Source of the DNA: Symmachiella macrocystis
GTDB lineage: Bacteria; Planctomycetota; Planctomycetia; Planctomycetales; Planctomycetaceae
DNA length: 64,000 bases
Assembly: GCF_007860075.1 (NCBI RefSeq)
Contig: NZ_SJPP01000001.1
Location: 1,634,501-1,698,500, forward strand
Reading direction: 5' to 3'
Below, in pieces: positions 1 through 64,000 of the stretch. The translations under genes were made by a program, and so were the position numbers. The notes below the pieces were generated by a model, which was not told the origin of the DNA, searched no databases, and saw nothing but the letters and a program-made list of their open reading frames with translations. How positions within the stretch are numbered: the stretch's first letter is position 1; each line of letters begins with the position of its first letter.

Positions 1-624
1 GTAAGCCTCGGCAGAGTCGTCCGCCAAAAATGCTTGCATCTCTTCAACTGTGGGGGGCAATCCGGTCAGATCAAAACTGAGCCGCCTCAACAGTGTCCGT
101 TTGTCAGCCGCCGGCGCAGGTTTTACCGATGCGCTTTGCAATCGGGCGAGAATAAAATTGTCGATGAAATTATATGGGGCAGCGGCGGATACTTTGGGGA
201 CTGGATGTAAAACAGGCGGGGTGTAGGCCCAATGATTTTTCCAGGGGGCGCCTTGGCGAATCCACTCAATCAGGATTTTCTTTTCCTCATCGGTGAGTTG
301 TTTGGGGTGATCGACCGGCGGCATCACCAGACCTTCATCCTTAGTGGTGATCCGCGTGACCAACTCGCTCGATTCCAGTTGACCGGGATCGATGGCGACA
401 TAGCCTCCCAAATCGACGAAGGCTCCCTTTTTTGTATCAAAGCGGAGTCCCCCCGCGTCGGGATCGCCCCCTTGGCGTTCTTCCGCATCGGGACCGTGGC
501 AGGCGTAACATTTATCCGACAGAATCGGTTGCACATCACGGCCAAAATTAATTTCCGCAGCTGGCATTCCATTGCCGCAGCACAACACTACCAATCCGAT
601 CAGCCCGGTGAATCTCTGCATCAT
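1..624 (-). CDS. PSCyt1/DUF1549 cytochrome-like protein, N-terminal part (gene continues beyond window start)
   Basis: An open frame of 208 codons runs from ATGATG at 624 to base 1, so only the N-terminal part is present. It starts with a signal peptide (MMQRFTGLIGLVVLCCGNG then PAAE). The mature start carries a haem-type CxxCH motif (CYACHGPD), which is the planctomycete cytochrome C domain. Then come HWAYTPP and FIDNFILARL, and RRLSFDLTGLPPT marks the beginning of DUF1549. Complete members usually run to about 700-1100 residues with DUF1549 and DUF1553 and are secreted. Their biochemical role is not established, and they are often paired with DUF1501 proteins. The partner would lie to the left of this window. 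Family assignment is firm; function is not. Confidence 0.9.
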   Translation of the reverse strand, partial: MMQRFTGLIGLVVLCCGNGMPAAEINFGRDVQPILSDKCYACHGPDAEERQGGDPDAGGLRFDTKKGAFVDLGGYVAIDPGQLESSELVTRITTKDEGLVMPPVDHPKQLTDEEKKILIEWIRQGAPWKNHWAYTPPVLHPVPKVSAAAPYNFIDNFILARLQSASVKPAPAADKRTLLRRLSFDLTGLPPTVEEMQAFLADDSAEAY

Positions 625-913
625 CCTGGTTTCCCTCTCTCCGCATCGATCATCCGCAAACCACCGCCCACAACTAGGCGATGCATTCACTTTACTACGT
701 TTCCGCGGCCTTGTGAACTTCGACGGATCACAGGCCGCTGCAAACGGGCCGCTTTCGCGCGCGTGGAGTCCGTCTCAATTGCCACTGCCTCCAAAAAGCA
801 GAAACCGATTACCGATTTTGTACCGACTTGTCGCGTTATTAGCTGAAGGACCGATTAGCCGAGCGAATGAAATCACCTACATCCGGTCGCGTTGCCGCTG
901 AAAGGCCCCACGA
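625..913. other. Intergenic region, no gene seen
   Basis: This stretch separates the minus-strand DUF1549 gene from a small plus-strand ORF. Open frames here show no recognisable domain. It should contain the promoter of the DUF1549 gene, but I could not pick out a convincing pair of -35 and -10 boxes. Confidence 0.4.
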
Positions 914-1117
914 ATGAAAACATTTCACCCGCTGTCGTTGGAAATGGTCATCGCCATCGACGATGAGTTAGCACCTTTTCCGTTATTGGATCGGGAGGTT
1001 GCCGTCGCGGAAATGGTGTTGGCGCTGTTGCCGCAACAGATCAATCGCTTTGCACAGATCTATGCAGCACGCATCACAGCTGAACTCATGGACCAGGATG
1101 CAGCGGTGGCGAATTGA
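914..1117 (+). CDS. Small hypothetical protein, 67 aa
   Basis: The ORF starts with ATG and has AAAGG about nine bases upstream. It ends four bases before the stop of the convergent PEP-utilising gene. The product is acidic (IDDELAP, ELMDQD), probably helical, with no signal peptide, membrane segment or motif that I recognise. Codon choice looks like the neighbouring genes, which favours a real gene. With only 67 codons it could still be chance. No function is proposed. Confidence 0.4.
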   Translation: MKTFHPLSLEMVIAIDDELAPFPLLDREVAVAEMVLALLPQQINRFAQIYAARITAELMDQDAAVAN

Positions 1118-1121
1118 ACCG

Positions 1122-3158
1122 TTAGACTCGTTCGAGAATCCGCACGACTTGTGAGTAGGTATCGACCTCCACCAGATCTCCGGTATGAATGGTTGATGTC
1201 GCCCTTCCGGTACCAATGAGCGTTGGTTTGCAAAGTTCACGGGCGATAATAGCGGCGTGGCAGGCGATTCCGCCATCGTCGGTAATGATTGCTCCGCAGC
1301 GTGTTAGGAATGGCATCAATGCCGGGCTGGATTGAATCGACACCAGCACTTCGCCTTCTTCAAAGGTCTGGCCGACGGTGTCGGGACTGAGGATGACTCG
1401 CGCGCGACCCGTATAATGGCCCGGCCAAGCGGTGCTTCCGGTTAACTGGTTTTTATCGGAGCGAGGGACAACTTGCCGTTGTTTGGCGAGCCGCATCAGC
1501 AAGTACTCGGTTTGCTTTACGAAGTGCACTTGGTCTTCGCCGTCGATCGATTGGAAGATGAAACGGTGACCGTCACGGATCGCTTGCAATCGTGACTCCA
1601 GCTCATCACGGTCGAGGCTCCCGCGTCGTAGTTCACTCCAGGTCACAACATTCGGTGCTTCGTCGGGCGCGGAAAATCCCATATCCGCTGTCAGTCGGGC
1701 CACGTAGGGATCGATAATCTTCCGTTCTATTGTGGGATACAGCGACCGGGACCTGAGTTCTTCGGCCAAGCCGCGCAGCTCCGGATCGTCAATTTCTTCA
1801 ATGCCCAGGGTATTCAATACCCAGAATGGATAAATTGTTGTGTATTGAGCAACCTCGGCAAAGAATTCCGCCGCCTCATCCAAACTGTTGAATCCCTCTG
1901 GCCCCTGATCGATTTGCGATTGCACGTTGCGATAAATTTGCTGGCCATGCTGCATCATTTCGAGGAGTAGTGCTCGATCTTTCTGAAAAGCGTCCTTGAC
2001 GCGCTCGAAACACGCCTCGCACGCCTCCTTGTTTTGAAAGAGTTGCGCCATCCCCGCCTGATCTTGGACTGCGAGTTCGCGATCGAAGTGAATGCCGAGG
2101 GGATTGTGTGCGTGTTGCGCATCAATCCAATGCGATGCGATAGAAACCTCGATGAGCGATTGCGGTCGGCGGACGATCGGTTGCCATTCGGTGCTCAGGT
2201 CAATTAACGATTCCTGATATTCGGCCGCCAGCGTCGTGATTGGCCGCGCCTGCAATACTTGAAACTGGTCGTTTTCAATCGCCCATTCCGTATCCATCGG
2301 ATGGCCATAATGGTGATGAATCCGGGACAACAAGCGCGCGTATTCAACCACCTGTTCGTCGCTGATTTTTCGCGCACTTCCGCGCGCGCCCAATTCACGC
2401 CATTGGGCCGGAGATGCCTCAGACGCGACATATAAGGCTTGTCGTTGCTCGCCGACAACAGATGCAATGATCCGATCACTGTCTCGCTCGACAACATACT
2501 GGTCGGGGTTGATCTGACCAGAAACAATCGCTTCTCCAAGCCCTAGACAAGCTTCGATGAGCATGATGTTCGGCTCCTGTGTCACCGGATGCACGGAGAA
2601 GCCGATTCCCGATATCTCACTGGCCACCATCTGCTGCACAACGACCGCGACCGCGAACTGTCCCGCTCCGTATCCGTGAACGGCGCCATACGCTAGTGCT
2701 TGCGGACTAAACATCGACATCCAGCAATCTCGCACGCGTCCGACGACGTGCTCCGGGGGGACATTGAGATAGGTTTCCAACTGTCCTGCCCAAGCGCTGG
2801 AACCACTGTCCTCGCATGTGGCACTGGAACGGACTGAAACCGAGTTGACGCCGAGTGTCTCAAGTCCCAGCTGGATCGCCGATGCAACGTCCTCGACCAC
2901 ATGGACCGACTCAAGGTGGATGGCAATCTCTCGAGCGGCTTCGTCCGGTTCAATTTCGTTACCGTTCAGTCGGCTTAGGGTATCCTGCAAATACCGTTGA
3001 TGGTCGCCCGAGTGAATTGCATCCGTAAAGGCACTACTGGAAATCACAAAGCCGGGCGGAACCGGCGCACCGGCGCGAGTCAATTCCCCCAGGGAGGCTC
3101 CTTTTCCACCGGCCACAGCAACTTGCGATGAGTCAAGATCAGCAAACGGAATGATCAT
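1122..3158 (-). CDS. PEP/pyruvate-utilising phosphotransferase, rifampicin-phosphotransferase-like
   Basis: The 678-residue product has an N-terminal ATP-grasp PEP/pyruvate-binding domain (about 1-315; GGKGASLGEL, VRSSATCEDS, the QARPI end motif), a middle region (about 320-570), and a C-terminal swivelling phosphohistidine domain (about 590-678). The last contains GGIACHAAIIARE with the likely phospho-His at residue 634. The C-terminal PEP-binding TIM barrel of PEP synthase and PPDK is absent. The three-part order matches rifampicin phosphotransferases and other dikinase-like enzymes that pass phosphate from ATP through His to a small molecule. The real acceptor is unknown. A PpsA-type role is less likely because of the missing barrel. 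No signal peptide, so it should be cytoplasmic. Confidence 0.8.
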   Translation of the reverse strand: MIIPFADLDSSQVAVAGGKGASLGELTRAGAPVPPGFVISSSAFTDAIHSGDHQRYLQDTLSRLNGNEIEPDEAAREIAIHLESVHVVEDVASAIQLGLETLGVNSVSVRSSATCEDSGSSAWAGQLETYLNVPPEHVVGRVRDCWMSMFSPQALAYGAVHGYGAGQFAVAVVVQQMVASEISGIGFSVHPVTQEPNIMLIEACLGLGEAIVSGQINPDQYVVERDSDRIIASVVGEQRQALYVASEASPAQWRELGARGSARKISDEQVVEYARLLSRIHHHYGHPMDTEWAIENDQFQVLQARPITTLAAEYQESLIDLSTEWQPIVRRPQSLIEVSIASHWIDAQHAHNPLGIHFDRELAVQDQAGMAQLFQNKEACEACFERVKDAFQKDRALLLEMMQHGQQIYRNVQSQIDQGPEGFNSLDEAAEFFAEVAQYTTIYPFWVLNTLGIEEIDDPELRGLAEELRSRSLYPTIERKIIDPYVARLTADMGFSAPDEAPNVVTWSELRRGSLDRDELESRLQAIRDGHRFIFQSIDGEDQVHFVKQTEYLLMRLAKQRQVVPRSDKNQLTGSTAWPGHYTGRARVILSPDTVGQTFEEGEVLVSIQSSPALMPFLTRCGAIITDDGGIACHAAIIARELCKPTLIGTGRATSTIHTGDLVEVDTYSQVVRILERV

Positions 3159-3352
3159 GGGCTTTGCAATTCAATTTGATGGCCATGAAAATGGAGAAGC
3201 GCGACCGATGCCGCATGAAACCATTCGCAAAAAACTCCGGCTCGATAAAAAATCCCAATTGCAGTTTGCTCGACAACAAGGCTGTACTTCACTCTAGGAT
3301 GGCTTGTTCCGCTGGGAGTCGTTCGAAATTTGAAGATTCGCTCCCAGGAGCA

Positions 3353-5509
3353 TCAATCCGTGGGGACACCCAACCGCGCGAGCGCGCCGTCGCAGACGCG
3401 GACGACATATTTGAACTTGTCTTGCCGTGCATTCTGCATAGCGGGAATCGCCGGCCGTGCGGTTTCGCCGAGTTCATCCAAAACGAGCGCGGCACTCAGG
3501 CGTGTTGTGTCTTGTGGATGCTGGAGCATTTTGGTCAAGATCGCTAAGGCGGCATCGGGATCCGCATCGGCAATGGCCTGTGCTGCGGCAATACAAACCA
3601 CTGGCGACGGGCCATCCAAATAGGGCCGAATTTTGTTCGCGATGCCTTCGTCGATCGCGTCGGAATAATAGAGTTCCGTAATCGCCCAATAGCGCATTGC
3701 AGCTTGTTCGCTGGCGAGCGCCGAACAGTATTTCGCGACAGACTCCGGTTGCGCGCTATCAATTGCCTTCAGTTCAGCCAATTGCTCCAGCAAGTCGGAC
3801 TTGTCGAGTGCATCGCGCCAATGGACAGAGTCCGGCGTCTCGCTCTCGGCCGGTGGATCGGTAGCAGCGCCGGGTCGGAACGTGTTGGCCTGGCTGTCGC
3901 GAAAGCCAATGCGGCAGGCAACGGCCGTGAGCTTTTGTCCTGGTTTGACCGTGACCGGCTGGGTGTAGAGTTGATAAGGTCCTTTGCCGAAGCGGTAGGC
4001 GATAGAACTCCCGGCGGTCGGCGAAGCAATTGCCACTTTGTACGACCGTTGTGCGTCGTTGACATTGGTGATCGTAAAAATGGGGTCGGCGGTCACGGCA
4101 TACTTGCCGCCGGGGCGTTTCATCTCGTCGAAGATCGGCTCGGGAATCAGCCCGATGTCGCCGATCTCCTTACGCCATTGCCGAGTTTGCGAGCGGAGTT
4201 CGGCCAACTTGTCGGCGTACTTAGGATCGTCGGCTAGATTGATTAGCTCTTCGGGATCGGCATCGGTATCGTAGAGTTCCTCCACTGGTTTGACTTGGCG
4301 GAAGTACAATTTTTGCGGCCCCACCAATTTGTCTGCAGCATCGAGGCGCCGCATCTCCTGCATGGTTGGCATTTCGTTCATGTATGAGATGTTTTGAGAA
4401 TAGGGGATAAACGGCATGTCGTTGCGGATATATTTGAACCGCTTGTCGCGCGCAGCGCGGATCAGGTCGTAACGTTCATCCATGCGGTCGCGAGCAGCGA
4501 AGATATATTTTCGCGGCGCAGCTTTTTGTGGGCCGAGAAAAGCTTGGCCTTGAATATGCTCTGGGATATCGATTCCGGCCAGCGAGAGCATCGTAGGCGC
4601 AAAGTCGATGAAGGCCACCAATTCGTCGTTCACAGTTCCGGCTGCCAATTGCTCCGGATGTTCGGGCAGCGCGCGCTGCTTCCATTTCTCGGGAACGCGA
4701 ATGATCAACGGTACCTGCAGACCAGAGTCATAAATCCAGCGTTTCCCCCGCGGCAAACCGCGGCCGTGGTCGCCCCAAAACCAAACAATTGTATCCTCGG
4801 CAAGTCCATCTTCCTCGAGCTGCTGAAGGATCTCCGCCACCTGTTTATCCATCGCCGTGATGTTGTCGTGATAATTCGCCCAGTCGCGGCGGACCAAGGG
4901 TGTGTCAGGATAGTAACTCGGCAGCGGCGCTTTCGCCGGATCGTGCTGCTCGGCGGGGCTGAGTCGGGAAACCAGCTTTTTGGTTTCTGGACGAGGATTG
5001 CGAATTTGACTTTCGTGGGAAATCGTAAGATTGATGATCGCAAAGAAAGGCTGTCCTTCTTCGCGATTTCGCCAATGCGCCTGTTTGCTACTCTCATCCC
5101 AGGCAGTGAGCGGCGACTCGAATTGGTAGTCGGTTTTTTTGTTGTTAGTGCAGTAATATCCAGCGGCGCGCAGATACTGACTGAAACAACGCACTTCGGC
5201 CGGCGGCACGCCACGGCAACGCATGTGGGGTGTGCCGATGCTGGTGGGATACATGCCGGTAATAATCCCCGACCGGGTCGGCGCACAAACACCGGAGTGG
5301 GAAAAGGCCCGCGAATACAGCACCCCTTCGGCCGCCAACTGGTCTATGTGGGGACTGACGGCATAATCATCGCCGTAACACCGCAAATCAGGACTGATAT
5401 CCTCACAACTGATCCACAGTATATTCGGTTGCTCGGCTGCTTGTGCGGTGTCGTCGCCCAATGCAAAGACGAACAGTGTGGCGATGGATAGGCTGAACCA
5501 GCGGTTCAT
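3353..5509 (-). CDS. Secreted sulfatase with C-terminal chitobiase-like and HEAT-like regions
   Basis: The 718-residue protein begins with a signal peptide (cut near AQAAEQ). The alkaline-phosphatase/sulfatase fold covers about 27-450. The formylglycine site is C75-A-P-T-R, the canonical CxPxR context, followed by a TG step. FWGDHGRG supplies further metal ligands. After the catalytic domain come a chitobiase-C-terminal-like segment (about 480-545, SPTAGSSIAYRF) and about 130 residues of HEAT-like helices. The start is supported by GGAG eight bases upstream. Such enzymes act in the periplasm or outside the cell on sulfated polysaccharides or small sulfate esters; the substrate is unknown. No sulfatase-maturating enzyme is in the window. 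Confidence 0.9.
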   Translation of the reverse strand: MNRWFSLSIATLFVFALGDDTAQAAEQPNILWISCEDISPDLRCYGDDYAVSPHIDQLAAEGVLYSRAFSHSGVCAPTRSGIITGMYPTSIGTPHMRCRGVPPAEVRCFSQYLRAAGYYCTNNKKTDYQFESPLTAWDESSKQAHWRNREEGQPFFAIINLTISHESQIRNPRPETKKLVSRLSPAEQHDPAKAPLPSYYPDTPLVRRDWANYHDNITAMDKQVAEILQQLEEDGLAEDTIVWFWGDHGRGLPRGKRWIYDSGLQVPLIIRVPEKWKQRALPEHPEQLAAGTVNDELVAFIDFAPTMLSLAGIDIPEHIQGQAFLGPQKAAPRKYIFAARDRMDERYDLIRAARDKRFKYIRNDMPFIPYSQNISYMNEMPTMQEMRRLDAADKLVGPQKLYFRQVKPVEELYDTDADPEELINLADDPKYADKLAELRSQTRQWRKEIGDIGLIPEPIFDEMKRPGGKYAVTADPIFTITNVNDAQRSYKVAIASPTAGSSIAYRFGKGPYQLYTQPVTVKPGQKLTAVACRIGFRDSQANTFRPGAATDPPAESETPDSVHWRDALDKSDLLEQLAELKAIDSAQPESVAKYCSALASEQAAMRYWAITELYYSDAIDEGIANKIRPYLDGPSPVVCIAAAQAIADADPDAALAILTKMLQHPQDTTRLSAALVLDELGETARPAIPAMQNARQDKFKYVVRVCDGALARLGVPTD

Positions 5510-5616
5510 TTGGGTGTCTCCTGAATATACTGGGCAAGGGTGCCTAGGAAAGCTAGGATGGAACCAATAGATTTTATACCGTAATTCGATGGCCGGGGGA
5601 TACCGTGCGCTCGATT

Positions 5617-5700
5617 GCCCCCCGGCAAAGCCGGGGGCTGATGGATAATACGGCTTCTAATCCGGCGACGCCCTTCCAGCCCCCGGCTTTGCCGGGGGGC
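5617..5700. repeat. Pair of perfect 24-bp inverted GC-rich palindromes
   Basis: The element at 5617-5640 recurs exactly as its reverse complement at 5677-5700. Each copy is itself a hairpin with arms CCCCCGGC and GCCGGGGG around an AAA or TTT loop. The two copies are separated by 36 bases. They lie between a leftward sulfatase gene and a rightward amidohydrolase gene. The arrangement resembles a REP doublet (BIME), which are often mobilised by RAYT transposases; none is in the window. Confidence 0.85.
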
Positions 5701-5720
5701 CATGAAACGGACCACCTCTG

Positions 5721-8369
5721 ATGCCAATTATTTTGCGCTGTCTGCTGATTGCCCCCTGTATGTTCATCGCGACAAGCGGTTTTTGCTCTGCGGCGGAATC
5801 GAAACCAATCGCCTATCGCGGCGCGCGGATTCTAACGGCCGCCGGCAAAGTGTTCGATCCAGGTACGCTGCTTGTTGAAGGTGGGAAGATCGTTGCTGTC
5901 GGTCCGATGAACGATGTTGCCATTCCCGACGGCGCCGAGGTGCATGATGCTGCGGGAAAGGTGATCATCCCAGGCCTAGTCGATACGCATTCCCATCTGG
6001 GCGTCTATTCCCGGCCGGCCGTCTCGGCGAATAGCGACGGCAACGAAATGACCGGTCCGGTGCAAAGTGTGGTCCGCGCGCTCGATTCGCTCAATCCGTT
6101 TGATCCGGGCATCCGCATGGCCAATGCCGGGGGAGTCACGACGGCCAACATCATGCCGGGCAGCGGCAATGTGATTGGCGGACAGACCATCTATGTCAAA
6201 CTGCGGGGGCATACGCCGGAACAAATGTGGATTGCCTCGCCCGACGTATTGGGGGGGTTAAAAATGGCCAACGGCGAAAACCCCAAGCGGAGTTATGGCA
6301 GCAAGGGAAAAGCGCCCGGCACGCGCATGAAAATCGCCGCCCTGCAGCGGGCTGAGTTTCTCAAAGCGATGGATTACCGCCGTGAATGGGATGGGTACCG
6401 CAAGAAACTCGCCGCTGGTGAAGAGGTCTCGCCGCCGGATGTCGACCTTGGCCTAGAAGCACTCGTCGAAGTCCTGCAAAAGAAACGGACCGTACACTTT
6501 CATTCGCACCGTGCCGACGACTTGTTGACAACTATGCGCTTGAAAGAAGAATTCGACTTTGACCTCGTGATTCAACACGGCACCGAGTCGTATAAAATTA
6601 TCGACGAGATCGCCCGACATGGCGTGCCGGTATCGATGACCATCCTCGACAGCCCCGGCGGCAAAGCTGAAGTCGTGCAGTTTCTCGAAGAGTGCGGCGC
6701 GGAGTTGGCGGCTGCGGGCGTCAAAGTTTTGGTCAATACGGACGACCCGGTGACCGAAAGCCGTTTTATGCTACGGACGGCGGCAATTGCCGTGCGCGGC
6801 GGATTACCCGAGGACATCGCCCTGAAGGCAGTCACTCTGCACGGAGCCGAGGTGATGCATCTCGATGATCGCCTCGGTTCTCTCGAAGCGGGTAAGGATG
6901 CCGATTTTGTGGTCTTGAGCGGACCGCCGTTTAGCATTTATGCACGGGTGCTCGAAACCTACATCGATGGCAAACGCGTGTTTGATCTGGCGGATGAATC
7001 GGAACGGCTGTTTCAAACCGGCGGATTTGCGGTGCGCGACAAGGCGCAAATCCCACCCGCAAAACCGCTCGTCGCGCCGCTGCAAGTCGTGGGGGCACCC
7101 ACTCCCCCCGCCAGCGCAGCGCAGCCTGATTTGCAGAGCACAGAATTCGTGATCCTGGCAGGCCGTTTGCATACCGTTTCCGGTGAGAGCATCGACGATG
7201 GTGCCGTGCATGTGCGCGACGGGAAAATTGTATTCGCCGGACCACGTGCGGAATTGAAGCTTGCCGTCGACATTCCGGTCGTCGCCGCAGCAGAGGTTTC
7301 GCCCGGACTGATCGACGCGCACAGTGTGGTGCCGCTGGAAGGGGAGTACAACATCCGCGCGGATCAGGACTCGAATGAGGAGAGCGACCCCAATCAGGCT
7401 GACGTCCGCGTGTTGGATGGTTTCAACCCGTCCGAACCGTTGTTGCAATTTTTGCTGCAACAAGGCATCACCACGGTGCATGCCTGTCCGGGGCGGGCGA
7501 ATGTGATTGCGGGTCTGTCGGGGGTATTCCATACACATGGACGGACGCCGGAGAGCATGACGATTCGATTCCCACAGGCGATGTTGTTCAACTTGGGAGA
7601 ATGGCCCAAAGAAACCTACGACGGTCGCAAACCGCGCACGCGGATGGGAACGGCTTCGTTGATTCGTGAGGCGTTGACCGGTGCGGCGAATTTCTCACGC
7701 AAAAAGAAACCGGACCAAGATGCCGACGACGTTCCCAATCGCGATTTGAAACAGGAAGCACTCACCAGTGTCCTGGAGAAGAAAGTTCCCGCTCTGTTCT
7801 GCGCGCAACGGGGCGACGATATTTTAACCGCGCTGCGTTTGACCAAGGAATTCAAACTCGAGGCGATGATTGCATTGGCCGCTGACGGCTATTTAGTCGC
7901 GAACCAAATCAACGCCGCCCATGTGCCGGTCATCGTGCACCCGACAATGCAGCGTGTGGGGGGTATGGAAACCTATCGTTCGTTCTTGGGGAATGCGGCG
8001 GCACTGGCCGATCATAAAATTCCGATTGCAATCGGCAGCGGCGTGGAGACTTACGTTCCCAAGACGCGGGTGATACGGCACGAAGCGGCCATGGCCATGG
8101 TGTACGGTCTGGGTCGCGCGCGGGCGTTGGCGGCAGTCACGCTGGATGCGGCAAAGATTCTCAAAATCGACGACCAATACGGCAGCCTGGAACCGGGCAA
8201 GGTGGCCGACATTGTGCTGTACGACGGTGACCCGTTTGAACACAAGACGCAGGTGACACACGTCATCGTCGAGGGCCGTTTGGTCTATCGCCGCGCCGAC
8301 CAGCCGCGTATTCCGCTCGCCCAAAGACAGTACTATTTCAGCCCCGATATTCCCTGCTGCCTGGACTGA
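5721..8369 (+). CDS. Secreted tandem amidohydrolase (two domains, second without metal ligands)
   Basis: The 882-residue product has a signal peptide (cut near CSAAES) and two amidohydrolase-superfamily domains in a row, about 30-430 and 465-875. The first has the H90-x-H92 metal motif (DTHSHLG), FHSHRADD, IQHGTE and VNTDDPV, the usual ligand set of imidazolonepropionase-like enzymes. The second repeats the layout and the ending (LEPGKVADIVLYDGDP), but the corresponding sites read DAHSVV, FCAQRGDD, IALAADG and AIGSGVET, so its metal site is gone. It probably hydrolyses a cyclic amide or dipeptide-like substrate in the periplasm; the substrate is unknown. Confidence 0.85.
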   Translation: MPIILRCLLIAPCMFIATSGFCSAAESKPIAYRGARILTAAGKVFDPGTLLVEGGKIVAVGPMNDVAIPDGAEVHDAAGKVIIPGLVDTHSHLGVYSRPAVSANSDGNEMTGPVQSVVRALDSLNPFDPGIRMANAGGVTTANIMPGSGNVIGGQTIYVKLRGHTPEQMWIASPDVLGGLKMANGENPKRSYGSKGKAPGTRMKIAALQRAEFLKAMDYRREWDGYRKKLAAGEEVSPPDVDLGLEALVEVLQKKRTVHFHSHRADDLLTTMRLKEEFDFDLVIQHGTESYKIIDEIARHGVPVSMTILDSPGGKAEVVQFLEECGAELAAAGVKVLVNTDDPVTESRFMLRTAAIAVRGGLPEDIALKAVTLHGAEVMHLDDRLGSLEAGKDADFVVLSGPPFSIYARVLETYIDGKRVFDLADESERLFQTGGFAVRDKAQIPPAKPLVAPLQVVGAPTPPASAAQPDLQSTEFVILAGRLHTVSGESIDDGAVHVRDGKIVFAGPRAELKLAVDIPVVAAAEVSPGLIDAHSVVPLEGEYNIRADQDSNEESDPNQADVRVLDGFNPSEPLLQFLLQQGITTVHACPGRANVIAGLSGVFHTHGRTPESMTIRFPQAMLFNLGEWPKETYDGRKPRTRMGTASLIREALTGAANFSRKKKPDQDADDVPNRDLKQEALTSVLEKKVPALFCAQRGDDILTALRLTKEFKLEAMIALAADGYLVANQINAAHVPVIVHPTMQRVGGMETYRSFLGNAAALADHKIPIAIGSGVETYVPKTRVIRHEAAMAMVYGLGRARALAAVTLDAAKILKIDDQYGSLEPGKVADIVLYDGDPFEHKTQVTHVIVEGRLVYRRADQPRIPLAQRQYYFSPDIPCCLD

Positions 8370-8536
8370 ATCGACTCAGGTCTGATCCCCCTGCCTTCCC
8401 TGTTCGCTTCCCGGAGGTCACTCCTAAGTTCTGATGTGTGTTCTGTTAGACGGCGAAAAGGGACAGTAAAACCGGTCATTCCCGGTCTGAGCCTTAGTAC
8501 ATTACCAAAATACCAGCCGGTGGACACGTTCGCCGC
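8370..8536. other. Intergenic region, no gene seen
   Basis: This is the left part of a gap of about 345 bases between the tandem amidohydrolase and the MarR gene. No plausible coding frame or terminator with a T-tract was seen. The right part of the gap holds the promoter and palindrome listed separately. Confidence 0.4.
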
Positions 8537-8566
8537 TTGATTCGAGTCACCTGGACCCCGTATTAT
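8537..8566 (+). promoter_or_regulatory. Candidate sigma70 promoter for the MarR gene
   Basis: TTGATT (8537-8542) and TATTAT (8561-8566) are separated by 18 bases, a good match to housekeeping promoter boxes. Transcription would begin near 8573 and leave a leader of about 140 bases before the MarR start, including the inverted repeat at 8651-8684. Planctomycete promoters are poorly characterised, so this is a tentative call. Confidence 0.4.
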
Positions 8567-8650
8567 AAAGAGTACGAGGCCGGTGACGATCGTCCCTTCC
8601 TGCCTTATTTCCGATGCGCTCTGCAGATTTTCTCGGATTCTTCGACCCAC

Positions 8651-8684
8651 AATTGACGAAGACTACAATAGAATTGCGTCAATT
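8651..8684. promoter_or_regulatory. Inverted repeat upstream of MarR gene, possible operator
   Basis: AATTGACG (8651-8658) and CGTCAATT (8677-8684) are perfect inverted 8-mers with an 18-base spacer, 31 bases before the MarR start codon. MarR proteins commonly bind palindromes in their own promoter, so autoregulation is plausible. The long spacer is unusual for a single MarR dimer site. Confidence 0.45.
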
Positions 8685-8714
8685 TTCGCCGAACTCGCTT
8701 CGAAAGCCATCTCT

Positions 8715-9197
8715 ATGTTGACCTATGATTTTGAGCAGAGTTTGGGATATTGGGTTTGTTCGACATCTCATGCGATTCGCAAATCGCTCGATGCCAAGCT
8801 CGTGCAGGACGGAATTACATTTCGTCAATGGGAAGTCCTGGCCATGATTTCCATGCATGGGGAACAAACACAACGACAGTTGGGCGACCGGATGGGGATC
8901 GAAGCACCGACCTTGGCCGGAATCTTGGATCGCATGGAACGCGACGGTATCCTGGAACGGGTGCCTTGTTCCGAGGATCGTCGCTGCAAACGGATTCTCG
9001 CAACAGACAAGGCGGAACTGCTTTGGGAACGGGGCGTGCAATGTGCTCGTGAAACCCGTGAGCAAGCAGCTGTGGGGCTAACTGAAGAAGAGCTTGCACT
9101 CTTCAAGGAATTGTGCGGTAAAATCCGCCACAATCTCAACGGTGACAAAGAGGCCTTGGTCGCGACCGGCAGTTGTAGCGAGACTTCAAGTTCTTGA
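8715..9197 (+). CDS. MarR-family transcriptional regulator
   Basis: The 160-residue protein starts at the ATG giving MLTYDFEQSLG; an in-frame GTG at 8583 would add 44 residues that do not look like protein. The winged helix-turn-helix is clear: FRQWEVLAMISMHGE, TQRQLGDRMGIEAPTLAG (recognition region), ILDRMERDGILERV and the basic wing EDRRCKRILATDK. The family represses genes until a small ligand, often a phenolic compound or oxidant, binds. The gene lies 26 bases before the DUF1549/DUF1553 gene, so the pair may be co-transcribed. The ligand cannot be told. Confidence 0.85.
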   Translation: MLTYDFEQSLGYWVCSTSHAIRKSLDAKLVQDGITFRQWEVLAMISMHGEQTQRQLGDRMGIEAPTLAGILDRMERDGILERVPCSEDRRCKRILATDKAELLWERGVQCARETREQAAVGLTEEELALFKELCGKIRHNLNGDKEALVATGSCSETSSS

Positions 9198-9223
9198 TCC
9201 GAGACAATCGTCAGGGCGACTCC

Positions 9224-10804
9224 ATGCCGGTTATTGCACACATCCTCGTTGTCAATACCATCGTGCTGTTGGCTGCGACCGCCAATGCCGCCGAACCAGC
9301 CGCGCGGATTTCGCCCGGACAAGTCGACAAACTGATTGTCAATTCGTTATCCGATAGGAATGCACAAGCGGTTGTCGGCGATGAGCAGTTTTTACGGCGC
9401 GTGAGTCTGGACCTGATCGGCCGCCAACCGACACCAGCGGAGTCGACTCGTTTCGCCGCCGACGAAAACCCCGACCGTCGCGCAGCGGTCATTGACCAAT
9501 TGCTGGACAGCGAAGAATTCGGAACGCATTGGGCGCATTACTGGCGAGACACAATCAGTGCCCGCGTGCCGCCGCCTGAATTGACGTTCTTGAATTACGG
9601 TTTATTTCAGCATTGGCTCGCAGCGGAACTGAACGCCAATCATTCCTGGGCGGAGATTACGCGTGCGATTTTAACCGGCACCGGACCAATCAAACAAAAC
9701 CCCGCCGCCACGTTTGTCGGATACCATCAAGGAAACGCCGTCAAATTAGGAGCGGAGGCCGCTCGCGTGTTTCTGGGACTGCAACTGCAGTGCGCCGAAT
9801 GCCACGATCATCCCTTTGACGATTGGCAGCGCGAAGAGTTCCACCAAATGGCTGCTTTCTTCGCACGCGCTGCGGGCAAACTTGGCAAGGTGCAAGATGG
9901 GACCGGAACGATTGTTTCGGATCGCGGCAAGGGGGAATACCGCATGCCCAATGCTATGGATGTCAAAAAACCTGGAACGGCGATGCGGCCGACGTTGATG
10001 ACGGGCGAAGGTTTGCCGCTAGGAAAACCGGACATGGCCCGCCGCCAACGTCTAGCAAATTTGATCACGCTGCCCGATAACCCGTGGTTCGCGCGGGCGT
10101 ATGTGAATCGTATCTGGGCCAAATTGATGGGCCGTGGATTCTACGAACCGGTCGACGACATGGGACCCTATAAGGATCATTTGCTGCCGGAAGTGCACGA
10201 CGCACTCACCGCGCATTTTTTGGCGAGCGGTTACGACATCAAGGATTTGTTCCGCATTATTCTTGTGACTGACGCCTATCAGCGCCGTTTGCCGAATGCG
10301 CAAAGCGACGACAATCTGCTTGCTGCCGGAACCACAGCGGAACGGTTGCGGGGCGATGTGCTTTACGATGCATTGTTCATGGCAACGGGACTGCCGAACG
10401 TGAAGGGGGAACAGAAAGCTGCGACCAAGGCGTTTCGTTTCCCCCCACCGCCGAAAAGCACGCGGGAATTAGTCGTCGAAGCCTTTGCCGCCGACCCCTC
10501 GCTGCCCGAAGAAGAACAACCCCGCACCATGGGACAAGCGATGTTCCTGATGAACAACACACAACTGCAGGCACAAATCAACGCCGACCCGGAGAGCGGC
10601 ACACAATTGAGCCGGCTGTTGATCACCTATCCCAAGAACCGGGCCGCCATTGAGCAACTGTTTCTGCAGGTCTTAGCCCGCCAACCCACAGAACGAGAAA
10701 CCACCATCGCCGCAAAGCACATCAAGAAGGTCGGCAACCGCAACGCCGCCTTCGAGGACCTGCTGTGGGGATTGGTGAATACGGTGGAGTTTACGACACG
10801 ATGA
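9224..10804 (+). CDS. DUF1549/DUF1553 secreted protein
   Basis: The ATG at 9224 gives a proper signal peptide (MPVIAHILVVNTIVLLAATA, then NAAEP). An upstream in-frame TTG at 9194 would spoil it. DUF1549 covers about 30-215, including RRVSLDLIGRQPTPAE and the haem-like motif CAECHDHPFDDW. DUF1553 covers about 270-520 (NPWFARAYVNRIWAKLMGRG, LVDPVDDM-type region, MFLMNN). At 526 residues it lacks the N-terminal cytochrome domain of larger relatives. It is followed by a DUF1501 gene, the usual partner, in the same orientation. Function is unknown; export to the periplasm is likely. Confidence 0.9.
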   Translation: MPVIAHILVVNTIVLLAATANAAEPAARISPGQVDKLIVNSLSDRNAQAVVGDEQFLRRVSLDLIGRQPTPAESTRFAADENPDRRAAVIDQLLDSEEFGTHWAHYWRDTISARVPPPELTFLNYGLFQHWLAAELNANHSWAEITRAILTGTGPIKQNPAATFVGYHQGNAVKLGAEAARVFLGLQLQCAECHDHPFDDWQREEFHQMAAFFARAAGKLGKVQDGTGTIVSDRGKGEYRMPNAMDVKKPGTAMRPTLMTGEGLPLGKPDMARRQRLANLITLPDNPWFARAYVNRIWAKLMGRGFYEPVDDMGPYKDHLLPEVHDALTAHFLASGYDIKDLFRIILVTDAYQRRLPNAQSDDNLLAAGTTAERLRGDVLYDALFMATGLPNVKGEQKAATKAFRFPPPPKSTRELVVEAFAADPSLPEEEQPRTMGQAMFLMNNTQLQAQINADPESGTQLSRLLITYPKNRAAIEQLFLQVLARQPTERETTIAAKHIKKVGNRNAAFEDLLWGLVNTVEFTTR

Positions 10805-10968
10805 AAGCGAGGCTTGAGGCCGTAGGCCTGAGGCTGTAGGGTTGGTTGTTGAATGCCAACGAGCATAGTTGCCTTTTTTCCTAAAGCCTACGGACTAACG
10901 CCTAAAGCCTTTCTTCCCACTGCCGAAAAATAATCCTGCACGCCAAACCATCCGGAGCCACCAACAAC

Positions 10969-12291
10969 ATGCAAGCACCAATGATCGACGTCGGGATGTC
11001 GCGGGCCGGTGTGGTGAGTCGTCGTGGGTTTATGAAGCGGCTTGCCGTTGGCAGCGGGGCTGCGGGAGCTTTGACGCTGGGTTGGCGGGATCTTGTTTCG
11101 CTCCAAGCCGACGAACTGCGTAAACGCGGCAAGTCGATGATTCTGTTGTGGATGGACGGCGGGCCGAGCCAATTTGAATCGTTCAATCCCAAAGTCGGCT
11201 CAAAGTTCCAAGGGCCGACGACGGCGATCTCGACCACCCTGCCCGGCATCGACTTCGCCGAATACTGGCCTCGCACGGCGCAGTCCTTAGATAAAATCGC
11301 ACTGATTCGCTCGATGCACAGCAACATCGCCGTGCATGACCGCGCGATTGCGCTGGTGCGGACCGGCTATCCCCCGTCGGTATCGGTCCGCTATCCGACA
11401 TTCGGTTCGGTGGTCGCGCAGGATCGTTTTGATCCTGATTTGGATCTGCCCAGTTTTGTGCGGATCGGCAAGCCGCGGATCGCCACACGTGATGTCGACG
11501 CCGGCGTACTGGGCGCGAAATACGCCTCGTTCAATGTTCCTTCACCCGGCGCATTGCCGGCCAATGTCGAACCGGTGGTCGATGAGGCGACGCTACGGCG
11601 GCGACTGAGTTTGGCGGCGCAATTCGACACCGAGTACCATTCCTCGGCGACAGATATGCTGATCCAGGAAAAACGCGACATCTATGCCCGCACCGAAAAA
11701 TTCGTGCTCAGCCCGCGACTCGGCGTGTTCGATTTAGAAAACGAGCCGGCCAAGATACGCGACGAATATGGGCATACCGAATTCGGTCAAGGCTGCTTGC
11801 TCGCTCGCCGACTGGTGGAACAAGGGGTCAGTTTTATCGAAGTCATCAGCACCGGCGGCCGCAACGATGCCGGCTGGGACACGCATAACGACGGCTTCCG
11901 CGATAATCCACTGTTGTGCCGCGAAACCGACCAAGCCTACCCCGCCCTGCTCCACGACCTGGAACGCCGAGGCATGTTGGACAATACACTGGTCGTCTGG
12001 ATGGGGGAATTCGGACGGACCCCGAAAATCAAACCCGACGGCGGTCGCGACCACTACTCGAAAGGCTGGTTGACGGCCTTCTCAGGCGGCGGAGTGCAAG
12101 GCGGCCAGGTGATCGGCGCCACCGACAAAGACGGCAAGGACGTCACCGAACGTCCCGTGGCAGTGCAAGATCTGTTCGTCACGTTTTGCCACATCCTGGG
12201 CCTCGATCCACACGACGAATACATGGCGACGAACGAACGGCCGATTAAGTTGGTCGAAGGTGGGGAATTGATTGGCGAGTTGTTTGCGTAA
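10969..12291 (+). CDS. DUF1501 protein, Tat-exported
   Basis: The 440-residue product begins with a twin-arginine signal (SRRGFMKRL followed by a small-residue hydrophobic stretch). The body shows the typical DUF1501 order: MILLWMDGGPSQFESFNPK, then SIEV-type GRNDAGWDTH, VVWMGEFGRTPK and GGRDHYSKGW. These resemble the metal-binding motifs of the alkaline phosphatase/sulfatase superfamily, so a metallo-hydrolase role is plausible but unproven. GGAG lies upstream of the ATG. The gene sits 164 bases after the DUF1549/DUF1553 gene, and such pairs are probably functional partners. Confidence 0.9.
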   Translation: MQAPMIDVGMSRAGVVSRRGFMKRLAVGSGAAGALTLGWRDLVSLQADELRKRGKSMILLWMDGGPSQFESFNPKVGSKFQGPTTAISTTLPGIDFAEYWPRTAQSLDKIALIRSMHSNIAVHDRAIALVRTGYPPSVSVRYPTFGSVVAQDRFDPDLDLPSFVRIGKPRIATRDVDAGVLGAKYASFNVPSPGALPANVEPVVDEATLRRRLSLAAQFDTEYHSSATDMLIQEKRDIYARTEKFVLSPRLGVFDLENEPAKIRDEYGHTEFGQGCLLARRLVEQGVSFIEVISTGGRNDAGWDTHNDGFRDNPLLCRETDQAYPALLHDLERRGMLDNTLVVWMGEFGRTPKIKPDGGRDHYSKGWLTAFSGGGVQGGQVIGATDKDGKDVTERPVAVQDLFVTFCHILGLDPHDEYMATNERPIKLVEGGELIGELFA

Positions 12292-12310
12292 TTGTCGTGT
12301 GACGAAAATC

Positions 12311-12414
12311 TCGCGCAGAGACGCGGAGGCGCAGAGAGTTTTTAGCGGGGGTCCGCCTGGTTCAGGGACCGGTGTTTGGTTGATCGGCAGTTTTCTCTGC
12401 GTTACTCTGCGGTC
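12311..12414. repeat. MITE-like imperfect inverted repeat (CGCAGAGA family)
   Basis: The left arm (12311-12340) contains CGCAGAGACGCGGAGGCGCA. The right arm (12391-12414) reads TCTCTGCGTTACTCTGCGG, an imperfect inverted copy. Similar GC-rich CAGAGACGC-type repeats occur between genes in many bacteria and produce spurious peptides such as SRRDAEAQR, which is seen here. It lies between the DUF1501 gene and a membrane protein gene. Confidence 0.6.
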
Positions 12415-12480
12415 AATTCTTTTGCCAAAACGTGTGGAACGTTTTATTTCATTAGGATATTCAGCTGTACTCCATCAAAA

Positions 12481-12504
12481 GGTGCGTCGCGACGCACCCT
12501 ACGG
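12481..12504 (+). repeat. Dispersed palindromic repeat, copy 1
   Basis: GGTGCGTCGCGACGCACC is a perfect 18-base palindrome followed by CTACGG. Related copies occur at 13338-13361 (degenerate) and, in opposite orientation, at 34827-34848. Its size and intergenic placement fit a REP-like element. Confidence 0.8.
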
Positions 12505-12540
12505 TCTGAGCTGTGTATTCCATTTGATCCGAGTTGTGTT

Positions 12541-13164
12541 ATGGCGCTCAAAAAGGCATTCGGAATTGTCATGCTGACCGCTTTCATGTGTGCAGTGCTG
12601 GGCATGGGAATAGGTGCGGCTTTGGGGCAATGGGCGCCTGGTTACTATCGAACCATGTTCTCCATTGACAGTTCCTCCGACTTCGCTCCTCTACAAACGG
12701 GCATTGGGTTGGGTCTAACGCAGGGCCTGTTTGCGGGCCTCCTCATGGGGGTCCTTGTCGTTGCTTTCCTGTTGTGGAATGATAACTCGCTGATTGAAAC
12801 ACACGCCGACGAGAAACCCGTTCCCCGTGGAAAAATCCGAGGGGTGTTTCGGCCTATGTTCGGATTGATTCTAGCTGTAACGTTTGTGGCATCGCTCGTT
12901 GCCGCATTAATTTTAGGCTCGACCATCAACGAACACGTCCATAACCTCCAAGCTGGCTATGAGCGGGGACAAGTGCTGTCACCGATCTTGCAGGACGAAA
13001 GATTTCCCGACGTGGCGATCGAACCAATATCCGCAGGTCAACTTACTTTAAACGGCCACGTCGCCAACCAGCAGACTCGCGACGAATTGTTGAACGAACT
13101 TCAACATGCGTTTGGTGATACAACCGCCTCGAAGTTGATTGAAGGGGTCACGGTCGGTAAGTGA
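12541..13164 (+). CDS. Membrane protein with BON-like C-terminus, 207 aa
   Basis: The start at 12541 (MALKKAFGIVMLTAF) is chosen because the longer frame reads through intergenic repeats. There are three probable membrane helices, near residues 7-28, 50-75 and 100-122. A soluble tail of about 85 residues ends in ISAGQLTLNGHVANQQTRDE, which resembles the sequence style of a BON domain, though too weakly for a firm call. The tail would probably be periplasmic. The gene stands alone between two copies of a degenerate intergenic repeat. Function is unknown. Confidence 0.6.
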   Translation: MALKKAFGIVMLTAFMCAVLGMGIGAALGQWAPGYYRTMFSIDSSSDFAPLQTGIGLGLTQGLFAGLLMGVLVVAFLLWNDNSLIETHADEKPVPRGKIRGVFRPMFGLILAVTFVASLVAALILGSTINEHVHNLQAGYERGQVLSPILQDERFPDVAIEPISAGQLTLNGHVANQQTRDELLNELQHAFGDTTASKLIEGVTVGK

Positions 13165-13337
13165 TGCCTGGATTCGCCGCGGATGTTTTCTCCGAAACGT
13201 GTGGAAAGTCTTGTTTTGTTGGGAGAATCGGCCGTACTACTTACAAGTTGTTTCAAAATCCTCTGACGCATTCCACTGACAATGGTCTGCAAGATTCTGA
13301 AACAAGCGCAACCGGGTTTTGAAACTGGTTCTAGAAA

Positions 13338-13361
13338 GGTGTGTCGTTACGCACCCTACGG
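13338..13361 (+). repeat. Dispersed palindromic repeat, degenerate copy 2
   Basis: GGTGTGTCGTTACGCACC followed by CTACGG differs from the copy at 12481 at a few positions, which breaks the perfect palindrome. It lies just before the convergent end of the DUF1499 gene. Confidence 0.7.
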
Positions 13362-13841
13362 TTCAGGCGGCGCGTTGGTGAAGGTTTTGCGGATTGACTC
13401 CACGCGTTGGCGATTCACACCCAAGTCCGAACGGCCCACGCGCGAGGCCGAACGGATGTGGATGACCTGCTGCTCGGCATCGATGTAGATTTCGACGTCA
13501 TCCACGAAGCGAAACAGCGCGGACCGTGATTCCGCGTGAATGTAATCGCCGTCATCACTCACGATCTGTGTCCGGGGTTGCTGCAACAGTGCGCTGCGAA
13601 TTTTCTCACCCGCTTCAGCCGCCGGTCCTTGGAAGGGAATCGGCAGGATTGCATGTTCCGAATCAGTGGATTGGGAATTCACACAATTCGGCGTGTCCGG
13701 ACACGACTTAAGCTGCCCGTCGGTGACACCTAAATCATTGGGCCGCTTGCCGAAGAAACTGAGCGTCATGAGCAATCCTATTCCCAAAACTACCATGGCA
13801 AGCACGAAGTAGAGTACGCCGCGCAAAAGTTTGCGTTTCAA
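13356..13841 (-). CDS. DUF1499 membrane-anchored protein
   Basis: The 161-residue protein has one N-terminal membrane helix (about 8-30) and a DUF1499 domain with the signature CPDTPNCVNSQ, then AIYD-like VDDVEIYIDAEQ and IRSASRVGRSDLGVNR. DUF1499 proteins are widespread and uncharacterised. The gene starts five bases after the stop of the upstream esterase gene on the same strand, so the two are very probably one transcript. The 3' end overlaps the degenerate palindromic repeat at 13338-13361. Confidence 0.85.
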   Translation of the reverse strand: MKRKLLRGVLYFVLAMVVLGIGLLMTLSFFGKRPNDLGVTDGQLKSCPDTPNCVNSQSTDSEHAILPIPFQGPAAEAGEKIRSALLQQPRTQIVSDDGDYIHAESRSALFRFVDDVEIYIDAEQQVIHIRSASRVGRSDLGVNRQRVESIRKTFTNAPPEP

Positions 13842-13845
13842 CGGA

Positions 13846-14574
13846 TTATTCCTGTTGGGTTCTTTTTTGTCGCAACAACCATTTGTAAAACTCGGGGTTG
13901 GCGTACGTGGCGGCCCATGAATTGTGACCTGCTTCGGGGTAAATCGTCAGCTGCGGATTGCCCCCTTTCTCGATCAGGGCATCGACCATCGACAGCGTGC
14001 GTTCCACTGGCACGCCGGGATCTTTGCCACCATGGAATGCCCAAACAGGCAGGTGTGGATACCGCTTGGCCCAATGTTTTTCCCCGCCGCCGCAAATCGG
14101 GGCAATGGCCGCCAAACGATCTGGGGCATAAGCCGCCAAACGCCAACTGCCAAAGCCTCCCATACTCAGTCCGGTCACATAAATGCGATCGGGATCCACA
14201 TTGTATTGACGACTGACATCGTCCAGCAGCGCCAATAGTTCAATCGGCTCCCATTCCTTCTCTTTGGGGCATTGCGGCGAAACGACGATGAAAGGGAATT
14301 GCTGACCGGCGGCGATCAACTTGGGCGGACCGTGCATCTTCACTAGTTCCAGGTCATCTCCACGCTCCCCAGCCCCATGCAGGAACAGCATCAGCGGCCA
14401 ATTGGGTTGCGAATCATAATCTTGCGGCAGATACAACAGGTAGTTCATTTGCACCTGGACCTGCGTTTCCAACCGGCCCGCGCGTTGCCCAGCGGCGGGT
14501 TCGTCGCAGAATCCGGAATTGCCCATTACGCACAATACAATCCAAGTCAATAAGAACGTCCCGCGCAGTGTCAT
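13846..14574 (-). CDS. Secreted alpha/beta-hydrolase (esterase/phospholipase-like)
   Basis: The 242-residue product has a signal peptide (cut near GFCDEP) and a serine hydrolase fold: LFLHGAGERGDD (oxyanion region), nucleophile motif GLSMGGFG, acid in HGGKDPGVP and histidine in AGHNSW. It resembles predicted peptidases/esterases of the PHB-depolymerase or dienelactone-hydrolase type. It should cleave an ester outside the cytoplasm; the substrate is unknown. It is the first gene of a two-gene unit with the DUF1499 gene. Confidence 0.85.
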   Translation of the reverse strand: MTLRGTFLLTWIVLCVMGNSGFCDEPAAGQRAGRLETQVQVQMNYLLYLPQDYDSQPNWPLMLFLHGAGERGDDLELVKMHGPPKLIAAGQQFPFIVVSPQCPKEKEWEPIELLALLDDVSRQYNVDPDRIYVTGLSMGGFGSWRLAAYAPDRLAAIAPICGGGEKHWAKRYPHLPVWAFHGGKDPGVPVERTLSMVDALIEKGGNPQLTIYPEAGHNSWAATYANPEFYKWLLRQKRTQQE

Positions 14575-14802
14575 CGATGTCTCTCCTGGTTGTTGGGGGT
14601 CTGGTCGGCGAACATAGAGTTTATCGTTACCAGCGGCAGCGGTATAGGTTCATGGTTTTAGTCCCACGATCAGACATTCGCTTTCCTCAGCGACAGGTGC
14701 TCATAGTTGGCAAGCGCGTTGCCGTGGGATAACCTGATGGTTGTGACGTTTGATACCGTAGACATTCCCCGGCATTCTCCCGGCATTCACCAAAGAGCAA
14801 AC

Positions 14803-17235
14803 ATGGCCATCGACCCGATCTGTCATATGGAAGTGGATGAATCTACGGATCTCAAAGCGACCCGCGAGGGCGAGACGTTTTACTTTTGCAGCGAACATTG
14901 CCGGCAAAAGTTCTTAGAGCCAGACGCAGAATCGCCGCCGGACATGGTGCAGTTGGGCGGATGTTGTCATCAGGAACATTCGGCCGACACAACTCCGCGC
15001 AAGACGACCAAGAAGTATTTCTGCCCGATGTGCGCGGGAGTCGAATCGGATGAACCGGGGGATTGCCCGAAATGTGGGATGGCGCTGGAATCGGCACAGG
15101 TCACCTCAGGCCAAAAGACGATCTACACCTGCCCCATGCATCCGGAGATCGAACAGGACCATCCGGGGAGCTGTCCGAAGTGCGGAATGGATTTGGAGCC
15201 GAAGTTCGTCGAGGCGGACGCACCGCAAGACGATACGGAACTGCGGAGCATGCTGCTACGTTTTTGGGTGGCTTTGTCGCTGAGCATTCCCGTGTTCCTC
15301 TTAGCTATGCTGCCGATGGTGGGGGTGCCGGTTGACCGATGGTTGGGGCATTCGCTGCATACGTGGTTGCAAGTCGTGTTCAGCACGCCGGTCGTGTTGT
15401 GGGCGGGCTGGCCGTTTTTTGTGCGGGGTTGGCGGTCGATTCTGACTTGGAATCTCAACATGTTCACCTTGATCGCCATCGGCACCGGGACGGCGTATTT
15501 GTTTAGTCTGTTGGTCGTGCTGTTTCCGGGACTGGTTCCCGACGACCTGAAAACCGACGGGCATGTGGAGGTTTATTTCGAAGCGGCGGCGGTGATTATC
15601 ACGTTGGTGTTGCTTGGTCAGGTGCTAGAACTTCGCGCACGACGACGAACCGGGCATGCGATTCGGGAGTTGATGTCGCTGGCGCCGCCGACCGCGCGCA
15701 TTGTTCGTGACGGTCAGGAGCAAGAGGTTCCGCTGGATGACGTCCAGCAGGGGGATGTGCTGCGTGTGCGTCCGGGTGAGAAAATCCCCGTCGACGGCAA
15801 ATTGACGGAGGGGAAAAGTTCCGTCGATGAGTCCATGATTACCGGCGAGCCGGCGGCGGTGCAAAAACAAACCGGCGACGAAGTGATCGGCGGAACGGTT
15901 AACCAGACCGGCGCGTTTTTGATGCAAGCGGAAAAAGTGGGCGGTGACACGGTGTTGGCGCAGATCGTCAATATGGTCTCGGACGCTCAGCGGAGTCGCG
16001 CGCCGATTCAGAAAGTCGCCGATGTCGTCGCTGGATATTTCGTGCCGGCGGTGGTGCTGTGCGCGGTGCTGACGTTTATCGTATGGGCAGTCCTACAGCC
16101 AAAGCAACCGGCGTTGGCTTGGGCGCTGGTCAATGCCGTGGCCGTGTTGATCATTGCCTGCCCCTGTGCATTGGGGCTGGCCACACCGATGTCGATCATG
16201 GTCGGCGTCGGACGTGGGGCGAAGGCAGGCGTGCTGATTAAGGACGCCGAAGTCTTGGAGACCTTGGAAAAAATCGACACACTCGTCGTCGACAAAACTG
16301 GCACGCTGACCGAAGGCCGCCCCAAACTGACCGAGTGCATTCCGGCTCAGGGCTTTCCCGAAGCGGACCTATTACAATTGGCGGCAAGCGTCGAACAAAA
16401 CAGCGAGCATCCGCTGGCGCATGCCATCGTTCAGGGAGCCAAGGATCGAGAGCTAAGTTTATCGAGCACCGCTGATTTCGATTCGGTCACAGGCGGAGGG
16501 GTGCATGGAACGGTCGATGGCAAGGCTGTGCTGATTGGCAAACGTTCGTTGTTGGAAGAACGGCAGGTGCAAGATTTTGCGGTCTTAGACGACAAGGTCG
16601 ATGAACTGCAGCGGCAGGGACGGACGGTGATGTATGTCGCTGTGGACCAACGTTTCGCCGGAATCATCGCTGTCTCCGATCCGATCAAAGCCTCCACCGC
16701 CGAAGCCGTTACGGCGCTGCACCAATTGGGGCTGCGGATCATCATGCTAACTGGCGACAACGAAAAAACGGCTCAAACAGTCGCTGAGCAATTGGGAATC
16801 GATGAGTTCGAAGCGGGCGAGCGACCCGAGGATAAACAGGCGCGGATCAAGTCGCTCAAAAGCGAAGGTCATAAGGTGGCGATGGCCGGCGACGGCATCA
16901 ACGATGCACCGGCGCTCGCGCTGGCCGATGTCGGCATCGCCATGGGGACGGGGACCGATGTGGCGATCGAATCGGCGGGGGTCACCCTCGTCAAAGGAGA
17001 TCTGCGTGGAATCATCAAAGCGGTCAACCTCAGCCGCCACACAATGCGCAACATTCGGCAGAACCTGTTTTTCGCATTCATCTACAACGCGCTCGGCGTG
17101 CCGATTGCCGCTGGTGTGCTCTATCCGGTCATGGGGCTGTTACTCAATCCGATGATCGCCGCCGCTGCGATGAGTTTCAGTTCCGTGTCAGTGATCGCCA
17201 ACGCACTGCGACTGCGAACGACCAATTTGGATTGA
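14803..17235 (+). CDS. copA: Cu+-exporting P1B-type ATPase with YHS and heavy-metal-binding domains
   Basis: The start at 14803 ([11 protein letters not shown]) is preferred over upstream TTG/ATG codons because it begins at the YHS domain (about 1-45). Two short metal-binding modules follow, each with CPM and CPKCGM (about 70-140). The P-type ATPase core has eight expected helices, TGEP, the transmembrane CPC motif (ACPCALG), DKTGTLTEG, the HP motif (SEHPLAHA), LTGDN and [13 protein letters not shown] near the C-terminus matches the Cu+ group P1B-1. It should pump Cu+ out of the cytoplasm. No CXXC ferredoxin-like HMA domain is present, and no CsoR or CueR gene is adjacent. Confidence 0.93.
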
Positions 17236-17325
17236 GCAGCGGTGCGAGTCCCGGCGTGGGAATGGTGTATTGGGTGATGGACTGCCGCGGAAAAACGAAT
17301 TGAGGCTGCTGAGCAATTTCGAGCA

Positions 17326-20043
17326 TCAATCGTGGGCAACTTCACAGTCACCGCGCCGCAAAAACCACTTATACGTTTCGCCTATGACCAGTACCGGCAG
17401 CGACAAGGCGACGATCAATCCCCAATCCTGCAGTCCAAGTGGCATAGTATGCAGCGCCGTTTGTAAAAACGGGATGTAAACCGCTGCGACCTGCAGCCCG
17501 ATCATGCCCGTACAGGCGATCAAGATCCAAGGATTGGAAAAGAAATTGAGCCGAAATAGCGACGTCCGCAGTGTGCGGAAATTGAAGACGTTGATTTTCT
17601 CGGCAATGATTAGTCCACAAAAGGCCATCGTCTGCGCAATCGCCTTATCATGCGGATCGTCGCTGCCCCAATAGTCGTACATTAACCACAGCGTCACAGC
17701 CGTCAGATAGGAGCCAAGCAGACCGATCATAACGATCCCACGACGGTCAAGCAGCGGCTGGTTCGAATCACGCGGAGGGCGGTGCATGTTACCCTCTTCG
17801 ATCGGTTCCAACCCCAGCGCGACGGCGGTCACTCCGTCAGTGATTAAATTCATCCACAGAATTTGCACGGGCAACAGAATCAACGGCCCGCCCAACAGAA
17901 TATTACAAAAGATCGCCAAGACTTCGCCTGTATTGGACGAGAGCAAATACAGGACGAATTTCTGAATGTTGTCATATTGACGGCGGCCCTCTTCGACGGC
18001 ATTGATAATGGAACTGAAGTTATCGTCCGTCAGCACCATGTCGGCGGCCCCCTTGGCGACATCCGTGCCTCGCAGCCCCATCGCGATGCCGATCTCGGCT
18101 TTCTTCAATGCGGGGGCATCGTTCACGCCGTCGCCCGTCATAGCTACAACATGCCCGTTGCCTTGCAGCAACGTCACGATTCGCAATTTCTGTTCGGGGG
18201 TCGCGCGGGCGATTACAATTTTTTGCATTAGACGTTCGAGCAATGTCGCATCATCCAGTTGCTTCAGCTCACTGCCGGTGAGTGCCTGTTCGGCGCTTAG
18301 ACCAATCTGCTTGGCGATGGCCAATGCAGTCGGCGCGGCGTCGCCGGTTATCATTATGACATGGATACCCGCCAGAGCAGCGGTCTCAATGGCCGCTGAG
18401 ACTTCCGGACGGGGCGGATCGATGATGCCCGCCAATCCCAACAAGGTCAGGTCCTGTTCGACAGCGTCCTCCTCCACCTCGAAATCGAGCGGAAGTGTGC
18501 GGCGAGCGATTGCCAAAACGCGCAAGCCCTCATTGGCCATTTCCGCATAGGCGTGTTCGATGCGCTGACGGTCGTCCTCAGTCAGTGGTTGTTCGTCGTT
18601 GTCCTTCAAGATGCGCTGACACCGGCCGAGAATCACCTCTGGGGCGCCTTTGACATGCGCTAGCGCACCTTCGGATTTCCGCTCAACGACGGTCATCCGT
18701 TTACGCGTCGAATTGAATGAGAATTCCGTGGAGTCTTCGCCGTTCTCGACCGACGGCATCCAGGCTTTGTAGGCGGCCACAACCAGTGCGGCTTCGGTCG
18801 GTTCGCCCGACTGTTGCCAACCGTCGTCAGTCTGTTGCAGTGTGGAGTGGTTACAACGCAAACCGGTCTCTAAAAATGCCAGCAAATCGGGCCGTGATTG
18901 ATAATCGAGCCGTTCCCCATCCACTTCAAAATGACCGGCGGGATCGTAGCCGGTGCCGGTCACATCGATATGGCCGGACGGTAACCAGATTTGCTGGACG
19001 GTCATTTCATTTTTGGTCAAGGTGCCGGTTTTGTCTGTGCAAACAACCGATGCCGCTCCCAAGGCCTCAGCGGCGGTCAATCGACGCAGCAGCGCCTGTT
19101 TTTTTGCCATGGCCCGCACGCCGAGCGCTAATGTAATTGTGATGACCGCCGGGAGTCCTTCGGGGACGACCGCAACGGCCAACGAGACACCGGTCAGAAA
19201 CATTTCCAGCCGCGGTTTGCCTGCGACCCAACCGCCGACGGCAATGAGGGCCGAAACCACAATCGCGATCAGCCCCAGTTTCTTACCTAAAACAGTAGTG
19301 CGGCGTTGCAGGGGAGTCGTTTCAGGCCCGATAGCTTGTGTCAGTAGCGCGACGCGTCCAAATTCGGTCGCTTCTCCCGTCGCGACGACGATGCCGGACG
19401 CGTGGCCGTTTGTGACCGCCGTCCCCATCCAGACCATTGAGGATTTCTCGGCCAAGGGTGTCGATTCGTCAACCGGTTCCATCCCTTTCGAGACCGAGTC
19501 GGATTCACCAGTGAGTGCCGATTCATCAACCTTCAAGTTGACGGCCGTTGTCAGCCGCAAATCGGCGGGCACGCGATTGCCGACGCGCAGCATCACCAAA
19601 TCACCCGGCACGATCTGTGCGGCCTGGATTTTCAACTCGCGTCCATCCCGAACGACGGTGCACTGCGGCGCGAGCATTTGTTGCAAAGCTTTGAGCGCTT
19701 GTTCCGCCTTCCACTCTTGGACAAATCCTAACAGTCCATTGAGTACGACGATAATCAAAATCGCAGCCGCATCGATCAGTTCACCGGTCGCCGCCGACAT
19801 CAGAGCCGCGAGCATCAAAATGCCGATGATCACATCCCAAAACTGCCGCAGCAGGACCGTATACCAACGCGTTTCTTCCGTGGAGAGCAGTTCATTCGGG
19901 CCATAGGATTTCAAACGTGCTTGCGACTCGGTTGCCGAGAGACCGGACTTCAAATCGGTGCCAAGCTGCGAAATGACCTCCGCGCTCGACAAGGCATGCC
20001 AGGCAGTCTTCGTGGCGATTTCGGTGGGGATTTGTTTTTGCAT
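17326..20043 (-). CDS. Ca2+-transporting P-type ATPase (P2-type)
   Basis: The 905-residue protein has all P2-type landmarks: an N-terminal cation-ATPase domain (WHALSSAEV, YGPNEL), TGES, VVPEGLPAVITI (ion-site PEGLP), phosphorylation site CTDKTGTLTKNEMT, nucleotide-site KGAPE, MITGD, MTGDGVNDAPALKKA, and the M6 motif NLITDGVTA. Four C-terminal helices complete the family length. The ion-site residues fit Ca2+ and SERCA/PMCA-like bacterial pumps, though Mn2+ cannot be excluded. It is convergent with the Cu+ ATPase and divergent from a CaCA antiporter, with a palindrome between the two Ca2+ genes. Confidence 0.9.
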   Translation of the reverse strand: MQKQIPTEIATKTAWHALSSAEVISQLGTDLKSGLSATESQARLKSYGPNELLSTEETRWYTVLLRQFWDVIIGILMLAALMSAATGELIDAAAILIIVVLNGLLGFVQEWKAEQALKALQQMLAPQCTVVRDGRELKIQAAQIVPGDLVMLRVGNRVPADLRLTTAVNLKVDESALTGESDSVSKGMEPVDESTPLAEKSSMVWMGTAVTNGHASGIVVATGEATEFGRVALLTQAIGPETTPLQRRTTVLGKKLGLIAIVVSALIAVGGWVAGKPRLEMFLTGVSLAVAVVPEGLPAVITITLALGVRAMAKKQALLRRLTAAEALGAASVVCTDKTGTLTKNEMTVQQIWLPSGHIDVTGTGYDPAGHFEVDGERLDYQSRPDLLAFLETGLRCNHSTLQQTDDGWQQSGEPTEAALVVAAYKAWMPSVENGEDSTEFSFNSTRKRMTVVERKSEGALAHVKGAPEVILGRCQRILKDNDEQPLTEDDRQRIEHAYAEMANEGLRVLAIARRTLPLDFEVEEDAVEQDLTLLGLAGIIDPPRPEVSAAIETAALAGIHVIMITGDAAPTALAIAKQIGLSAEQALTGSELKQLDDATLLERLMQKIVIARATPEQKLRIVTLLQGNGHVVAMTGDGVNDAPALKKAEIGIAMGLRGTDVAKGAADMVLTDDNFSSIINAVEEGRRQYDNIQKFVLYLLSSNTGEVLAIFCNILLGGPLILLPVQILWMNLITDGVTAVALGLEPIEEGNMHRPPRDSNQPLLDRRGIVMIGLLGSYLTAVTLWLMYDYWGSDDPHDKAIAQTMAFCGLIIAEKINVFNFRTLRTSLFRLNFFSNPWILIACTGMIGLQVAAVYIPFLQTALHTMPLGLQDWGLIVALSLPVLVIGETYKWFLRRGDCEVAHD

Positions 20044-20064
20044 GATGTGGATGAAGACCGGTGA

Positions 20065-20083
20065 GATTGTTCTAGAAACAATC
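20065..20083. promoter_or_regulatory. Palindrome in divergent Ca2+-transporter promoter region, possible operator
   Basis: GATTGTT and AACAATC are perfect inverted heptamers around CTAGA. The site lies in the 102-base gap between the start codons of the Ca2+-ATPase (leftward) and the CaCA antiporter (rightward). This is where a shared regulator would be expected to act. The cognate regulator is not evident in the window. Confidence 0.5.
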
Positions 20084-20145
20084 GCTGTTAGGATGTATGC
20101 CTGGAAGAATCGCTACCATTTTCTGTATTTGCCGGATCGAAGCGC

Positions 20146-21132
20146 ATGGCCGGACTGATCTTACAATTCATTTTGATTGCATTAGTTGTTGTTGTAGCGG
20201 GAACACTGCTCGCCCGTTTCGCCGACGAACTCGGCATGATTACGGGCATGGGGCGTTCCATGGCTGGCGTTGTGTTACTCGCGTTAGCGACGAGTTTGCC
20301 GGAACTACTTGTCGGCTGCAAGGCCGCCATGATTCCTGCTGTGGATTTAACCCTGGGAGACCTGCTGGGAAGCTCGCTGTTTAATCTATTGATCCTGGCC
20401 GTCCTCGATTTGTGTACAAAAACACATGGCGCAGCCCTTTCAAAATCGGCGTCGGCCCATGCGCTTTCGGCAGTTTCTGGAATTCTCCTTACGGCGGTCG
20501 TGCTGTTTTTTATACTGGTCAAGTTACCCGGGACGTTCCTGCGTCTGGGGCCGGGGTCGTGGTTTTTGTTAATCACGTATCTGTTTTGCCTGCGGCTAAT
20601 TTTTTTCGATCAGCAATACGCGTTGAGCCAAGCCCCGCAGGCGGCCGAAACGCCGACGATGTCGCGTGTCAAAATTGTGACGGGATACCTTCTCTCCGCC
20701 GCAGTGATTTTTGTCGCCGCCCCAAAACTGGCAAGTGTGGCGAGCGAATTGGCGGACATCAGCGGGTTGGGGCGAACGGTTGTCGGGACGTTGTTCGTGG
20801 CCCTGATTACGTCATTGCCCGAAGCGGTTACAACGTTCACCGCTTTGCGAATGGGGGCCACCGACTTGGCAATCGGCAACATTTTCGGCAGCAATGCCTT
20901 TAACATGTTGATATTTGTCGGAGTCGATCTGTTCTATGACGGGTCGCTGTTCGCCGCGGCCTCAGAGACACATGCCGTCACAGCTGCCATGGTGATTTTC
21001 GTGACGGCTGTCGCCATCCAAGGTTTGTTGTATCGCGCCGAGAAACGACTCTGGATTGTCGAACCGGATGCGGCTCTCTTAGTACTCCTCGTAGTGGCTG
21101 CCCTCTCGGTGGTCTTTTGGATGGGCCATTGA
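20146..21132 (+). CDS. Sodium/calcium exchanger family (CaCA) membrane antiporter
   Basis: The 328-residue product has about ten hydrophobic segments and the two alpha-repeats of the CaCA superfamily. The first reads LALATSLPELLV then GDLLGSSLFNL; the second reads ALITSLPEAVTT then GNIFGSNAFNM. It should exchange Ca2+ (or another cation) for Na+ or H+ across the inner membrane. Length is normal for bacterial YrbG-like members. It is divergent from the Ca2+-ATPase, which suggests joint control of calcium efflux. Confidence 0.88.
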   Translation: MAGLILQFILIALVVVVAGTLLARFADELGMITGMGRSMAGVVLLALATSLPELLVGCKAAMIPAVDLTLGDLLGSSLFNLLILAVLDLCTKTHGAALSKSASAHALSAVSGILLTAVVLFFILVKLPGTFLRLGPGSWFLLITYLFCLRLIFFDQQYALSQAPQAAETPTMSRVKIVTGYLLSAAVIFVAAPKLASVASELADISGLGRTVVGTLFVALITSLPEAVTTFTALRMGATDLAIGNIFGSNAFNMLIFVGVDLFYDGSLFAAASETHAVTAAMVIFVTAVAIQGLLYRAEKRLWIVEPDAALLVLLVVAALSVVFWMGH

Positions 21133-21267
21133 GCCTATCCAGCGGAGACATCCAGGATAAGCAACGTTGCATACACGGACGTCTTGGGACGTTGATGAAG
21201 AGTACGAAGAACAGAACCATGAATGATCGTCCTACGAAGTCCGTTGAGACCTCAAGGAGCCGCCGCG

Positions 21268-22278
21268 ATGAAAGCCATGCTTCTTCAACAAATTGTCTCG
21301 CTGCATGACACGCAGGAACCGCTCGTCCTGGCAGATATTCCCATCCCCATCCCGGGGCCCGGTGAGGTTTTAATCCGGGTTGCCGCATGCGGAGTCTGCC
21401 ATACCGAATTGGACGAGATCGAAGGACGCACCGCACCCCCGCAATTCCCGGTGGTCCCCGGCCATGAGGTGATTGGTCGTGTGGAACGCCTTGGGGCGGA
21501 AGTCAGCCAACTGCAAATCGGTGACCGCGTCGGCGTGGGTTGGATTCATTCTTCGACAGGCGCTGCTGATGAGAACCTCAGCGTCGATTTTCGAGCAACG
21601 GGCCGAGACGTGAACGGCGGCTATGCGGAATATTTGACGGTCGGGGAGCAGTACGCCTATCGCATTCCAGATATCTTCACCGACGCCGAAGCTGCCCCAC
21701 TGCTCTGTGCGGGTGCGGTCGGTTATCGCGCCTTAAAACTCACCCAACTCCAGAATGGCCAATCTCTGGGATTAACCGGTTTTGGCGGCTCAGCACACAT
21801 CGTGATTCAACTTGCGCGGCACTTGTATCCTGATAGTCGAGTGTCGGTCTTTGCGCGTGATGAAAGCGCGCGACGATTCGCCTTGGAATTGGGAGCCACC
21901 TGGGTGGGGGACACAACGGATCGGTCGCCGGAAAGCCTTGACGCGATTATCGACACCACACCGGTCTGGAAACCGGTGGTCGAGGCCTTAAGGAACCTCG
22001 CCCCGGCAGGACGGCTGGTGATTAATGCGATTCGTAAAGAGGAGACGGACAAGAAGTCGCTCCTAGACCTGAGTTACCACGACCATTTGTGGATGGAACG
22101 CGAAATCAAGACTGTCGCCAACGTCACGCATTTTGATATTGCCGAATTCCTGAAAATCGCCGCCGAGATTCCGATTCGCCCCACGGTCGAACCTTACCGC
22201 CTGGAAGACGCAAATCGTGCTTTGCTGGATCTGAAACATGGTCCGATTCAGGGAGCCAAGGTCCTCGTCATTGACTGA
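21268..22278 (+). CDS. Zinc-type alcohol dehydrogenase lacking the structural-zinc cysteines
   Basis: The ATG at 21268 has AGGAG about nine bases upstream; an in-frame ATG at 21223 adds 15 unlikely residues. The 336-residue medium-chain dehydrogenase has the catalytic zinc residues (C44 in CGVCHTEL, GHE at 65-67) and a Rossmann domain (GLTGFGGSAH). Loop 95-112, which in relatives carries four cysteines for structural zinc, reads SSTGAADENLSVDFRATG and has none. It probably oxidises an alcohol or reduces an aldehyde with NAD(P)(H). It lies in the same direction as the antiporter and the hemerythrin gene. Confidence 0.88.
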   Translation: MKAMLLQQIVSLHDTQEPLVLADIPIPIPGPGEVLIRVAACGVCHTELDEIEGRTAPPQFPVVPGHEVIGRVERLGAEVSQLQIGDRVGVGWIHSSTGAADENLSVDFRATGRDVNGGYAEYLTVGEQYAYRIPDIFTDAEAAPLLCAGAVGYRALKLTQLQNGQSLGLTGFGGSAHIVIQLARHLYPDSRVSVFARDESARRFALELGATWVGDTTDRSPESLDAIIDTTPVWKPVVEALRNLAPAGRLVINAIRKEETDKKSLLDLSYHDHLWMEREIKTVANVTHFDIAEFLKIAAEIPIRPTVEPYRLEDANRALLDLKHGPIQGAKVLVID

Positions 22279-22322
22279 AGCCCAATGCCCGCTACGGGGA
22301 GGGATTGCAGGCAGCACTCGTC

Positions 22323-22351
22323 TTGACATTTTTGCGTTCGACACGAATAAT
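22323..22351 (+). promoter_or_regulatory. Strong sigma70-type promoter
   Basis: TTGACA (22323-22328) and AATAAT (22346-22351) are separated by exactly 17 bases, the best housekeeping-type match I saw in the window. It begins 45 bases after the alcohol dehydrogenase stop and points towards the terminator at 22406-22442. Confidence 0.7.
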
Positions 22352-22356
22352 TACGG

Positions 22357-22443
22357 ACAGAAAGAAACCGCTGATGACTTGGCGGTCCGATTCCGGTCAT
22401 GACAGCCTCTACGTGCAACGGTTGCACAGTAGAGGTTTTTTTA
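22357..22443 (+). ncRNA. Candidate small RNA or attenuated leader upstream of the hemerythrin gene
   Basis: A start near 22357 and the terminator ending about 22443 would give an RNA of about 87 bases. Before the terminator, two mutually exclusive pairings are possible: CCGC (22368-22371) with GCGG (22382-22385), or ATGAC (22374-22378) with GTCAT (22396-22400). It may be an independent small RNA, or a leader that controls read-through into the hemerythrin gene 130 bases downstream. No known RNA family was recognised. Confidence 0.45.
22406..22442 (+). terminator. Rho-independent terminator
   Basis: CCTCTAC pairs with GTAGAGG, and inside it GTGCAA pairs with TTGCAC with one bulged A. A run of seven T follows the stem directly. 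It could end the alcohol dehydrogenase transcript as well as the candidate small RNA. Confidence 0.85.
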
Positions 22444-22572
22444 CGCCTGGACCAAAGCCCGTGAGGGGGTTCCTCGCGCGCTTTTGTTGACCAGCTGTAA
22501 TAGGAGTTTGTGATCGATACAAACTCGGTCGCTTACATGTGCACGAATCAGTGCACTGGAAGGATGGGTACG

Positions 22573-23031
22573 ATGACTGCATCGCAAACCGATGATTTCC
22601 TGCGGATGTTGTCGAGCGAACATGTCGAGATTTCGAAACGAGTTGCCGACTTGAGACAATTCTGGAGCGAAGTCAACGAACTGGGTGATGGACCGCAGTA
22701 CGAAGAGATGGGAGCCCGCATTCGAGAACTGCGAGATCATCTCGCAGAACATTTCGATCTCGAAGAACGGGGAGGCTATCTGGCCGGTGCGATTCAACGC
22801 GCGCCACAGTTGGCCGAGCAGGCAGATCGATTGAAACGGCAACACCAACAAATTCTCGACACACTAGACAACTACAGTTCTCGATTGCAGGCTTGCGGAG
22901 AATCCTATCAATGTTGGAAGGATGTTCTTGTCGACATCGAGCAATTCCTAAATCTGCTGCACGACCACGAATCGACCGAAGCAGCGATCATTGTCGAGAC
23001 GCTAGACGTTGACAATCATTCTCAGAACTGA
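22573..23031 (+). CDS. Hemerythrin-like domain protein
   Basis: The ATG at 22573 has AAGGA about eight bases upstream; a GTG at 22510 would add 21 unlikely residues. The 152-residue protein is a helical bundle with hemerythrin-like ligands: H17, H56, H60-x-x-x-E64 (HFDLEE), H91 (KRQHQQ) and H132-x-x-x-E136 (HDHESTE). A di-iron site sensing or carrying O2 or NO is likely, in the cytoplasm since no signal peptide is seen. It follows the alcohol dehydrogenase and the candidate RNA and may belong to an oxygen or nitrosative stress group. The family call rests on the histidine pattern. Confidence 0.75.
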   Translation: MTASQTDDFLRMLSSEHVEISKRVADLRQFWSEVNELGDGPQYEEMGARIRELRDHLAEHFDLEERGGYLAGAIQRAPQLAEQADRLKRQHQQILDTLDNYSSRLQACGESYQCWKDVLVDIEQFLNLLHDHESTEAAIIVETLDVDNHSQN

Positions 23032-23114
23032 CGACACGAGCCTACGTTGTCGCTCACGATTGTGAGGGAGTGAGCGGCGAATAAACAACCATCAACGGCG
23101 GGGCGGTTTCCTCT

Positions 23115-25514
23115 TTACGGTTGTTTTAACAACCAGATTTCAGCGTTTCGCGACTGCTGCCGCCAGTTGAGATGCTCTTCACCGGTGGGGGCATCCCAGG
23201 TAATCGTCAACTTGCGGTCCTTGAGCATTTCTTTAGGCACGGGGAATTCCTTGAATTCTCCCAACCCCCGTTTATCCAGGGATGTCGGCAACCGTTGGCC
23301 GTCGGCGCGGAGCAGGGACTGTCCATATCCCGCAACGCGAACCACGTAATTGGCATTGGGATCCAGGCCCTCGTAGACGACCTTTGTACCGGCTTCCATG
23401 GTCGTCAACCACGATGGCCGCGCTCGAGACTTGCCGTTATCCAACCACCAATAGGTCGTGCTGGGTGAGCGGATGACATGCGCGGGATTGGTGCCGGCGG
23501 GATTCCAACGGATCAACCGCGGCGACTTGGCGATGTTTCCCAAATCGTCATAAAAGCTGCCGGCGCCGGGGTTCTCCCACGTGCGGATGATCTCCAACTC
23601 CTTCAGTCGCTCCTCTTCGCTGAGTAGTTTGGCGATCTCGGTAAAACGGTCTTCGAGCCACCACCGGTTGTTCAGCGGATGATCGACGAAATCCAAGAAC
23701 GCCCCGCGTTCGGCCCCGCTGGCATTATATTTTTCGACGCTGCTTTGCAGAGCGATCGATTCAAAAAGATCCTGACAGAGTTCCTCGATCCGTGCGTGCA
23801 ATTCCGGACTGATCGGATCTGTCTGAGCGCGATTGAGAACGTCCAAGGCCTGTTTCATCGCGGCTTGGGTGCCGATTTCGGGTGCTTGGGCGAGAATTCC
23901 GTTTGCTTGATTTTCCAATTCGGTTTCATAAATCAAACGGCGGCGGGTGAAGGCGTCGTAATTTGCCCGCAGCAAATTCATTTGCCAACGCCAATTGCCG
24001 CTCAACTGCGGAGCCTGTTTTTCCAGTTCATTCCAATACAACACTGTTCCTTCGACCGCACCGTTATCGGCCAACGCGCCTTGCCAGTTTTTTTCGAGAG
24101 CCAAAATCCCATCAGCTGCCGCGGGTGCAATCGCTGGATCGAAGAAGACGCGGCAATACTCGATCAGAATCTCCCGCACATCGCGGTGGGGATCCCAGCC
24201 CAACATGCTCCAGACGATCTTGTTGACATCATCGTGCACGCCGTCGGAATAGCTGATGAACCCATCGGTATACGGGGCGAGCCGATTGTGAATCTCCGCG
24301 TATTCCCGCGGTCGGGGATTGATCGCTTCACGGCCCAACGTCAGCGCATAGGCCGGGTCCCACCACGGGACGACGTATTGGCAGAGTTTGTTGTGCGTGA
24401 TGTCAGGGTACAGGCGAAACTGGTATTGCGGCGGGAGTGAATTGCGAATCAGCGGTGCCGGCGGACTGGAAGGCCCAGCGACCAACCCGCCCAACCATTT
24501 TGGATTATTCGTTTTGATATAATCGAAAATAGACTCGACGTCGCGGCGGCTCAGGCGTTGCAGCGACAACCAGATCCGCGTCTCGGGATGAATTGCGATG
24601 AGACGCTCGGACAATTCTTCTAAAAACGGCAGCACCAATTCCGGCGGATTGTCTCCCGGATCGCCGGCAGGGAAGAAGACCCCGTCAAGCCGTTGGCAAT
24701 CGCGGTACAACCTCTCGTGTTTGTCGAGCATTTCACTGCGCAGCTTTTTGTCGTTGAGATCAAAGTCGGCCGGCGTCCAGACCCAATAGTCGAGTCCGTA
24801 ACGGGCACAGATTTCGCTCAATTTGCGATTCATATCCTGTCGGGAATATTTCATCATCGAGTTTTTCCGCCCATCCTGAAACGGAATATTCTCGATGGCG
24901 TTGGTGCCGAACAGTGCCAATTCGCGGATATATTGATCGAATTGCGCTTCCGTCCAAGCGTCCCAAGAGTTAGCCGTCGCGCGATACCCCAACTGATGGC
25001 CGCGAATCGGCGAGACCGGTGCGGTGGCGATATCCAAATCCGCCGGCAGCTTGGCTGTCTCTTGGCCCCATTGCAGATTCCGCAACAACGCCCCCACGCC
25101 AAACAACACGCCACGGGGATCAGCCCCTTGGATCCAGACAATCGGCGCAGCATCATCACGTTGCTGAACGGAAATGCGATATCCCTCGGGCTGAGTTTCG
25201 GGAAGGTCCTCACCCTTCCGCATGGGGAGTGGTGTTTTCCAATCGGTGACATTGGCGTTTGAAGTGAGCGCAATCACCGTTTTGCCCGCCGGCCATTTAT
25301 CGGTTTGGGGCAACTTGATACCAGTCCGCTTTTTGATCTCTTCAATCAACACCGTCGCCGCGGTTTGCTCCGTTTGAGGAAGATCGCCATCGCGGACGAC
25401 AACAACCGCATCCTGCAGGTCAACCCATTCCGCCGCCGCCAAGGGCGCGCCGCTTCCGGCCAATATCAGAAGCCCCAGAAATGCAAGGAGGCCAATTCGT
25501 TGTATGTGATTCAT
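23115..25514 (-). CDS. Secreted glycoside-hydrolase-like protein (GH67/GH20-type N-domain)
   Basis: The start at 25514 gives a signal peptide (MNHIQRIGLLAFLGLLILAG, then a cut near LAAAEW); the longer frame adds 16 residues. Residues about 25-150 resemble the alpha/beta N-domain of alpha-glucuronidases and hexosaminidases (TAATVLIEEIKKRTG). A TIM-barrel-like core follows, with GYRATANSWDAW, YWVWTPADFDL and FFPAGDPGDNPPE. The last 130 residues look like a carbohydrate-binding-type beta domain. The exact family and substrate are not clear, and catalytic acids are not assigned. It is the third gene of an operon with an esterase and a PhyH dioxygenase. Confidence 0.7.
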   Translation of the reverse strand: MNHIQRIGLLAFLGLLILAGSGAPLAAAEWVDLQDAVVVVRDGDLPQTEQTAATVLIEEIKKRTGIKLPQTDKWPAGKTVIALTSNANVTDWKTPLPMRKGEDLPETQPEGYRISVQQRDDAAPIVWIQGADPRGVLFGVGALLRNLQWGQETAKLPADLDIATAPVSPIRGHQLGYRATANSWDAWTEAQFDQYIRELALFGTNAIENIPFQDGRKNSMMKYSRQDMNRKLSEICARYGLDYWVWTPADFDLNDKKLRSEMLDKHERLYRDCQRLDGVFFPAGDPGDNPPELVLPFLEELSERLIAIHPETRIWLSLQRLSRRDVESIFDYIKTNNPKWLGGLVAGPSSPPAPLIRNSLPPQYQFRLYPDITHNKLCQYVVPWWDPAYALTLGREAINPRPREYAEIHNRLAPYTDGFISYSDGVHDDVNKIVWSMLGWDPHRDVREILIEYCRVFFDPAIAPAAADGILALEKNWQGALADNGAVEGTVLYWNELEKQAPQLSGNWRWQMNLLRANYDAFTRRRLIYETELENQANGILAQAPEIGTQAAMKQALDVLNRAQTDPISPELHARIEELCQDLFESIALQSSVEKYNASGAERGAFLDFVDHPLNNRWWLEDRFTEIAKLLSEEERLKELEIIRTWENPGAGSFYDDLGNIAKSPRLIRWNPAGTNPAHVIRSPSTTYWWLDNGKSRARPSWLTTMEAGTKVVYEGLDPNANYVVRVAGYGQSLLRADGQRLPTSLDKRGLGEFKEFPVPKEMLKDRKLTITWDAPTGEEHLNWRQQSRNAEIWLLKQP

Positions 25515-25555
25515 AAGTGGGAACTTTCTATGGTGTTCTCGTCGTTGGTCGCTTG

Positions 25556-26473
25556 CTAGCAAATCAACCCCTTGCGGACGGAACGGTTATGGCCGATCGG
25601 GTTTTCGCCAATCCAACGTTCGTCCGCCGGTTCATCGGCCGGCTGGTAACGCGAATCGGTCGAGAGTCGGATGCGGTCACTGTGATTGTCGAGACTGCCA
25701 TGGACTGTAAAAATGTTGAATATCACGACGTCTCCCGGACGATACTGCTCGGCGGTTCGCCAAGGGAGACCCAGTTTGGATTGTAGCCGCGCAGGATGCC
25801 CGCTCAGTTTTCCGTCCCCCAACGGGCCGATCCATTCATGGACATCTTGGGGCGGACGATCGGGTTGATTTGTGCAAAACGTGTCGACATCGCCTGTGTA
25901 ATGTTTTTTCAAGCGGTCCAAACGATGCGAACCGGGCATGATCGTCAGTCCGCCGATAGCGGGTGTGATCTCCATCAACGGTGTCCAGCTGGTTAATAAC
26001 CGTTGTGACCCGCGATTCATATAGACCGAATCGACGTGCGGCGCAGTGCCGTGCCCCGGGCCGATCGCTCGCAGCCAAGTGAAATCGAAATGCCGCACCG
26101 ATTCGTCAAACAGCCGCCGATAAAAATCCATCATCCGCCCGGCGTACAGCAATTCCCTCAGCGGCGCATTCTCCTGAACCAGATCGTGACAACTGCGTCC
26201 CTGCCAGGGTTGTTGGGCGACCCCTGCAGAAACCGGATGCGCGCGATCGACCATCCCCAATTCATCCAATTGACCAAGCAGCCGTTCCCGCGCAGCGGTC
26301 ACGAGGTCAACGTCGAGATAACCGGGCAGGTACAGGTACCCTTCTTCCGCCAACTGCATCCGTAATGCAGCAGGATCGTCAATCAGCTGCGCACTGGATG
26401 CAAACCAACCGAAGTACTCGGCGGAAAGATCCAACGTTTCGCCGAGACTGGTAAGAGGCATTGCTGTGGACAT
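25556..26473 (-). CDS. Phytanoyl-CoA dioxygenase (PhyH) family protein
   Basis: The start at 26473 (MSTAMPLTSLGET) lies five bases after the esterase stop. The 305-residue protein has a double-stranded beta-helix iron site: PHVDSVY gives the HxD pair, and FTVHGSLDNHSDRIR gives the distal His and the 2-oxoglutarate-binding Arg. It should be an Fe(II)/2-oxoglutarate oxygenase acting on a small molecule in the cytoplasm. Planctomycetes carry many such genes, and the substrate cannot be predicted. The middle position in a three-gene unit suggests a link to breakdown of the same compound as its neighbours. Confidence 0.85.
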   Translation of the reverse strand: MSTAMPLTSLGETLDLSAEYFGWFASSAQLIDDPAALRMQLAEEGYLYLPGYLDVDLVTAARERLLGQLDELGMVDRAHPVSAGVAQQPWQGRSCHDLVQENAPLRELLYAGRMMDFYRRLFDESVRHFDFTWLRAIGPGHGTAPHVDSVYMNRGSQRLLTSWTPLMEITPAIGGLTIMPGSHRLDRLKKHYTGDVDTFCTNQPDRPPQDVHEWIGPLGDGKLSGHPARLQSKLGLPWRTAEQYRPGDVVIFNIFTVHGSLDNHSDRIRLSTDSRYQPADEPADERWIGENPIGHNRSVRKGLIC

Positions 26474-26478
26474 AACGA

Positions 26479-27411
26479 TTACTTCTTCAAATAGGTGTCG
26501 AACCACTTCCAGACTTCTTGATATTCTGCCGCAATCCCCGGCCAATACGAATGCCCGCCGCCCGGTTCGACGATCAATTCGACCGGTAAGCCAAGTTCTT
26601 TATATTTCGTTTGCATCACTTTGGATTGCTGCAGCGGGACGGTCCTGTCGCTATCACCGTGAATCAACAACAACGGCGGGGATTGTTTGGTGGCGAAGTA
26701 AATCGGTGAGATTTCGCGGAGTTGTTTTTCCAGGTCGGTGATCTCGCCAAACATCCGCTGAAACATTTCCGGGCGAACCAGTTTGATCACGTTATAGCCC
26801 TTCTCGGCGCCCCAATTCACCATGTCGGTCGGGGGGAACCAAGCGACGACGCACTGCACGCGACTGCTCACGCGCTCGATCGGATCTTTGGCGTCGGCAT
26901 TTCCATCATCGCCGGTCATGGCCGCCATCAGCGACAAATGTCCGCCGGACGACCCGCTGGTGATTCCCAATTGATTAGGATCAACGCCGTGATCTTTAGC
27001 GATCGACCGCACGTACCGTACGCTGCGATTCATATCTTCCACCATCTCCGGCACATAGTATCGCGGCGAGCTACCGTGCCGCACGACAAACAGCGTATAG
27101 CCGCCGGCAAGCAATCCTTGCGCCCAATGGTCCTCGTCACGCTTGCGAATGTTCTCTGCCTCAATGTCGGATTTTTTTGATTTCCAGGAGCCGCTGGAAA
27201 CCAAGATCACACCGATCTCCTTGGCATTTTGCTTAGGCGTTAGCACATCCATGGTCAGCGCCAAGCCGTCTTTATGCCCATAGACGAGATCCTCTTCGAT
27301 GTCATACTCGGTGAAGGTCAATCCCGAGGTATTTGCTTTCTCAGCGGCTGACAGCAATCCGACGGACAGCGTGGCCATCAAAAACAGGACGCACGGACGT
27401 AGCGATCTCAT
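26479..27411 (-). CDS. Secreted alpha/beta-hydrolase (BD-FAE/xylan-esterase-like)
   Basis: The 310-residue product has a signal peptide (cut near LLSAAEK). Its hydrolase fold shows VILVSSGSW, the nucleophile motif TSGSSGGHLS, the acid in HGDSDRTVP and the histidine in GGGHSYWPG. It is similar in layout to acetyl- or feruloyl-esterases and prolyl oligopeptidase-like proteins. It is the first gene of the minus-strand operon with the PhyH and glycosidase-like genes, consistent with removal of ester groups from a polysaccharide. The substrate is inferred only from context. Confidence 0.8.
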   Translation of the reverse strand: MRSLRPCVLFLMATLSVGLLSAAEKANTSGLTFTEYDIEEDLVYGHKDGLALTMDVLTPKQNAKEIGVILVSSGSWKSKKSDIEAENIRKRDEDHWAQGLLAGGYTLFVVRHGSSPRYYVPEMVEDMNRSVRYVRSIAKDHGVDPNQLGITSGSSGGHLSLMAAMTGDDGNADAKDPIERVSSRVQCVVAWFPPTDMVNWGAEKGYNVIKLVRPEMFQRMFGEITDLEKQLREISPIYFATKQSPPLLLIHGDSDRTVPLQQSKVMQTKYKELGLPVELIVEPGGGHSYWPGIAAEYQEVWKWFDTYLKK

Positions 27412-27631
27412 CTCTTGTCCTCAACGATTGAATCTGGAATACGGATATCTAAGAAGAAATATATAGCCGGCCTACAAATGAAGCGCCTGCTGATCCATTC
27501 AATCATACCGTAGCAAAGGCCAATTATCAGGTCCGCCCGCCAATTGAATCCGGTTGCTATTCCCTTTACAGTGCGATAGTCGCTTTTTCGCGCGACATCA
27601 GGTTCGTGCTAGATAACAAGTTTATGAAACC

Positions 27632-29479
27632 ATGCAGCGCAAACTCGTATTTCTGTCGTTGATTGCAGGGCTGGTTTTGACCAACCACGCTCTCGCCACC
27701 GAACTGGAATGGGTCCGCACGGCCAACGATCAACGCGGCTTCGTTTTGGCAGAATCGGGCCGCACGTTCGTACCCTGGGGATTCAACTATGATCACGACC
27801 GTGATGGACGGTTGATTGAGGACTACTGGGTAGACGACTGGGCGACCGTTGCTGATGACTTTCAGGAAATGAAACAACTGGGCGCGAATGTCGTCCGTGT
27901 GCATCTGCAGTTTGGTAAGTTCATGACAGCTGCCAACACACCGAACCTGGACACACTTCGGCAACTGGAAAAACTGTTGCGATTAGCGGAAACCACCAGG
28001 TTGTACCTCGATGTGACCGGACTGGGCTGCTACCACAAGCAAGATGTTCCCGCTTGGTACGATAAATTAAACGAACAACAACGCTGGCAGGCACAGGCCC
28101 GGTTTTGGGAGGCCGTTGCCGCACACTGCGCGAAGAGCCCCGCCCTGTTTTGTTACGACCTGATGAACGAGCCTTATGTTCCAGGGGGTAAAAAGAAACG
28201 GGACGATTGGCTGGGCCCCGCGTTTGCCGGCAAGCATTTTGTGCAATTCATTACACTGGAAACAGCCGGCCGGCCACGGCAGGCGATTGCTCGAAAATGG
28301 ATCGGCCACATGGTTGCCGCCATACGCAAACAGGACCCGCGGCATTTGATTACCGTGGGGCTGGTCCCCAATAGCCTGGATCGTCCAGGGCTGACATCGG
28401 GATTCATCCCGGACCAAGTGACCGACGATCTCGATTTCCTGGCCGTGCACCTCTACCCTGAAACCGGCAAGAATCCCCAAGCCCTCAAAACTCTTCAAGG
28501 ATTTGCGAAAGTCGGCAAACCGGTCGTCATCGAAGAAATTTTCCCGCTGAAGTGCGACGCGCAGCAATTGGGGCGATTCATCGACGCCTCCAAACCGTAC
28601 GCGGCCGGTTGGATTGGATTTTATTGGGGCAGAACGCCCAAAGAATATCAACCACCTGCGACGATTGGCGAGGGACTAACGCTTGCTTGGCTCACGTTGT
28701 TCCAGGAGAAACGTGAGTCGATTCTTGCTTCTGAAATTGAATCGCCAACATTTCTCAACAACGGCGTGACCGCTCACCGCGGAGATTCGGGGAACTTCCC
28801 TGAAAACACCCTGCCGGCGTTCCAAGGCGGTATCGCTGCGGGCGCAGACTGGCTTGAACTCGATATTCTCCGCACCCAGGACGGCCGGTTGGTTGTGATC
28901 CATGACAAAACGACGGCGCGTGTCGGTGACCAAAAACGAGTCGTGGCGGAATCAACCTATCAAGAACTCGCCACGGTCGACGTCGCTACCGATTTTCGAC
29001 GTCGCACCGGCAAGAGTCTAGCCGACTGTCCACCGCAACGGATTCCATTGCTGGAAGATGTGCTGCGCTTAGTTAAAAAACAGCGGCGGACGCGGGTTTC
29101 CCTTCAGCCTAAAATGGATTGCGTCGCCGACGCGGTCGCGCTGGTCCAACAACTCAAGATGGAAGCCTGGGTCGGATTCAACGACGGCAATTTACAATAC
29201 ATGGCCCAGGCCAAACGGCTGGCTCCAGCGGTGAAGATTTTTTGGGACCGCGGCGCAAACACGGATATCAAGGCCGATATTCGCACAGCCAAGACGCATG
29301 GCTTTGCCGCTTTGGTGATCAACGAAGCGGGTGTAACTGCGGAGAAGGTCCAAAAAATCAAAGCGGCCGATCTCGAAGCGGGTGCGTGGACGGTAAACGA
29401 TCCCAAGCGGATGGCACAGTTGCGGGAACTGGGCGTTGAACGACTGTATACCGATTATCCCCACCGCGCACTGGAATGA
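27632..29479 (+). CDS. Fusion of GH5-like glycosidase and glycerophosphodiester phosphodiesterase
   Basis: The 615-residue secreted protein (signal peptide to about residue 23) joins two enzymes. Residues about 25-365 form a GH5-like barrel with acid/base E180 (DLMNEP) and a nucleophile at E301 or E302 (KPVVIEEIF). Residues about 375-613 form a GDPD domain with H382 (AHRGDSGNFPENT), E409 and D411 (LELDIL), H424 (VVIHDKT), and the usual ending YTDYPHRALE. Both active sites look intact. It could cut a glycan and a glycerophosphodiester bond in one molecule, such as a teichoic-acid-like or glycerol-phosphate-substituted glycan; this is inference. Confidence 0.85.
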   Translation: MQRKLVFLSLIAGLVLTNHALATELEWVRTANDQRGFVLAESGRTFVPWGFNYDHDRDGRLIEDYWVDDWATVADDFQEMKQLGANVVRVHLQFGKFMTAANTPNLDTLRQLEKLLRLAETTRLYLDVTGLGCYHKQDVPAWYDKLNEQQRWQAQARFWEAVAAHCAKSPALFCYDLMNEPYVPGGKKKRDDWLGPAFAGKHFVQFITLETAGRPRQAIARKWIGHMVAAIRKQDPRHLITVGLVPNSLDRPGLTSGFIPDQVTDDLDFLAVHLYPETGKNPQALKTLQGFAKVGKPVVIEEIFPLKCDAQQLGRFIDASKPYAAGWIGFYWGRTPKEYQPPATIGEGLTLAWLTLFQEKRESILASEIESPTFLNNGVTAHRGDSGNFPENTLPAFQGGIAAGADWLELDILRTQDGRLVVIHDKTTARVGDQKRVVAESTYQELATVDVATDFRRRTGKSLADCPPQRIPLLEDVLRLVKKQRRTRVSLQPKMDCVADAVALVQQLKMEAWVGFNDGNLQYMAQAKRLAPAVKIFWDRGANTDIKADIRTAKTHGFAALVINEAGVTAEKVQKIKAADLEAGAWTVNDPKRMAQLRELGVERLYTDYPHRALE

Positions 29480-29507
29480 AACGCCAAATTGCACCACTAC
29501 GAATCGG

Positions 29508-29524
29508 CAAGCGAGCCGCTCGCT
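29508..29524. repeat. Short perfect palindrome after the GH5-GDPD gene
   Basis: AAGCGAG and CTCGCTT flank CCG, giving a 7-bp stem with a 3-base loop 29 bases after the stop codon. There is no T-tract, so it is not a standard terminator, but it may slow polymerase or protect the mRNA end. Confidence 0.45.
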
Positions 29525-29750
29525 TCGTCGGCATTGGGGGATTGAAAAAATGCCGTAACCACTTTCCCCAATTGGCATTTGCGGAATCTCTCACGAGCGA
29601 TATACTCTTGCTCGACAGTAAGACACCTTTGAGTGACTGTCGGTAGAACTCGTTTCGAAGAACGTTGATGCCGTCGGATGATTTCAATCGCGCCCCACAT
29701 GAAAAACTCGACCTTCAATAGCATTTGCTTCCCCGGAAGGCCAACGCGGC

Positions 29751-31154
29751 GTGATTGAACAACATCAGTCCTTATCGCACAAAGGGCACAGTGACCGTTG
29801 GTTGTGGGCCATATGGATTGGCGTCATCATCGGCTTTGCAGTCGTCCCGGTGAGTGTGCACCTTCGCTATGGAGCCGCATCGGATCGCAATAAAGATTAC
29901 GACACTTGGTACACGGTCGGACAACAGGTGTGGGCGGGCGAAGAAATCTATCCGCTGGCCGAATCGCCGCGGTTCAATTTTATGTACCCGCCTGTCTCCG
30001 CGTGTCTAATTGCGCCGCTCACCATTGCCGGCAAGCTGCCTTTCATTTTGATCTTGGAAGCCGCCAATGCGGTGAGTTGGATTTTTTGTGTTTACGCGGG
30101 CGTCTACTTAGCCACGGGCAAAGCCTGGGGACGGCCGGTGATCGTCTATCTCGTACCGACGCTGGCAACGACTGCTTACGTGTATGACACGTTTCAATTG
30201 GGGCAACCCAATTTGATGTTGTTGGCGCTGCTGCTTGCGGCATTTATTTGCCTGCGCGCCGGTCGTCAATTTGGGGCAGGGACATTGATTGCCTTAGCGA
30301 CGGCCGTGAAGGCTTTTCCAGTGATGCTGGCCGTCTATTTATTATGGCGACGGCAATACCGAGCCCTCACCGGGTTTTTAGTAGCAATGGCCTTTTTACT
30401 GATCTGCCTGCCGGCCCCGTTTCGCGGATTCCAGCGCAATGTGGCTGAACTCGGAACATGGACCAACGCAATGGTGCTCAGTTACGACCGTGGCACGATC
30501 GCGCAACGTCCCGGGCAAAGTTACCGATGGAAAAACGCGTCGCTGATTGCCACCGCGAATCGGCTGTTGCGGCCGATTCCTGCTGACCGCAAATTAACCG
30601 TCCATCCACGCCCCTACGTTCCCGGTAACCCGAACGCCGGGTACCGTTTGATCTATGTCAACGTGGCAAATCTTGACTTTCGTGTTGTGAACTTCGTGAT
30701 TCTCGGCGCGGCACTGGCAATCTGTTTGGGATTTGTGGCAGTGATGCCGGCGACGAAATTCCGCACGCAGCGGACTGATGCGATTGAGTATGCCATGCTA
30801 CTGGTGATGATGATTGTGTTTTCGCCCATCTCTTGGTTTTACTACGGCGTGTGGCTGATGTATCCGCTGACCGTCGTGATGTGGTATCTGCGTGACGGCA
30901 CCCATTCCCGCAACCAAATGCGCTTCGCCTTGGGCGGACTCTTCGCGTGCTTAGGGTTGCTGAACTTCGTGCCGCCGTGGGACTGGTACCGCCCCGTGCG
31001 CGCCATCGGGACGCCATTTTTTGGTTACATGCTGATGCTTTCGCTGCTCGGCTGGTTTTTATATCAGGAACGCCGCAAATCGATCGCAGCCGCCGACCCG
31101 CTCGCCACCAACGATGAAACGGCTCCGCCGGCGTTATTGCCCCACGCTGCCTGA
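29751..31154 (+). CDS. GT87-family (DUF2029) membrane glycosyltransferase
   Basis: The GTG start has GGAAGG about ten bases upstream. The 467-residue protein has a short polar N-terminus and about ten membrane helices. An acidic motif follows the first helix (RNKDYDTWYTVGQ), and FNFMYPPVSA comes next, both typical of GT-C fold GT87 enzymes. These transfer sugar from a polyprenyl-phosphate sugar to a periplasmic acceptor. The acceptor is unknown. It lies downstream of the GH5-GDPD gene in the same direction, but 271 bases apart, so co-transcription is uncertain. Confidence 0.85.
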   Translation: MIEQHQSLSHKGHSDRWLWAIWIGVIIGFAVVPVSVHLRYGAASDRNKDYDTWYTVGQQVWAGEEIYPLAESPRFNFMYPPVSACLIAPLTIAGKLPFILILEAANAVSWIFCVYAGVYLATGKAWGRPVIVYLVPTLATTAYVYDTFQLGQPNLMLLALLLAAFICLRAGRQFGAGTLIALATAVKAFPVMLAVYLLWRRQYRALTGFLVAMAFLLICLPAPFRGFQRNVAELGTWTNAMVLSYDRGTIAQRPGQSYRWKNASLIATANRLLRPIPADRKLTVHPRPYVPGNPNAGYRLIYVNVANLDFRVVNFVILGAALAICLGFVAVMPATKFRTQRTDAIEYAMLLVMMIVFSPISWFYYGVWLMYPLTVVMWYLRDGTHSRNQMRFALGGLFACLGLLNFVPPWDWYRPVRAIGTPFFGYMLMLSLLGWFLYQERRKSIAAADPLATNDETAPPALLPHAA

Positions 31155-31277
31155 ACAACACATGCGGGATGCCCATCGGTATGATATGATCGCTGCCGTG
31201 CTGCGCCCCACGGTTGTGCGGCAGCACGTGCCTGCATTCCGCGATCCCTGCTTTCATCGAGTCAAGGAGTTTTATCG

Positions 31278-32558
31278 ATGTACCGCTGCATAGCTTCGGC
31301 ATTATTCTTGGTACTGTTTGGTGCGACGCATCCGAGCTTAGCCGCTGATTGGCCGACTTTTCGCGGTCCAGCAGGCGATGGGTTATCGGGCAAGGAACAA
31401 GGTCCAACCCAATGGAGCGCCACGGACAATATCGCTTGGAAAGTCAAACTTCCACAGCCGGGAAATGGCAGTCCCATTGCTGTGGATGGCCGTGTGTTTG
31501 TGACGAGCGCCGAGGACGAAGAGGGGAAGCTGCGGAGCTTGTACTGCTTCGACCAAAAAACCGGCAAACAACAGTGGGTGCGGACCGTCACCATCGATGA
31601 GAAAATGCCAACCCACAAAACCAACCCCTACTGCGGTTCGACCCCTGCCTCCGACGGCGAACGAGTGGTCGTCTTTCACGGCTCGGCCGGTTTGTATTGC
31701 TATGACTTGGACGGCAATGAATTGTGGTCCCGCAACCTGGGAAAATTCCGCCACATGTGGGGCTATGGTGCTTCACCGATATTCCACGACGGAAAAATCT
31801 TGCTCAATGCCGGACCGGGAAAGGATGTCTTTCTCACCGCTATCGATCCAACAAACGGCAAAGAGATCTGGAAGACACCTGAACCGGTTGAGGCGGACGG
31901 CAACCGTCGCGACGACGGCAATCCGATGGGATCGTGGTGCACACCGGTCATCGCCGAAGTCGATGGCAAATCGCAAATCATCTGTGCGATGCCCACACGG
32001 GTGAACGCTTATGATCCGCAGTCGGGCGAGATCATCTGGACCTGTGACGGCATGGCCCATGATCGCGGGAGTTTGGCGTATTCATCACCGGTCATCGTGG
32101 GGCCGCTGTGTTTTATTACAGGTGGATATCGCGGACCAACAATGGCCATCCGCTTGGGCGGCACGGGGGACGTGACGGAAACCCACCGGCTGTATCGCAA
32201 TGAAAACAGCCCGCAAAGCATTGGCACCGGCGTTGCTATCGACGGCTATCTCTATCGTCCCAACGCCGATGGCGCTGCCATTCAATGCATCGATCCCAAA
32301 ACGGGTAAGATCCTTTGGAGTCATCGCGGCAAAGGCCCCAGTTGGGGATCAATCGCCGGTGCCGGCGGCTTGCTGTACCTGACAAACAAAAAGGGAACGA
32401 CGTTAGTCTTTAAGCCGAGTGAAGAGAAGTACATCGGGGTCGCCGTCAACAAATTGGACGATTCCACCAATGCGACACCCGCCATCGCCGACGGCCGCAT
32501 TTTCATCCGTACCGACGGTTCGTTGTTCGGCATTGCGGAACCGCCCACTGAAAAATAG
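31278..32558 (+). CDS. Secreted PQQ-like beta-propeller protein
   Basis: The 426-residue product has a signal peptide (cut near SLAADW) and starts its mature part with WPTFRGPAGDG, a very common opening of planctomycete PQQ-propeller proteins. Repeats such as LYCYDLDGNELWSRNLG, EIIWTCDGM and IQCIDPKTGKILW mark about seven blades. It resembles the BamB/YncE style of propeller rather than a PQQ dehydrogenase, since no catalytic calcium ligands were recognised. AAGGAG precedes the ATG. It sits 25 bases before a sulfatase gene, probably in one transcript. Confidence 0.85.
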   Translation: MYRCIASALFLVLFGATHPSLAADWPTFRGPAGDGLSGKEQGPTQWSATDNIAWKVKLPQPGNGSPIAVDGRVFVTSAEDEEGKLRSLYCFDQKTGKQQWVRTVTIDEKMPTHKTNPYCGSTPASDGERVVVFHGSAGLYCYDLDGNELWSRNLGKFRHMWGYGASPIFHDGKILLNAGPGKDVFLTAIDPTNGKEIWKTPEPVEADGNRRDDGNPMGSWCTPVIAEVDGKSQIICAMPTRVNAYDPQSGEIIWTCDGMAHDRGSLAYSSPVIVGPLCFITGGYRGPTMAIRLGGTGDVTETHRLYRNENSPQSIGTGVAIDGYLYRPNADGAAIQCIDPKTGKILWSHRGKGPSWGSIAGAGGLLYLTNKKGTTLVFKPSEEKYIGVAVNKLDDSTNATPAIADGRIFIRTDGSLFGIAEPPTEK

Positions 32559-32583
32559 TCGTACCGAGCCCGGAGGATTGACG

Positions 32584-34023
32584 ATGAACAGACGACTGAT
32601 GCTCTCGCCGTTCTTCCTCTGGGTGACGGTGATTGCGCTTACGATCTTCGTGAAAACGCCGCTAACAAGTTGCGCGGCGGAACGTCCGAACATTGTGGTG
32701 ATTCTCGCCGACGACCAGTCGTATCGCGACTTTGGTTTTACCGGCAATCCGTTGGTGCACACGCCGCAGATCGATCAGTTGGCGGCCGCTTCGGCGCGGT
32801 ATCCCAATGGCTATGTCCCCATGAGCGTTTGCCGACCGTCGTTGGCAACAATTTTGACCGGACTCTATCCGCATCAACACGGCATCCACTTCAATCACCC
32901 GCCACCGGGATTGAGGACGATGCAAAAAACGATGACGGCAGATGAGTACCACCAAGCGCGGGCAACGACGGACTATCTAATCCAAAACGTTCCCACGCTG
33001 CCGCGCATCTTGGCACAACACGGATATGCTTGCCTGCAAACGGGAAAGCATTGGGAGGGGAGTTATCAAACCGCTGGTTTCACGCACGGTATGACACGGG
33101 GCCTGCCGGCGAAACGACTGGGCCACGTCACCGGCACCCGCGAGCAAGCCAACGGCGAATGGGTGGCGCACGGCAACGGAGACGCCGGGCTGGTCATCGG
33201 TCGCGAAACGATGCAACCGATTGAAAGCTTCATTGAGGAATACGCCGGCAAGATACCATTTTTTGTCTGGTACGCCCCTTTTCTACCGCACACACCGTTC
33301 GACGCGCCGCAGCGTTTCCACGACTTGTATAAGGGCCGCGATATTCCGAAACACCTGCGGCCCTATTATGCGGAGATTGCGAGATTCGATGAGACCGTGG
33401 GGCAGCTGATGGGATTTCTTTCGCAACACGACATCCTGGATGACACCTTAATCGTGTTCGCTTCGGACAACGGTTTCCGTCCGGATGAGCGTGCCCCGAC
33501 ACGGCAGAATCGACGCTCCAAATTGTCCCCCTTTGAAGACGGTCTGCGCACGCCGATCTTGCTTTGCTGGCCAAAAACAATCAAACCGGCGGAGCACCCG
33601 CAATTGGTCAGTACGGTTGATCTTGTCCCAACAATTCTGGCAGCAGCGGGATTGTCCGCGGAGATCACACCACGCATGCGCGGCCGAAACCTGCTACCGT
33701 CGGCCAGAGGCGACGAAACACTCGCCGATCAACCGGCGTTTGGGGCGATCTATCCCAATGACGCGCAGAGCCTCGGCGCGCCCTCGCAGCACGTGCGCGG
33801 TCGCTGGATTCGTTGGGGGGACTACAAACTGTTACTCCCCGGCCCCACTAAAAACCCGGTCAAGAAAAGCCTCTTTGATCTGAAACATGATCCGGCTGAG
33901 CAAAACAACCTAATCGATCAAGCGGATCAAACCGAGCGGATCGCACGCATGACCCAACGGCTGGACGAATGGTGGCCGCCGGGAGATGACAGCGACGTCA
34001 CGCAACGCAAGGTGAATCGTTAG
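32584..34023 (+). CDS. Secreted sulfatase-family protein with non-canonical C-x-P-S-L site
   Basis: The ATG at 32584 has GGAGG upstream and gives a signal peptide; the longer frame reads through the preceding gene. The 479-residue protein has the sulfatase fold (NIVVILADDQS, FASDNGF). The site that should become formylglycine reads C83-R-P-S-L87 followed by ATILTG, so the arginine of the CxPxR recognition motif is replaced by leucine. It may be a sulfatase matured in spite of this, or a phosphatase-like or inactive relative. It overlaps the convergent methyltransferase-like gene by four bases at the 3' ends. Confidence 0.85.
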   Translation: MNRRLMLSPFFLWVTVIALTIFVKTPLTSCAAERPNIVVILADDQSYRDFGFTGNPLVHTPQIDQLAAASARYPNGYVPMSVCRPSLATILTGLYPHQHGIHFNHPPPGLRTMQKTMTADEYHQARATTDYLIQNVPTLPRILAQHGYACLQTGKHWEGSYQTAGFTHGMTRGLPAKRLGHVTGTREQANGEWVAHGNGDAGLVIGRETMQPIESFIEEYAGKIPFFVWYAPFLPHTPFDAPQRFHDLYKGRDIPKHLRPYYAEIARFDETVGQLMGFLSQHDILDDTLIVFASDNGFRPDERAPTRQNRRSKLSPFEDGLRTPILLCWPKTIKPAEHPQLVSTVDLVPTILAAAGLSAEITPRMRGRNLLPSARGDETLADQPAFGAIYPNDAQSLGAPSQHVRGRWIRWGDYKLLLPGPTKNPVKKSLFDLKHDPAEQNNLIDQADQTERIARMTQRLDEWWPPGDDSDVTQRKVNR

Positions 34024-34715
34024 TCGCGGGCAAAGAACAACCAATCGGTCTGTTCGACATCGATGAGGTTATTGAAAACGGTCACCGGTTCGATGTGCAC
34101 TTCACGAAACAACGCGCGCAGCGCTTCGGAAAACGGGGAGTCTTCGGCATACGACCAAACCCCCAGCAGCCCCCCTTCAGCGAGATGCTGCTTCGCTAAC
34201 CGTAACCCCTGGGCCGTGTAGAAATCGCCGTTGGCCGTCCCCAGATTTTCCTCGGGCGAGTGATCCACGTCAATCAGAATCAGGTCATACTTTCGCGGTG
34301 GAGCAGCGGCGAGATATTGATAGACGTCGCCGCGCGTAATCTGCAAGCGGTCTTCGCCGTTCAATTCGTCCGACAACGGCACCAGTCCTTGCTCCAGCCA
34401 ACCGATCACCTGCGGAAGAAACTCAATGACCTCGCAACTCGCCACACGCGGAGACCCCAGCGCCGCTCGCGCCGTATACCCCAAACCGAGGCCGCCAACC
34501 AAGACATGCAGTTCCGATCCGGCATGCATCCGCAACGCAATTTCCGACAACGCACGTTCCGAAGCGGTCAGATAACTGCTCATCAGAAATTCGTGATTGA
34601 GCGTCACTTCCGTGACAATGGTCCCCGGTTCGCACAACAATTCACGACGCCGCAAACACAACATGCCCAACTCAGTCGGCTCGTAAGCGAGGATCTCGAA
34701 CTGCGGAGTGGCCAC
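34020..34715 (-). CDS. Spermidine-synthase-like SAM-dependent protein
   Basis: The 231-residue product (GTG start) has a Rossmann methyltransferase fold of the spermidine synthase type: VLVGGLGLGYTA (nucleotide loop), EVIEFLPQVI (ribose-binding acid), GDVYQYL, and the DLILIDVDHSPEENL strand with the catalytic-type aspartates. The N-terminal tetramerisation hairpin of true spermidine synthases is reduced, so aminopropyl transfer is uncertain. Many relatives are annotated only as spermidine synthase-like. A run of nine G lies 17 bases upstream of the start. Confidence 0.75.
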   Translation of the reverse strand: MATPQFEILAYEPTELGMLCLRRRELLCEPGTIVTEVTLNHEFLMSSYLTASERALSEIALRMHAGSELHVLVGGLGLGYTARAALGSPRVASCEVIEFLPQVIGWLEQGLVPLSDELNGEDRLQITRGDVYQYLAAAPPRKYDLILIDVDHSPEENLGTANGDFYTAQGLRLAKQHLAEGGLLGVWSYAEDSPFSEALRALFREVHIEPVTVFNNLIDVEQTDWLFFARD

Positions 34716-34826
34716 GAAAGAACCAATCTTAGGGGGGGGGAATGAAACGAACCGGCGTCAACGCACATTGTACAGCAGCACTGATAAAAAGAACATCGCC
34801 CACCAAATCACAAGAATTGGCCGCAA

Positions 34827-34848
34827 CCGTAGGGTGCGTCGCGACGCA
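34827..34848 (-). repeat. Dispersed palindromic repeat, copy 3 (inverted)
   Basis: The sequence is CCGTAG followed by GGTGCGTCGCGACGCA, the reverse complement of most of the element at 12481-12504. It lies in the divergent gap between the spermidine-synthase-like gene and the P-loop gene. Confidence 0.75.
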
Positions 34849-34986
34849 TGATTCTCGCTTAGTACGAAAAACAATGTGATCCGAAGAAGACTCAACAACT
34901 CCAGGTGCTCAGTTCTCACACACCAATTAGAAATTGTACAATCACATCGCTCCAAGCATCGATCACTTAAAAAACAAGGAGATGCT

Positions 34987-35982
34987 GTGCGGGAGAGACG
35001 AATCATACTTGTTGATGGCATGCCGGGCACCGGCAAGTCGACGCTATCCCAGTTTATCTTTCGACAATTGCGCAGCGACGGACAACCTGTCGAATGGTAT
35101 CATGAAGAAAGCGGCACGCATCCAGTGCGTTTGTTTTATGAACCGCAGCGCCACCGATCTTGGTCAAACTACTGCGACGAAGTTGTGTTGAGTTGGCAGC
35201 GATTTGTGCGGGAACTGGGTAGCGGGAATGACGTGGCTGTCATTGATGCGGCGGTGCTTCAAAATCATGTACGGTCGCTGTTAATTTACGATTGTGACCG
35301 GGATTTGATTGTGGATCTCGTCCTGCGTATTGAAAAGGTGATCACTGCACTCAATCCCGTTTTGATCTACCTCACACCGCGCGACATCGAGTCAAACTTT
35401 CGTGATGTGGTCGAGTCCCGCGGCCAACGTCTAATGGAATTATGGACTGCTGCCCACGACCAATACCCCTATTCGCGCTCTACTGGCCTTACAGGCTATG
35501 CTGGATTCATCAAATTTTGGAAGGAATTTGACGAAATTTCAAATCGTGTATTTGCTCGGATTGGATTCAAAAAACTAAGGCAGCGCGTTTCGCATGACGA
35601 CTGGAAAACGCGATATGCCGAGGTGCTCGATGACGTGGGCATTCCTCGGTCAGAATCTGTCTCCGCCGCGAACCACCTAGAACGTTTTGCCGGAGATTAC
35701 CAAATGCTTGAGGATCGATCAGCGACTACGTTTCGGCTCCGGCCGCACGGCGATTCACTTGTAGCAACGGTCGATCAGCCCACCTTTGATATCCAGAGCG
35801 GCCCGTTCGGCTGCTTTCGCCAAGTGCGACTTATCCCTCAAGCGAGGAACGAATTCTATGTGGCAGCTTGGCCGCACGTGGTCTGCTTTGCGGAAGACGC
35901 AACAGGGTTGATCACAAGCTTATCTGTGAACAATTCCAGCGAAGGTTGGCCTCCGTGCCAATTCGCGTATTGCAAATCGTAG
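34987..35982 (+). CDS. P-loop kinase-like protein with extra C-terminal domain
   Basis: The GTG at 34987 has AAGGAG five bases upstream and begins right at the first beta strand. The in-frame ATG at 34876 lacks such a site. The 331-residue product has Walker A GMPGTGKS (11-18) after a hydrophobic strand, and a likely Walker B in DVAVIDAAVLQ. This pattern fits nucleoside/shikimate-type small-molecule kinases. Residues about 230-331 form a second, beta-rich domain with no recognised match. It has no close operon partner. Its codons and spacing are less GC-biased than those of its neighbours, which may hint at transfer. The substrate is unknown. Confidence 0.65.
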   Translation: MRERRIILVDGMPGTGKSTLSQFIFRQLRSDGQPVEWYHEESGTHPVRLFYEPQRHRSWSNYCDEVVLSWQRFVRELGSGNDVAVIDAAVLQNHVRSLLIYDCDRDLIVDLVLRIEKVITALNPVLIYLTPRDIESNFRDVVESRGQRLMELWTAAHDQYPYSRSTGLTGYAGFIKFWKEFDEISNRVFARIGFKKLRQRVSHDDWKTRYAEVLDDVGIPRSESVSAANHLERFAGDYQMLEDRSATTFRLRPHGDSLVATVDQPTFDIQSGPFGCFRQVRLIPQARNEFYVAAWPHVVCFAEDATGLITSLSVNNSSEGWPPCQFAYCKS

Positions 35983-36010
35983 TCCGGAGCGTTCCACCTC
36001 ACCCGACGAC

Positions 36011-37348
36011 TCAAGCGGCCTTCTTGTTCGAATCGCGGCCGTCTTGGTCCTGATTCAAAGCGGGGTCGATTAAATACAACGGCGAGTTTTCCGGGCTTTT
36101 GGCGGCGTTGTTTCCGAAGATCGACTTCACGACTTTGGAAATCTGATGCACGTTGCGGATCATGCGTGAGTTCGTCAGAAAATCGCCACCGACAAACGTC
36201 ACAAAGCGGCGATTGAGGTAGCCTCCTTGAAAGGTGGTCACCATTTTTTGCACCGACGTGTTGCGACTGGCGATATAAAATGCGTCGACCATGTGATGCA
36301 CCGATTTTTCGTGCGAACGCATTTCTTTTTGGTAACCATCAAAGGCGGCGCTCGAAATCTTTTCTGTGGCCGTTTGAGTACTAACGATGTCGGCGACCAT
36401 TTCGGCTGACTTCATCGCCAAATGCACACCGGATGAGTAGCAAGGATCGATAAAATAGGCCGCGTCTCCGACAGCTACCCATCCGTCTCCCGCTAGATTT
36501 TGAGAGCTGCTAGCCATGTTGCCGGTGACCATCACGTCCGAAATCCGTTGACGGTCGAGCGTCATCCCATGGTTGAGCAGGTCATTTTCTTGCACCATTT
36601 TTTCCAGCAAATCGGTCGGTGACAGGCGGGATTTTTGGAAGCGATCTACTGTCATCACCACGCCGACCGAAAACCGATCTTCCGGCAGACGCAACAACCA
36701 TGTCCAACCGTCGTAAAACATCTGTCCCACAAACCAACCTGCTTGGACATCGTCGCGCGTCGGACGGGCGGCGTATTGGCAATACATCCCCATCCGCTGC
36801 GGTTGGGTAACTTCACGCAGCCCCAGTTTCGACGGGATCAAGGCTCGCAAACCGGTGGCGTCGATCACGAGCCGAGCGCGGAGTTCGGCGGTGTCTCCCT
36901 CTTCGTCGCGACATTTCACGCCGACTATGCGGTCGTTTTCCGTAATGACTTCGTTGACTTCAGTCCCAAAGCGGACGTCCGCGCCGCACTCCACGGAACG
37001 CTGAATCAGAATCTGATCGAAGATCGAACGTTCGACAAGGTAGGAGTAGGGATGGTCTTTGAAACTCGCTTTGCGATCCGATTTATTGAAATCGCCGGCC
37101 ACCTCGATCGACCCGTACAGCCATTTTCCGCCCGGCTTGTGCACAAACGCTTTGCGAATGGGTTCGTGTACGCCCAGCCGTTCAAAGATGCGGACTGAGG
37201 CCGGCAAGAGTGATTCGCCAATATGAAATCGAGGAAAGTGTTCTCGCTCAATGACGACGACATCCAGGCCTTTTTGGGCCATAATCGTGGCGGCCGTGCT
37301 TCCTGCGGGGCCTGCGCCTATGATCACAACATCATGTTGCGTACTCAT
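36011..37348 (-). CDS. Flavin-dependent halogenase-like / geranylgeranyl-reductase-like oxidoreductase
   Basis: The 445-residue protein has the FAD-binding GAGPAGS loop, VIEREHFPRFHIGESLLP, and GDAAYFIDPCYSSGVHLA. That last segment contains F-x-x-P-x-x-S-x-G, a marker used for flavin-dependent halogenases. The region GWTWLLRLP resembles the halogenase WxWxI motif, and KPGGKWLYG carries a candidate active-site lysine. Closely related monooxygenases and isoprenoid reductases share most features, so halogenation is a hypothesis. No flavin reductase or biosynthetic cluster adjoins it. A palindrome at 37450-37466 lies about 100 bases upstream. Confidence 0.75.
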   Translation of the reverse strand: MSTQHDVVIIGAGPAGSTAATIMAQKGLDVVVIEREHFPRFHIGESLLPASVRIFERLGVHEPIRKAFVHKPGGKWLYGSIEVAGDFNKSDRKASFKDHPYSYLVERSIFDQILIQRSVECGADVRFGTEVNEVITENDRIVGVKCRDEEGDTAELRARLVIDATGLRALIPSKLGLREVTQPQRMGMYCQYAARPTRDDVQAGWFVGQMFYDGWTWLLRLPEDRFSVGVVMTVDRFQKSRLSPTDLLEKMVQENDLLNHGMTLDRQRISDVMVTGNMASSSQNLAGDGWVAVGDAAYFIDPCYSSGVHLAMKSAEMVADIVSTQTATEKISSAAFDGYQKEMRSHEKSVHHMVDAFYIASRNTSVQKMVTTFQGGYLNRRFVTFVGGDFLTNSRMIRNVHQISKVVKSIFGNNAAKSPENSPLYLIDPALNQDQDGRDSNKKAA

Positions 37349-37449
37349 CCGGTCAATTCCTTCAAAATCTGCCTGGCAATCGGTCTCTCGTCAACGTAGG
37401 TGACGGCATGAAGTGCGCGCAGTGGTGCGGCGGCGGGAGTGTATCGACT

Positions 37450-37466
37450 TGTCAGCGGTGCTGACA
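37450..37466. promoter_or_regulatory. Perfect palindrome upstream of halogenase-like gene, possible operator
   Basis: TGTCAGC and GCTGACA are inverted heptamers around GGT. The site is 102 bases before the start codon of the flavoprotein gene, where a dimeric regulator could bind. No regulator gene lies next to it. Confidence 0.5.
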
Positions 37467-38105
37467 CCGTGATTTTTGCTGCGAAACGTCATCTTAATAG
37501 GAAAAACGTACGCCAACGTCCCTCCTCGTCTCTAAACAGCGCAAGTGAGATGTTATGAGACAAAACCGTGCCCCGGAGAGACGACCACGGCGTCCCGGTG
37601 GACACATTTTTTAAGATAGGCGCGCGAGATTTGCGGCCAACCCTGTCGGCCGCTATGCTGAGAAAATGCCATGCAACGCGCGAGGTTCACGCATTCCCAG
37701 CAGGACGAAAGACTCATAACGAGCGAAGACATCACGCTAAGGAGCAAAGCTCGCCGTCAACTTGCTAGGCTCTCATTGATTCATCCGCTCTACTAATTGT
37801 CAAACTTTGCGTGCGGTGCGTGAAATCCATATTGAGGCCTCCATTGATCATTGCAGGTAGGCTTGCTCTGGCAAATCATCCTCCAGCTAAAAAGCCATTT
37901 ATAGCCTATCCAAAGATACGCCAGCGCGTTGTCCGTCACGGATCGCATAGTGCGACCGCAAACGGTCGTTTAGGGATTTTGAAATCTACGCCCAACAATC
38001 TGTGTTTCATCTGTGATCAATCTGTGGCTAAGATCATAACGGACATGCTTGATTGCGGTTCCGTCGCGCTCAGCACATAGCGCCTTTGCATGAGTTTTTC
38101 TAAGA
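37467..38105. other. Long non-coding gap, no gene seen
   Basis: Together with 37349-37449 and 38106-38175 this makes a gap of about 830 bases, the longest in the window. Small frames exist but none has a recognisable domain or good start. It contains GACCG/CGGTC palindromic sequence near 37957 and three loose direct copies of ATCTGTG at about 37997-38027, both resembling worn-out repeats. Confidence 0.4.
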
Positions 38106-38134
38106 CGCGGCTCAGCAGGAGCTTCGCCCTCCCG
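38106..38134 (+). repeat. Dispersed repeat of the GGAGCTTCGCCCTCCCG family, copy 1
   Basis: CGGCTCAGCAGGAGCTTCGC followed by CCTCCCG matches two further copies at 45371-45397 (inverted) and 45504-45532. It lies 42 bases upstream of the Gfo/Idh/MocA gene. Confidence 0.75.
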
Positions 38135-38175
38135 GTCTACCCGTTTGATAAGCCAACAGCCAAAGGCAATTCATA

Positions 38176-39210
38176 ATGCCCCAAGCCATTAAAGTCGGAC
38201 TTCTCACGCATGCCCAAGGTGCGCATGTCACTGCTTATTTGAGTGCGTTAGCCAATTCCGCTGCGTGCGACGAAGTGGTCCTGGCCGATCCAAGTGGACG
38301 TTGGGAAAAAGAGGCGCGCAAAGTTCTTGGGGACAAACTCACGCAGGTCTATCCCGACCACAACACGCTACTGGAAAGTGAACACCCCGAAATGGTGTTG
38401 GTGACGATGGAAGCCAAACTAGCGCCCCCGGTGATCGACGCCGCCCTCGAAGCGGATTGCCACGTGTTTGCGGAAAAACCGTCCTGTGTCCGTGTGGAAG
38501 ATTTCGAACCACTCGTGCACAAGGCGGACAGCGGGCATCGAAATCTGATGCTGGCATTGGCCAATCGATTGAATCCCGAAATCGCCGCAGCGCGACGGAT
38601 GATCGCCAATGGGGTCATCGGCAAAATCTATGGGATGGAAATGCATCTGGTTGCCGACCAAACCCGGCTGACGCGCGAATCGTATCAGCAACAATGGTTT
38701 GCCGACAAAGATCGCGCGGGCGGGGGGCATTTGATTTGGTTGGGCATTCATTGGCTCGACTTGGCCATGAACATCACGCAATCCAGCGTTACTGAAGTCG
38801 CCGGTTTTACGGCAAATGTCGGTGGGCAACCGATCAATGTAGAGGACTCCGCCGCTGCGGCTCTGAAGTTTGACAACGGAACACTCGGCACGCTGACCTC
38901 GGGGTATTACCTCGACAAGGGGTATAACTCACATATAAAAATCTGGGGTACGGGCGGCTGGTTGCATCTGGAGTCGATGAAAGACGAACCGCTCACATGG
39001 TATACCGCCAAGGGCGCGCATGCGGGCGAAGTGCAGACGTGGCAAGGCTCGAAGCAGCCCCGTGGGTATACGCCGTTCGTCGACGCCGCTATCAAAGCGT
39101 GCGCCGAAATGACTGACCCACCGATCAGCAATGCGGAAAGTCTCCGCGCCTTGAAAACTGTTTTCGCAATTTATCAGGCGTCAGAAACGGGCCGCACAGT
39201 CCAGGTTTGA
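38176..39210 (+). CDS. Gfo/Idh/MocA-family oxidoreductase
   Basis: The 344-residue product has an N-terminal Rossmann domain (IKVGLLTHAQGAHV) and the family EKP motif (FAEKPSC) whose lysine is catalytic. The C-terminal alpha/beta domain contains GGGHLIWLGIHWLDL with the His/Asp pair. No Tat signal is present, so it is cytoplasmic, unlike many planctomycete relatives. These enzymes oxidise or reduce sugars or inositols with NAD(P). The first nucleotide-binding loop is an atypical one (THAQGA instead of GxGxxG), so cofactor preference is unclear. No sugar-degrading neighbour identifies the substrate. Confidence 0.85.
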   Translation: MPQAIKVGLLTHAQGAHVTAYLSALANSAACDEVVLADPSGRWEKEARKVLGDKLTQVYPDHNTLLESEHPEMVLVTMEAKLAPPVIDAALEADCHVFAEKPSCVRVEDFEPLVHKADSGHRNLMLALANRLNPEIAAARRMIANGVIGKIYGMEMHLVADQTRLTRESYQQQWFADKDRAGGGHLIWLGIHWLDLAMNITQSSVTEVAGFTANVGGQPINVEDSAAAALKFDNGTLGTLTSGYYLDKGYNSHIKIWGTGGWLHLESMKDEPLTWYTAKGAHAGEVQTWQGSKQPRGYTPFVDAAIKACAEMTDPPISNAESLRALKTVFAIYQASETGRTVQV

Positions 39211-39217
39211 ATAGACA

Positions 39218-39550
39218 TCATCCCGGCCATGGTTCGTCATTGCGTACGTAATGTCCGTCGACGAACTCACTGAAAAAGTGCGGCACCATCGGATGATCAA
39301 TCGGCCGCCCGCTGGGATCGGCCATCAGGTTCTCCGCAGCGGCATACGTACAGCTGAGCGAACCATGAACGAGCACGTGATACCAAGGTTGATCGCGGTC
39401 GGGCTGCGTTTGGTTTTTGGCATACCAAGCTGCGTCCGCCTGACACGCTTCGTCGCGACCCACAACCACGCCGCGATAGCCGTATCGCCGATGTTGTACC
39501 AATTGCCCAGGTTCGAAAATCGGTCGTGGGGGAGGCGTGATTGCAATCAT
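39218..39550 (-). CDS. YccV/HspQ-like hemimethylated-DNA-binding-domain protein
   Basis: The 110-residue product matches the YccV/HspQ domain over most of its length: PGQLVQHRRYGYRGVVVGRD, NQTQPDRDQPWYHVLVHG and YAAAENLMADPSG. In enterobacteria HspQ is a heat-shock protein and Lon specificity factor, and the domain was first described as binding hemimethylated DNA. The role in planctomycetes is not known. The gene is convergent with the oxidoreductase, with seven bases between their ends. Confidence 0.85.
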   Translation of the reverse strand: MIAITPPPRPIFEPGQLVQHRRYGYRGVVVGRDEACQADAAWYAKNQTQPDRDQPWYHVLVHGSLSCTYAAAENLMADPSGRPIDHPMVPHFFSEFVDGHYVRNDEPWPG

Positions 39551-39742
39551 GGGTGGCGGCGGCTTTCATGCACTGCGAAGCGGAATGGACGTGTGCCGTA
39601 CTTCATAGGCAAACGGCGCTGAGATGTCACGGCCAAACGCGAAATCGGCGAAACAACCGTGACTCACTCGACGCAATGCGTCGCCGGGTTTAAGCTGGGA
39701 GACGTCTCATTGATCATCCCCGTCGGCAAGATTGGCCTTATA

Positions 39743-41434
39743 ATGCATCCACGAAGTCTCCTGCTCAATATTCGCTGCCTGTCTCTCTACGGTTTCGCGA
39801 CGGCCTTTGTGGCACTGACGCTCGTCGGAAGTAGCGCAGCCGAAGACAAAATCGATCTCGGCGACGTGCATGAAAAACATCTCATGATCCCCATGCGCGA
39901 CGGAAAGAAACTGTCCGCCTACTTATATTTCCCCGCAGGCAAAGGCCCCTGGCCGGCGCTGTTTGAGCAACGCTACGGCGGATTGCAGGGAGCGTCGACG
40001 CGGAAAGCGGCGGCGGAATTGGCGAGCGAAGGGTTTGTGGTGGCACTGGTCAATTTCCGCGGCACACATCTCTCCGAGGGAACCTACGTCGGTTATCGCG
40101 CGCTGCAATGGGGCGCACTACAAGACGGATACGACAGTTGCGAATGGCTGGCCGACCAAGATTGGTGCACCGGCAAGATTGGGACCTTCGGGAGTTCGCA
40201 AGGCGGGTATGCACAGAATTACTTGGCCGTCACGCAACCGCCGCACTTGGTTTGCCAATACATGACCGATACTGGTTTGAGTCTGTTTGAAGAAGGCTAT
40301 CGTATCGGCGGCACAACACGGCCGGAACGATTCAAAGGCATGGCCGGCGTTTGCCGTGACCCCCAGGACAATGCGCGGCTATTGGCCGAGTGGTTCGCCC
40401 ATCCGAACTATGACGAATACTGGCAAGCCGAAGATTGCACGCGGCATTTCGACAAGATGAACGTCCCCTGCATGACGATTGGCAGTTGGTACGACTTTAT
40501 GAATCAAGGCTCGATCGCCAGTTTCCAGGGACGGCAACACCAGGGAGGCCCCAACTCGCGCGGGAAACAACAATTGGTTGTCGGCCCTTGGCTACACGGG
40601 CGACTGAACAAAGGCAATCGCGTTGGCCAATTAGTTTATCCGAAAAATGCAATTTGGCCGGTACGCGAACACATGGTCCGCTGGTTCAATCATTATCTCA
40701 AAGGCGAAGAGAACGGCGTTGAACAAGATCCAACAGTGCGGTACTACGTGATGGGCTCACTCGGCGAGGAAGACGCACCGGGCAACGTGTGGCGAACAGC
40801 TAAAGATTTTCCACCGCCCGCACAACCGGTGGAAATGTTTTTGCAAACCGATGGCATGCTCTCGGCTGCGGCACCGCACGCTGATGGGGGATCCACCAGT
40901 TACACCAGCGACCCGCTGCACCCCATGCAAATTCCCGGCCGCGGTTTTCCCGGCGCGACCGATGCCCGACCCTTTGAAGAACAGGCCGAAGTTCGCACAT
41001 TCACCACCGAACCGCTGACGAAACCGGTCGAATGGACGGGCCGTGTGCAAGCCGAGTTGTATGTCTCTTCAACAGCCCGCGACACCGACTTTATCGTCCG
41101 CATCAGCGACGTCTATCCCGACGGACGCTCGATCTTGATCGTCGATTATCCTTGGCGGGCGCGGTACCGCGAAGGCTTTGATCACGAAACACTGATGACA
41201 CCCGGTGAAGTGACGAAAATCGCGTTTCCCGTGGGATGGATGAGTCAGATTTTCAATGCCGGACATCGCATCCGCGTCACCATCGCCAGCACGGGCGCTC
41301 CGTTGTACGAGCCGAATCCGCAAACGGGGAAACCGCTGACCATCGAATTTCCTGACGATGCGGTGAGTGCCGTCAACACGATCCACCACAACCGCGAACA
41401 CGCCTCCCGCATCATCGCTCCGGTGCCTGAATAA
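39743..41434 (+). CDS. Secreted CocE/NonD-family serine hydrolase
   Basis: The start at 39743 gives a signal peptide (MHPRSLLLNIRCLSLYGF, cut near SSAAED); the longer frame adds 28 implausible residues. The 563-residue protein has the X-Pro dipeptidyl-peptidase/cocaine-esterase fold: MRDGKKLSAYLYFP, nucleophile motif GTFGSSQGGYAQ, histidine in GPWLHG, and a C-terminal jelly-roll (TPGEVTKIAFPVG, AGHRIRVTIAS). It should hydrolyse an ester, lactam or proline peptide outside the cytoplasm. The substrate is unknown. It is convergent with the molybdoenzyme gene. Confidence 0.85.
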   Translation: MHPRSLLLNIRCLSLYGFATAFVALTLVGSSAAEDKIDLGDVHEKHLMIPMRDGKKLSAYLYFPAGKGPWPALFEQRYGGLQGASTRKAAAELASEGFVVALVNFRGTHLSEGTYVGYRALQWGALQDGYDSCEWLADQDWCTGKIGTFGSSQGGYAQNYLAVTQPPHLVCQYMTDTGLSLFEEGYRIGGTTRPERFKGMAGVCRDPQDNARLLAEWFAHPNYDEYWQAEDCTRHFDKMNVPCMTIGSWYDFMNQGSIASFQGRQHQGGPNSRGKQQLVVGPWLHGRLNKGNRVGQLVYPKNAIWPVREHMVRWFNHYLKGEENGVEQDPTVRYYVMGSLGEEDAPGNVWRTAKDFPPPAQPVEMFLQTDGMLSAAAPHADGGSTSYTSDPLHPMQIPGRGFPGATDARPFEEQAEVRTFTTEPLTKPVEWTGRVQAELYVSSTARDTDFIVRISDVYPDGRSILIVDYPWRARYREGFDHETLMTPGEVTKIAFPVGWMSQIFNAGHRIRVTIASTGAPLYEPNPQTGKPLTIEFPDDAVSAVNTIHHNREHASRIIAPVPE

Positions 41435-41454
41435 TTCAGAACATGCCTGCCAAT

Positions 41455-42717
41455 CTATTCGACTTTAAAGCCGACTTGATCAATGGCTGCGCGGCCCGAT
41501 TTCATAAACGGCCGGGGCATGGGTTGCGCGGCGCCGTTGTCGTCGATTGTGCGGCTACGGAACGTGTACTTCCCGGGCGGCAGTCCCGGTAACAGCGCCG
41601 CCCAATGGGCTTTGGAAAGCCGCAAGGGCCACATCCGCGGCTGTCCCGTATCCGGGTCAAAGCCCTGGGTGGGCGACGGGATGCGATTGTCGGCGACATC
41701 ACCGCCCCAATCTTTGGGTGGTGGAAGAATCTCCGCATCGCTCCATGGGGCCTTGGTGAAATACTTATCCCCGGCGACCCGCTCCTCGTCGTCGTTTTGT
41801 ACCCAGACCTGCACCTTCTTCAGGCCCGAGATGCCGACTTGCGCATAGCCGGTCACGGGTATCGGCTGTCCGGGTTTGACGGTTTTAGGCAGCGAGATCG
41901 TTTCGCAGAATGTCTTGAGCGGGCTATCTACGTCGTTGTTTTTTTCACCGTAAGTGTCGTTAGCGTTCACGCGGTTTGACAGAAACACGTGTGACAACCA
42001 TTTGATGCTTTTAAACCCATACGCCTCAGGAACAACCATCCGCACCGGCGCGCCGCGCTCGGGCGAGAGCCATTGTCCGTTGAGTTTGTAGCACAGAATC
42101 ACCGGCGGCAAACCGTACATATCCTCGAGCACGCGGCCGACCGGCAGTGAACTGCGGAACAACTGTTTGGGATCGTCGTTATGGAATCCGTCGTAAAAGA
42201 CACGACGGAGATCCTTGCTGGGTTTGGTTAGCCAGAGCACTTCCCGCAGCGGCACACCTTCCCAAATCCCGTTGCCCAACGGACAGCCGATGTTTAGGCA
42301 GGTCATAATTTTGGGGAAACGGACCGCATGCGTCTCGGCCAGTTGCATGAGATCTTTGAACGTGAAGGCTGTGTTTTTTTCTTTCGTCAACGGGTTACGA
42401 AGCCGGGCTTTGTTTTCGGGATCGCTCACGACTTCCAACGACCATGTGTCGCGCGTCAGCCCGACCTCTTTACGGCGGGCTTCGTCGAGGGAGTGTGGTT
42501 GCGGATTTCCGCGGGAGACGTCCTGGAACTCATCCGGCTTCGTCAGCCACGGTTCGAGATTATCGATCACTTGTTGCAGCGCGGGGTCACGTTTGGCGGC
42601 CTCGGCGAAGAGCGGTAGCGTGCTCATCGCCGCCAAACCGGCGGCGCCGCTGCGGAGGAAAAACCGCCGTGTGAGGTGGGTGTGCTGAGCGAGAAAATCG
42701 TGGGGCAGCGGTTTCAT
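41455..42717 (-). CDS. Sulfite-oxidase-like molybdopterin oxidoreductase, Tat-exported
   Basis: The start at 42717 gives a Tat signal (TRRFFLRSGAAGLAAM). The 420-residue protein has the oxidoreductase molybdopterin domain with the likely Mo ligand at C140 (KIMTCLNIG), followed by GIWEGVPLREVL. It also has the C-terminal Mo-co dimerisation domain (PVTGYAQVGISGLKKVQVW). It probably oxidises sulfite or reduces a related substrate in the periplasm. No haem domain or cytochrome partner is adjacent. In the usual motif a CxGNRR-type sequence follows the cysteine; here it is CLNIGCPLGN, so activity may differ from sulfite oxidase. Confidence 0.85.
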   Translation of the reverse strand: MKPLPHDFLAQHTHLTRRFFLRSGAAGLAAMSTLPLFAEAAKRDPALQQVIDNLEPWLTKPDEFQDVSRGNPQPHSLDEARRKEVGLTRDTWSLEVVSDPENKARLRNPLTKEKNTAFTFKDLMQLAETHAVRFPKIMTCLNIGCPLGNGIWEGVPLREVLWLTKPSKDLRRVFYDGFHNDDPKQLFRSSLPVGRVLEDMYGLPPVILCYKLNGQWLSPERGAPVRMVVPEAYGFKSIKWLSHVFLSNRVNANDTYGEKNNDVDSPLKTFCETISLPKTVKPGQPIPVTGYAQVGISGLKKVQVWVQNDDEERVAGDKYFTKAPWSDAEILPPPKDWGGDVADNRIPSPTQGFDPDTGQPRMWPLRLSKAHWAALLPGLPPGKYTFRSRTIDDNGAAQPMPRPFMKSGRAAIDQVGFKVE

Positions 42718-42895
42718 ATCGCTATGCCTTACGCGGAGAGGGGATGGAACGCGAGCACGGAATGGTTGTGTACAAATCATACCATGCGATGCGCGCCGAC
42801 GTCCATCATTGGGCCATAGCGGTCAAGCGCCGCGCAACCTCAGCCGCATAGAGTGAGGCATCTAGTAAAAAACTCATCGTGCTATAAGGTCTGAC

Positions 42896-43666
42896 ATGCG
42901 ATTGATAGTCCGAGTCGTGGTGATGTGCGCGTGCGGGACGATGTCGCAGGCGATGGCGGCTCCGCCACGAGCCATCCTGACCGGGCCAACTGGGGGGGTG
43001 CCGGGAGATATTCTGGTACTGGATGCTTCAGAATCGGCGGCGGACTTTTACGCCTGGAGCGTGACGCCGCAATTGCCCGGCGGGCGGCCGACGATTTTGG
43101 TTTTGGAAGAGGGACGAAAGTGCCTCATTGCCAGCGTGCCGGGCGTATATCACGTTTTTTTGGCGTGTAGCAACGCCGAGGGGATTTATCAGGCACAATG
43201 GACAGTGACGATCGGCGATGAGCCAAATCCCGCTCCCGTACCACCCTCGCCAAATCCGCCGACACCAACCCCACCCGCACCAACCCCACCCGCACCAACG
43301 CCTCCCGCTCCGGCACCGGACGTTGTGCCCGATGGCGTGTTTCGCATCGCCAAGTTGGCGTTCGACTTGGCCCAATTGGTCGACTCGACCCATCGTGTGA
43401 GACAGGCGCATGCCTTGGCAGACGCCGCCGAAGCCGTAGCCGCTTCGATCGCCGCAGGGACGCTCAAGACACCGCAAGAAATTCTGCGGGCGATCTTGGC
43501 TGCCAATAATGCGGCGCTGGGTACCTCGATGCTCGCCTGGAGCCCGTGGGGCACGGCGATCGGCTTGAAGTTGCAAGAACTTTATAAAGCGGGGCGATTG
43601 GCACAAACCGGCGACTGGGCGGTCTGTTTGCGTGAAATCGCGATTGGCCTCCGTGCCGTCAAATAA
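42896..43666 (+). CDS. Secreted PKD-like, proline-rich protein of unknown function
   Basis: The 256-residue protein has a signal peptide (cut near AMAAPP). A small Ig/PKD-like beta domain covers about 24-107 (PGDILVLDASESAADFYAWS). A proline linker follows at about 110-142 with PTPPAP-type repeats, encoded by two identical 15-base units at 43265-43294. A helical C-terminal region covers about 146-256 (LKTPQEILRAILAANNAALG, AWSPWGTAIG). I do not recognise the C-terminal region. It is the first of three same-direction genes, followed by a papain-like protease and a thioredoxin-like gene, which suggests a shared extracytoplasmic job. Confidence 0.7.
   Translation: MRLIVRVVVMCACGTMSQAMAAPPRAILTGPTGGVPGDILVLDASESAADFYAWSVTPQLPGGRPTILVLEEGRKCLIASVPGVYHVFLACSNAEGIYQAQWTVTIGDEPNPAPVPPSPNPPTPTPPAPTPPAPTPPAPAPDVVPDGVFRIAKLAFDLAQLVDSTHRVRQAHALADAAEAVAASIAAGTLKTPQEILRAILAANNAALGTSMLAWSPWGTAIGLKLQELYKAGRLAQTGDWAVCLREIAIGLRAVK
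43265..43294 (+). repeat. Two perfect tandem 15-bp units in the proline linker
   Basis: CCAACCCCACCCGCA occurs twice back to back, flanked by degenerate further units. Copy number may vary between strains and change the linker length by five residues per unit. Confidence 0.7.
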
Positions 43667-43826
43667 ACACTGCTCACCAGAGCACGCCTACCAAACCGAC
43701 CGCTTGCGGTCGTGCGCAGCGAAGCTTTTTAAGAATTCGAACATTCTGCTGTCCGGCATGAATCCACTGAAATTTTCACCGGTCCATTGCTCAAGCAATT
43801 GCCCCTACAGCTGAAACACAAGCCTC

Positions 43827-44846
43827 ATGAATCACAACAACGGATTGAGCATGCGCTGGAAGGCGGGAATTGCGGCGGCGATTGGAATTTCGGTCGCGGG
43901 GCTGACGATTTCGATCACCACGTCGGTCGACGTCGACGTATCAATCACGCCCAAATCCGTCCGCCAAGGTTGGGCCGGTCCCGCGGCGGTACGGGCGGCA
44001 CGGCCGCTTGTGGCGGGGATGCCGACGTTTCGCATTGTCGGTGCCGCTCAAGACAATCAGCGGGCCAACGTGCGGTTGTGGGATTATGTCAAAGCAATCA
44101 ACGACGGGCAGCACTTGCCCAACACGGCGCAGCAAGTGGGAGATTGCGTGAGTTGGGGAGCGAAAAATGCGGTCGATTATTTGCAATGCGTGCAGATTGC
44201 CCGCGGCCCGCCGGTGAGTGATTTTCATCCCTCATTCGCGCCCTATTTTTACGGCATCTCCCGCGTGTTGATCGGCAACGGGCGGATATCGGGTGATGGA
44301 TCGGTCGGGGCGTGGGCGGCCGAAGGGGCGCGGCGGTTTGGCGTCTTGCCGGCGGATCATCCAGGGGTGCCGGAGTACGACGGTCGCGTCGCGCGCAGAT
44401 GGGGACGCAGCGGACCGCCGGAGGAATTCGTACAGTTCGCGCAGCAGTTTCCCGTGCGGACTGTCGCACCGGTTCGTTCGGCGGCGGATGTGCGGGATGC
44501 GGTTTGCAATGGATATCCGGTGACGATCGCTTCGGACTGGGGCGGGCGGATGCAACCGCGGGAGGTCGACGGAAGACTCGTCAACGAGCACCGCGGCACA
44601 TGGAATCATCAAATGTGCATCATCGGTTACGACGGCCTGACTGGCAGCGAGCCATATTACTACGTGTTGAACTCCTGGGGAGCAGCGGCGCACGGCACAC
44701 CGCCGGACGATGCGCCACCGGGGGGATTTTGGATTCGCGAAAAAGATGTCGAGTACATCGTCGCTCAAGGGGATTCGTTTGCGTTCAGCGCGTTCGCAGG
44801 CTTCCCATCACAGGAATTGGATTTTCGGATTATTGGAGACCAGTAA
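43827..44846 (+). CDS. Membrane-anchored papain-like (C1-type) cysteine protease
   Basis: The 339-residue protein has an N-terminal hydrophobic anchor (about 12-32) and a papain-type catalytic set: Q103 and C107 (QQVGDCVSWGA), H261 (TWNHQMCIIGYDG) and N282 (YYVLNSWG). It should be a peptidase, or a transglutaminase-like relative, acting in the periplasm. The start could also be the ATG at 43851. The short motif TFRIVGA near residue 68 and DFRIIGD at the C-terminus recur in the next gene. It is the second gene of the three-gene module. The target is unknown. Confidence 0.75.
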   Translation: MNHNNGLSMRWKAGIAAAIGISVAGLTISITTSVDVDVSITPKSVRQGWAGPAAVRAARPLVAGMPTFRIVGAAQDNQRANVRLWDYVKAINDGQHLPNTAQQVGDCVSWGAKNAVDYLQCVQIARGPPVSDFHPSFAPYFYGISRVLIGNGRISGDGSVGAWAAEGARRFGVLPADHPGVPEYDGRVARRWGRSGPPEEFVQFAQQFPVRTVAPVRSAADVRDAVCNGYPVTIASDWGGRMQPREVDGRLVNEHRGTWNHQMCIIGYDGLTGSEPYYYVLNSWGAAAHGTPPDDAPPGGFWIREKDVEYIVAQGDSFAFSAFAGFPSQELDFRIIGDQ

Positions 44847-44847
44847 G

Positions 44848-45363
44848 ATGTGAACATTAACTCTGTTATTCATCGGATTGTGTTACACCCAAGTCACCGC
44901 GGATGAGCCGCTCAATTGGCGGATCGTTGGACCGTCGACACGAGAGGTGGCCGGTGAGGAGCCGCTCTCTTGGTCAGTCGTCGGGCCGTGCCATTGCAGC
45001 TCAGGCGGCAAATGCACCTGCGGCCTGGATTGCCGTTGCGAAGCGGCCGCCCACGAAAGAGCGGAATCCAAACCGGTGGTATTCGCCTACAAGGACTTCC
45101 GCCTCACCTGCCCCGGCTGCCAACGCCTAGACCGCGAAGCCGACGCCCTACCGGTCCAACTGGAATGGAAAGCAGCCCCGGCCTGGGTTCGCTCGTACCC
45201 GACACTGCATTGGCGGGGAGAAAATGGGCGCTGGTATCAATACCAATGGGGATTAAAAAACGACGACGTCGCCGGTTTTCGTCGTGTCTGGGAAGCAACG
45301 CACACGGCGTCGGCGCCAGTTGCCAAACCGGGGGAGATCCGTGCGTCGTCGAATGTACGATAA
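44848..45363 (+). pseudogene. Thioredoxin-like secreted protein gene interrupted by TGA at codon 2
   Basis: A GGAG site nine bases upstream points to the ATG at 44848, but the next codon is TGA. Beyond it the frame is open for 170 codons. Its first residues (TLTLLFIGLCYTQVTA then DEP) look like a signal peptide missing only a charged second residue; CGA (Arg) to TGA would explain it. The mature part has two EPLxW repeats, a Cys cluster (CHC then CTC and CRC), and a thioredoxin-like domain with CPGC and a cis-proline-like SYPTL. It may be a fresh pseudogene, may start at CTG 44863 or TTG 44878, or may be read through. Confidence 0.6.
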
Positions 45364-45370
45364 ACCGATC

Positions 45371-45397
45371 CGGGAGGGCGAGGCTCCCGCCGAGCCG
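45371..45397 (-). repeat. Dispersed repeat of the GGAGCTTCGCCCTCCCG family, copy 2 (inverted)
   Basis: CGGGAGGGCGAGGCTCCCGC followed by CGAGCCG is an inverted version of the elements at 38106 and 45504. With copy 3 it forms an inverted pair enclosing 106 bases. Confidence 0.75.
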
Positions 45398-45503
45398 CTG
45401 TCTACCTATTGATTTCACCCAAATCGAGATGCCGCAACATCGAATAATCGCACATTTTTAGATTCGTTGCGGTCTTTTAACGGGGTGCAAGTCGTTGGTT
45501 GCG
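45398..45503. other. Spacer between inverted repeats, no gene seen
   Basis: This is the central part of a 305-base gap between the thioredoxin-like gene and the FadR-type regulator. It carries no ORF with a recognisable feature. The flanking inverted repeats make the whole stretch 45371-45532 look like a small palindromic mobile element. Confidence 0.4.
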
Positions 45504-45532
45504 CGCGGCTCAGCGGGAGCTTCGCCCTCCCG
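45504..45532 (+). repeat. Dispersed repeat of the GGAGCTTCGCCCTCCCG family, copy 3
   Basis: CGCGGCTCAGCGGGAGCTTC followed by GCCCTCCCG nearly matches the element at 38106-38134 and is inverted relative to 45371-45397. Confidence 0.75.
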
Positions 45533-45583
45533 TTTCGTTGAGTTGTGACGTTCACCGCGATACCGCTGCAGAACCAGAAACTC

Positions 45584-45608
45584 TTGACATTGCCAGATTG
45601 TCTGATAA
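45584..45608 (+). promoter_or_regulatory. Promoter -35 box and FadR/GntR-type operator
   Basis: TTGACA (45584-45589) is followed by TTGTCTGATAA (45598-45608), a near-perfect palindrome that differs at one position from the FadR-subfamily consensus TNGTNNNACNA. A -10-like element overlaps it (GATAAT at 45604-45609 or TAATCT two bases further). The site is 60 bases before the regulator start, consistent with autorepression of the whole operon. Confidence 0.55.
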
Positions 45609-45668
45609 TCTGAATGCTGGTAAAAAATGGCACGTGTGCCGTCGGGATTCTGGTTTGCGGAGAGGTTC

Positions 45669-46355
45669 ATGTTAAAAACTCTGCCACGGCAGAAGCTGCG
45701 GGATGTGGTTGCCGAAGGGCTGAAGTCGTATATCGTTTCTGAAGGACTGGTTCCCGGTGACCGGTTGCCGAATGAAACGGAGTTGGCCGAATCGTTTGGC
45801 GTGAGCCGACTCAGCCTGCGCGAGGCGACCAAGGCGCTGGAGTTTTTGGGGATTGTCGAATCGCGGACCGGCGTCGGACTGACAGTCGGGGAAATCGACC
45901 TGCAGCGAGTCACCAAGCACCTCGGCTTCCACCCTGCCCTGCACGCCGCCGACCCGCATCAATTGATTGACTCGCGCATCATCATCGAGACCGGTGTCCT
46001 CCCGCACGTGGCCCGGCGGATGGCGGATGATCCCGCTTTGTATGATTCGCTGAAATCCATCGTCGATCGCCTCAGTGCGTCGCGCAAGTTTGAGGTGCAA
46101 ATTGAAGTCGACATCGAATTTCACCGCAGTCTGATGCAAGCCAGCGGCCTCGCGCCGCTCGTGGCCTTCGATGATCTATTGCAGGTGTTCTTTCGTCGCT
46201 TCCGCGATAGCGTCAAAAAGGCGGAATGGAAAGCGGGCATTGCGAGCCATCGGCGAATCGTCGAGGACTTGCGCGACCAAAATGTCGAGCGGGCCACCGC
46301 GGAATTGAAAGCTCACATCGAAAGTCATCGTCAGCGGATTGGAGCGGGTCGATGA
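45669..46355 (+). CDS. FadR-subfamily GntR transcriptional regulator
   Basis: The start at 45669 has AGAGG just upstream and fits the usual N-terminus (MLKTLPRQKLRDVVAEGLKS); an ATG at 45627 would add 14 residues. The 228-residue protein has a winged helix (NETELAESFGVSRLSLREAT, TGVGLTV) and a C-terminal FCD domain of helices with metal-binding histidines (D/H residues around LIDSRIIIETG, DIEFHRSL, SHRRIVEDL). These regulators respond to organic acids or sugar acids. Its TGA overlaps the ATG of the DUF1592 gene, so it probably controls that operon. Confidence 0.9.
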   Translation: MLKTLPRQKLRDVVAEGLKSYIVSEGLVPGDRLPNETELAESFGVSRLSLREATKALEFLGIVESRTGVGLTVGEIDLQRVTKHLGFHPALHAADPHQLIDSRIIIETGVLPHVARRMADDPALYDSLKSIVDRLSASRKFEVQIEVDIEFHRSLMQASGLAPLVAFDDLLQVFFRRFRDSVKKAEWKAGIASHRRIVEDLRDQNVERATAELKAHIESHRQRIGAGR

Positions 46356-49300
46356 GAAATTTCCCCAGTCTCTCTCAGCGCGGCGGTTCAGCAATTTTGA
46401 TCGCGTTGGTACTCTCGACCAATTGGTCAGCGCCTTTGCTACGGGCAGAAGAGAAATCCGCGACCGCTTTAGAGCAAGACTACGGCGAGACGATTCAACC
46501 GTTGTTGCGGCAGTATTGTTTCGATTGTCACTCGGCGGATTTGGCGGAAGCGGAAGTTGACCTTTCGACGATTCCGACAATGGCCACTGCGCGCAAGCAG
46601 GTGAAAACGTGGTTGCGGATTCGTCAGATGCTGGAAAGCGGACAGATGCCGCCGCGTGATGAACCGCAACCGACCGCTGGGGAGCTAAATTCACTGCGGA
46701 GTTGGGTGCGGGATTTTCTCACTCTCGAAGCCAATGCCCGCGCCGGCGATCCCGGACCAATCGTGCTGCGGCGGCTGAATAATGCGGAGTACAATTATAC
46801 AATCCGCGACCTGACCGTTGTCGCCACGCTTGATCCCACCGAGGAATTTCCGATCGACGGCGCCGCTGGGGAAGGCTTTATCAACACCGGTTCCGCACAA
46901 GCGATGTCACCGTCGCTGGTCACCAAGTATCTCGAAGCCGCCAAAGATGTTGCCGCGCATGTGGTGCTGTTGCCCGACGGAATTCGTTTTTCGCCGCATA
47001 CTTCGAAGCGTGACCACACGGACGAATTGCTGGCCCGCATCCAAGCGTTCTACCGCCGTTATACCCAAAGCGGGGACGGGACGGTTGTCACATGGCAGGG
47101 CACGAAATTCGACACCGACCAAGAGGGCCTGTTGCCCGTTGAGAGATATCTAACGGCCACGTTCGAAGAACGGGACGCCCTGCTGGCCGGTCAAAAGTCG
47201 ATTGAACAGGTTGCCGACGAACGTTCGCTCAGCCCCCGTTATCTGCAGATATTGTGGATAGCATTGTCAAATCCAGCCGAATCACCGGATTCGTTCGTCG
47301 TGAATCGGTTTCGCCAAAAATGGCGGCAAGCGACAGTCGCAGACGTGCCGCAGCTGGTGGCAGAAATCACAACCGCGCAACAGGCGTTGTGGAAGTTTAA
47401 TCCCATCGGTCAATTGACGGGCGATGGCGTGCAAAAAAACTGGATGGGGCCGGTCGACAAAGTCACGACGCGACAGGACATACGGTTGGCGCTGCCGCCG
47501 GCCGATGCGGATGTTGTGCTGTATCTCACGGCTGATGATTTGGGAAACGGCCGCGATGCGGACTATGTGATTTGGGAACGTCCACGTATTGAGTTTCCGG
47601 CTGATGAGTCGGGAGCAGCGCACCCGCCGATACTGCTGCGCGATGTCTACGGTCTGGACGAGCGCATATCAAAGGTAATTTCCAGCGAAGGCCCGCGGAC
47701 GGCGGCTTATCTCGATGGGGTCGACAAATTGCGCAGCTCGACGGCCACGTTGGAAGAATTCGCCGAAGCCAACGGTTTGAATCCGCAATTGCTCAAAGCG
47801 TGGTCCACGCTGCTTGGGTTGGAGCGGAAAGAGAAACGTGAGATTCGCGGGCTGTTCACCAACAAATTAACCAACGTGCAGAATTATGATTCCATCAACG
47901 GTTGGGGTGCGGGGATTTTGCCGAGCCTGTTGACGAATCGTGCGACAGAGGACGTGACGTTTCTGACGTTGACGATTCCCGCCCGCGGAGTGACGGTACA
48001 TCCGACGCCGACGCAGGAATCGATCATCGCTTGGCGTAGCCCGCTGGATGGACAGTTGCGGATTGAGGGCCTCGCGGCCGATGCGGACGATAAGTGCGGC
48101 AATGGGTTTGCCTGGCGCTTAGAACGGCATGCGGAAACGGGCACGACACAACTGGCAAGCGGTACCGTGGATAACGGCGGGCGCCAGACGATTTCCCCCG
48201 AGGGGAAAACGACCATTCACGCCGGAGACGTCGTGTCGCTGATCATCAACGCCCGGGACAAAGCGCACGCCTGCGACACAACTCACGTTGCCTTGAAATT
48301 GTCTGAGGTCGGGGGTGAAGCGCGTGTTTGGGATTTAGCAACGGATGTCGTTGATCGAATCCTGGAGTCCAATCCGTTGCCCGATGCGTACGGCAACGCA
48401 GAGACTTGGCACTTCGGAGCCTCAGAGAATATGGAGTCCACCAATTCATTATTACCCCCCGGCTCCGCCCTCGCCCAGTGGCGAGCGGCCGTGCTCGGCG
48501 AGAAACCGGTCGGCGAAATCCAGCAGCTGGCGCAATCCGTGCAAACGGCGATGACGACGATGGAGGAAGCATCACTCAGCAAACCGGACCGGGCGTTACG
48601 AACATTGTTGAACGACTGGAAAGGTCCTTTGCACTGGGCAATGGTGGCCGGCACAGCGGCCTCGGGAAGCAATTCCCCCTTTGGAATCGACGCGGCGCAA
48701 TTTGGCAAACATCCCAACGGCTCGGCCATTGAACCGGCCAGTCTGTGCGTGCAGGCGCCGCAGGTTCTCGAAGTGCGACTACCGAAAGAATTGGCGAGCG
48801 GAGCGGAGTTTGCCGTGTCGGGGACGTTGCATGCGGCGACATCAACGAGTGGGAGTGTGCAGCTTCAAGTTCTCAGCACCAAACCCGAGTCGCTCTCATT
48901 ATCGCCGGCGCTGCCGATTGTCGTTTCGGCAGATAAAAAAACGCAGCAGCGTGCCAAACAGGCGGTGGCGGAGTTTCGCAACCTGTTTCCTGCGGCCCTT
49001 TGTTATGCCCGGATTGTGCCGGTTGATGAAGTGGTTACGTTGTCATTGTATTTCCGGGAGGATGATCAGCTCAAACGGTTGATGCTCAATGATAAGCAGG
49101 TGGCTGAATTGGATCGATTGTGGGATGAATTATTCTACGTCGCTCAGGAACCGATCGCGCTGACGGTGGCGTATGAACAGATCTATGAATTCGCCACACA
49201 GGATCGGCCGGACTTGGTGAAAGCGTTTGAGCCGATGCGCGGGCCGATCAATGCGCGGGCGGATCTATTTCGCACACGGTTAAAAAACACTGAACCGGCG

Positions 49301-50530
49301 CACATCGATGCGGTTTTGGAATTCGCCAATCGCGCTTGGCGGCGGCCGTTGAGTGAATCGGAGCAAGTGGATTTACGCAGGCTCTATGACGGACTGCGCC
49401 TATCGGACATTCCACACGAGGAAGCGATTCAATTGACGTTGGCGCGGGTATTGGCTTCGCCGGCATTTTTGTATCGGCTCGAAACCCCGCCGACGGGTGA
49501 CGCAGCGGCAGAAGTCTCCGGCATCGAGTTGGCGAATCGGCTGAGTTATTTCCTATGGTCGTCTCTGCCCGATGCTGAACTTCGTGAAGCGGGTGATTCG
49601 GGTGCGCTGCTGTCGGAAGGCGTGTTGCAAAAACAAACGCGGCGGATGCTGGCCGATCCACGGACGCGGCGGTTGGCAGTGCAGTTTGCCTGCCAATGGC
49701 TGCATCTGCGGGACTTTGATCAGAACGACGATAAAAACGAAGCGTTGTATCCCGAGTTCGCGGAGCTCCGCGGTGCGATGTATGAAGAGACGGTACGGTT
49801 CTTCGAAGATATGTTCCGCAACGACGGTTCGATTCTGGAATTACTCAATGCGGATCATGCATTCGTGAATGCGGCGCTGGCTCAGCACTATGGAATAAGC
49901 GGCGTCGAGGGCAATGAGTGGCGGCGTGTTGAGGGGCTACAGGCGCAAGGCCGCGGCGGGATTTTGGGGATGGCTACGTTTTTGGCCAGCCAATCGGGCG
50001 CCTCGCGGACGAGTCCTATTTTGCGCGGGAACTGGATTTACGAAACGTTGCTGGGCGAGCGTTTGCCGCGCCCCCCGGCCAATATCCCGCAATTGCCCGA
50101 AACCGTTCCGGCGGGACTCTCGGCGCGGCAGTTGATCGAGAAACATAGCTCCGCTCCGGAGTGTGCCACCTGTCACGTCCGTATCGACCCGTTCGGCTTC
50201 GCACTAGAACAATACGATGCCATCGGCCGCCTGCGCCCGGAACCGGCGGATACAAAAACAGTCCTCGACAATGGCCAGCCGATGGAAGGAATCGCGGGAT
50301 TGCGAAACTATCTGCTCACGGTTCGTCGCGACGATGTGGTCCGACAATTCTGCCGGAAATTATTGGGCTATGCCTTAGGGCGGGAAGTACAATTGTCAGA
50401 TGAGCCGTTGTTGGCCACGATGCAAGAAAAACTGAAGGCGGGCGATTACCGATTTCATGTGGCTGTCGAAGCGATTGTATCGAGCAAACAATTCCAACAG
50501 ATTCGCGGCCGAGATTTAGTCGGCGATTGA
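46352..50530 (+). CDS. Giant DUF1587/DUF1592/DUF1588/DUF1585 cytochrome-like protein
   Basis: The ATG overlaps the regulator stop as ATGA. The 1392-residue secreted protein (signal peptide to about 32) has a haem-type motif C56-F-D-C-H60 and DUF1587 (LRRLNNAEYNYTIRDLT, about 130-195). A long insert of about 600 residues follows, then DUF1595, DUF1592 (QWLHLRDFD), DUF1588 with a second CxxCH (ECATCHVRIDPFGFALEQYD), and DUF1585 at the end (RKLLGYALGRE). Related proteins are commonly 800-1100 residues, so the insert is large. It is coupled to the DUF1552 gene, its usual partner. The biochemical role is unknown; electron transfer is suggested by the haem motifs. Confidence 0.9.
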   Translation: MRNFPSLSQRGGSAILIALVLSTNWSAPLLRAEEKSATALEQDYGETIQPLLRQYCFDCHSADLAEAEVDLSTIPTMATARKQVKTWLRIRQMLESGQMPPRDEPQPTAGELNSLRSWVRDFLTLEANARAGDPGPIVLRRLNNAEYNYTIRDLTVVATLDPTEEFPIDGAAGEGFINTGSAQAMSPSLVTKYLEAAKDVAAHVVLLPDGIRFSPHTSKRDHTDELLARIQAFYRRYTQSGDGTVVTWQGTKFDTDQEGLLPVERYLTATFEERDALLAGQKSIEQVADERSLSPRYLQILWIALSNPAESPDSFVVNRFRQKWRQATVADVPQLVAEITTAQQALWKFNPIGQLTGDGVQKNWMGPVDKVTTRQDIRLALPPADADVVLYLTADDLGNGRDADYVIWERPRIEFPADESGAAHPPILLRDVYGLDERISKVISSEGPRTAAYLDGVDKLRSSTATLEEFAEANGLNPQLLKAWSTLLGLERKEKREIRGLFTNKLTNVQNYDSINGWGAGILPSLLTNRATEDVTFLTLTIPARGVTVHPTPTQESIIAWRSPLDGQLRIEGLAADADDKCGNGFAWRLERHAETGTTQLASGTVDNGGRQTISPEGKTTIHAGDVVSLIINARDKAHACDTTHVALKLSEVGGEARVWDLATDVVDRILESNPLPDAYGNAETWHFGASENMESTNSLLPPGSALAQWRAAVLGEKPVGEIQQLAQSVQTAMTTMEEASLSKPDRALRTLLNDWKGPLHWAMVAGTAASGSNSPFGIDAAQFGKHPNGSAIEPASLCVQAPQVLEVRLPKELASGAEFAVSGTLHAATSTSGSVQLQVLSTKPESLSLSPALPIVVSADKKTQQRAKQAVAEFRNLFPAALCYARIVPVDEVVTLSLYFREDDQLKRLMLNDKQVAELDRLWDELFYVAQEPIALTVAYEQIYEFATQDRPDLVKAFEPMRGPINARADLFRTRLKNTEPAHIDAVLEFANRAWRRPLSESEQVDLRRLYDGLRLSDIPHEEAIQLTLARVLASPAFLYRLETPPTGDAAAEVSGIELANRLSYFLWSSLPDAELREAGDSGALLSEGVLQKQTRRMLADPRTRRLAVQFACQWLHLRDFDQNDDKNEALYPEFAELRGAMYEETVRFFEDMFRNDGSILELLNADHAFVNAALAQHYGISGVEGNEWRRVEGLQAQGRGGILGMATFLASQSGASRTSPILRGNWIYETLLGERLPRPPANIPQLPETVPAGLSARQLIEKHSSAPECATCHVRIDPFGFALEQYDAIGRLRPEPADTKTVLDNGQPMEGIAGLRNYLLTVRRDDVVRQFCRKLLGYALGREVQLSDEPLLATMQEKLKAGDYRFHVAVEAIVSSKQFQQIRGRDLVGD

Positions 50531-50595
50531 ATTGAGCGGCGCGGAATTTTACAACGGATATTAGCGAATATCATTATTTCAACCGGAGCGGTCCC

Positions 50596-51900
50596 ATGGC
50601 AGTCCATCAGTTTTCACGTCGAACGATGCTTCGCGGCTTGGGTGTGAGTTTGGCCCTGCCGTGGATGGAGTCGCTGTCGGTCTGGGGAGACGAAACGCCC
50701 AGCCAAACCCCCGCGAGCCAAGCGCCGACCCGCATGGCGATTTTGTTTTCCGGCTGCGGCTACCATCGCCACGAGTGGTGGGCCAAGGGGGAAGGCAAAT
50801 CGATGGAACTCGGCAAGGTGCTGTCTCCGCTGAATGATTTTCGCGACCGGATGACCTTCATTCGCGGGCTGTACAACGCCGAAGCGCTGAAGGGGAACAT
50901 TCATAGTTCGCAAACGGGCAACTTGTTGTCCGGCGCGCCGCTATCGGCAGGCGGCACGATTCGCTCCGGCACGAGTGTCGATCAAGTTGTGGCGCAAAAA
51001 ATCGGCCATCAGACCAAACTGCCGAGTCTGGTGCTGGGTTGCGAAAAAGCGAATCCGTCGGTGCACAAAAACTATTCCATGTTGTACAGCTCACACATTT
51101 CCTGGAGCAGCCCGACCACGCCAACACCTTTGGAAGTCTATCCCGCGTTGGCCTTCGACCACCTCTTCAAAGAAAGTGCGCAGTTGGGCGACAAGAGCGT
51201 CCTGGATGCGGTGTTAGCAGATGCCAAGGACTTTCGCCGGGACATTAGCACTCTCGATCAACATAAACTGGATGAGTATTTAAACTCAGTCCGTGATGTG
51301 GAACAGCGAATCGAACGAGCCGGGAAGCGGGGCGAACTGCAAGGCTGGCGTCCAACATTGACCGGTCCCAACATACCGCGTCCTGCCGATGGATATCCGC
51401 AGGACATTGTCGAACACATGCGGTTGATGAGCGACATTTTGGTGTTGGCCTTCCAAACCGACACGACCCGCGTCTGCACCTTGAAACTCAACAACGATCA
51501 CGGCACGTTGCGCTTTCCGCATCTAGGCGTGGACTACATGATTCACCATCTGCTCTCACACAACGATACGGACGATTGGTTGAAGGTGAATCAGTTCTTC
51601 CTGGAACAGGTCGCCTACATCGCCCGCAAGATGGACAGCATTCGCGAAGGAGATCGCACGCTGCTGGACAACTCGATGTTGATGCTCTGTTCCAGCATGC
51701 TCAACGGGCACCACGATGCGAATCAGCTTCCGGTGGTGATGGTTGGCGGCGGGGGCGGGCGGATTCGCGGGGGTCAGAATCTGGATTACCTTGAAAAACC
51801 CGACCGCCAAATGTGTCGACTTTACCTGAGCATGATGGACAAAATGGGCGTCCAGTTGGATGCCTTCGGCGATGCCACCCAACCATTGGACGAGGTCTGA
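50596..51900 (+). CDS. DUF1552 protein, Tat-exported
   Basis: The 434-residue product starts with a Tat signal (FSRRTMLRGLGVSLALPW). The rest is a DUF1552 domain with MAILFSGCGYHRHEWW, FIRGLYNAEA, TGNLLSGAP, LKLNNDHGTLRFPHL and MLMLCSSMLNGHHDA. The family resembles DUF1501 in its likely hydrolase-like fold, and its genes regularly follow DUF1592 genes in planctomycetes. Function is unknown. The stop codon shares one base with the ATG of the amidohydrolase gene. Confidence 0.9.
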   Translation: MAVHQFSRRTMLRGLGVSLALPWMESLSVWGDETPSQTPASQAPTRMAILFSGCGYHRHEWWAKGEGKSMELGKVLSPLNDFRDRMTFIRGLYNAEALKGNIHSSQTGNLLSGAPLSAGGTIRSGTSVDQVVAQKIGHQTKLPSLVLGCEKANPSVHKNYSMLYSSHISWSSPTTPTPLEVYPALAFDHLFKESAQLGDKSVLDAVLADAKDFRRDISTLDQHKLDEYLNSVRDVEQRIERAGKRGELQGWRPTLTGPNIPRPADGYPQDIVEHMRLMSDILVLAFQTDTTRVCTLKLNNDHGTLRFPHLGVDYMIHHLLSHNDTDDWLKVNQFFLEQVAYIARKMDSIREGDRTLLDNSMLMLCSSMLNGHHDANQLPVVMVGGGGGRIRGGQNLDYLEKPDRQMCRLYLSMMDKMGVQLDAFGDATQPLDEV

Positions 51901-53258
51901 TGATGCGATTGGCCCTGTTCGTTGCGGTGTGCTTGGTTCACAGCACGGTCACTGCCGCCGAACCTCCGCCATTGGTGCTCCGCGATGCGGCGGTGTTTGA
52001 TACCGCGATCGGGACGATGCTACCGGAGCGCACCGTTGTGGTTGAGGACGGGTTGATCACGGCGATCGGCACGCGCGAAGAACCGGCGACGATTCCCGAC
52101 GGAGCAACCGTCGTCGAAGCGGGCGGCAAATACGTGATTCCCGGTCTGATCGACGCGCATGTGCATTTGGTGCATCTGGCCGATCGCACGCATGTGACCG
52201 GTGATGAGTTTTTACCGCTGTTCTTGGCAGCGGGGGTGACGTCGGTTCGTAGTGCCGGTGATGCGATTGTTGCCGAAGTGGGTATCGCGCGGTATGCGGC
52301 GCTGCATCCGGAGTTTTGTCCGCAAGTGTTTCTGGCCAGTCCGCTCATTGACGGCGCGCGTCCGGTACATCGCGACATCGGGTACAGCTTGACCGACCCG
52401 GCGCTGGTCCCCGCCTTTGTGGATGAGATGTCACAGTGGAATGTGGTGACACTGAAAATCTATGTCGGCACACCGCGAGCAATCGGGCAAAAAGTAATTG
52501 AAGAGGGCCACCGCCGCGGTATGATCGTCACCGGACATTTGGGCCGCTACACCGCTCAGGAATCGGCAGCGGACGGGATCGATTGTTTGGAACACATCTG
52601 GTCGGTGTTCAACTACAGCATCTCTCCCGCAGCCGCCAAGGTCGCCAATCCACGGGCGAATCTTGATTTGCAAAACCCGCAATGCCAAGCATTGATCGCG
52701 CAGTTGGCGAAGCAAAAAGTGGCCGTCGATCCGACGTTGGTCGTGTTTCGCAATATGATCTATTTGAACGACTTGGAAGAAGTCCACCAACACGCCGATT
52801 TGAAACATGTGCCGAAACGGATGCTGCGATACTGGGAAAAGTATCGCGCTTCCAGCAATCTCGCTCCCGAAACGCGCCCGTTACGGCTGCGCGAAATTGA
52901 GAAGTATCAGGAACTGACCGGCTTGCTGCATCAGGCGGGGGTCACGATTCTGGTGGGAACCGACACGCCCGAACCGTTCGTCCCGCCCGGCTTTTCGCTG
53001 CATCAGGAATTGGAAATGCTAGTCGCGTCGGGGCTGTCACCGGCAGCGGCGCTCAGCTCGGCCACGCTCAATAATGCGCGGATCGTGCAACAATCCGACA
53101 TGCTGGGCAGCATTGAGGTCGGCAAACAAGCGGACCTGGTTGTACTTTCGGCCGACCCGCTCCAGGATATTCGTAACACGCGGAAGATCGTCTTGGTGGT
53201 GCATGGCGGACAGGTCTGTGACCCGGCGAAACTGTTGGAACGCGTGTCGGACGAATAA
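51900..53258 (+). CDS. Secreted amidohydrolase (imidazolonepropionase-like)
   Basis: The ATG at 51900 overlaps the preceding TGA by one base (a second ATG follows at 51903). The 452-residue protein has a signal peptide (cut near TVTAAEP) and an amidohydrolase barrel: GLIDAHVHLVH (HxH), TGHLGRYTAQE, LEHIWS, a GTDTPEP aspartate, and the SIEVGKQADLVVLSADPL ending. All metal ligands appear present, unlike the second half of the 5.7 kb protein. It is the last gene of the FadR-regulated operon and may hydrolyse the compound that the regulator senses; this link is inferred. Confidence 0.88.
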   Translation: MMRLALFVAVCLVHSTVTAAEPPPLVLRDAAVFDTAIGTMLPERTVVVEDGLITAIGTREEPATIPDGATVVEAGGKYVIPGLIDAHVHLVHLADRTHVTGDEFLPLFLAAGVTSVRSAGDAIVAEVGIARYAALHPEFCPQVFLASPLIDGARPVHRDIGYSLTDPALVPAFVDEMSQWNVVTLKIYVGTPRAIGQKVIEEGHRRGMIVTGHLGRYTAQESAADGIDCLEHIWSVFNYSISPAAAKVANPRANLDLQNPQCQALIAQLAKQKVAVDPTLVVFRNMIYLNDLEEVHQHADLKHVPKRMLRYWEKYRASSNLAPETRPLRLREIEKYQELTGLLHQAGVTILVGTDTPEPFVPPGFSLHQELEMLVASGLSPAAALSSATLNNARIVQQSDMLGSIEVGKQADLVVLSADPLQDIRNTRKIVLVVHGGQVCDPAKLLERVSDE

Positions 53259-53325
53259 CGGCTCACCGCACTGCTAGGCAAGCCAGCCACGGCACCCAGA
53301 ATTTCTTAGCCCCCCGCACCCGGTG

Positions 53326-54552
53326 TTATTGGTCTCCTTCGAGGACCCAAGCTTTATTGAACGTTGCGGCCTTGATGCTTTTGCGTTCGCCATCGGGGGT
53401 GGGAACGAAGTAGCTGTACGTGGCGTGCAGCATGCCATCTTTGCCTTGGATGATCGAAGGGTAGTGGTAGCGGCCTTTGCCGGTTTTGTCCTGCTCCAGA
53501 TGCCGCGTCCATTTCCAGGTGGCCCCTTCGTCGTCGGAGATCGAAACGGCCAAAGTGCTGCGGCTGTTTTCCGCGTCGTTGTAAATGCAGATCCAGTCGC
53601 CATCCGCCAGATTGGCTAGCTCCAACCCCGCTCCGGGATTGTGCAGTTGTGGATGATCATAAACCGTGCCCCAGGACATACCCCCGTCGGTCGATTCGGA
53701 AACCAGCACGCGTTTGGGGGGCGGGCCGTTGTCGCGCATGTAGGTCACCAGCGTGCCGTCTGCCTTGCGGGCAAAGCTCGGCTGAATATTTCCACCACCA
53801 ACAATCGGATCACTGAACCGCCAAGTTTGGCCTCCATCATCGGTCAGGGCAGCGAGCGAAAACGAAAATCCATCAGAATACAAACCGACGAGCATGGTTT
53901 TGCCATCTAGAATCAACGGATGCGCGCGAGTGAACCAGCCCAGCCGCCGCGTCAATTTGTCAGCGGCCTGTTTCTGATTCCGCTGTTTCCAAGCATTGAC
54001 CAACGGCGCAAGATTGTCCGGAATATTGAGCGAGGCCACGTACTTGTCAGTCGCCTGCTGCACCTTCTCCGCAAAATCATCGCCCGGTTTCATATGCAGA
54101 ATTTGCATCGAATCCCATTCGGGGGCAGTTGCATCCTGCTGCATGTAATTTTCGGAGATCTTGTATTTCATCAGCGCGCTCTCCCAGGTATGCGCCTGAA
54201 TCGTGGGCCACAGCAGCCACAATCGCTCGTCGGGATCGATGATCATGCAACAATTCGTATCGGGGAAGCCGGGGGTATCGGCCATCACATACGGCTTGGT
54301 CCATTGACCGGTCGCTTTGAGTTTTCGCGCTCCGAGAATCACCACGTCGTCCGCCTTCCGTTCCCCAGAACCATGGAACCAACAGGCCAGCAAGTCACCG
54401 TTGGGACATTCGACAACACACGAACCGTGGTTGTGCCAATCTTCGACGGGAAAAATCAGTTCAGTCGAAAACGACGGCTCCTCACCCCGGGTGGGTGCAG
54501 CGACAACGTGCATGATCATGAGAAGCAAAGTGATGAGGGCAAAGTTTCGCAT
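53326..54552 (-). CDS. Secreted sialidase-fold (BNR/Asp-box) protein
   Basis: The start at 54552 gives a signal peptide (MRNFALITLLLMIMHVVA, cut near TRGEEP); the longer frame adds 34 residues. The 408-residue protein has several Asp-boxes (TDDGGQTWRF, STDGGMSWG, SDDEGATWKW), the mark of six-bladed sialidase-like propellers. The opening FPVEDWHNHGSCVVECPNGDL is typical of planctomycete exo-alpha-sialidase-like proteins. The catalytic arginine triad was not verified. It probably acts on or binds a carbohydrate outside the cell. It is convergent with the amidohydrolase gene. Confidence 0.85.
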   Translation of the reverse strand: MRNFALITLLLMIMHVVAAPTRGEEPSFSTELIFPVEDWHNHGSCVVECPNGDLLACWFHGSGERKADDVVILGARKLKATGQWTKPYVMADTPGFPDTNCCMIIDPDERLWLLWPTIQAHTWESALMKYKISENYMQQDATAPEWDSMQILHMKPGDDFAEKVQQATDKYVASLNIPDNLAPLVNAWKQRNQKQAADKLTRRLGWFTRAHPLILDGKTMLVGLYSDGFSFSLAALTDDGGQTWRFSDPIVGGGNIQPSFARKADGTLVTYMRDNGPPPKRVLVSESTDGGMSWGTVYDHPQLHNPGAGLELANLADGDWICIYNDAENSRSTLAVSISDDEGATWKWTRHLEQDKTGKGRYHYPSIIQGKDGMLHATYSYFVPTPDGERKSIKAATFNKAWVLEGDQ

Positions 54553-54908
54553 CGAGGGAGTCTCGCAAAGGAATCGATGAAGGGGATCAATATCGTTTGT
54601 TGATAATTCAATGATACCGGCGGAGCGATGTGGTATCCATGCAACCGCAATCACAGGTCGTTATATAAGTAATCCACGAAAGGCACGAAACACAGGAAAA
54701 AATAAGACCTGAGCAGACTCCCACGACTTAGTAGCAACGTTGGCAGCGTCGAGCTTTAACAAATATTTCGTGACTTTCGTGGTTCGTAATCATGCAACGC
54801 TGAAGTATCGCGCCAAGTCGCGTGGAGTTTACTGAAAAAACACCCAAGCAGCGTAGTTATGCGTTGACAGGCTGTTTTTAGCGTGAAATGGGCTGATGGG
54901 AATCGCCA
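54553..54908. other. Divergent intergenic region with an inverted repeat, no gene seen
   Basis: This gap separates the sialidase-fold and SYLF genes, which diverge. It holds the CACGAAA-type inverted repeat at 54674-54782 and no coding frame with recognisable features. Confidence 0.4.
54674..54782. repeat. Long inverted repeat of the CCACGAAA family
   Basis: CCACGAAAGGCACGAAA (54674-54690) and TTTCGTGACTTTCGTGG (54766-54782) are inverted 17-mers with one mismatch, separated by 75 bases. Repeats of this CACGAAA type recur between genes in many environmental bacteria and resemble non-autonomous mobile elements. Confidence 0.75.
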
Positions 54909-54936
54909 TTGATCTGAGACCCAGCTTGGCTACAAT
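54909..54936 (+). promoter_or_regulatory. Candidate sigma70 promoter for the SYLF gene
   Basis: TTGATC (54909-54914) and TACAAT (54931-54936) are 16 bases apart, 45 bases before the start codon, which itself has GGAG eight bases upstream. Confidence 0.45.
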
Positions 54937-54980
54937 TCCGAGCGAATTAGGAAATCCCCGTAACGAATGGAGTCCCCGCG

Positions 54981-56018
54981 ATGACAACTCACCGATTTTT
55001 CTTATCCGCCGCCTTGGTTGCGACGGTCTTTACCTGCTCGGCATCCCGCCTAGCTGCTCAGACGCGGGAAATTGAGACTGTGCTCAATTCGGCTGCCGTG
55101 CTTGATGAAGTCATGCAGACACCGGGACGTAAAATTCCTGAGTCGCTGTTGGCCAAAGCCGAAGGCATTGTGATCATTCCCAATATGCTCAAAGGGGGCT
55201 TTGTGATTGGCGCGCGGCACGGTCACGGCATCGCGTTGGTTCGCAACGAAAGCCGGGGCTGGGATGCACCGCGATTTTTGCAGATGACCGGCGGCAGCAT
55301 CGGGTTTCAAGTTGGTGTCCAGTCGACCGATATCATTTTAGTGTTCATGACCAAAAACAGCGTCCGCGGTTTGCTCAGCGGAAAGTTTACGATCGGCGTC
55401 GATGCGGCCGCCGCGGCAGGACCGGTTGGGCGACAACTGGCAGCAGCGACCGACGAACGCCTGCAAGCGGAAATTCTCTCCTATGCACGCAGCCGCGGAT
55501 TGTTTGCGGGCGTCTCCCTGGACGGTTCAGCGATTCGTCTCGACCCGTCCGCAGAGGCGGCCTATTACCGCGCTGCTCCTGCCGCCGATGGCAATGCGTT
55601 GCCTCCCTCGGCTGTGACATTGATCGAAAAAGTGATGCAATACTCCGGCGGTGCGGTCGCTGTCCCAGCGGAATCGGGTCCCACGTTTTCCCCGCCCAAA
55701 CGTGTCAACGATACGGAAGCAACACGCGAGCAATTGGCAGCCGCGGCAATCAAGCTTGCCAAAATCCTGCCCCCCGACTGGCAGAAGTATCTGGCCTTTC
55801 CGGCGCAGGTATTCACCGGCGACCAGCATCCTCCGGTGGAACGTCTCCAGGAGTTGCTCGGCCGCTTTGATAAGATTGCCGCGAACCCGCAATATCGTTC
55901 GCTCAGTCAAAAAGCCGAGTTTCGACAGGCCTACCATTTGATCAAGGAATATATTGCCCAACTGACGGCAACTCCTGCGGCAGACACGTTGCAGTTGCCC
56001 CCCGCACCGACGAATTAA
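54981..56018 (+). CDS. Secreted SYLF-domain (YSC84-like) lipid-binding protein
   Basis: The 345-residue product has a signal peptide (cut near RLAAQTR). The SYLF domain (about 30-205) shows GRKIPESLLAKAEGIVIIPN, KGGFVIGARHGHG, FTIGVDAAAAAGPVGR and YARSRGLFAGVSLDGS. In eukaryotes this domain binds phosphoinositides; in bacteria its role is open. The C-terminal 120 residues form a second helical region (LAKILPPDWQKYL) without a recognised family. It is transcribed alone, from the promoter at 54909 to the terminator at 56049. Confidence 0.88.
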   Translation: MTTHRFFLSAALVATVFTCSASRLAAQTREIETVLNSAAVLDEVMQTPGRKIPESLLAKAEGIVIIPNMLKGGFVIGARHGHGIALVRNESRGWDAPRFLQMTGGSIGFQVGVQSTDIILVFMTKNSVRGLLSGKFTIGVDAAAAAGPVGRQLAAATDERLQAEILSYARSRGLFAGVSLDGSAIRLDPSAEAAYYRAAPAADGNALPPSAVTLIEKVMQYSGGAVAVPAESGPTFSPPKRVNDTEATREQLAAAAIKLAKILPPDWQKYLAFPAQVFTGDQHPPVERLQELLGRFDKIAANPQYRSLSQKAEFRQAYHLIKEYIAQLTATPAADTLQLPPAPTN

Positions 56019-56048
56019 CTCTCTCGCCGAGTGCAATCGTTTTTTATT

Positions 56049-56086
56049 CAACAGGGGACGAACTCAGTTCGTCCCCTGTTGCTTTT
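56049..56086 (+). terminator. Strong hairpin terminator after the SYLF gene
   Basis: A perfect 33-base palindrome begins with CAACAGGGGACGAACT and returns after a single C as AGTTCGTCCCCTGTTG. A short T-run (CTTTTG) follows on the plus strand. It lies between the convergent SYLF and enolase-superfamily genes and may block transcription from both sides. Confidence 0.8.
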
Positions 56087-56111
56087 GATCAAAGCAAAGT
56101 CGCACCGGGTG

Positions 56112-57464
56112 CTAGATCGTGAGTGGTCCTTTGCGGGAACGCTTGTACAAATCCTGGAATTCCGCGGAACCGTCGTCGGATAACAATCGCGTTTTAACGC
56201 CGCGGACGTAAAACGGAATCACGTCCGGCTTTCCGCAAGGAACCAATACGAAGTTCACGCCGCCCAAGTGGTTGAAATACATCTTCTTGCCATCGGGCCA
56301 GCTGACTTCGACAAGTCGCGGTGGATCGGGTCGCGCTGCCGGTTTGTCGACGCGAAAACGTTCGACCGCTTCCCAGTCGATTTCGTATCCGAGTCCCGGC
56401 TTGGTGGGGACGGCCGCTGTTCCGTCTTGTAGCGTGATCGGTTCTTTCAGCAACTGGTGCGTATACAACTGATGGCAATTGACCGCCGGCCAAGTCGAGT
56501 GGCTGGTCACGCCGCCAAAATGCAGCGAGAACGCGGCGGTGATCCCCGTGCCGACCAACTGCAACCAAAACGGCATATCGGCGACCGCAGCAACATTTGC
56601 CGAAGCGAGCAAAGCAGAAGCGCCGCGACCGATCACGAATCCGTCGCAGACACCTTTGCAAATCGCAATTTTCGGTGGGGGCGTGCCGTAGTGCATGGCG
56701 ATTTGGACGCGCGTCGCCTTGCGAATGGCTTGGTTTCCGAGAATGTCTCTCTGAGGAATCGGTGATTCGTAAATGTCGGTTTGCGGATACTCAGCCAATG
56801 CCTTGATGATTGGCATCGCTAGCTCGGCATTGAGTAGCGTATCGTTGAAGTCCATGTCGATTTTGAATTCGGGCGGCACTTCTTTTGTAGCCAAATCCAT
56901 CTGATCATAGATATCGAACCAAGGCCGGCCTTTGGTTTTGTAGGCCATGTAACCTTGGCTGTACGCCAACTTGCATTCGGCCGCCATGTCTTCGGGATAG
57001 GTATCGATGTTCCACCAGGAAAGCGGCGTCCGCTCGTGGACTTGGTGTCCCAATAAGCTGTGAATCGGCACATCACAGGCGCGGGCGACCGCATCGAACA
57101 GCGCCATTTGCAGCCCCGCACCGAGAGAATCATCCCACATGATGGCAGCGGCATTTTTGCCAATGGCGTTTTTGACATCTTCATCCGAGGTCACACCCCA
57201 GGTGTAGTACAACAGCGTTTCACCGTGTCCTTGATGGCCGCTCTGTAAATGGACGGTACAGATTTCGGAAAATTTCCAGTGCGGAATTTCTCGCGCCATG
57301 TTCCGATCCGGCGCGGGACGAAAAGGGACCTTCACCGTGACGCGGTCAATTTTAGTAACGGTCAAATCTTTAGTCGGCGGAGCAGCAACGAGCGGCACAC
57401 CCCGCAGCAAACCACCCACAGCCACAGAGGCCAAACCGGTTTTCAAGAACCGCCGTCGGTGCAT
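56112..57464 (-). CDS. Mandelate racemase/muconate lactonising enzyme family protein, Tat-type signal
   Basis: The start at 57464 gives a Tat-type N-terminus (MHRRRFLKTGLASVAVGG); the longer frame adds 13 residues. The 450-residue protein has the enolase-superfamily capping domain (KIDRVTVKVPFRP). Its barrel carries a KxK-type base (YKTKGRP), metal-ligand candidates DMDFND and YESPIP, and a later GFVIGRGAS region. The third acidic ligand is not clear. Members abstract a proton alpha to a carboxylate on sugar acids. Export by Tat as a folded metalloenzyme is unusual for the superfamily but is seen in planctomycetes. The substrate is unknown. Confidence 0.8.
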   Translation of the reverse strand: MHRRRFLKTGLASVAVGGLLRGVPLVAAPPTKDLTVTKIDRVTVKVPFRPAPDRNMAREIPHWKFSEICTVHLQSGHQGHGETLLYYTWGVTSDEDVKNAIGKNAAAIMWDDSLGAGLQMALFDAVARACDVPIHSLLGHQVHERTPLSWWNIDTYPEDMAAECKLAYSQGYMAYKTKGRPWFDIYDQMDLATKEVPPEFKIDMDFNDTLLNAELAMPIIKALAEYPQTDIYESPIPQRDILGNQAIRKATRVQIAMHYGTPPPKIAICKGVCDGFVIGRGASALLASANVAAVADMPFWLQLVGTGITAAFSLHFGGVTSHSTWPAVNCHQLYTHQLLKEPITLQDGTAAVPTKPGLGYEIDWEAVERFRVDKPAARPDPPRLVEVSWPDGKKMYFNHLGGVNFVLVPCGKPDVIPFYVRGVKTRLLSDDGSAEFQDLYKRSRKGPLTI

Positions 57465-57620
57465 ATTTTTCACTTTTACCAAACTGCTGCGGCCGAATGT
57501 CATCTGTTCAATCCTCAGTCGATGTTAAATGAATCCGCTCTAAGCACTATCATATCGATTTGACGGCGGAATTGCCCCGCCTGCTGTGAGGCGGACCAAT
57601 TTCATGTATTTTGTAGGAAT

Positions 57621-57647
57621 CACGCATTTTTTCTCTTAAAATGTGTG
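57621..57647. promoter_or_regulatory. Imperfect inverted repeat upstream of the ECF sigma gene
   Basis: CACGCATTTT (57621-57630) and AAAATGTGTG (57638-57647) are inverted decamers with one mismatch and a 7-base spacer, 50 bases before the sigma factor start. It could be an operator or part of the promoter; nothing identifies the binding protein. Confidence 0.4.
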
Positions 57648-57697
57648 AATAATCCCCATCGTTTCGGGGAGTAAACAATACAGAGAATTGGGAATCC

Positions 57698-58321
57698 GTG
57701 GATCAATCAACAGATGCACATCGCGCTTGGGCACGGCTGCGCTCGGGGGACAAAACGGCATTGGCCGAGTTATTTGGCCAATATCGTCCGCAATTGCGGC
57801 GGATGGTCGAATTGCGGATCGCGGGACGGTTGACCAGTCGCGTTGACCCGTCGGACATCCTGCAGGAGACCTTTATGGACGCCAGTCAAAAAATAGACGC
57901 TTACGTCAGCAATCCACGGGTCACCCTGTTTGTCTGGCTGCGAGGTTTAACATTGGATCGACTGCTGAAAGTTCAGCGGCGTCACCTGGGAACGCAATCT
58001 CGTGACATCCTGCGCGAATTGCGCTTGCCAGCGGAATCCTCGTTGGCCTTGGGCCGCCAGTTACTCGCCGGGGGACCGACGCCCAGTGGAATCATGGAGC
58101 AGGGAGAATTACGTAGACAAGTGGGAGCGGCGTTGCAACAATTGAATGACCGTGACCGCGAGGTATTGGTGATGCGACACTTCGAAGGCATGAGCAACCT
58201 GCAAGTCGCTGAAGCGCTTGAGATTGCCGCGACAGCGGCGACCATGCGACACGGTCGTGCGCTCAAACGGCTGAAGGACATTCTCACTGCTCGTCTCCCT
58301 TCCGGGGAATCGTCGTCATGA
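57698..58321 (+). CDS. ECF-type RNA polymerase sigma factor
   Basis: The GTG-started 207-residue protein has sigma region 2 (about 15-90: LFGQYRPQLRRMVELRI, RVDPSDILQETFMDA) and region 4 (about 140-200: LNDRDREVLVMRHFEGMSN, then a helix-turn-helix in LQVAEALEIAATAATMRHGR). No anti-sigma gene adjoins it. Instead its TGA overlaps the ATG of a Ser/Thr kinase gene, as in planctomycete ECF groups thought to be controlled by phosphorylation. It would direct RNA polymerase to an unknown set of promoters. Confidence 0.9.
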   Translation: MDQSTDAHRAWARLRSGDKTALAELFGQYRPQLRRMVELRIAGRLTSRVDPSDILQETFMDASQKIDAYVSNPRVTLFVWLRGLTLDRLLKVQRRHLGTQSRDILRELRLPAESSLALGRQLLAGGPTPSGIMEQGELRRQVGAALQQLNDRDREVLVMRHFEGMSNLQVAEALEIAATAATMRHGRALKRLKDILTARLPSGESSS

Positions 58322-61272
58322 ACGTGAAGTCCCGCTCAAAACCGCATGCCGAAACGCCGCCCGAGGAGAGTTCCGGGGGTGAGTATCTGGTCTACGGTCT
58401 GATCGCCGAGCAGGTGGAACAATTCCTCGACGAAGGCCGCTCAATCGATGTGTCGGGTATCGTGAAACAATATCCGCACCTGGAGCGACAAATCCGCGAC
58501 TTGATTCCGTCGCTAGCGGCGTTGCATCAGATTGGGCCGGCCGAGCAAGATCGCGAAACACGGTCCCTCGGTGGGTTCCGCAACGGCCGCCGCACGATGT
58601 TGGGCGACTTTGCACTGGGCCGCGAAATCGGCCGGGGCGGCATGGGGGTGGTTTATGAAGCAATGCAGGTCTCGCTCGGGCGGCGCGTCGCGCTGAAGGT
58701 GCTGCCATTTGCGGCCGTGCTTGACAAGCGGCAGTTGCAACGTTTCAAAAACGAAGCCCAAGCGGCCGCGGCGCTGCATCACCCACACATTGTGCCGGTC
58801 TTCGCCGTGGGTTGCGAACGCGGCGTGCACTATTACGCAATGCAGTATATCGAGGGCAGGGACCTTTCGGACGCGATCGTGCAATTGCGGCATCTGTGTG
58901 TCGGCGCTGCGGCGGATGCAGATGCGCAAGCCTTGCAGTCCTCATCGGCCGGCGGGTTTGACCGCGGCCGTATGTTTTACCGCACGGTGGCACAGATTGG
59001 GGTCCAGGCCGCTGAAGCATTGGAGTACGCACACCAACGAGGCATTGTGCACCGTGACATCAAGCCCTCCAATTTAATGCTCGACAGTGAGGGCGAGATC
59101 TGGGTTGCCGATTTTGGCTTGGCGCAAATCGAAACCGATGCCACCTTGACCGGCACCGGCGATTTGGTCGGGACGCTGCGGTACATGAGCCCAGAACAAA
59201 TCTCCGACCGGCCGACCGACGTGGATCACCGCTGTGACATTTTCGCCCTCGGAGCCACGTTGTATGAACTGGCGACCCTGCAGCCGTTGTACACATCAGA
59301 AACACGTGCGGAACTGCTGCGCGAACGGACGCGGCATGATCCGGTCAGCCCCCGAACATTGGAACCGTCGATTCCGCAGGATCTGGAAACGATCATTCTT
59401 AAAGCCATCGCCAAACACAAACAGGCCCGGTACGCGACCGCCGAGGATCTGGCGGCCGACCTGCGGCGGTTTTTGAACAACGAACCGATAGCGGCCCGCC
59501 CGCCTAATCTGTTGGCGCGCGTTACGACATGGTCCAAGCGACACCAGAAGTGGGTCGCGGCGGCGGCGATTCTTATTTGCGGCTGCTTGGTGTTCGCGGC
59601 GGGGCGAACGCTCGCGCCCCGCCGCGCACATCAAGCACGCAGCGACAATCAAGCTGTACCAAGGGTTGTGCAAGATGTTCGTCCGCTCGAAATCAAACAG
59701 CCGAAGGTGGCCGAACCAACCAATCAAGAGCCCGCTGAAGTCGCGCAAGACGTTGCATTGCCCACGATGCAGTTGCCGGAATCACTACGGCCGGTGATCA
59801 CTGAGATCGCAGGAGTGATCGCCCGCGTGCAACAACAGTCGAACGTCGAGGAATCGCAAAACCAAGGCCCTTCGGCGGTCGATGTGGCGGCAGATCGTGA
59901 CGTGCAGCCCCCCCCACAACCGATCGCACAGCCATTTGCCGTACCGGATTCGACGCCCCCTCCCCCGCTCGATTTTCGCGTGGAATCCGATCAAGTTGCC
60001 TACGTCGGTTTGGTCAAAAACCTTTTGGAAGAAGGGCTGGGGCAGTCTGGAAAATCGGCTGTGGAAGCGGCTGAACAATATGCCGTCGAAGCCCGTCGAC
60101 TGTGCAACAACGATCCGCGGCTCGATTATGCGTTGGGGCTGGTGAACTTGAAAAACTTTCGCCCGTCCGAGGCTCTAGAACACTTCACCGCTGCCAAGCA
60201 CCGCGCCGATTATCCCTACCTTCCGGCAGAGCAAGCGGAGATTTGGTATTTGCTGTCGCGGAAAGAGTATGAACCGGGTCTGGATCGTCTGGCGCAGTTG
60301 GTGAAGACCCTTTCCGATTCCCCAGCCGCTTGGCCCGACACAGCGACGCGCACAAATACCGCGCACTGGGTGGGACGCGTGGTTGCGTTTTTGCAGGGTC
60401 CGGGAAGCGGACGCAAAGTTGATAAGGCTTTGCAGCGTCCCGGAATGGATTTTCGTGAATCCTTAAGCGCCTCCTATCGACCGGCGTACGACGCAGGGCA
60501 GTTGATGACGCAATTGAATCACCAGCAACTGCAAACCCGCGTGGATGATATCCGCAAGGATACGCAAACAGCCCAACTGGATAAACGAAACGAAAAGCAA
60601 GAAGAACTCGCCGACCGCCGTGAAGAGCTCGCCGGCCAGCAGAATGATATCAAGCGGGATGCAAAGCAATGGAAGGAGTGGTTGGAAGACCAAACTTCAC
60701 AAGCGGATGAAAAACTGAATGAGTTGGAAAAGGAATACATCACGTTGGAGGAACAAGATAAATCGCTGCGACGCTCAATACAGTCGTTGCAATATGAAAT
60801 TCAACTCTACAGGCAATCTGGTCCTGACATCGGATCGGGGAATGCAAGGGAAACAAGTTTTGGTAATGGGGATGTGACCCGCCGTAGACTCTTCACGTTG
60901 CAGGATCAAATGATGCGGTATCATGCCCAGTTGCATGCGGTATGGCGTCAAGCCAGTATTGTCAATCGCAACGCGCAAACGGTTATGAATGAACGTCGCA
61001 CCGCTGAGCGACGCTATGAGAAAGAGACCGGAACATTCCTAGAAAAGAACGTGAAGTTGGAGAAATGGACGAAGCGACTCAAACGGCAGGAGGAGCGTCT
61101 GAAAGCCAATCCTGTTGTGACGAGCGCTGAACTCACCGATGCGGAACGGCGGTTGGGAATCCTGCGGTCTTATGTGGATCTGGACTGGGGCGATCTACAA
61201 CGACAGATTTTGAAAACATATCAGGCAGCCGGATCGAACGTTGATTCTCCTGCTCAAACGGATGCCGATTAA
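58318..61272 (+). CDS. Membrane Ser/Thr protein kinase with TPR-like and coiled-coil region
   Basis: The 984-residue protein has a Hanks-type kinase domain (about 97-390): G-loop GRGGMG, K127 in VALKV, catalytic HRDIKPSN with D247, DFG at 265-267, and GTLRYMSPEQ. A single membrane helix lies at about 411-428, so the kinase is cytoplasmic. The long outer part contains a proline-rich stretch, a TPR-like segment (about 560-680; LCNNDPRLDYALGLVNL), and a charged coiled coil (about 740-940). The outer part probably senses or binds a partner. It is coupled to the sigma factor by a four-base overlap and followed by Hint-domain genes. Confidence 0.9.
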   Translation: MNVKSRSKPHAETPPEESSGGEYLVYGLIAEQVEQFLDEGRSIDVSGIVKQYPHLERQIRDLIPSLAALHQIGPAEQDRETRSLGGFRNGRRTMLGDFALGREIGRGGMGVVYEAMQVSLGRRVALKVLPFAAVLDKRQLQRFKNEAQAAAALHHPHIVPVFAVGCERGVHYYAMQYIEGRDLSDAIVQLRHLCVGAAADADAQALQSSSAGGFDRGRMFYRTVAQIGVQAAEALEYAHQRGIVHRDIKPSNLMLDSEGEIWVADFGLAQIETDATLTGTGDLVGTLRYMSPEQISDRPTDVDHRCDIFALGATLYELATLQPLYTSETRAELLRERTRHDPVSPRTLEPSIPQDLETIILKAIAKHKQARYATAEDLAADLRRFLNNEPIAARPPNLLARVTTWSKRHQKWVAAAAILICGCLVFAAGRTLAPRRAHQARSDNQAVPRVVQDVRPLEIKQPKVAEPTNQEPAEVAQDVALPTMQLPESLRPVITEIAGVIARVQQQSNVEESQNQGPSAVDVAADRDVQPPPQPIAQPFAVPDSTPPPPLDFRVESDQVAYVGLVKNLLEEGLGQSGKSAVEAAEQYAVEARRLCNNDPRLDYALGLVNLKNFRPSEALEHFTAAKHRADYPYLPAEQAEIWYLLSRKEYEPGLDRLAQLVKTLSDSPAAWPDTATRTNTAHWVGRVVAFLQGPGSGRKVDKALQRPGMDFRESLSASYRPAYDAGQLMTQLNHQQLQTRVDDIRKDTQTAQLDKRNEKQEELADRREELAGQQNDIKRDAKQWKEWLEDQTSQADEKLNELEKEYITLEEQDKSLRRSIQSLQYEIQLYRQSGPDIGSGNARETSFGNGDVTRRRLFTLQDQMMRYHAQLHAVWRQASIVNRNAQTVMNERRTAERRYEKETGTFLEKNVKLEKWTKRLKRQEERLKANPVVTSAELTDAERRLGILRSYVDLDWGDLQRQILKTYQAAGSNVDSPAQTDAD

Positions 61273-61306
61273 TCGCGAGGTTGCGCTTGGAAAGGCGGGT
61301 GATGTC

Positions 61307-63061
61307 ATGAAACGCTCGATGTCTATTGCTATCTTTCTCTCGATTGTCGGGATGTGGAGTCCGGGAACGTTCGCCGGACAACCGCTGACGCGCCGCGCTG
61401 CTCAAGAAGAACTATCGCAGGTTCTGCAATCCGAAGCCGACGGGATCATCACGAATCGGGCTGCGCGACTGAAAGACGCTTTAATCGATTCGAAATGGGA
61501 TGATCTGGCGCACTGGCAAGCCGGCGAGGTACGTTGCGGGAAAGACTGGATGGCCTACGACCAGTTGTTGTTGTTGGAGACCAGCCCGGCGCTGCGCAAA
61601 GAATATCGCCAGCGGCGCCAGAAAACTCCAGAGACACTAGAAGGGCAACTTCAGCTCGCCAACTGGTGTCGGACTCACAAACTGCCTGATCAAGAACGTG
61701 TGCATCTTCTGAAAGCGTTAAAATTTCGGCCGATGTCGTCCGAGATACGCACACGGCTCGGTCATCAATTTGTGGGAGGCACGTGGCTTAGCCCGCAAGA
61801 GCAGCAACGACTCGACGAAGAAAAGGGAATGCGCGCCGCCGCACTCAAGAAATGGGCGCCGCGCCTCACCAAACTGCGTGACGATTTGCATTCCGGTTCC
61901 CAGCGGCGTCAGCGTCTCGCCACGCGGCAGTTGGCTGCCATCACGGATGCGGCGGCCGTTTATGCGATGGAACAGTTGTTCCTCCGCGGCGTCGAGAGGG
62001 AGGAATTGGCTGCTGTACGGGCTTTGAGAGAAATAACGGCGTATCAAGCGGCACACGCGCTGGTGGATGTTGCGGTTGAGTCGAACAATAGCCTGGTCCG
62101 AAACGCAGCTATTGAAGAACTCAAAGCGAAACCACATAAACACTCGGTCCCGGAGTTATTGGCACGATTATCCGATTCGACGGAGACAGCTTTCGTAACC
62201 CGCTTTCACCATTCTGGCGCGTTCATTCGTCAGGTGTACTATCGAGAGCGGCAGTATCGACGTCAAGCAGCCATTGTGGAAACGACGCTTCAGGGTGGTA
62301 GACCAGGGACGGGTCGTCGAGGGGGCGCATTCTACGCCACAGGTACCAAGCGTTTCGTAGAAGATCTTGCTCGGCAACAGGCTGAGCTTGCCCGCCAACT
62401 CAACAAACAGTCCGAGAACAGTAATGCTCGAATCTACACAGTGCTTGCAGCGATTTCCGACGCCGAGGTGTCCAATACTCCCGAAAAATGGTGGAGTTGG
62501 TGGAACCTCGAGCAGGACATCGGAGTCTCTGAAAAGCAGTACGAATACTACTACGAGCATTCGCATGAACGACTTGTCCAACTGCCTACGATCTCGTGTT
62601 TTCGTGCGGGAACGCCTGTCTGGACGGACGAGGGGTTTGTAGCGATTGAGAAAATCCGCGCCGGCGACCGGGTGTTATCCAAAGATATTGAGACCGGGGA
62701 ACTGATGTACAAACCTGTTCTCCAACCGACCCAGCGGACCGAACAAGAGCTCAAAACGATCATGCTGTCGGGTGGCGAAACCTTGGACTGCACGATCGGC
62801 CATCTATTTTGGCGATCCGGGATGGGCTGGATGATGGCCAAGGATTTGAAGCAGGGGGACTTGTTGCATTCCGTGACCGGAGCACAGGCAGTCGATGGCA
62901 TGACCAACGGTCCGATTGCAAAGGTCTACAACCTCATCGTGGCGGACTTCAATACCTATTTCGTCGGTCGTGACATGGTACTCAGCCACGACAACACCGT
63001 CCGCAAACCTACAAACGCTGTCGTTCCGGGATTGATACGAAAAGAACTGAGAGCACGTTAG
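61307..63061 (+). CDS. Secreted HEAT-like protein ending in a Hint (intein/hedgehog-type) domain
   Basis: The start at 61307 gives a signal peptide (MKRSMSIAIFLSIVGMW, cut near TFAGQP). The 584-residue protein has a helical N-terminal region (about 25-420) with WCRTHKL and AYQAAHALVDVAVESNN stretches resembling TPR/HEAT units. The Hint domain begins at C431 (SCFRAGTPVWTDEGF) and continues with block B T-x-x-H (TIGH, 496-499). It ends with YNLIVADFNTYFVG and H561-D-N563, followed by only 21 residues. Such domains cleave or splice the chain around Cys and Asn. No toxin or other cargo follows it. It is 34 bases after the kinase gene. Confidence 0.8.
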   Translation: MKRSMSIAIFLSIVGMWSPGTFAGQPLTRRAAQEELSQVLQSEADGIITNRAARLKDALIDSKWDDLAHWQAGEVRCGKDWMAYDQLLLLETSPALRKEYRQRRQKTPETLEGQLQLANWCRTHKLPDQERVHLLKALKFRPMSSEIRTRLGHQFVGGTWLSPQEQQRLDEEKGMRAAALKKWAPRLTKLRDDLHSGSQRRQRLATRQLAAITDAAAVYAMEQLFLRGVEREELAAVRALREITAYQAAHALVDVAVESNNSLVRNAAIEELKAKPHKHSVPELLARLSDSTETAFVTRFHHSGAFIRQVYYRERQYRRQAAIVETTLQGGRPGTGRRGGAFYATGTKRFVEDLARQQAELARQLNKQSENSNARIYTVLAAISDAEVSNTPEKWWSWWNLEQDIGVSEKQYEYYYEHSHERLVQLPTISCFRAGTPVWTDEGFVAIEKIRAGDRVLSKDIETGELMYKPVLQPTQRTEQELKTIMLSGGETLDCTIGHLFWRSGMGWMMAKDLKQGDLLHSVTGAQAVDGMTNGPIAKVYNLIVADFNTYFVGRDMVLSHDNTVRKPTNAVVPGLIRKELRAR

Positions 63062-63214
63062 TCGCCGCGCTGCCGGCTTTGCCTCAAGTCCTTTAAGCAA
63101 TGCGAAACTGCAAACAAATGGACGAAGCCAATGCTGTGGAATAACTGGTCACGATCTTAAGGTCATACGTGGACATCGACTGGACAAGCGAAAACGCCGG
63201 GAAAGGTGAATACC

Positions 63215-64000
63215 ATGCTGAAGTGCTCAACGCAGATCATAGTCATTGTGGTCATTGCAGGATTATCCAGTACAGCTGTCGTGGTTGCTGAGCGTCCGGT
63301 CTCGCGCGATTCGCGGGAGACGCTGGCACAGGTGCTCCGCTTGGAAGTCGATGGAGGCGTGGCGAATCGAGCCGAGTTACTCCAAGGTGTGTTGGGCAGT
63401 TCCAAACGGGATGCGCCGGCGCATTGGCAGTCGGGACAGGTAAGAACCCACGCCGGCTGGGTCGCGTACGATCAGCAGCCCACCTCTGACAAACTTTTAG
63501 CACTGCGCAGTGAATATCGCCAGCGCCGCAGTGATGCAGCAGAGTCGTTTGCCGAACGTCTCAAGCTGGCCGATTGGTGCCGGACACACCGACTTTGGGA
63601 TCAGGAGCGGGCTCACCTCGTGGAAGCGTTGGAAATTCAACCGACATCCGAGGCAGTCCGCAGACGGCTTGGCTATCGAATGATCGGCGGAATATGGCTC
63701 AGCCCTCAACAGCTAGAAATGCTTAAAGAGGAACAGCAAACCCGCGCCGTTGCCCTGAATCGTTGGCAGCCACGCATTCTGAAGATTCGCACCGGTTTGA
63801 GTTCTCGATCTGAACGCCGACGCCAAAAAGCAGAAACAGAACTGGCAGCGATTACCGATCCAGAGGCGGTGTATGCGATGGAGCAAATGTTCTTCCGCGG
63901 CCAAGAGCCCGAAGAATTGGCAGCCACGCGTACGTTTGGAAAAATGACTGTGTATCAAGCCGCCCATGCCCTTGTCGACGTCGCCATCGCAGCCAATAAC
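63215..64000 (+). CDS. Tandem paralogue of the Hint-domain protein, N-terminal part (runs off window)
   Basis: The ATG at 63215 is preceded by AAAGGTGA. The frame stays open for 262 codons to the window end, so the C-terminus, including any Hint domain, is not visible. A signal peptide (cut near VVVAERP) is followed by a region clearly homologous to the preceding protein: shared stretches include LRSEYRQRR, WCRTH, GGIWLSPQQ, AVYAMEQMFFRG and YQAAHALVDVA. The two genes arose by duplication and have since diverged. The gap of 153 bases contains no gene. Confidence 0.85.
   Translation, partial: MLKCSTQIIVIVVIAGLSSTAVVVAERPVSRDSRETLAQVLRLEVDGGVANRAELLQGVLGSSKRDAPAHWQSGQVRTHAGWVAYDQQPTSDKLLALRSEYRQRRSDAAESFAERLKLADWCRTHRLWDQERAHLVEALEIQPTSEAVRRRLGYRMIGGIWLSPQQLEMLKEEQQTRAVALNRWQPRILKIRTGLSSRSERRRQKAETELAAITDPEAVYAMEQMFFRGQEPEELAATRTFGKMTVYQAAHALVDVAIAANN

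What the first reader, a model, noticed from the sequence alone, without database searches (positions are those of the whole stretch)
57698..64000. ECF sigma factor, membrane kinase and tandem Hint-domain proteins as one unit
Four same-direction genes link a sigma factor (four-base overlap with the kinase), a transmembrane Ser/Thr kinase with a large extracytoplasmic TPR-like/coiled-coil part, a secreted helical protein ending in a Hint domain, and a paralogue of that protein. ECF-kinase coupling in planctomycetes is known; linking it to self-processing secreted proteins is not something I know to be described. A model is that the kinase's outer part senses the Hint protein or its cleavage product and the sigma factor responds.
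Basis: partly seen in the sequence, partly recalled or inferred. Interest (0 to 1): 0.75.

Follow-up and report, generated by a model that had tools for sequence, protein, structure and literature searches.

The report
Sigma-kinase operon with Hint proteins
In one planctomycete genus, an apparently old pair of exported proteins, one carrying a self-processing (Hint) domain, has been joined to a membrane kinase and a sigma factor, so that a possible outside signal and its gene switch sit in one operon.

Summary
The four genes are there: an ECF sigma factor, a membrane Ser/Thr kinase (4-nt overlap) and two tandem exported Hint-domain proteins; the second runs past the window and is complete. Sigma plus this kinase beside Hint genes was found only in one genus (3 of 3 held genomes). 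The kinase's extracytoplasmic TPR/coiled-coil module ("K") is, in other genera, a free exported protein encoded beside Hint homologues. Of 78 distinct homologues over 450 aa, 27 have K nearby, 31 do not, 20 are cut by contig ends. K and Hint co-occur over 170 genomes (both 35, Hint only 4, K only 9, neither 122), though K also stands without Hint (0 of 20 further K loci). So K-Hint is probably the older unit, the kinase fusion a genus addition. The Hint domain keeps N-terminal cleavage residues (Cys, Thr/Ser, His, F-block acid, 46 of 46) but has Asp for the splicing Asn (46 of 46) and a short tail, not a toxin. It looks like an N-terminal self-cleaver. That the kinase senses the Hint protein and drives the sigma factor is inferred; cleavage, binding and phosphorylation are untested.

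The parts
57698..58321 (+). ECF-type sigma factor, 207 aa, planctomycete group near TIGR02984; DAED-like motif reads DPSD
58318..58321 (+). 4-nt overlap of sigma stop and kinase start
58318..61272 (+). membrane Ser/Thr kinase fused to the K module, 984 aa
58615..59442 (+). protein kinase domain (Pfam match at residues 100-375); HRD and DFG motifs present by eye
59545..59613 (+). single transmembrane segment (about residues 410-432, by eye)
   Evidence: no predictor run
59929..61239 (+). K module: TPR array plus long antiparallel coiled-coil hairpin; a free exported-looking protein in other genera
61307..63061 (+). Hint1: exported (signal-peptide-like start, by eye) HEAT-like protein with C-terminal Hint domain, 584 aa
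62597..62599 (+). Cys431 codon, presumed first residue of the Hint domain and nucleophile (46 of 46 aligned homologues)
62591..62995 (+). Hint domain (about residues 429-563), Asp562 in place of the terminal Asn
62996..63058 (+). short conserved C-terminal tail (PTNAVVPGL type), no toxin domain
63206..64000 (+). Hint2, paralogue of Hint1 (56% identical); continues beyond the window to window-equivalent 64969 with a Hint domain and the same kind of tail

Best explanation
The locus is a genus-specific signalling version of an older exported pair. Shown by sequence: the Hint proteins belong to a planctomycete family of exported-looking HEAT-like proteins whose Hint domain keeps the N-terminal cleavage residues, has Asp for the splicing Asn and carries a short conserved tail instead of a toxin; in many genera such a protein is encoded beside a free TPR/coiled-coil protein K; in this genus K is the outer part of a membrane kinase whose gene overlaps an ECF sigma gene. 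Inferred: after export the Hint domain forms a thioester at Ser430-Cys431 and cleaves there, freeing the HEAT-like part or passing it to a nucleophile; K binds the Hint protein or a product; binding changes the kinase's activity; the kinase acts on the sigma factor, which drives transcription, probably including this operon.
For: K in 25 of 41 examined Hint loci, same strand in 25 of 25, in several gene orders. Co-occurrence 35/4/9/122 over 170 genomes, Fisher 1.7e-23; by genus 16/2/3/37, 1.6e-9 (sets typed). K and Hint distances at 25 loci correlate, r 0.90, 0 of 5000 permutations as high. The genus's K falls with the Hint-linked Ks on the K tree. Hint fold: best solved match the BIL domain 2lwy, E 3.7e-11, TM 0.90 by target length. 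Cys431, Thr/Ser496, His499, Asp562 each 46 of 46; F-block position 547 Asp in 43, Glu in 3. K-like modules also occur in other kinases (6 of 8 long-frame loci hold both matches), so use as a kinase input part seems to have arisen more than once (4 changes on the tree, with long branches). dN/dS below 0.17 for all four genes.
Against: Sigma plus K-kinase was found at no homologous locus outside the genus, so the link to transcription is recent. 31 of 78 homologues have at least 2.5 kb held on both sides and no K nearby; 20 of 29 named genomes whose Hint locus showed no K have no K match at E 1e-10 anywhere. Of 20 further K loci picked for having no known Hint match, none had a Hint-family gene in the stretch fetched, and 26 of the 66 genomes with K in the class sample lie outside the family: K has other roles. 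Co-divergence may reflect only shared species history; no control with non-adjacent paralogues was run. The Ser in the DPSD motif also occurs in sigma factors of this genome with no kinase in the fetched flank (L206, L209). His561 is kept in only 38 of 46. No binding, cleavage or phosphorylation was tested.
Confidence: 0.5

Rival explanations
1. The Hint proteins are an output of the sigma factor, not the signal: the kinase senses something else at the envelope through K, and the operon simply makes the exported proteins when needed.
For: Operon layout alone fits this; K-Hint pairs stand elsewhere without kinase or sigma; K occurs away from Hint genes and K-like modules are parts of other kinases.
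Against: The kinase's outer part is homologous to the Hint protein's own frequent neighbour, which suggests contact with it rather than with an unrelated cue.
Confidence: 0.22
2. K, Hint protein and X form an envelope assembly; the Hint domain ties the HEAT-like part covalently to another component, and the kinase fusion reports on that assembly's state.
For: All have exported-looking starts (by eye); K is TPR plus coiled coil; X is HEAT-like plus vWA; gene orders vary while the set stays together. Acyl-transfer residues are kept.
Against: X was not found in the three genus genomes (E 1e-30); no acceptor was sought or found.
Confidence: 0.2
3. The Hint proteins are pretoxins of the polymorphic-toxin kind.
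For: Same Pfam domain, PT-HINT; other PF07591 proteins of the family look like true pretoxins.
Against: Only about 20 residues follow the Hint domain, ending in [VI]PGL plus a few residues in 13 of 13 HN-type ORFs and in none of 22 other ORFs there (3 of these cut at the 3' end). Of 18 such other ORFs, 9 had an end that my pattern could read, all 9 with His-Asn and about 85-145 residues after it.
Confidence: 0.03
4. The neighbourhood is chance: planctomycetes have many sigma factors and kinases.
For: 62 Pkinase match places and 15 matches to the sigma family in this genome; a sigma-kinase pair also lies two genes upstream of a Hint gene in L193, with a kinase that has no K match.
Against: Order kept in 3 of 3 genus genomes, sigma and kinase overlap, and the kinase's outer part is homologous to the Hint protein's frequent neighbour.
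Confidence: 0.03

Closest known systems
ECF sigma factors regulated by Ser/Thr kinases (EcfP-type; ECF43, ECF59, ECF60)
   Same: sigma factor of regions 2 and 4 encoded with a Ser/Thr kinase; a Ser stands in the motif that is DAED in other ECFs
   Different: near another sigma group (TIGR02984); the motif keeps two acids (DPSD); Hint proteins are not mentioned in the passages of PMC8103513 that I saw
Bacterial intein-like (BIL) domains, e.g. Clostridium thermocellum 2LWY
   Same: fold (TM 0.90, 38% identity) and N-terminal active-site residues
   Different: Asp instead of the terminal Asn, no conserved nucleophile after it, short conserved tail
PT-HINT pretoxins of polymorphic toxin systems (PMC3482391, passages seen)
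   Same: Pfam family PF07591, C-terminal region of an exported protein
   Different: no toxin domain after Hint, no His-Asn end, frequent partner gene K
Hedgehog proteins
   Same: exported N-terminal part, C-terminal Hint fold with a first Cys; solved Hedgehog domains 6tyy and 1at0 are among the fold matches
   Different: about 12-30 residues follow the Hint domain, so no room for a sterol-recognition region (its length is recalled); different N-terminal part; chemistry not tested
Planctomycete membrane kinases with periplasmic TPR arrays (PMC11032199, passages seen)
   Same: cytoplasmic kinase, one membrane span, outer TPR part
   Different: this TPR part continues into a long coiled-coil hairpin and exists as a free protein beside Hint genes

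Membership tests
ECF sigma factor | sigma-70 regions 2 and 4, matches to ECF models | tested here: met
   Sigma70_r4_2 41.7 over 25.7; Sigma70_ECF 26.8 over 21.1; Sigma70_r2 22.7, under its cut-off of 24; TIGR02937 64.3 over 42.9; TIGR02984 177.5 under 183.75
Kinase-regulated ECF (EcfP-type) | adjacent Ser/Thr kinase gene | tested here: met
   4-nt overlap; 3 of 3 genus genomes
Kinase-regulated ECF (EcfP-type) | acidic DAED motif replaced, with a phosphorylatable Ser/Thr | tested here: inconclusive
   DPSD in all three genus sigmas, but DASD/DESD in other sigma factors of the genome, of which L206 and L209 show no kinase in the fetched flank
Kinase-regulated ECF (EcfP-type) | phosphorylation switches the sigma factor | not testable with these tools
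   needs biochemistry
PT-HINT pretoxin | PF07591 Hint domain | tested here: met
   83.1-91 bits over cut-off 27.7
PT-HINT pretoxin | C-terminal toxin domain after the Hint domain | tested here: not met
   only a short tail in all 46, with Pro-Gly in 45 of 46; 13 of 13
PT-HINT pretoxin / intein | terminal Asn of the Hint domain | tested here: not met
   Asp in 46 of 46; one search aligns it with an Asn of 8w20
Hint superfamily (BIL, Hog, intein) | Hint fold with N-terminal Cys and block-B Thr/Ser-x-x-His | tested here: met
Hedgehog-type Hog domain | sterol-recognition region after the Hint domain | tested here: not met
   about 12-30 residues follow; the region's length in Hedgehog is recalled
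Hint superfamily | self-cleavage | not testable with these tools
   needs expressed protein

The most novel reading that the evidence does not exclude
A bacterial parallel to Hedgehog signalling: an exported precursor whose Hint domain, unable to splice, passes its N-terminal HEAT-like part from the Cys431 thioester to an outside nucleophile, and a receptor kinase whose outer part evolved from the precursor's free partner K reads that event and switches an ECF sigma factor encoded in the same operon.
Probability: 0.12. Interest if true: 0.88.

Novelty: new variant of a known kind. Interest (0 to 1): 0.62.

Why it matters
To my knowledge the signals of most planctomycete ECF-kinase pairs are unknown. 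Here the outer part of such a kinase can be traced to a free protein with a recurrent gene partner, which names a candidate ligand and makes the question testable by a binding assay. It also separates, within PF07591, a non-toxin group of Hint proteins that seems built for N-terminal cleavage only, and points to two exported-looking partner families, of which K has no curated Pfam domain over its cut-off.

Tried and rejected
Polymorphic toxin reading: rejected on the missing toxin and missing His-Asn end. General sigma-kinase-Hint unit across planctomycetes: rejected. A second sigma-kinase at L193: the kinase has a TPR-like outer part (by eye) without a K match, and two large other genes lie between. 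A sigma gene 322 nt upstream of the Hint gene at L140 with a divergent kinase, and a similar divergent kinase at L142: these kinases have several membrane segments by eye and no K match; the two loci are sisters on the tree, so at most one event; not used. Promoter and terminator scans: promoter-like 5 found, 3.6 expected; terminator-like 15 found, 9.8 expected (sd 3.1); nothing used. Fold search of K gave only weak matches, mostly TPR proteins, none at E 0.001 or better. The Ser in the sigma motif as proof of kinase control: not specific. Literature: ten searches showed no title, abstract start or passage that links Hint proteins with a kinase-sigma pair; I saw listings and passages only, and the library holds open-licence papers only. 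Searches returned none.

Selection and dropped rows. The 40 loci were picked by hand from about 50 full-length or two-piece matches; those at contig ends were mostly left out. The 78 proteins come from those loci and the named loci: Hint-bearing ORFs of 450 aa or less, or without the HEAT-like part, were dropped (among them L188 and L189, which do have K beside the Hint piece), then 104 were reduced to 78 by identical C-termini. K was counted on the same strand within 4.5 kb. The 29 genomes were picked as having no K at the fetched Hint locus; 10 of them are among those cut by contig ends. The 20 K loci were picked because no Hint match was known there.

Full report
What is there. The window holds, on one strand, a sigma gene (57698-58321), a kinase gene overlapping it by four bases (58318-61272), a Hint-protein gene (61307-63061) and the start of a second one (63206 on). 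The whole genome shows the second to be 587 aa with its own Hint domain; these two are the only PF07591 matches found in the genome. The next long ORFs on both sides lie on the other strand. Pfam and NCBIfam support the sigma factor (near the planctomycete group TIGR02984, 177.5 bits, under its cut-off of 183.75), the kinase and the Hint domain; the kinase's outer part has no curated domain over its cut-off. Against one genus-mate dN/dS is about 0.05, 0.16, 0.16 and 0.11 for the four genes (computed), so all look constrained.

Relatives of the Hint protein. In 170 genomes of the family, 88 have some match to Hint1 at E 1e-5, and by my reading of that table 39 have one below about 1e-20 (set typed). 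I fetched 40 loci, picked from about 50 candidates, and compared them with the home locus. The outer part of the kinase has a homologue near the Hint gene in 25 of 41 loci, on the same strand in 25 of 25. In three of these, all in the window's genus, it is fused to the kinase and preceded by the sigma factor. In the other 22 it is a free protein of about 440-560 aa, with a signal-peptide-like start in those I read (by eye). I call it K. In 12 of the 41 loci a third exported-looking protein, X, stands with them; the two that I scanned have a vWA domain over cut-off and HEAT-like repeats under cut-off. The orders are X-K-H (5), X-H-K (4), K-X-H (2), K-H-X (1), K-H (9), H-K (1) and fused (3). Such reshuffling with the set kept together argues for joint function. 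X was not found in the three genus genomes.

Wider sample. A scan of named genomes gave 73 loci, nearly all with planctomycete titles (exceptions: a Lysobacterales MAG and a distant Amycolatopsis match). Pooled, with ORFs of 450 aa or less dropped and duplicates removed, there are 78 distinct homologues: 27 with K within 4.5 kb on the same strand, 31 without K although at least 2.5 kb is held on both sides, and 20 cut by contig ends. Sigma plus K-kinase was seen only in the genus; its named member is Planctomycetales bacterium IP29b_bin.173 (L133). Looser cases are L193 (another sigma-kinase pair, two genes upstream, no K) and L140 (sigma gene upstream, divergent kinase). On the tree of these proteins K-adjacency needs at least 6 changes, and the genus is sister to a clade that holds most of the proteins with free K (SH-aLRT 91, quick tree); the duplication into Hint1 and Hint2 is older than the split of two of the genus genomes. 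Of 29 named genomes whose fetched Hint locus showed no K (10 of them near contig ends), 20 have no K match at E 1e-10 and 9 have one. So K is not obligatory for the Hint protein.

K apart from Hint. Of 20 further K loci, picked because no Hint match was known there, none had a Hint-family gene in the stretch fetched and 2 had X. In a class sample K is found in 66 of 397 genomes, 26 of them outside the family. So K has uses without Hint.

Co-occurrence. Over 170 genomes: both 35, Hint only 4, K only 9, neither 122 (Fisher 1.7e-23); by genus 16, 2, 3, 37 (1.6e-9). K and Hint distances at 25 loci correlate with r 0.90, 0 of 5000 permutations as high. Shared ancestry contributes to both figures, and I ran no control for it. 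Among K matches of E below 1e-50 in the family, open frames of about 1000 aa are seen only in the three genus genomes; the others are 324-557 aa. Of eight loci with weaker K-like matches in long frames that I fetched, six hold both a kinase and a K-like match (L246, L247, L250-L253), one a kinase match only (L248) and one a K match only (L249); L251 also has a caspase-like domain. On the K tree (59 rows) fusion to kinases needs 4 changes, and the genus's K falls with the Hint-linked ones (support 82); several branches are long.

The Hint domain. The model of Hint1 is good (mean pLDDT 88.1, pTM 0.83) and its best solved match is the bacterial intein-like domain 2lwy (E 3.7e-11, TM 0.90). In 46 aligned proteins the Cys, the block-B Thr/Ser and His and the final Asp are present in 46 of 46; the F-block acid is Asp in 43 and Glu in 3; the His before the final Asp is kept in 38; the position after it is Asn in 21 and Val in 19. 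Inteins end in His-Asn, and the Asn does the C-terminal cleavage (PMC7765530, passages). Here it is Asp throughout. Of 18 other PF07591 ORFs of the family, 9 had an end my pattern could read; all 9 have His-Asn followed by about 85-145 residues. This family ends in a short tail with Pro-Gly in 45 of 46, and [VI]PGL in 13 of 13 ORFs against 0 of 22 others. I conclude that the domain is built for the first step, cleavage or acyl transfer at its first Cys, and not for splicing or toxin release. That is inference from residues; release of the tail through the Asp is not excluded.

The kinase and sigma factor. The K ectodomain model is a TPR array followed by a long antiparallel coiled-coil hairpin (mean pLDDT 86.9, pTM 0.63). 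No solved structure matches it strongly. In some kinase-regulated ECF factors the DAED motif is replaced and a Ser or Thr is phosphorylated (PMC8103513, passages). The sigma here has DPSD, as do its two genus orthologues, but DASD or DESD also occurs in other sigma factors of the genome, so this is only compatible with kinase control. The genome has 15 matches to the sigma family and 62 match places of the kinase family.

Mechanism and standing. Most likely the Hint proteins are exported, processed at Cys431, and contacted by K, which in this genus reports through the kinase to the sigma factor. The recurrent K-Hint pair and the fusion are shown by sequence; contact, processing and signalling are inferred. 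Main rivals are that the Hint proteins are only products of the sigma factor, and that K, Hint and X form an envelope assembly. ECF-kinase pairs, TPR kinases and Hint domains are known; their combination with K was not seen in ten literature searches of an open-licence library, of which I saw listings and passages. I therefore rate it a new variant of a known kind.

Noticed in passing
L251:3093-6455, also L252 and L253: Kinases of about 1120 aa combine a kinase domain with a K-like TPR module; Pfam shows a caspase-like (Peptidase_C14) domain between them in L251, whose catalytic Cys region looks altered by eye. They come from genomes that carry a Hint homologue without K at the fetched locus.
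   Followed up: partly
L140:4436-9713 and L142:374-5561: Two sister MAG loci have a multi-span kinase divergent from the Hint gene; in L140 a sigma gene lies 322 nt upstream of the Hint gene. Possibly an independent sigma/kinase link.
   Followed up: partly
L231:2254-5515 and L232:5149-8395: X and K stand together without a Hint-family gene in the fetched stretch in two genomes (G163, G166), so X-K can exist apart from Hint.
   Followed up: no
G032: One genome of the family has 20 PF07591 matches, presumably a large set of pretoxins.
   Followed up: no
L194:400-2275: In one Schlesneria MAG the HEAT-like part and the Hint domain are two overlapping ORFs (460 and 167 aa); real split or sequencing error not decided.
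   Followed up: no
X proteins beside Hint genes, e.g. L066:7577-8893: A paper on Hint families (PMC2362128, passages) describes eukaryotic proteins that fuse a VWA domain to a Hint-like domain (Vint); here a vWA protein and a Hint protein are neighbours in bacteria. Whether this is more than coincidence was not examined.
   Followed up: no
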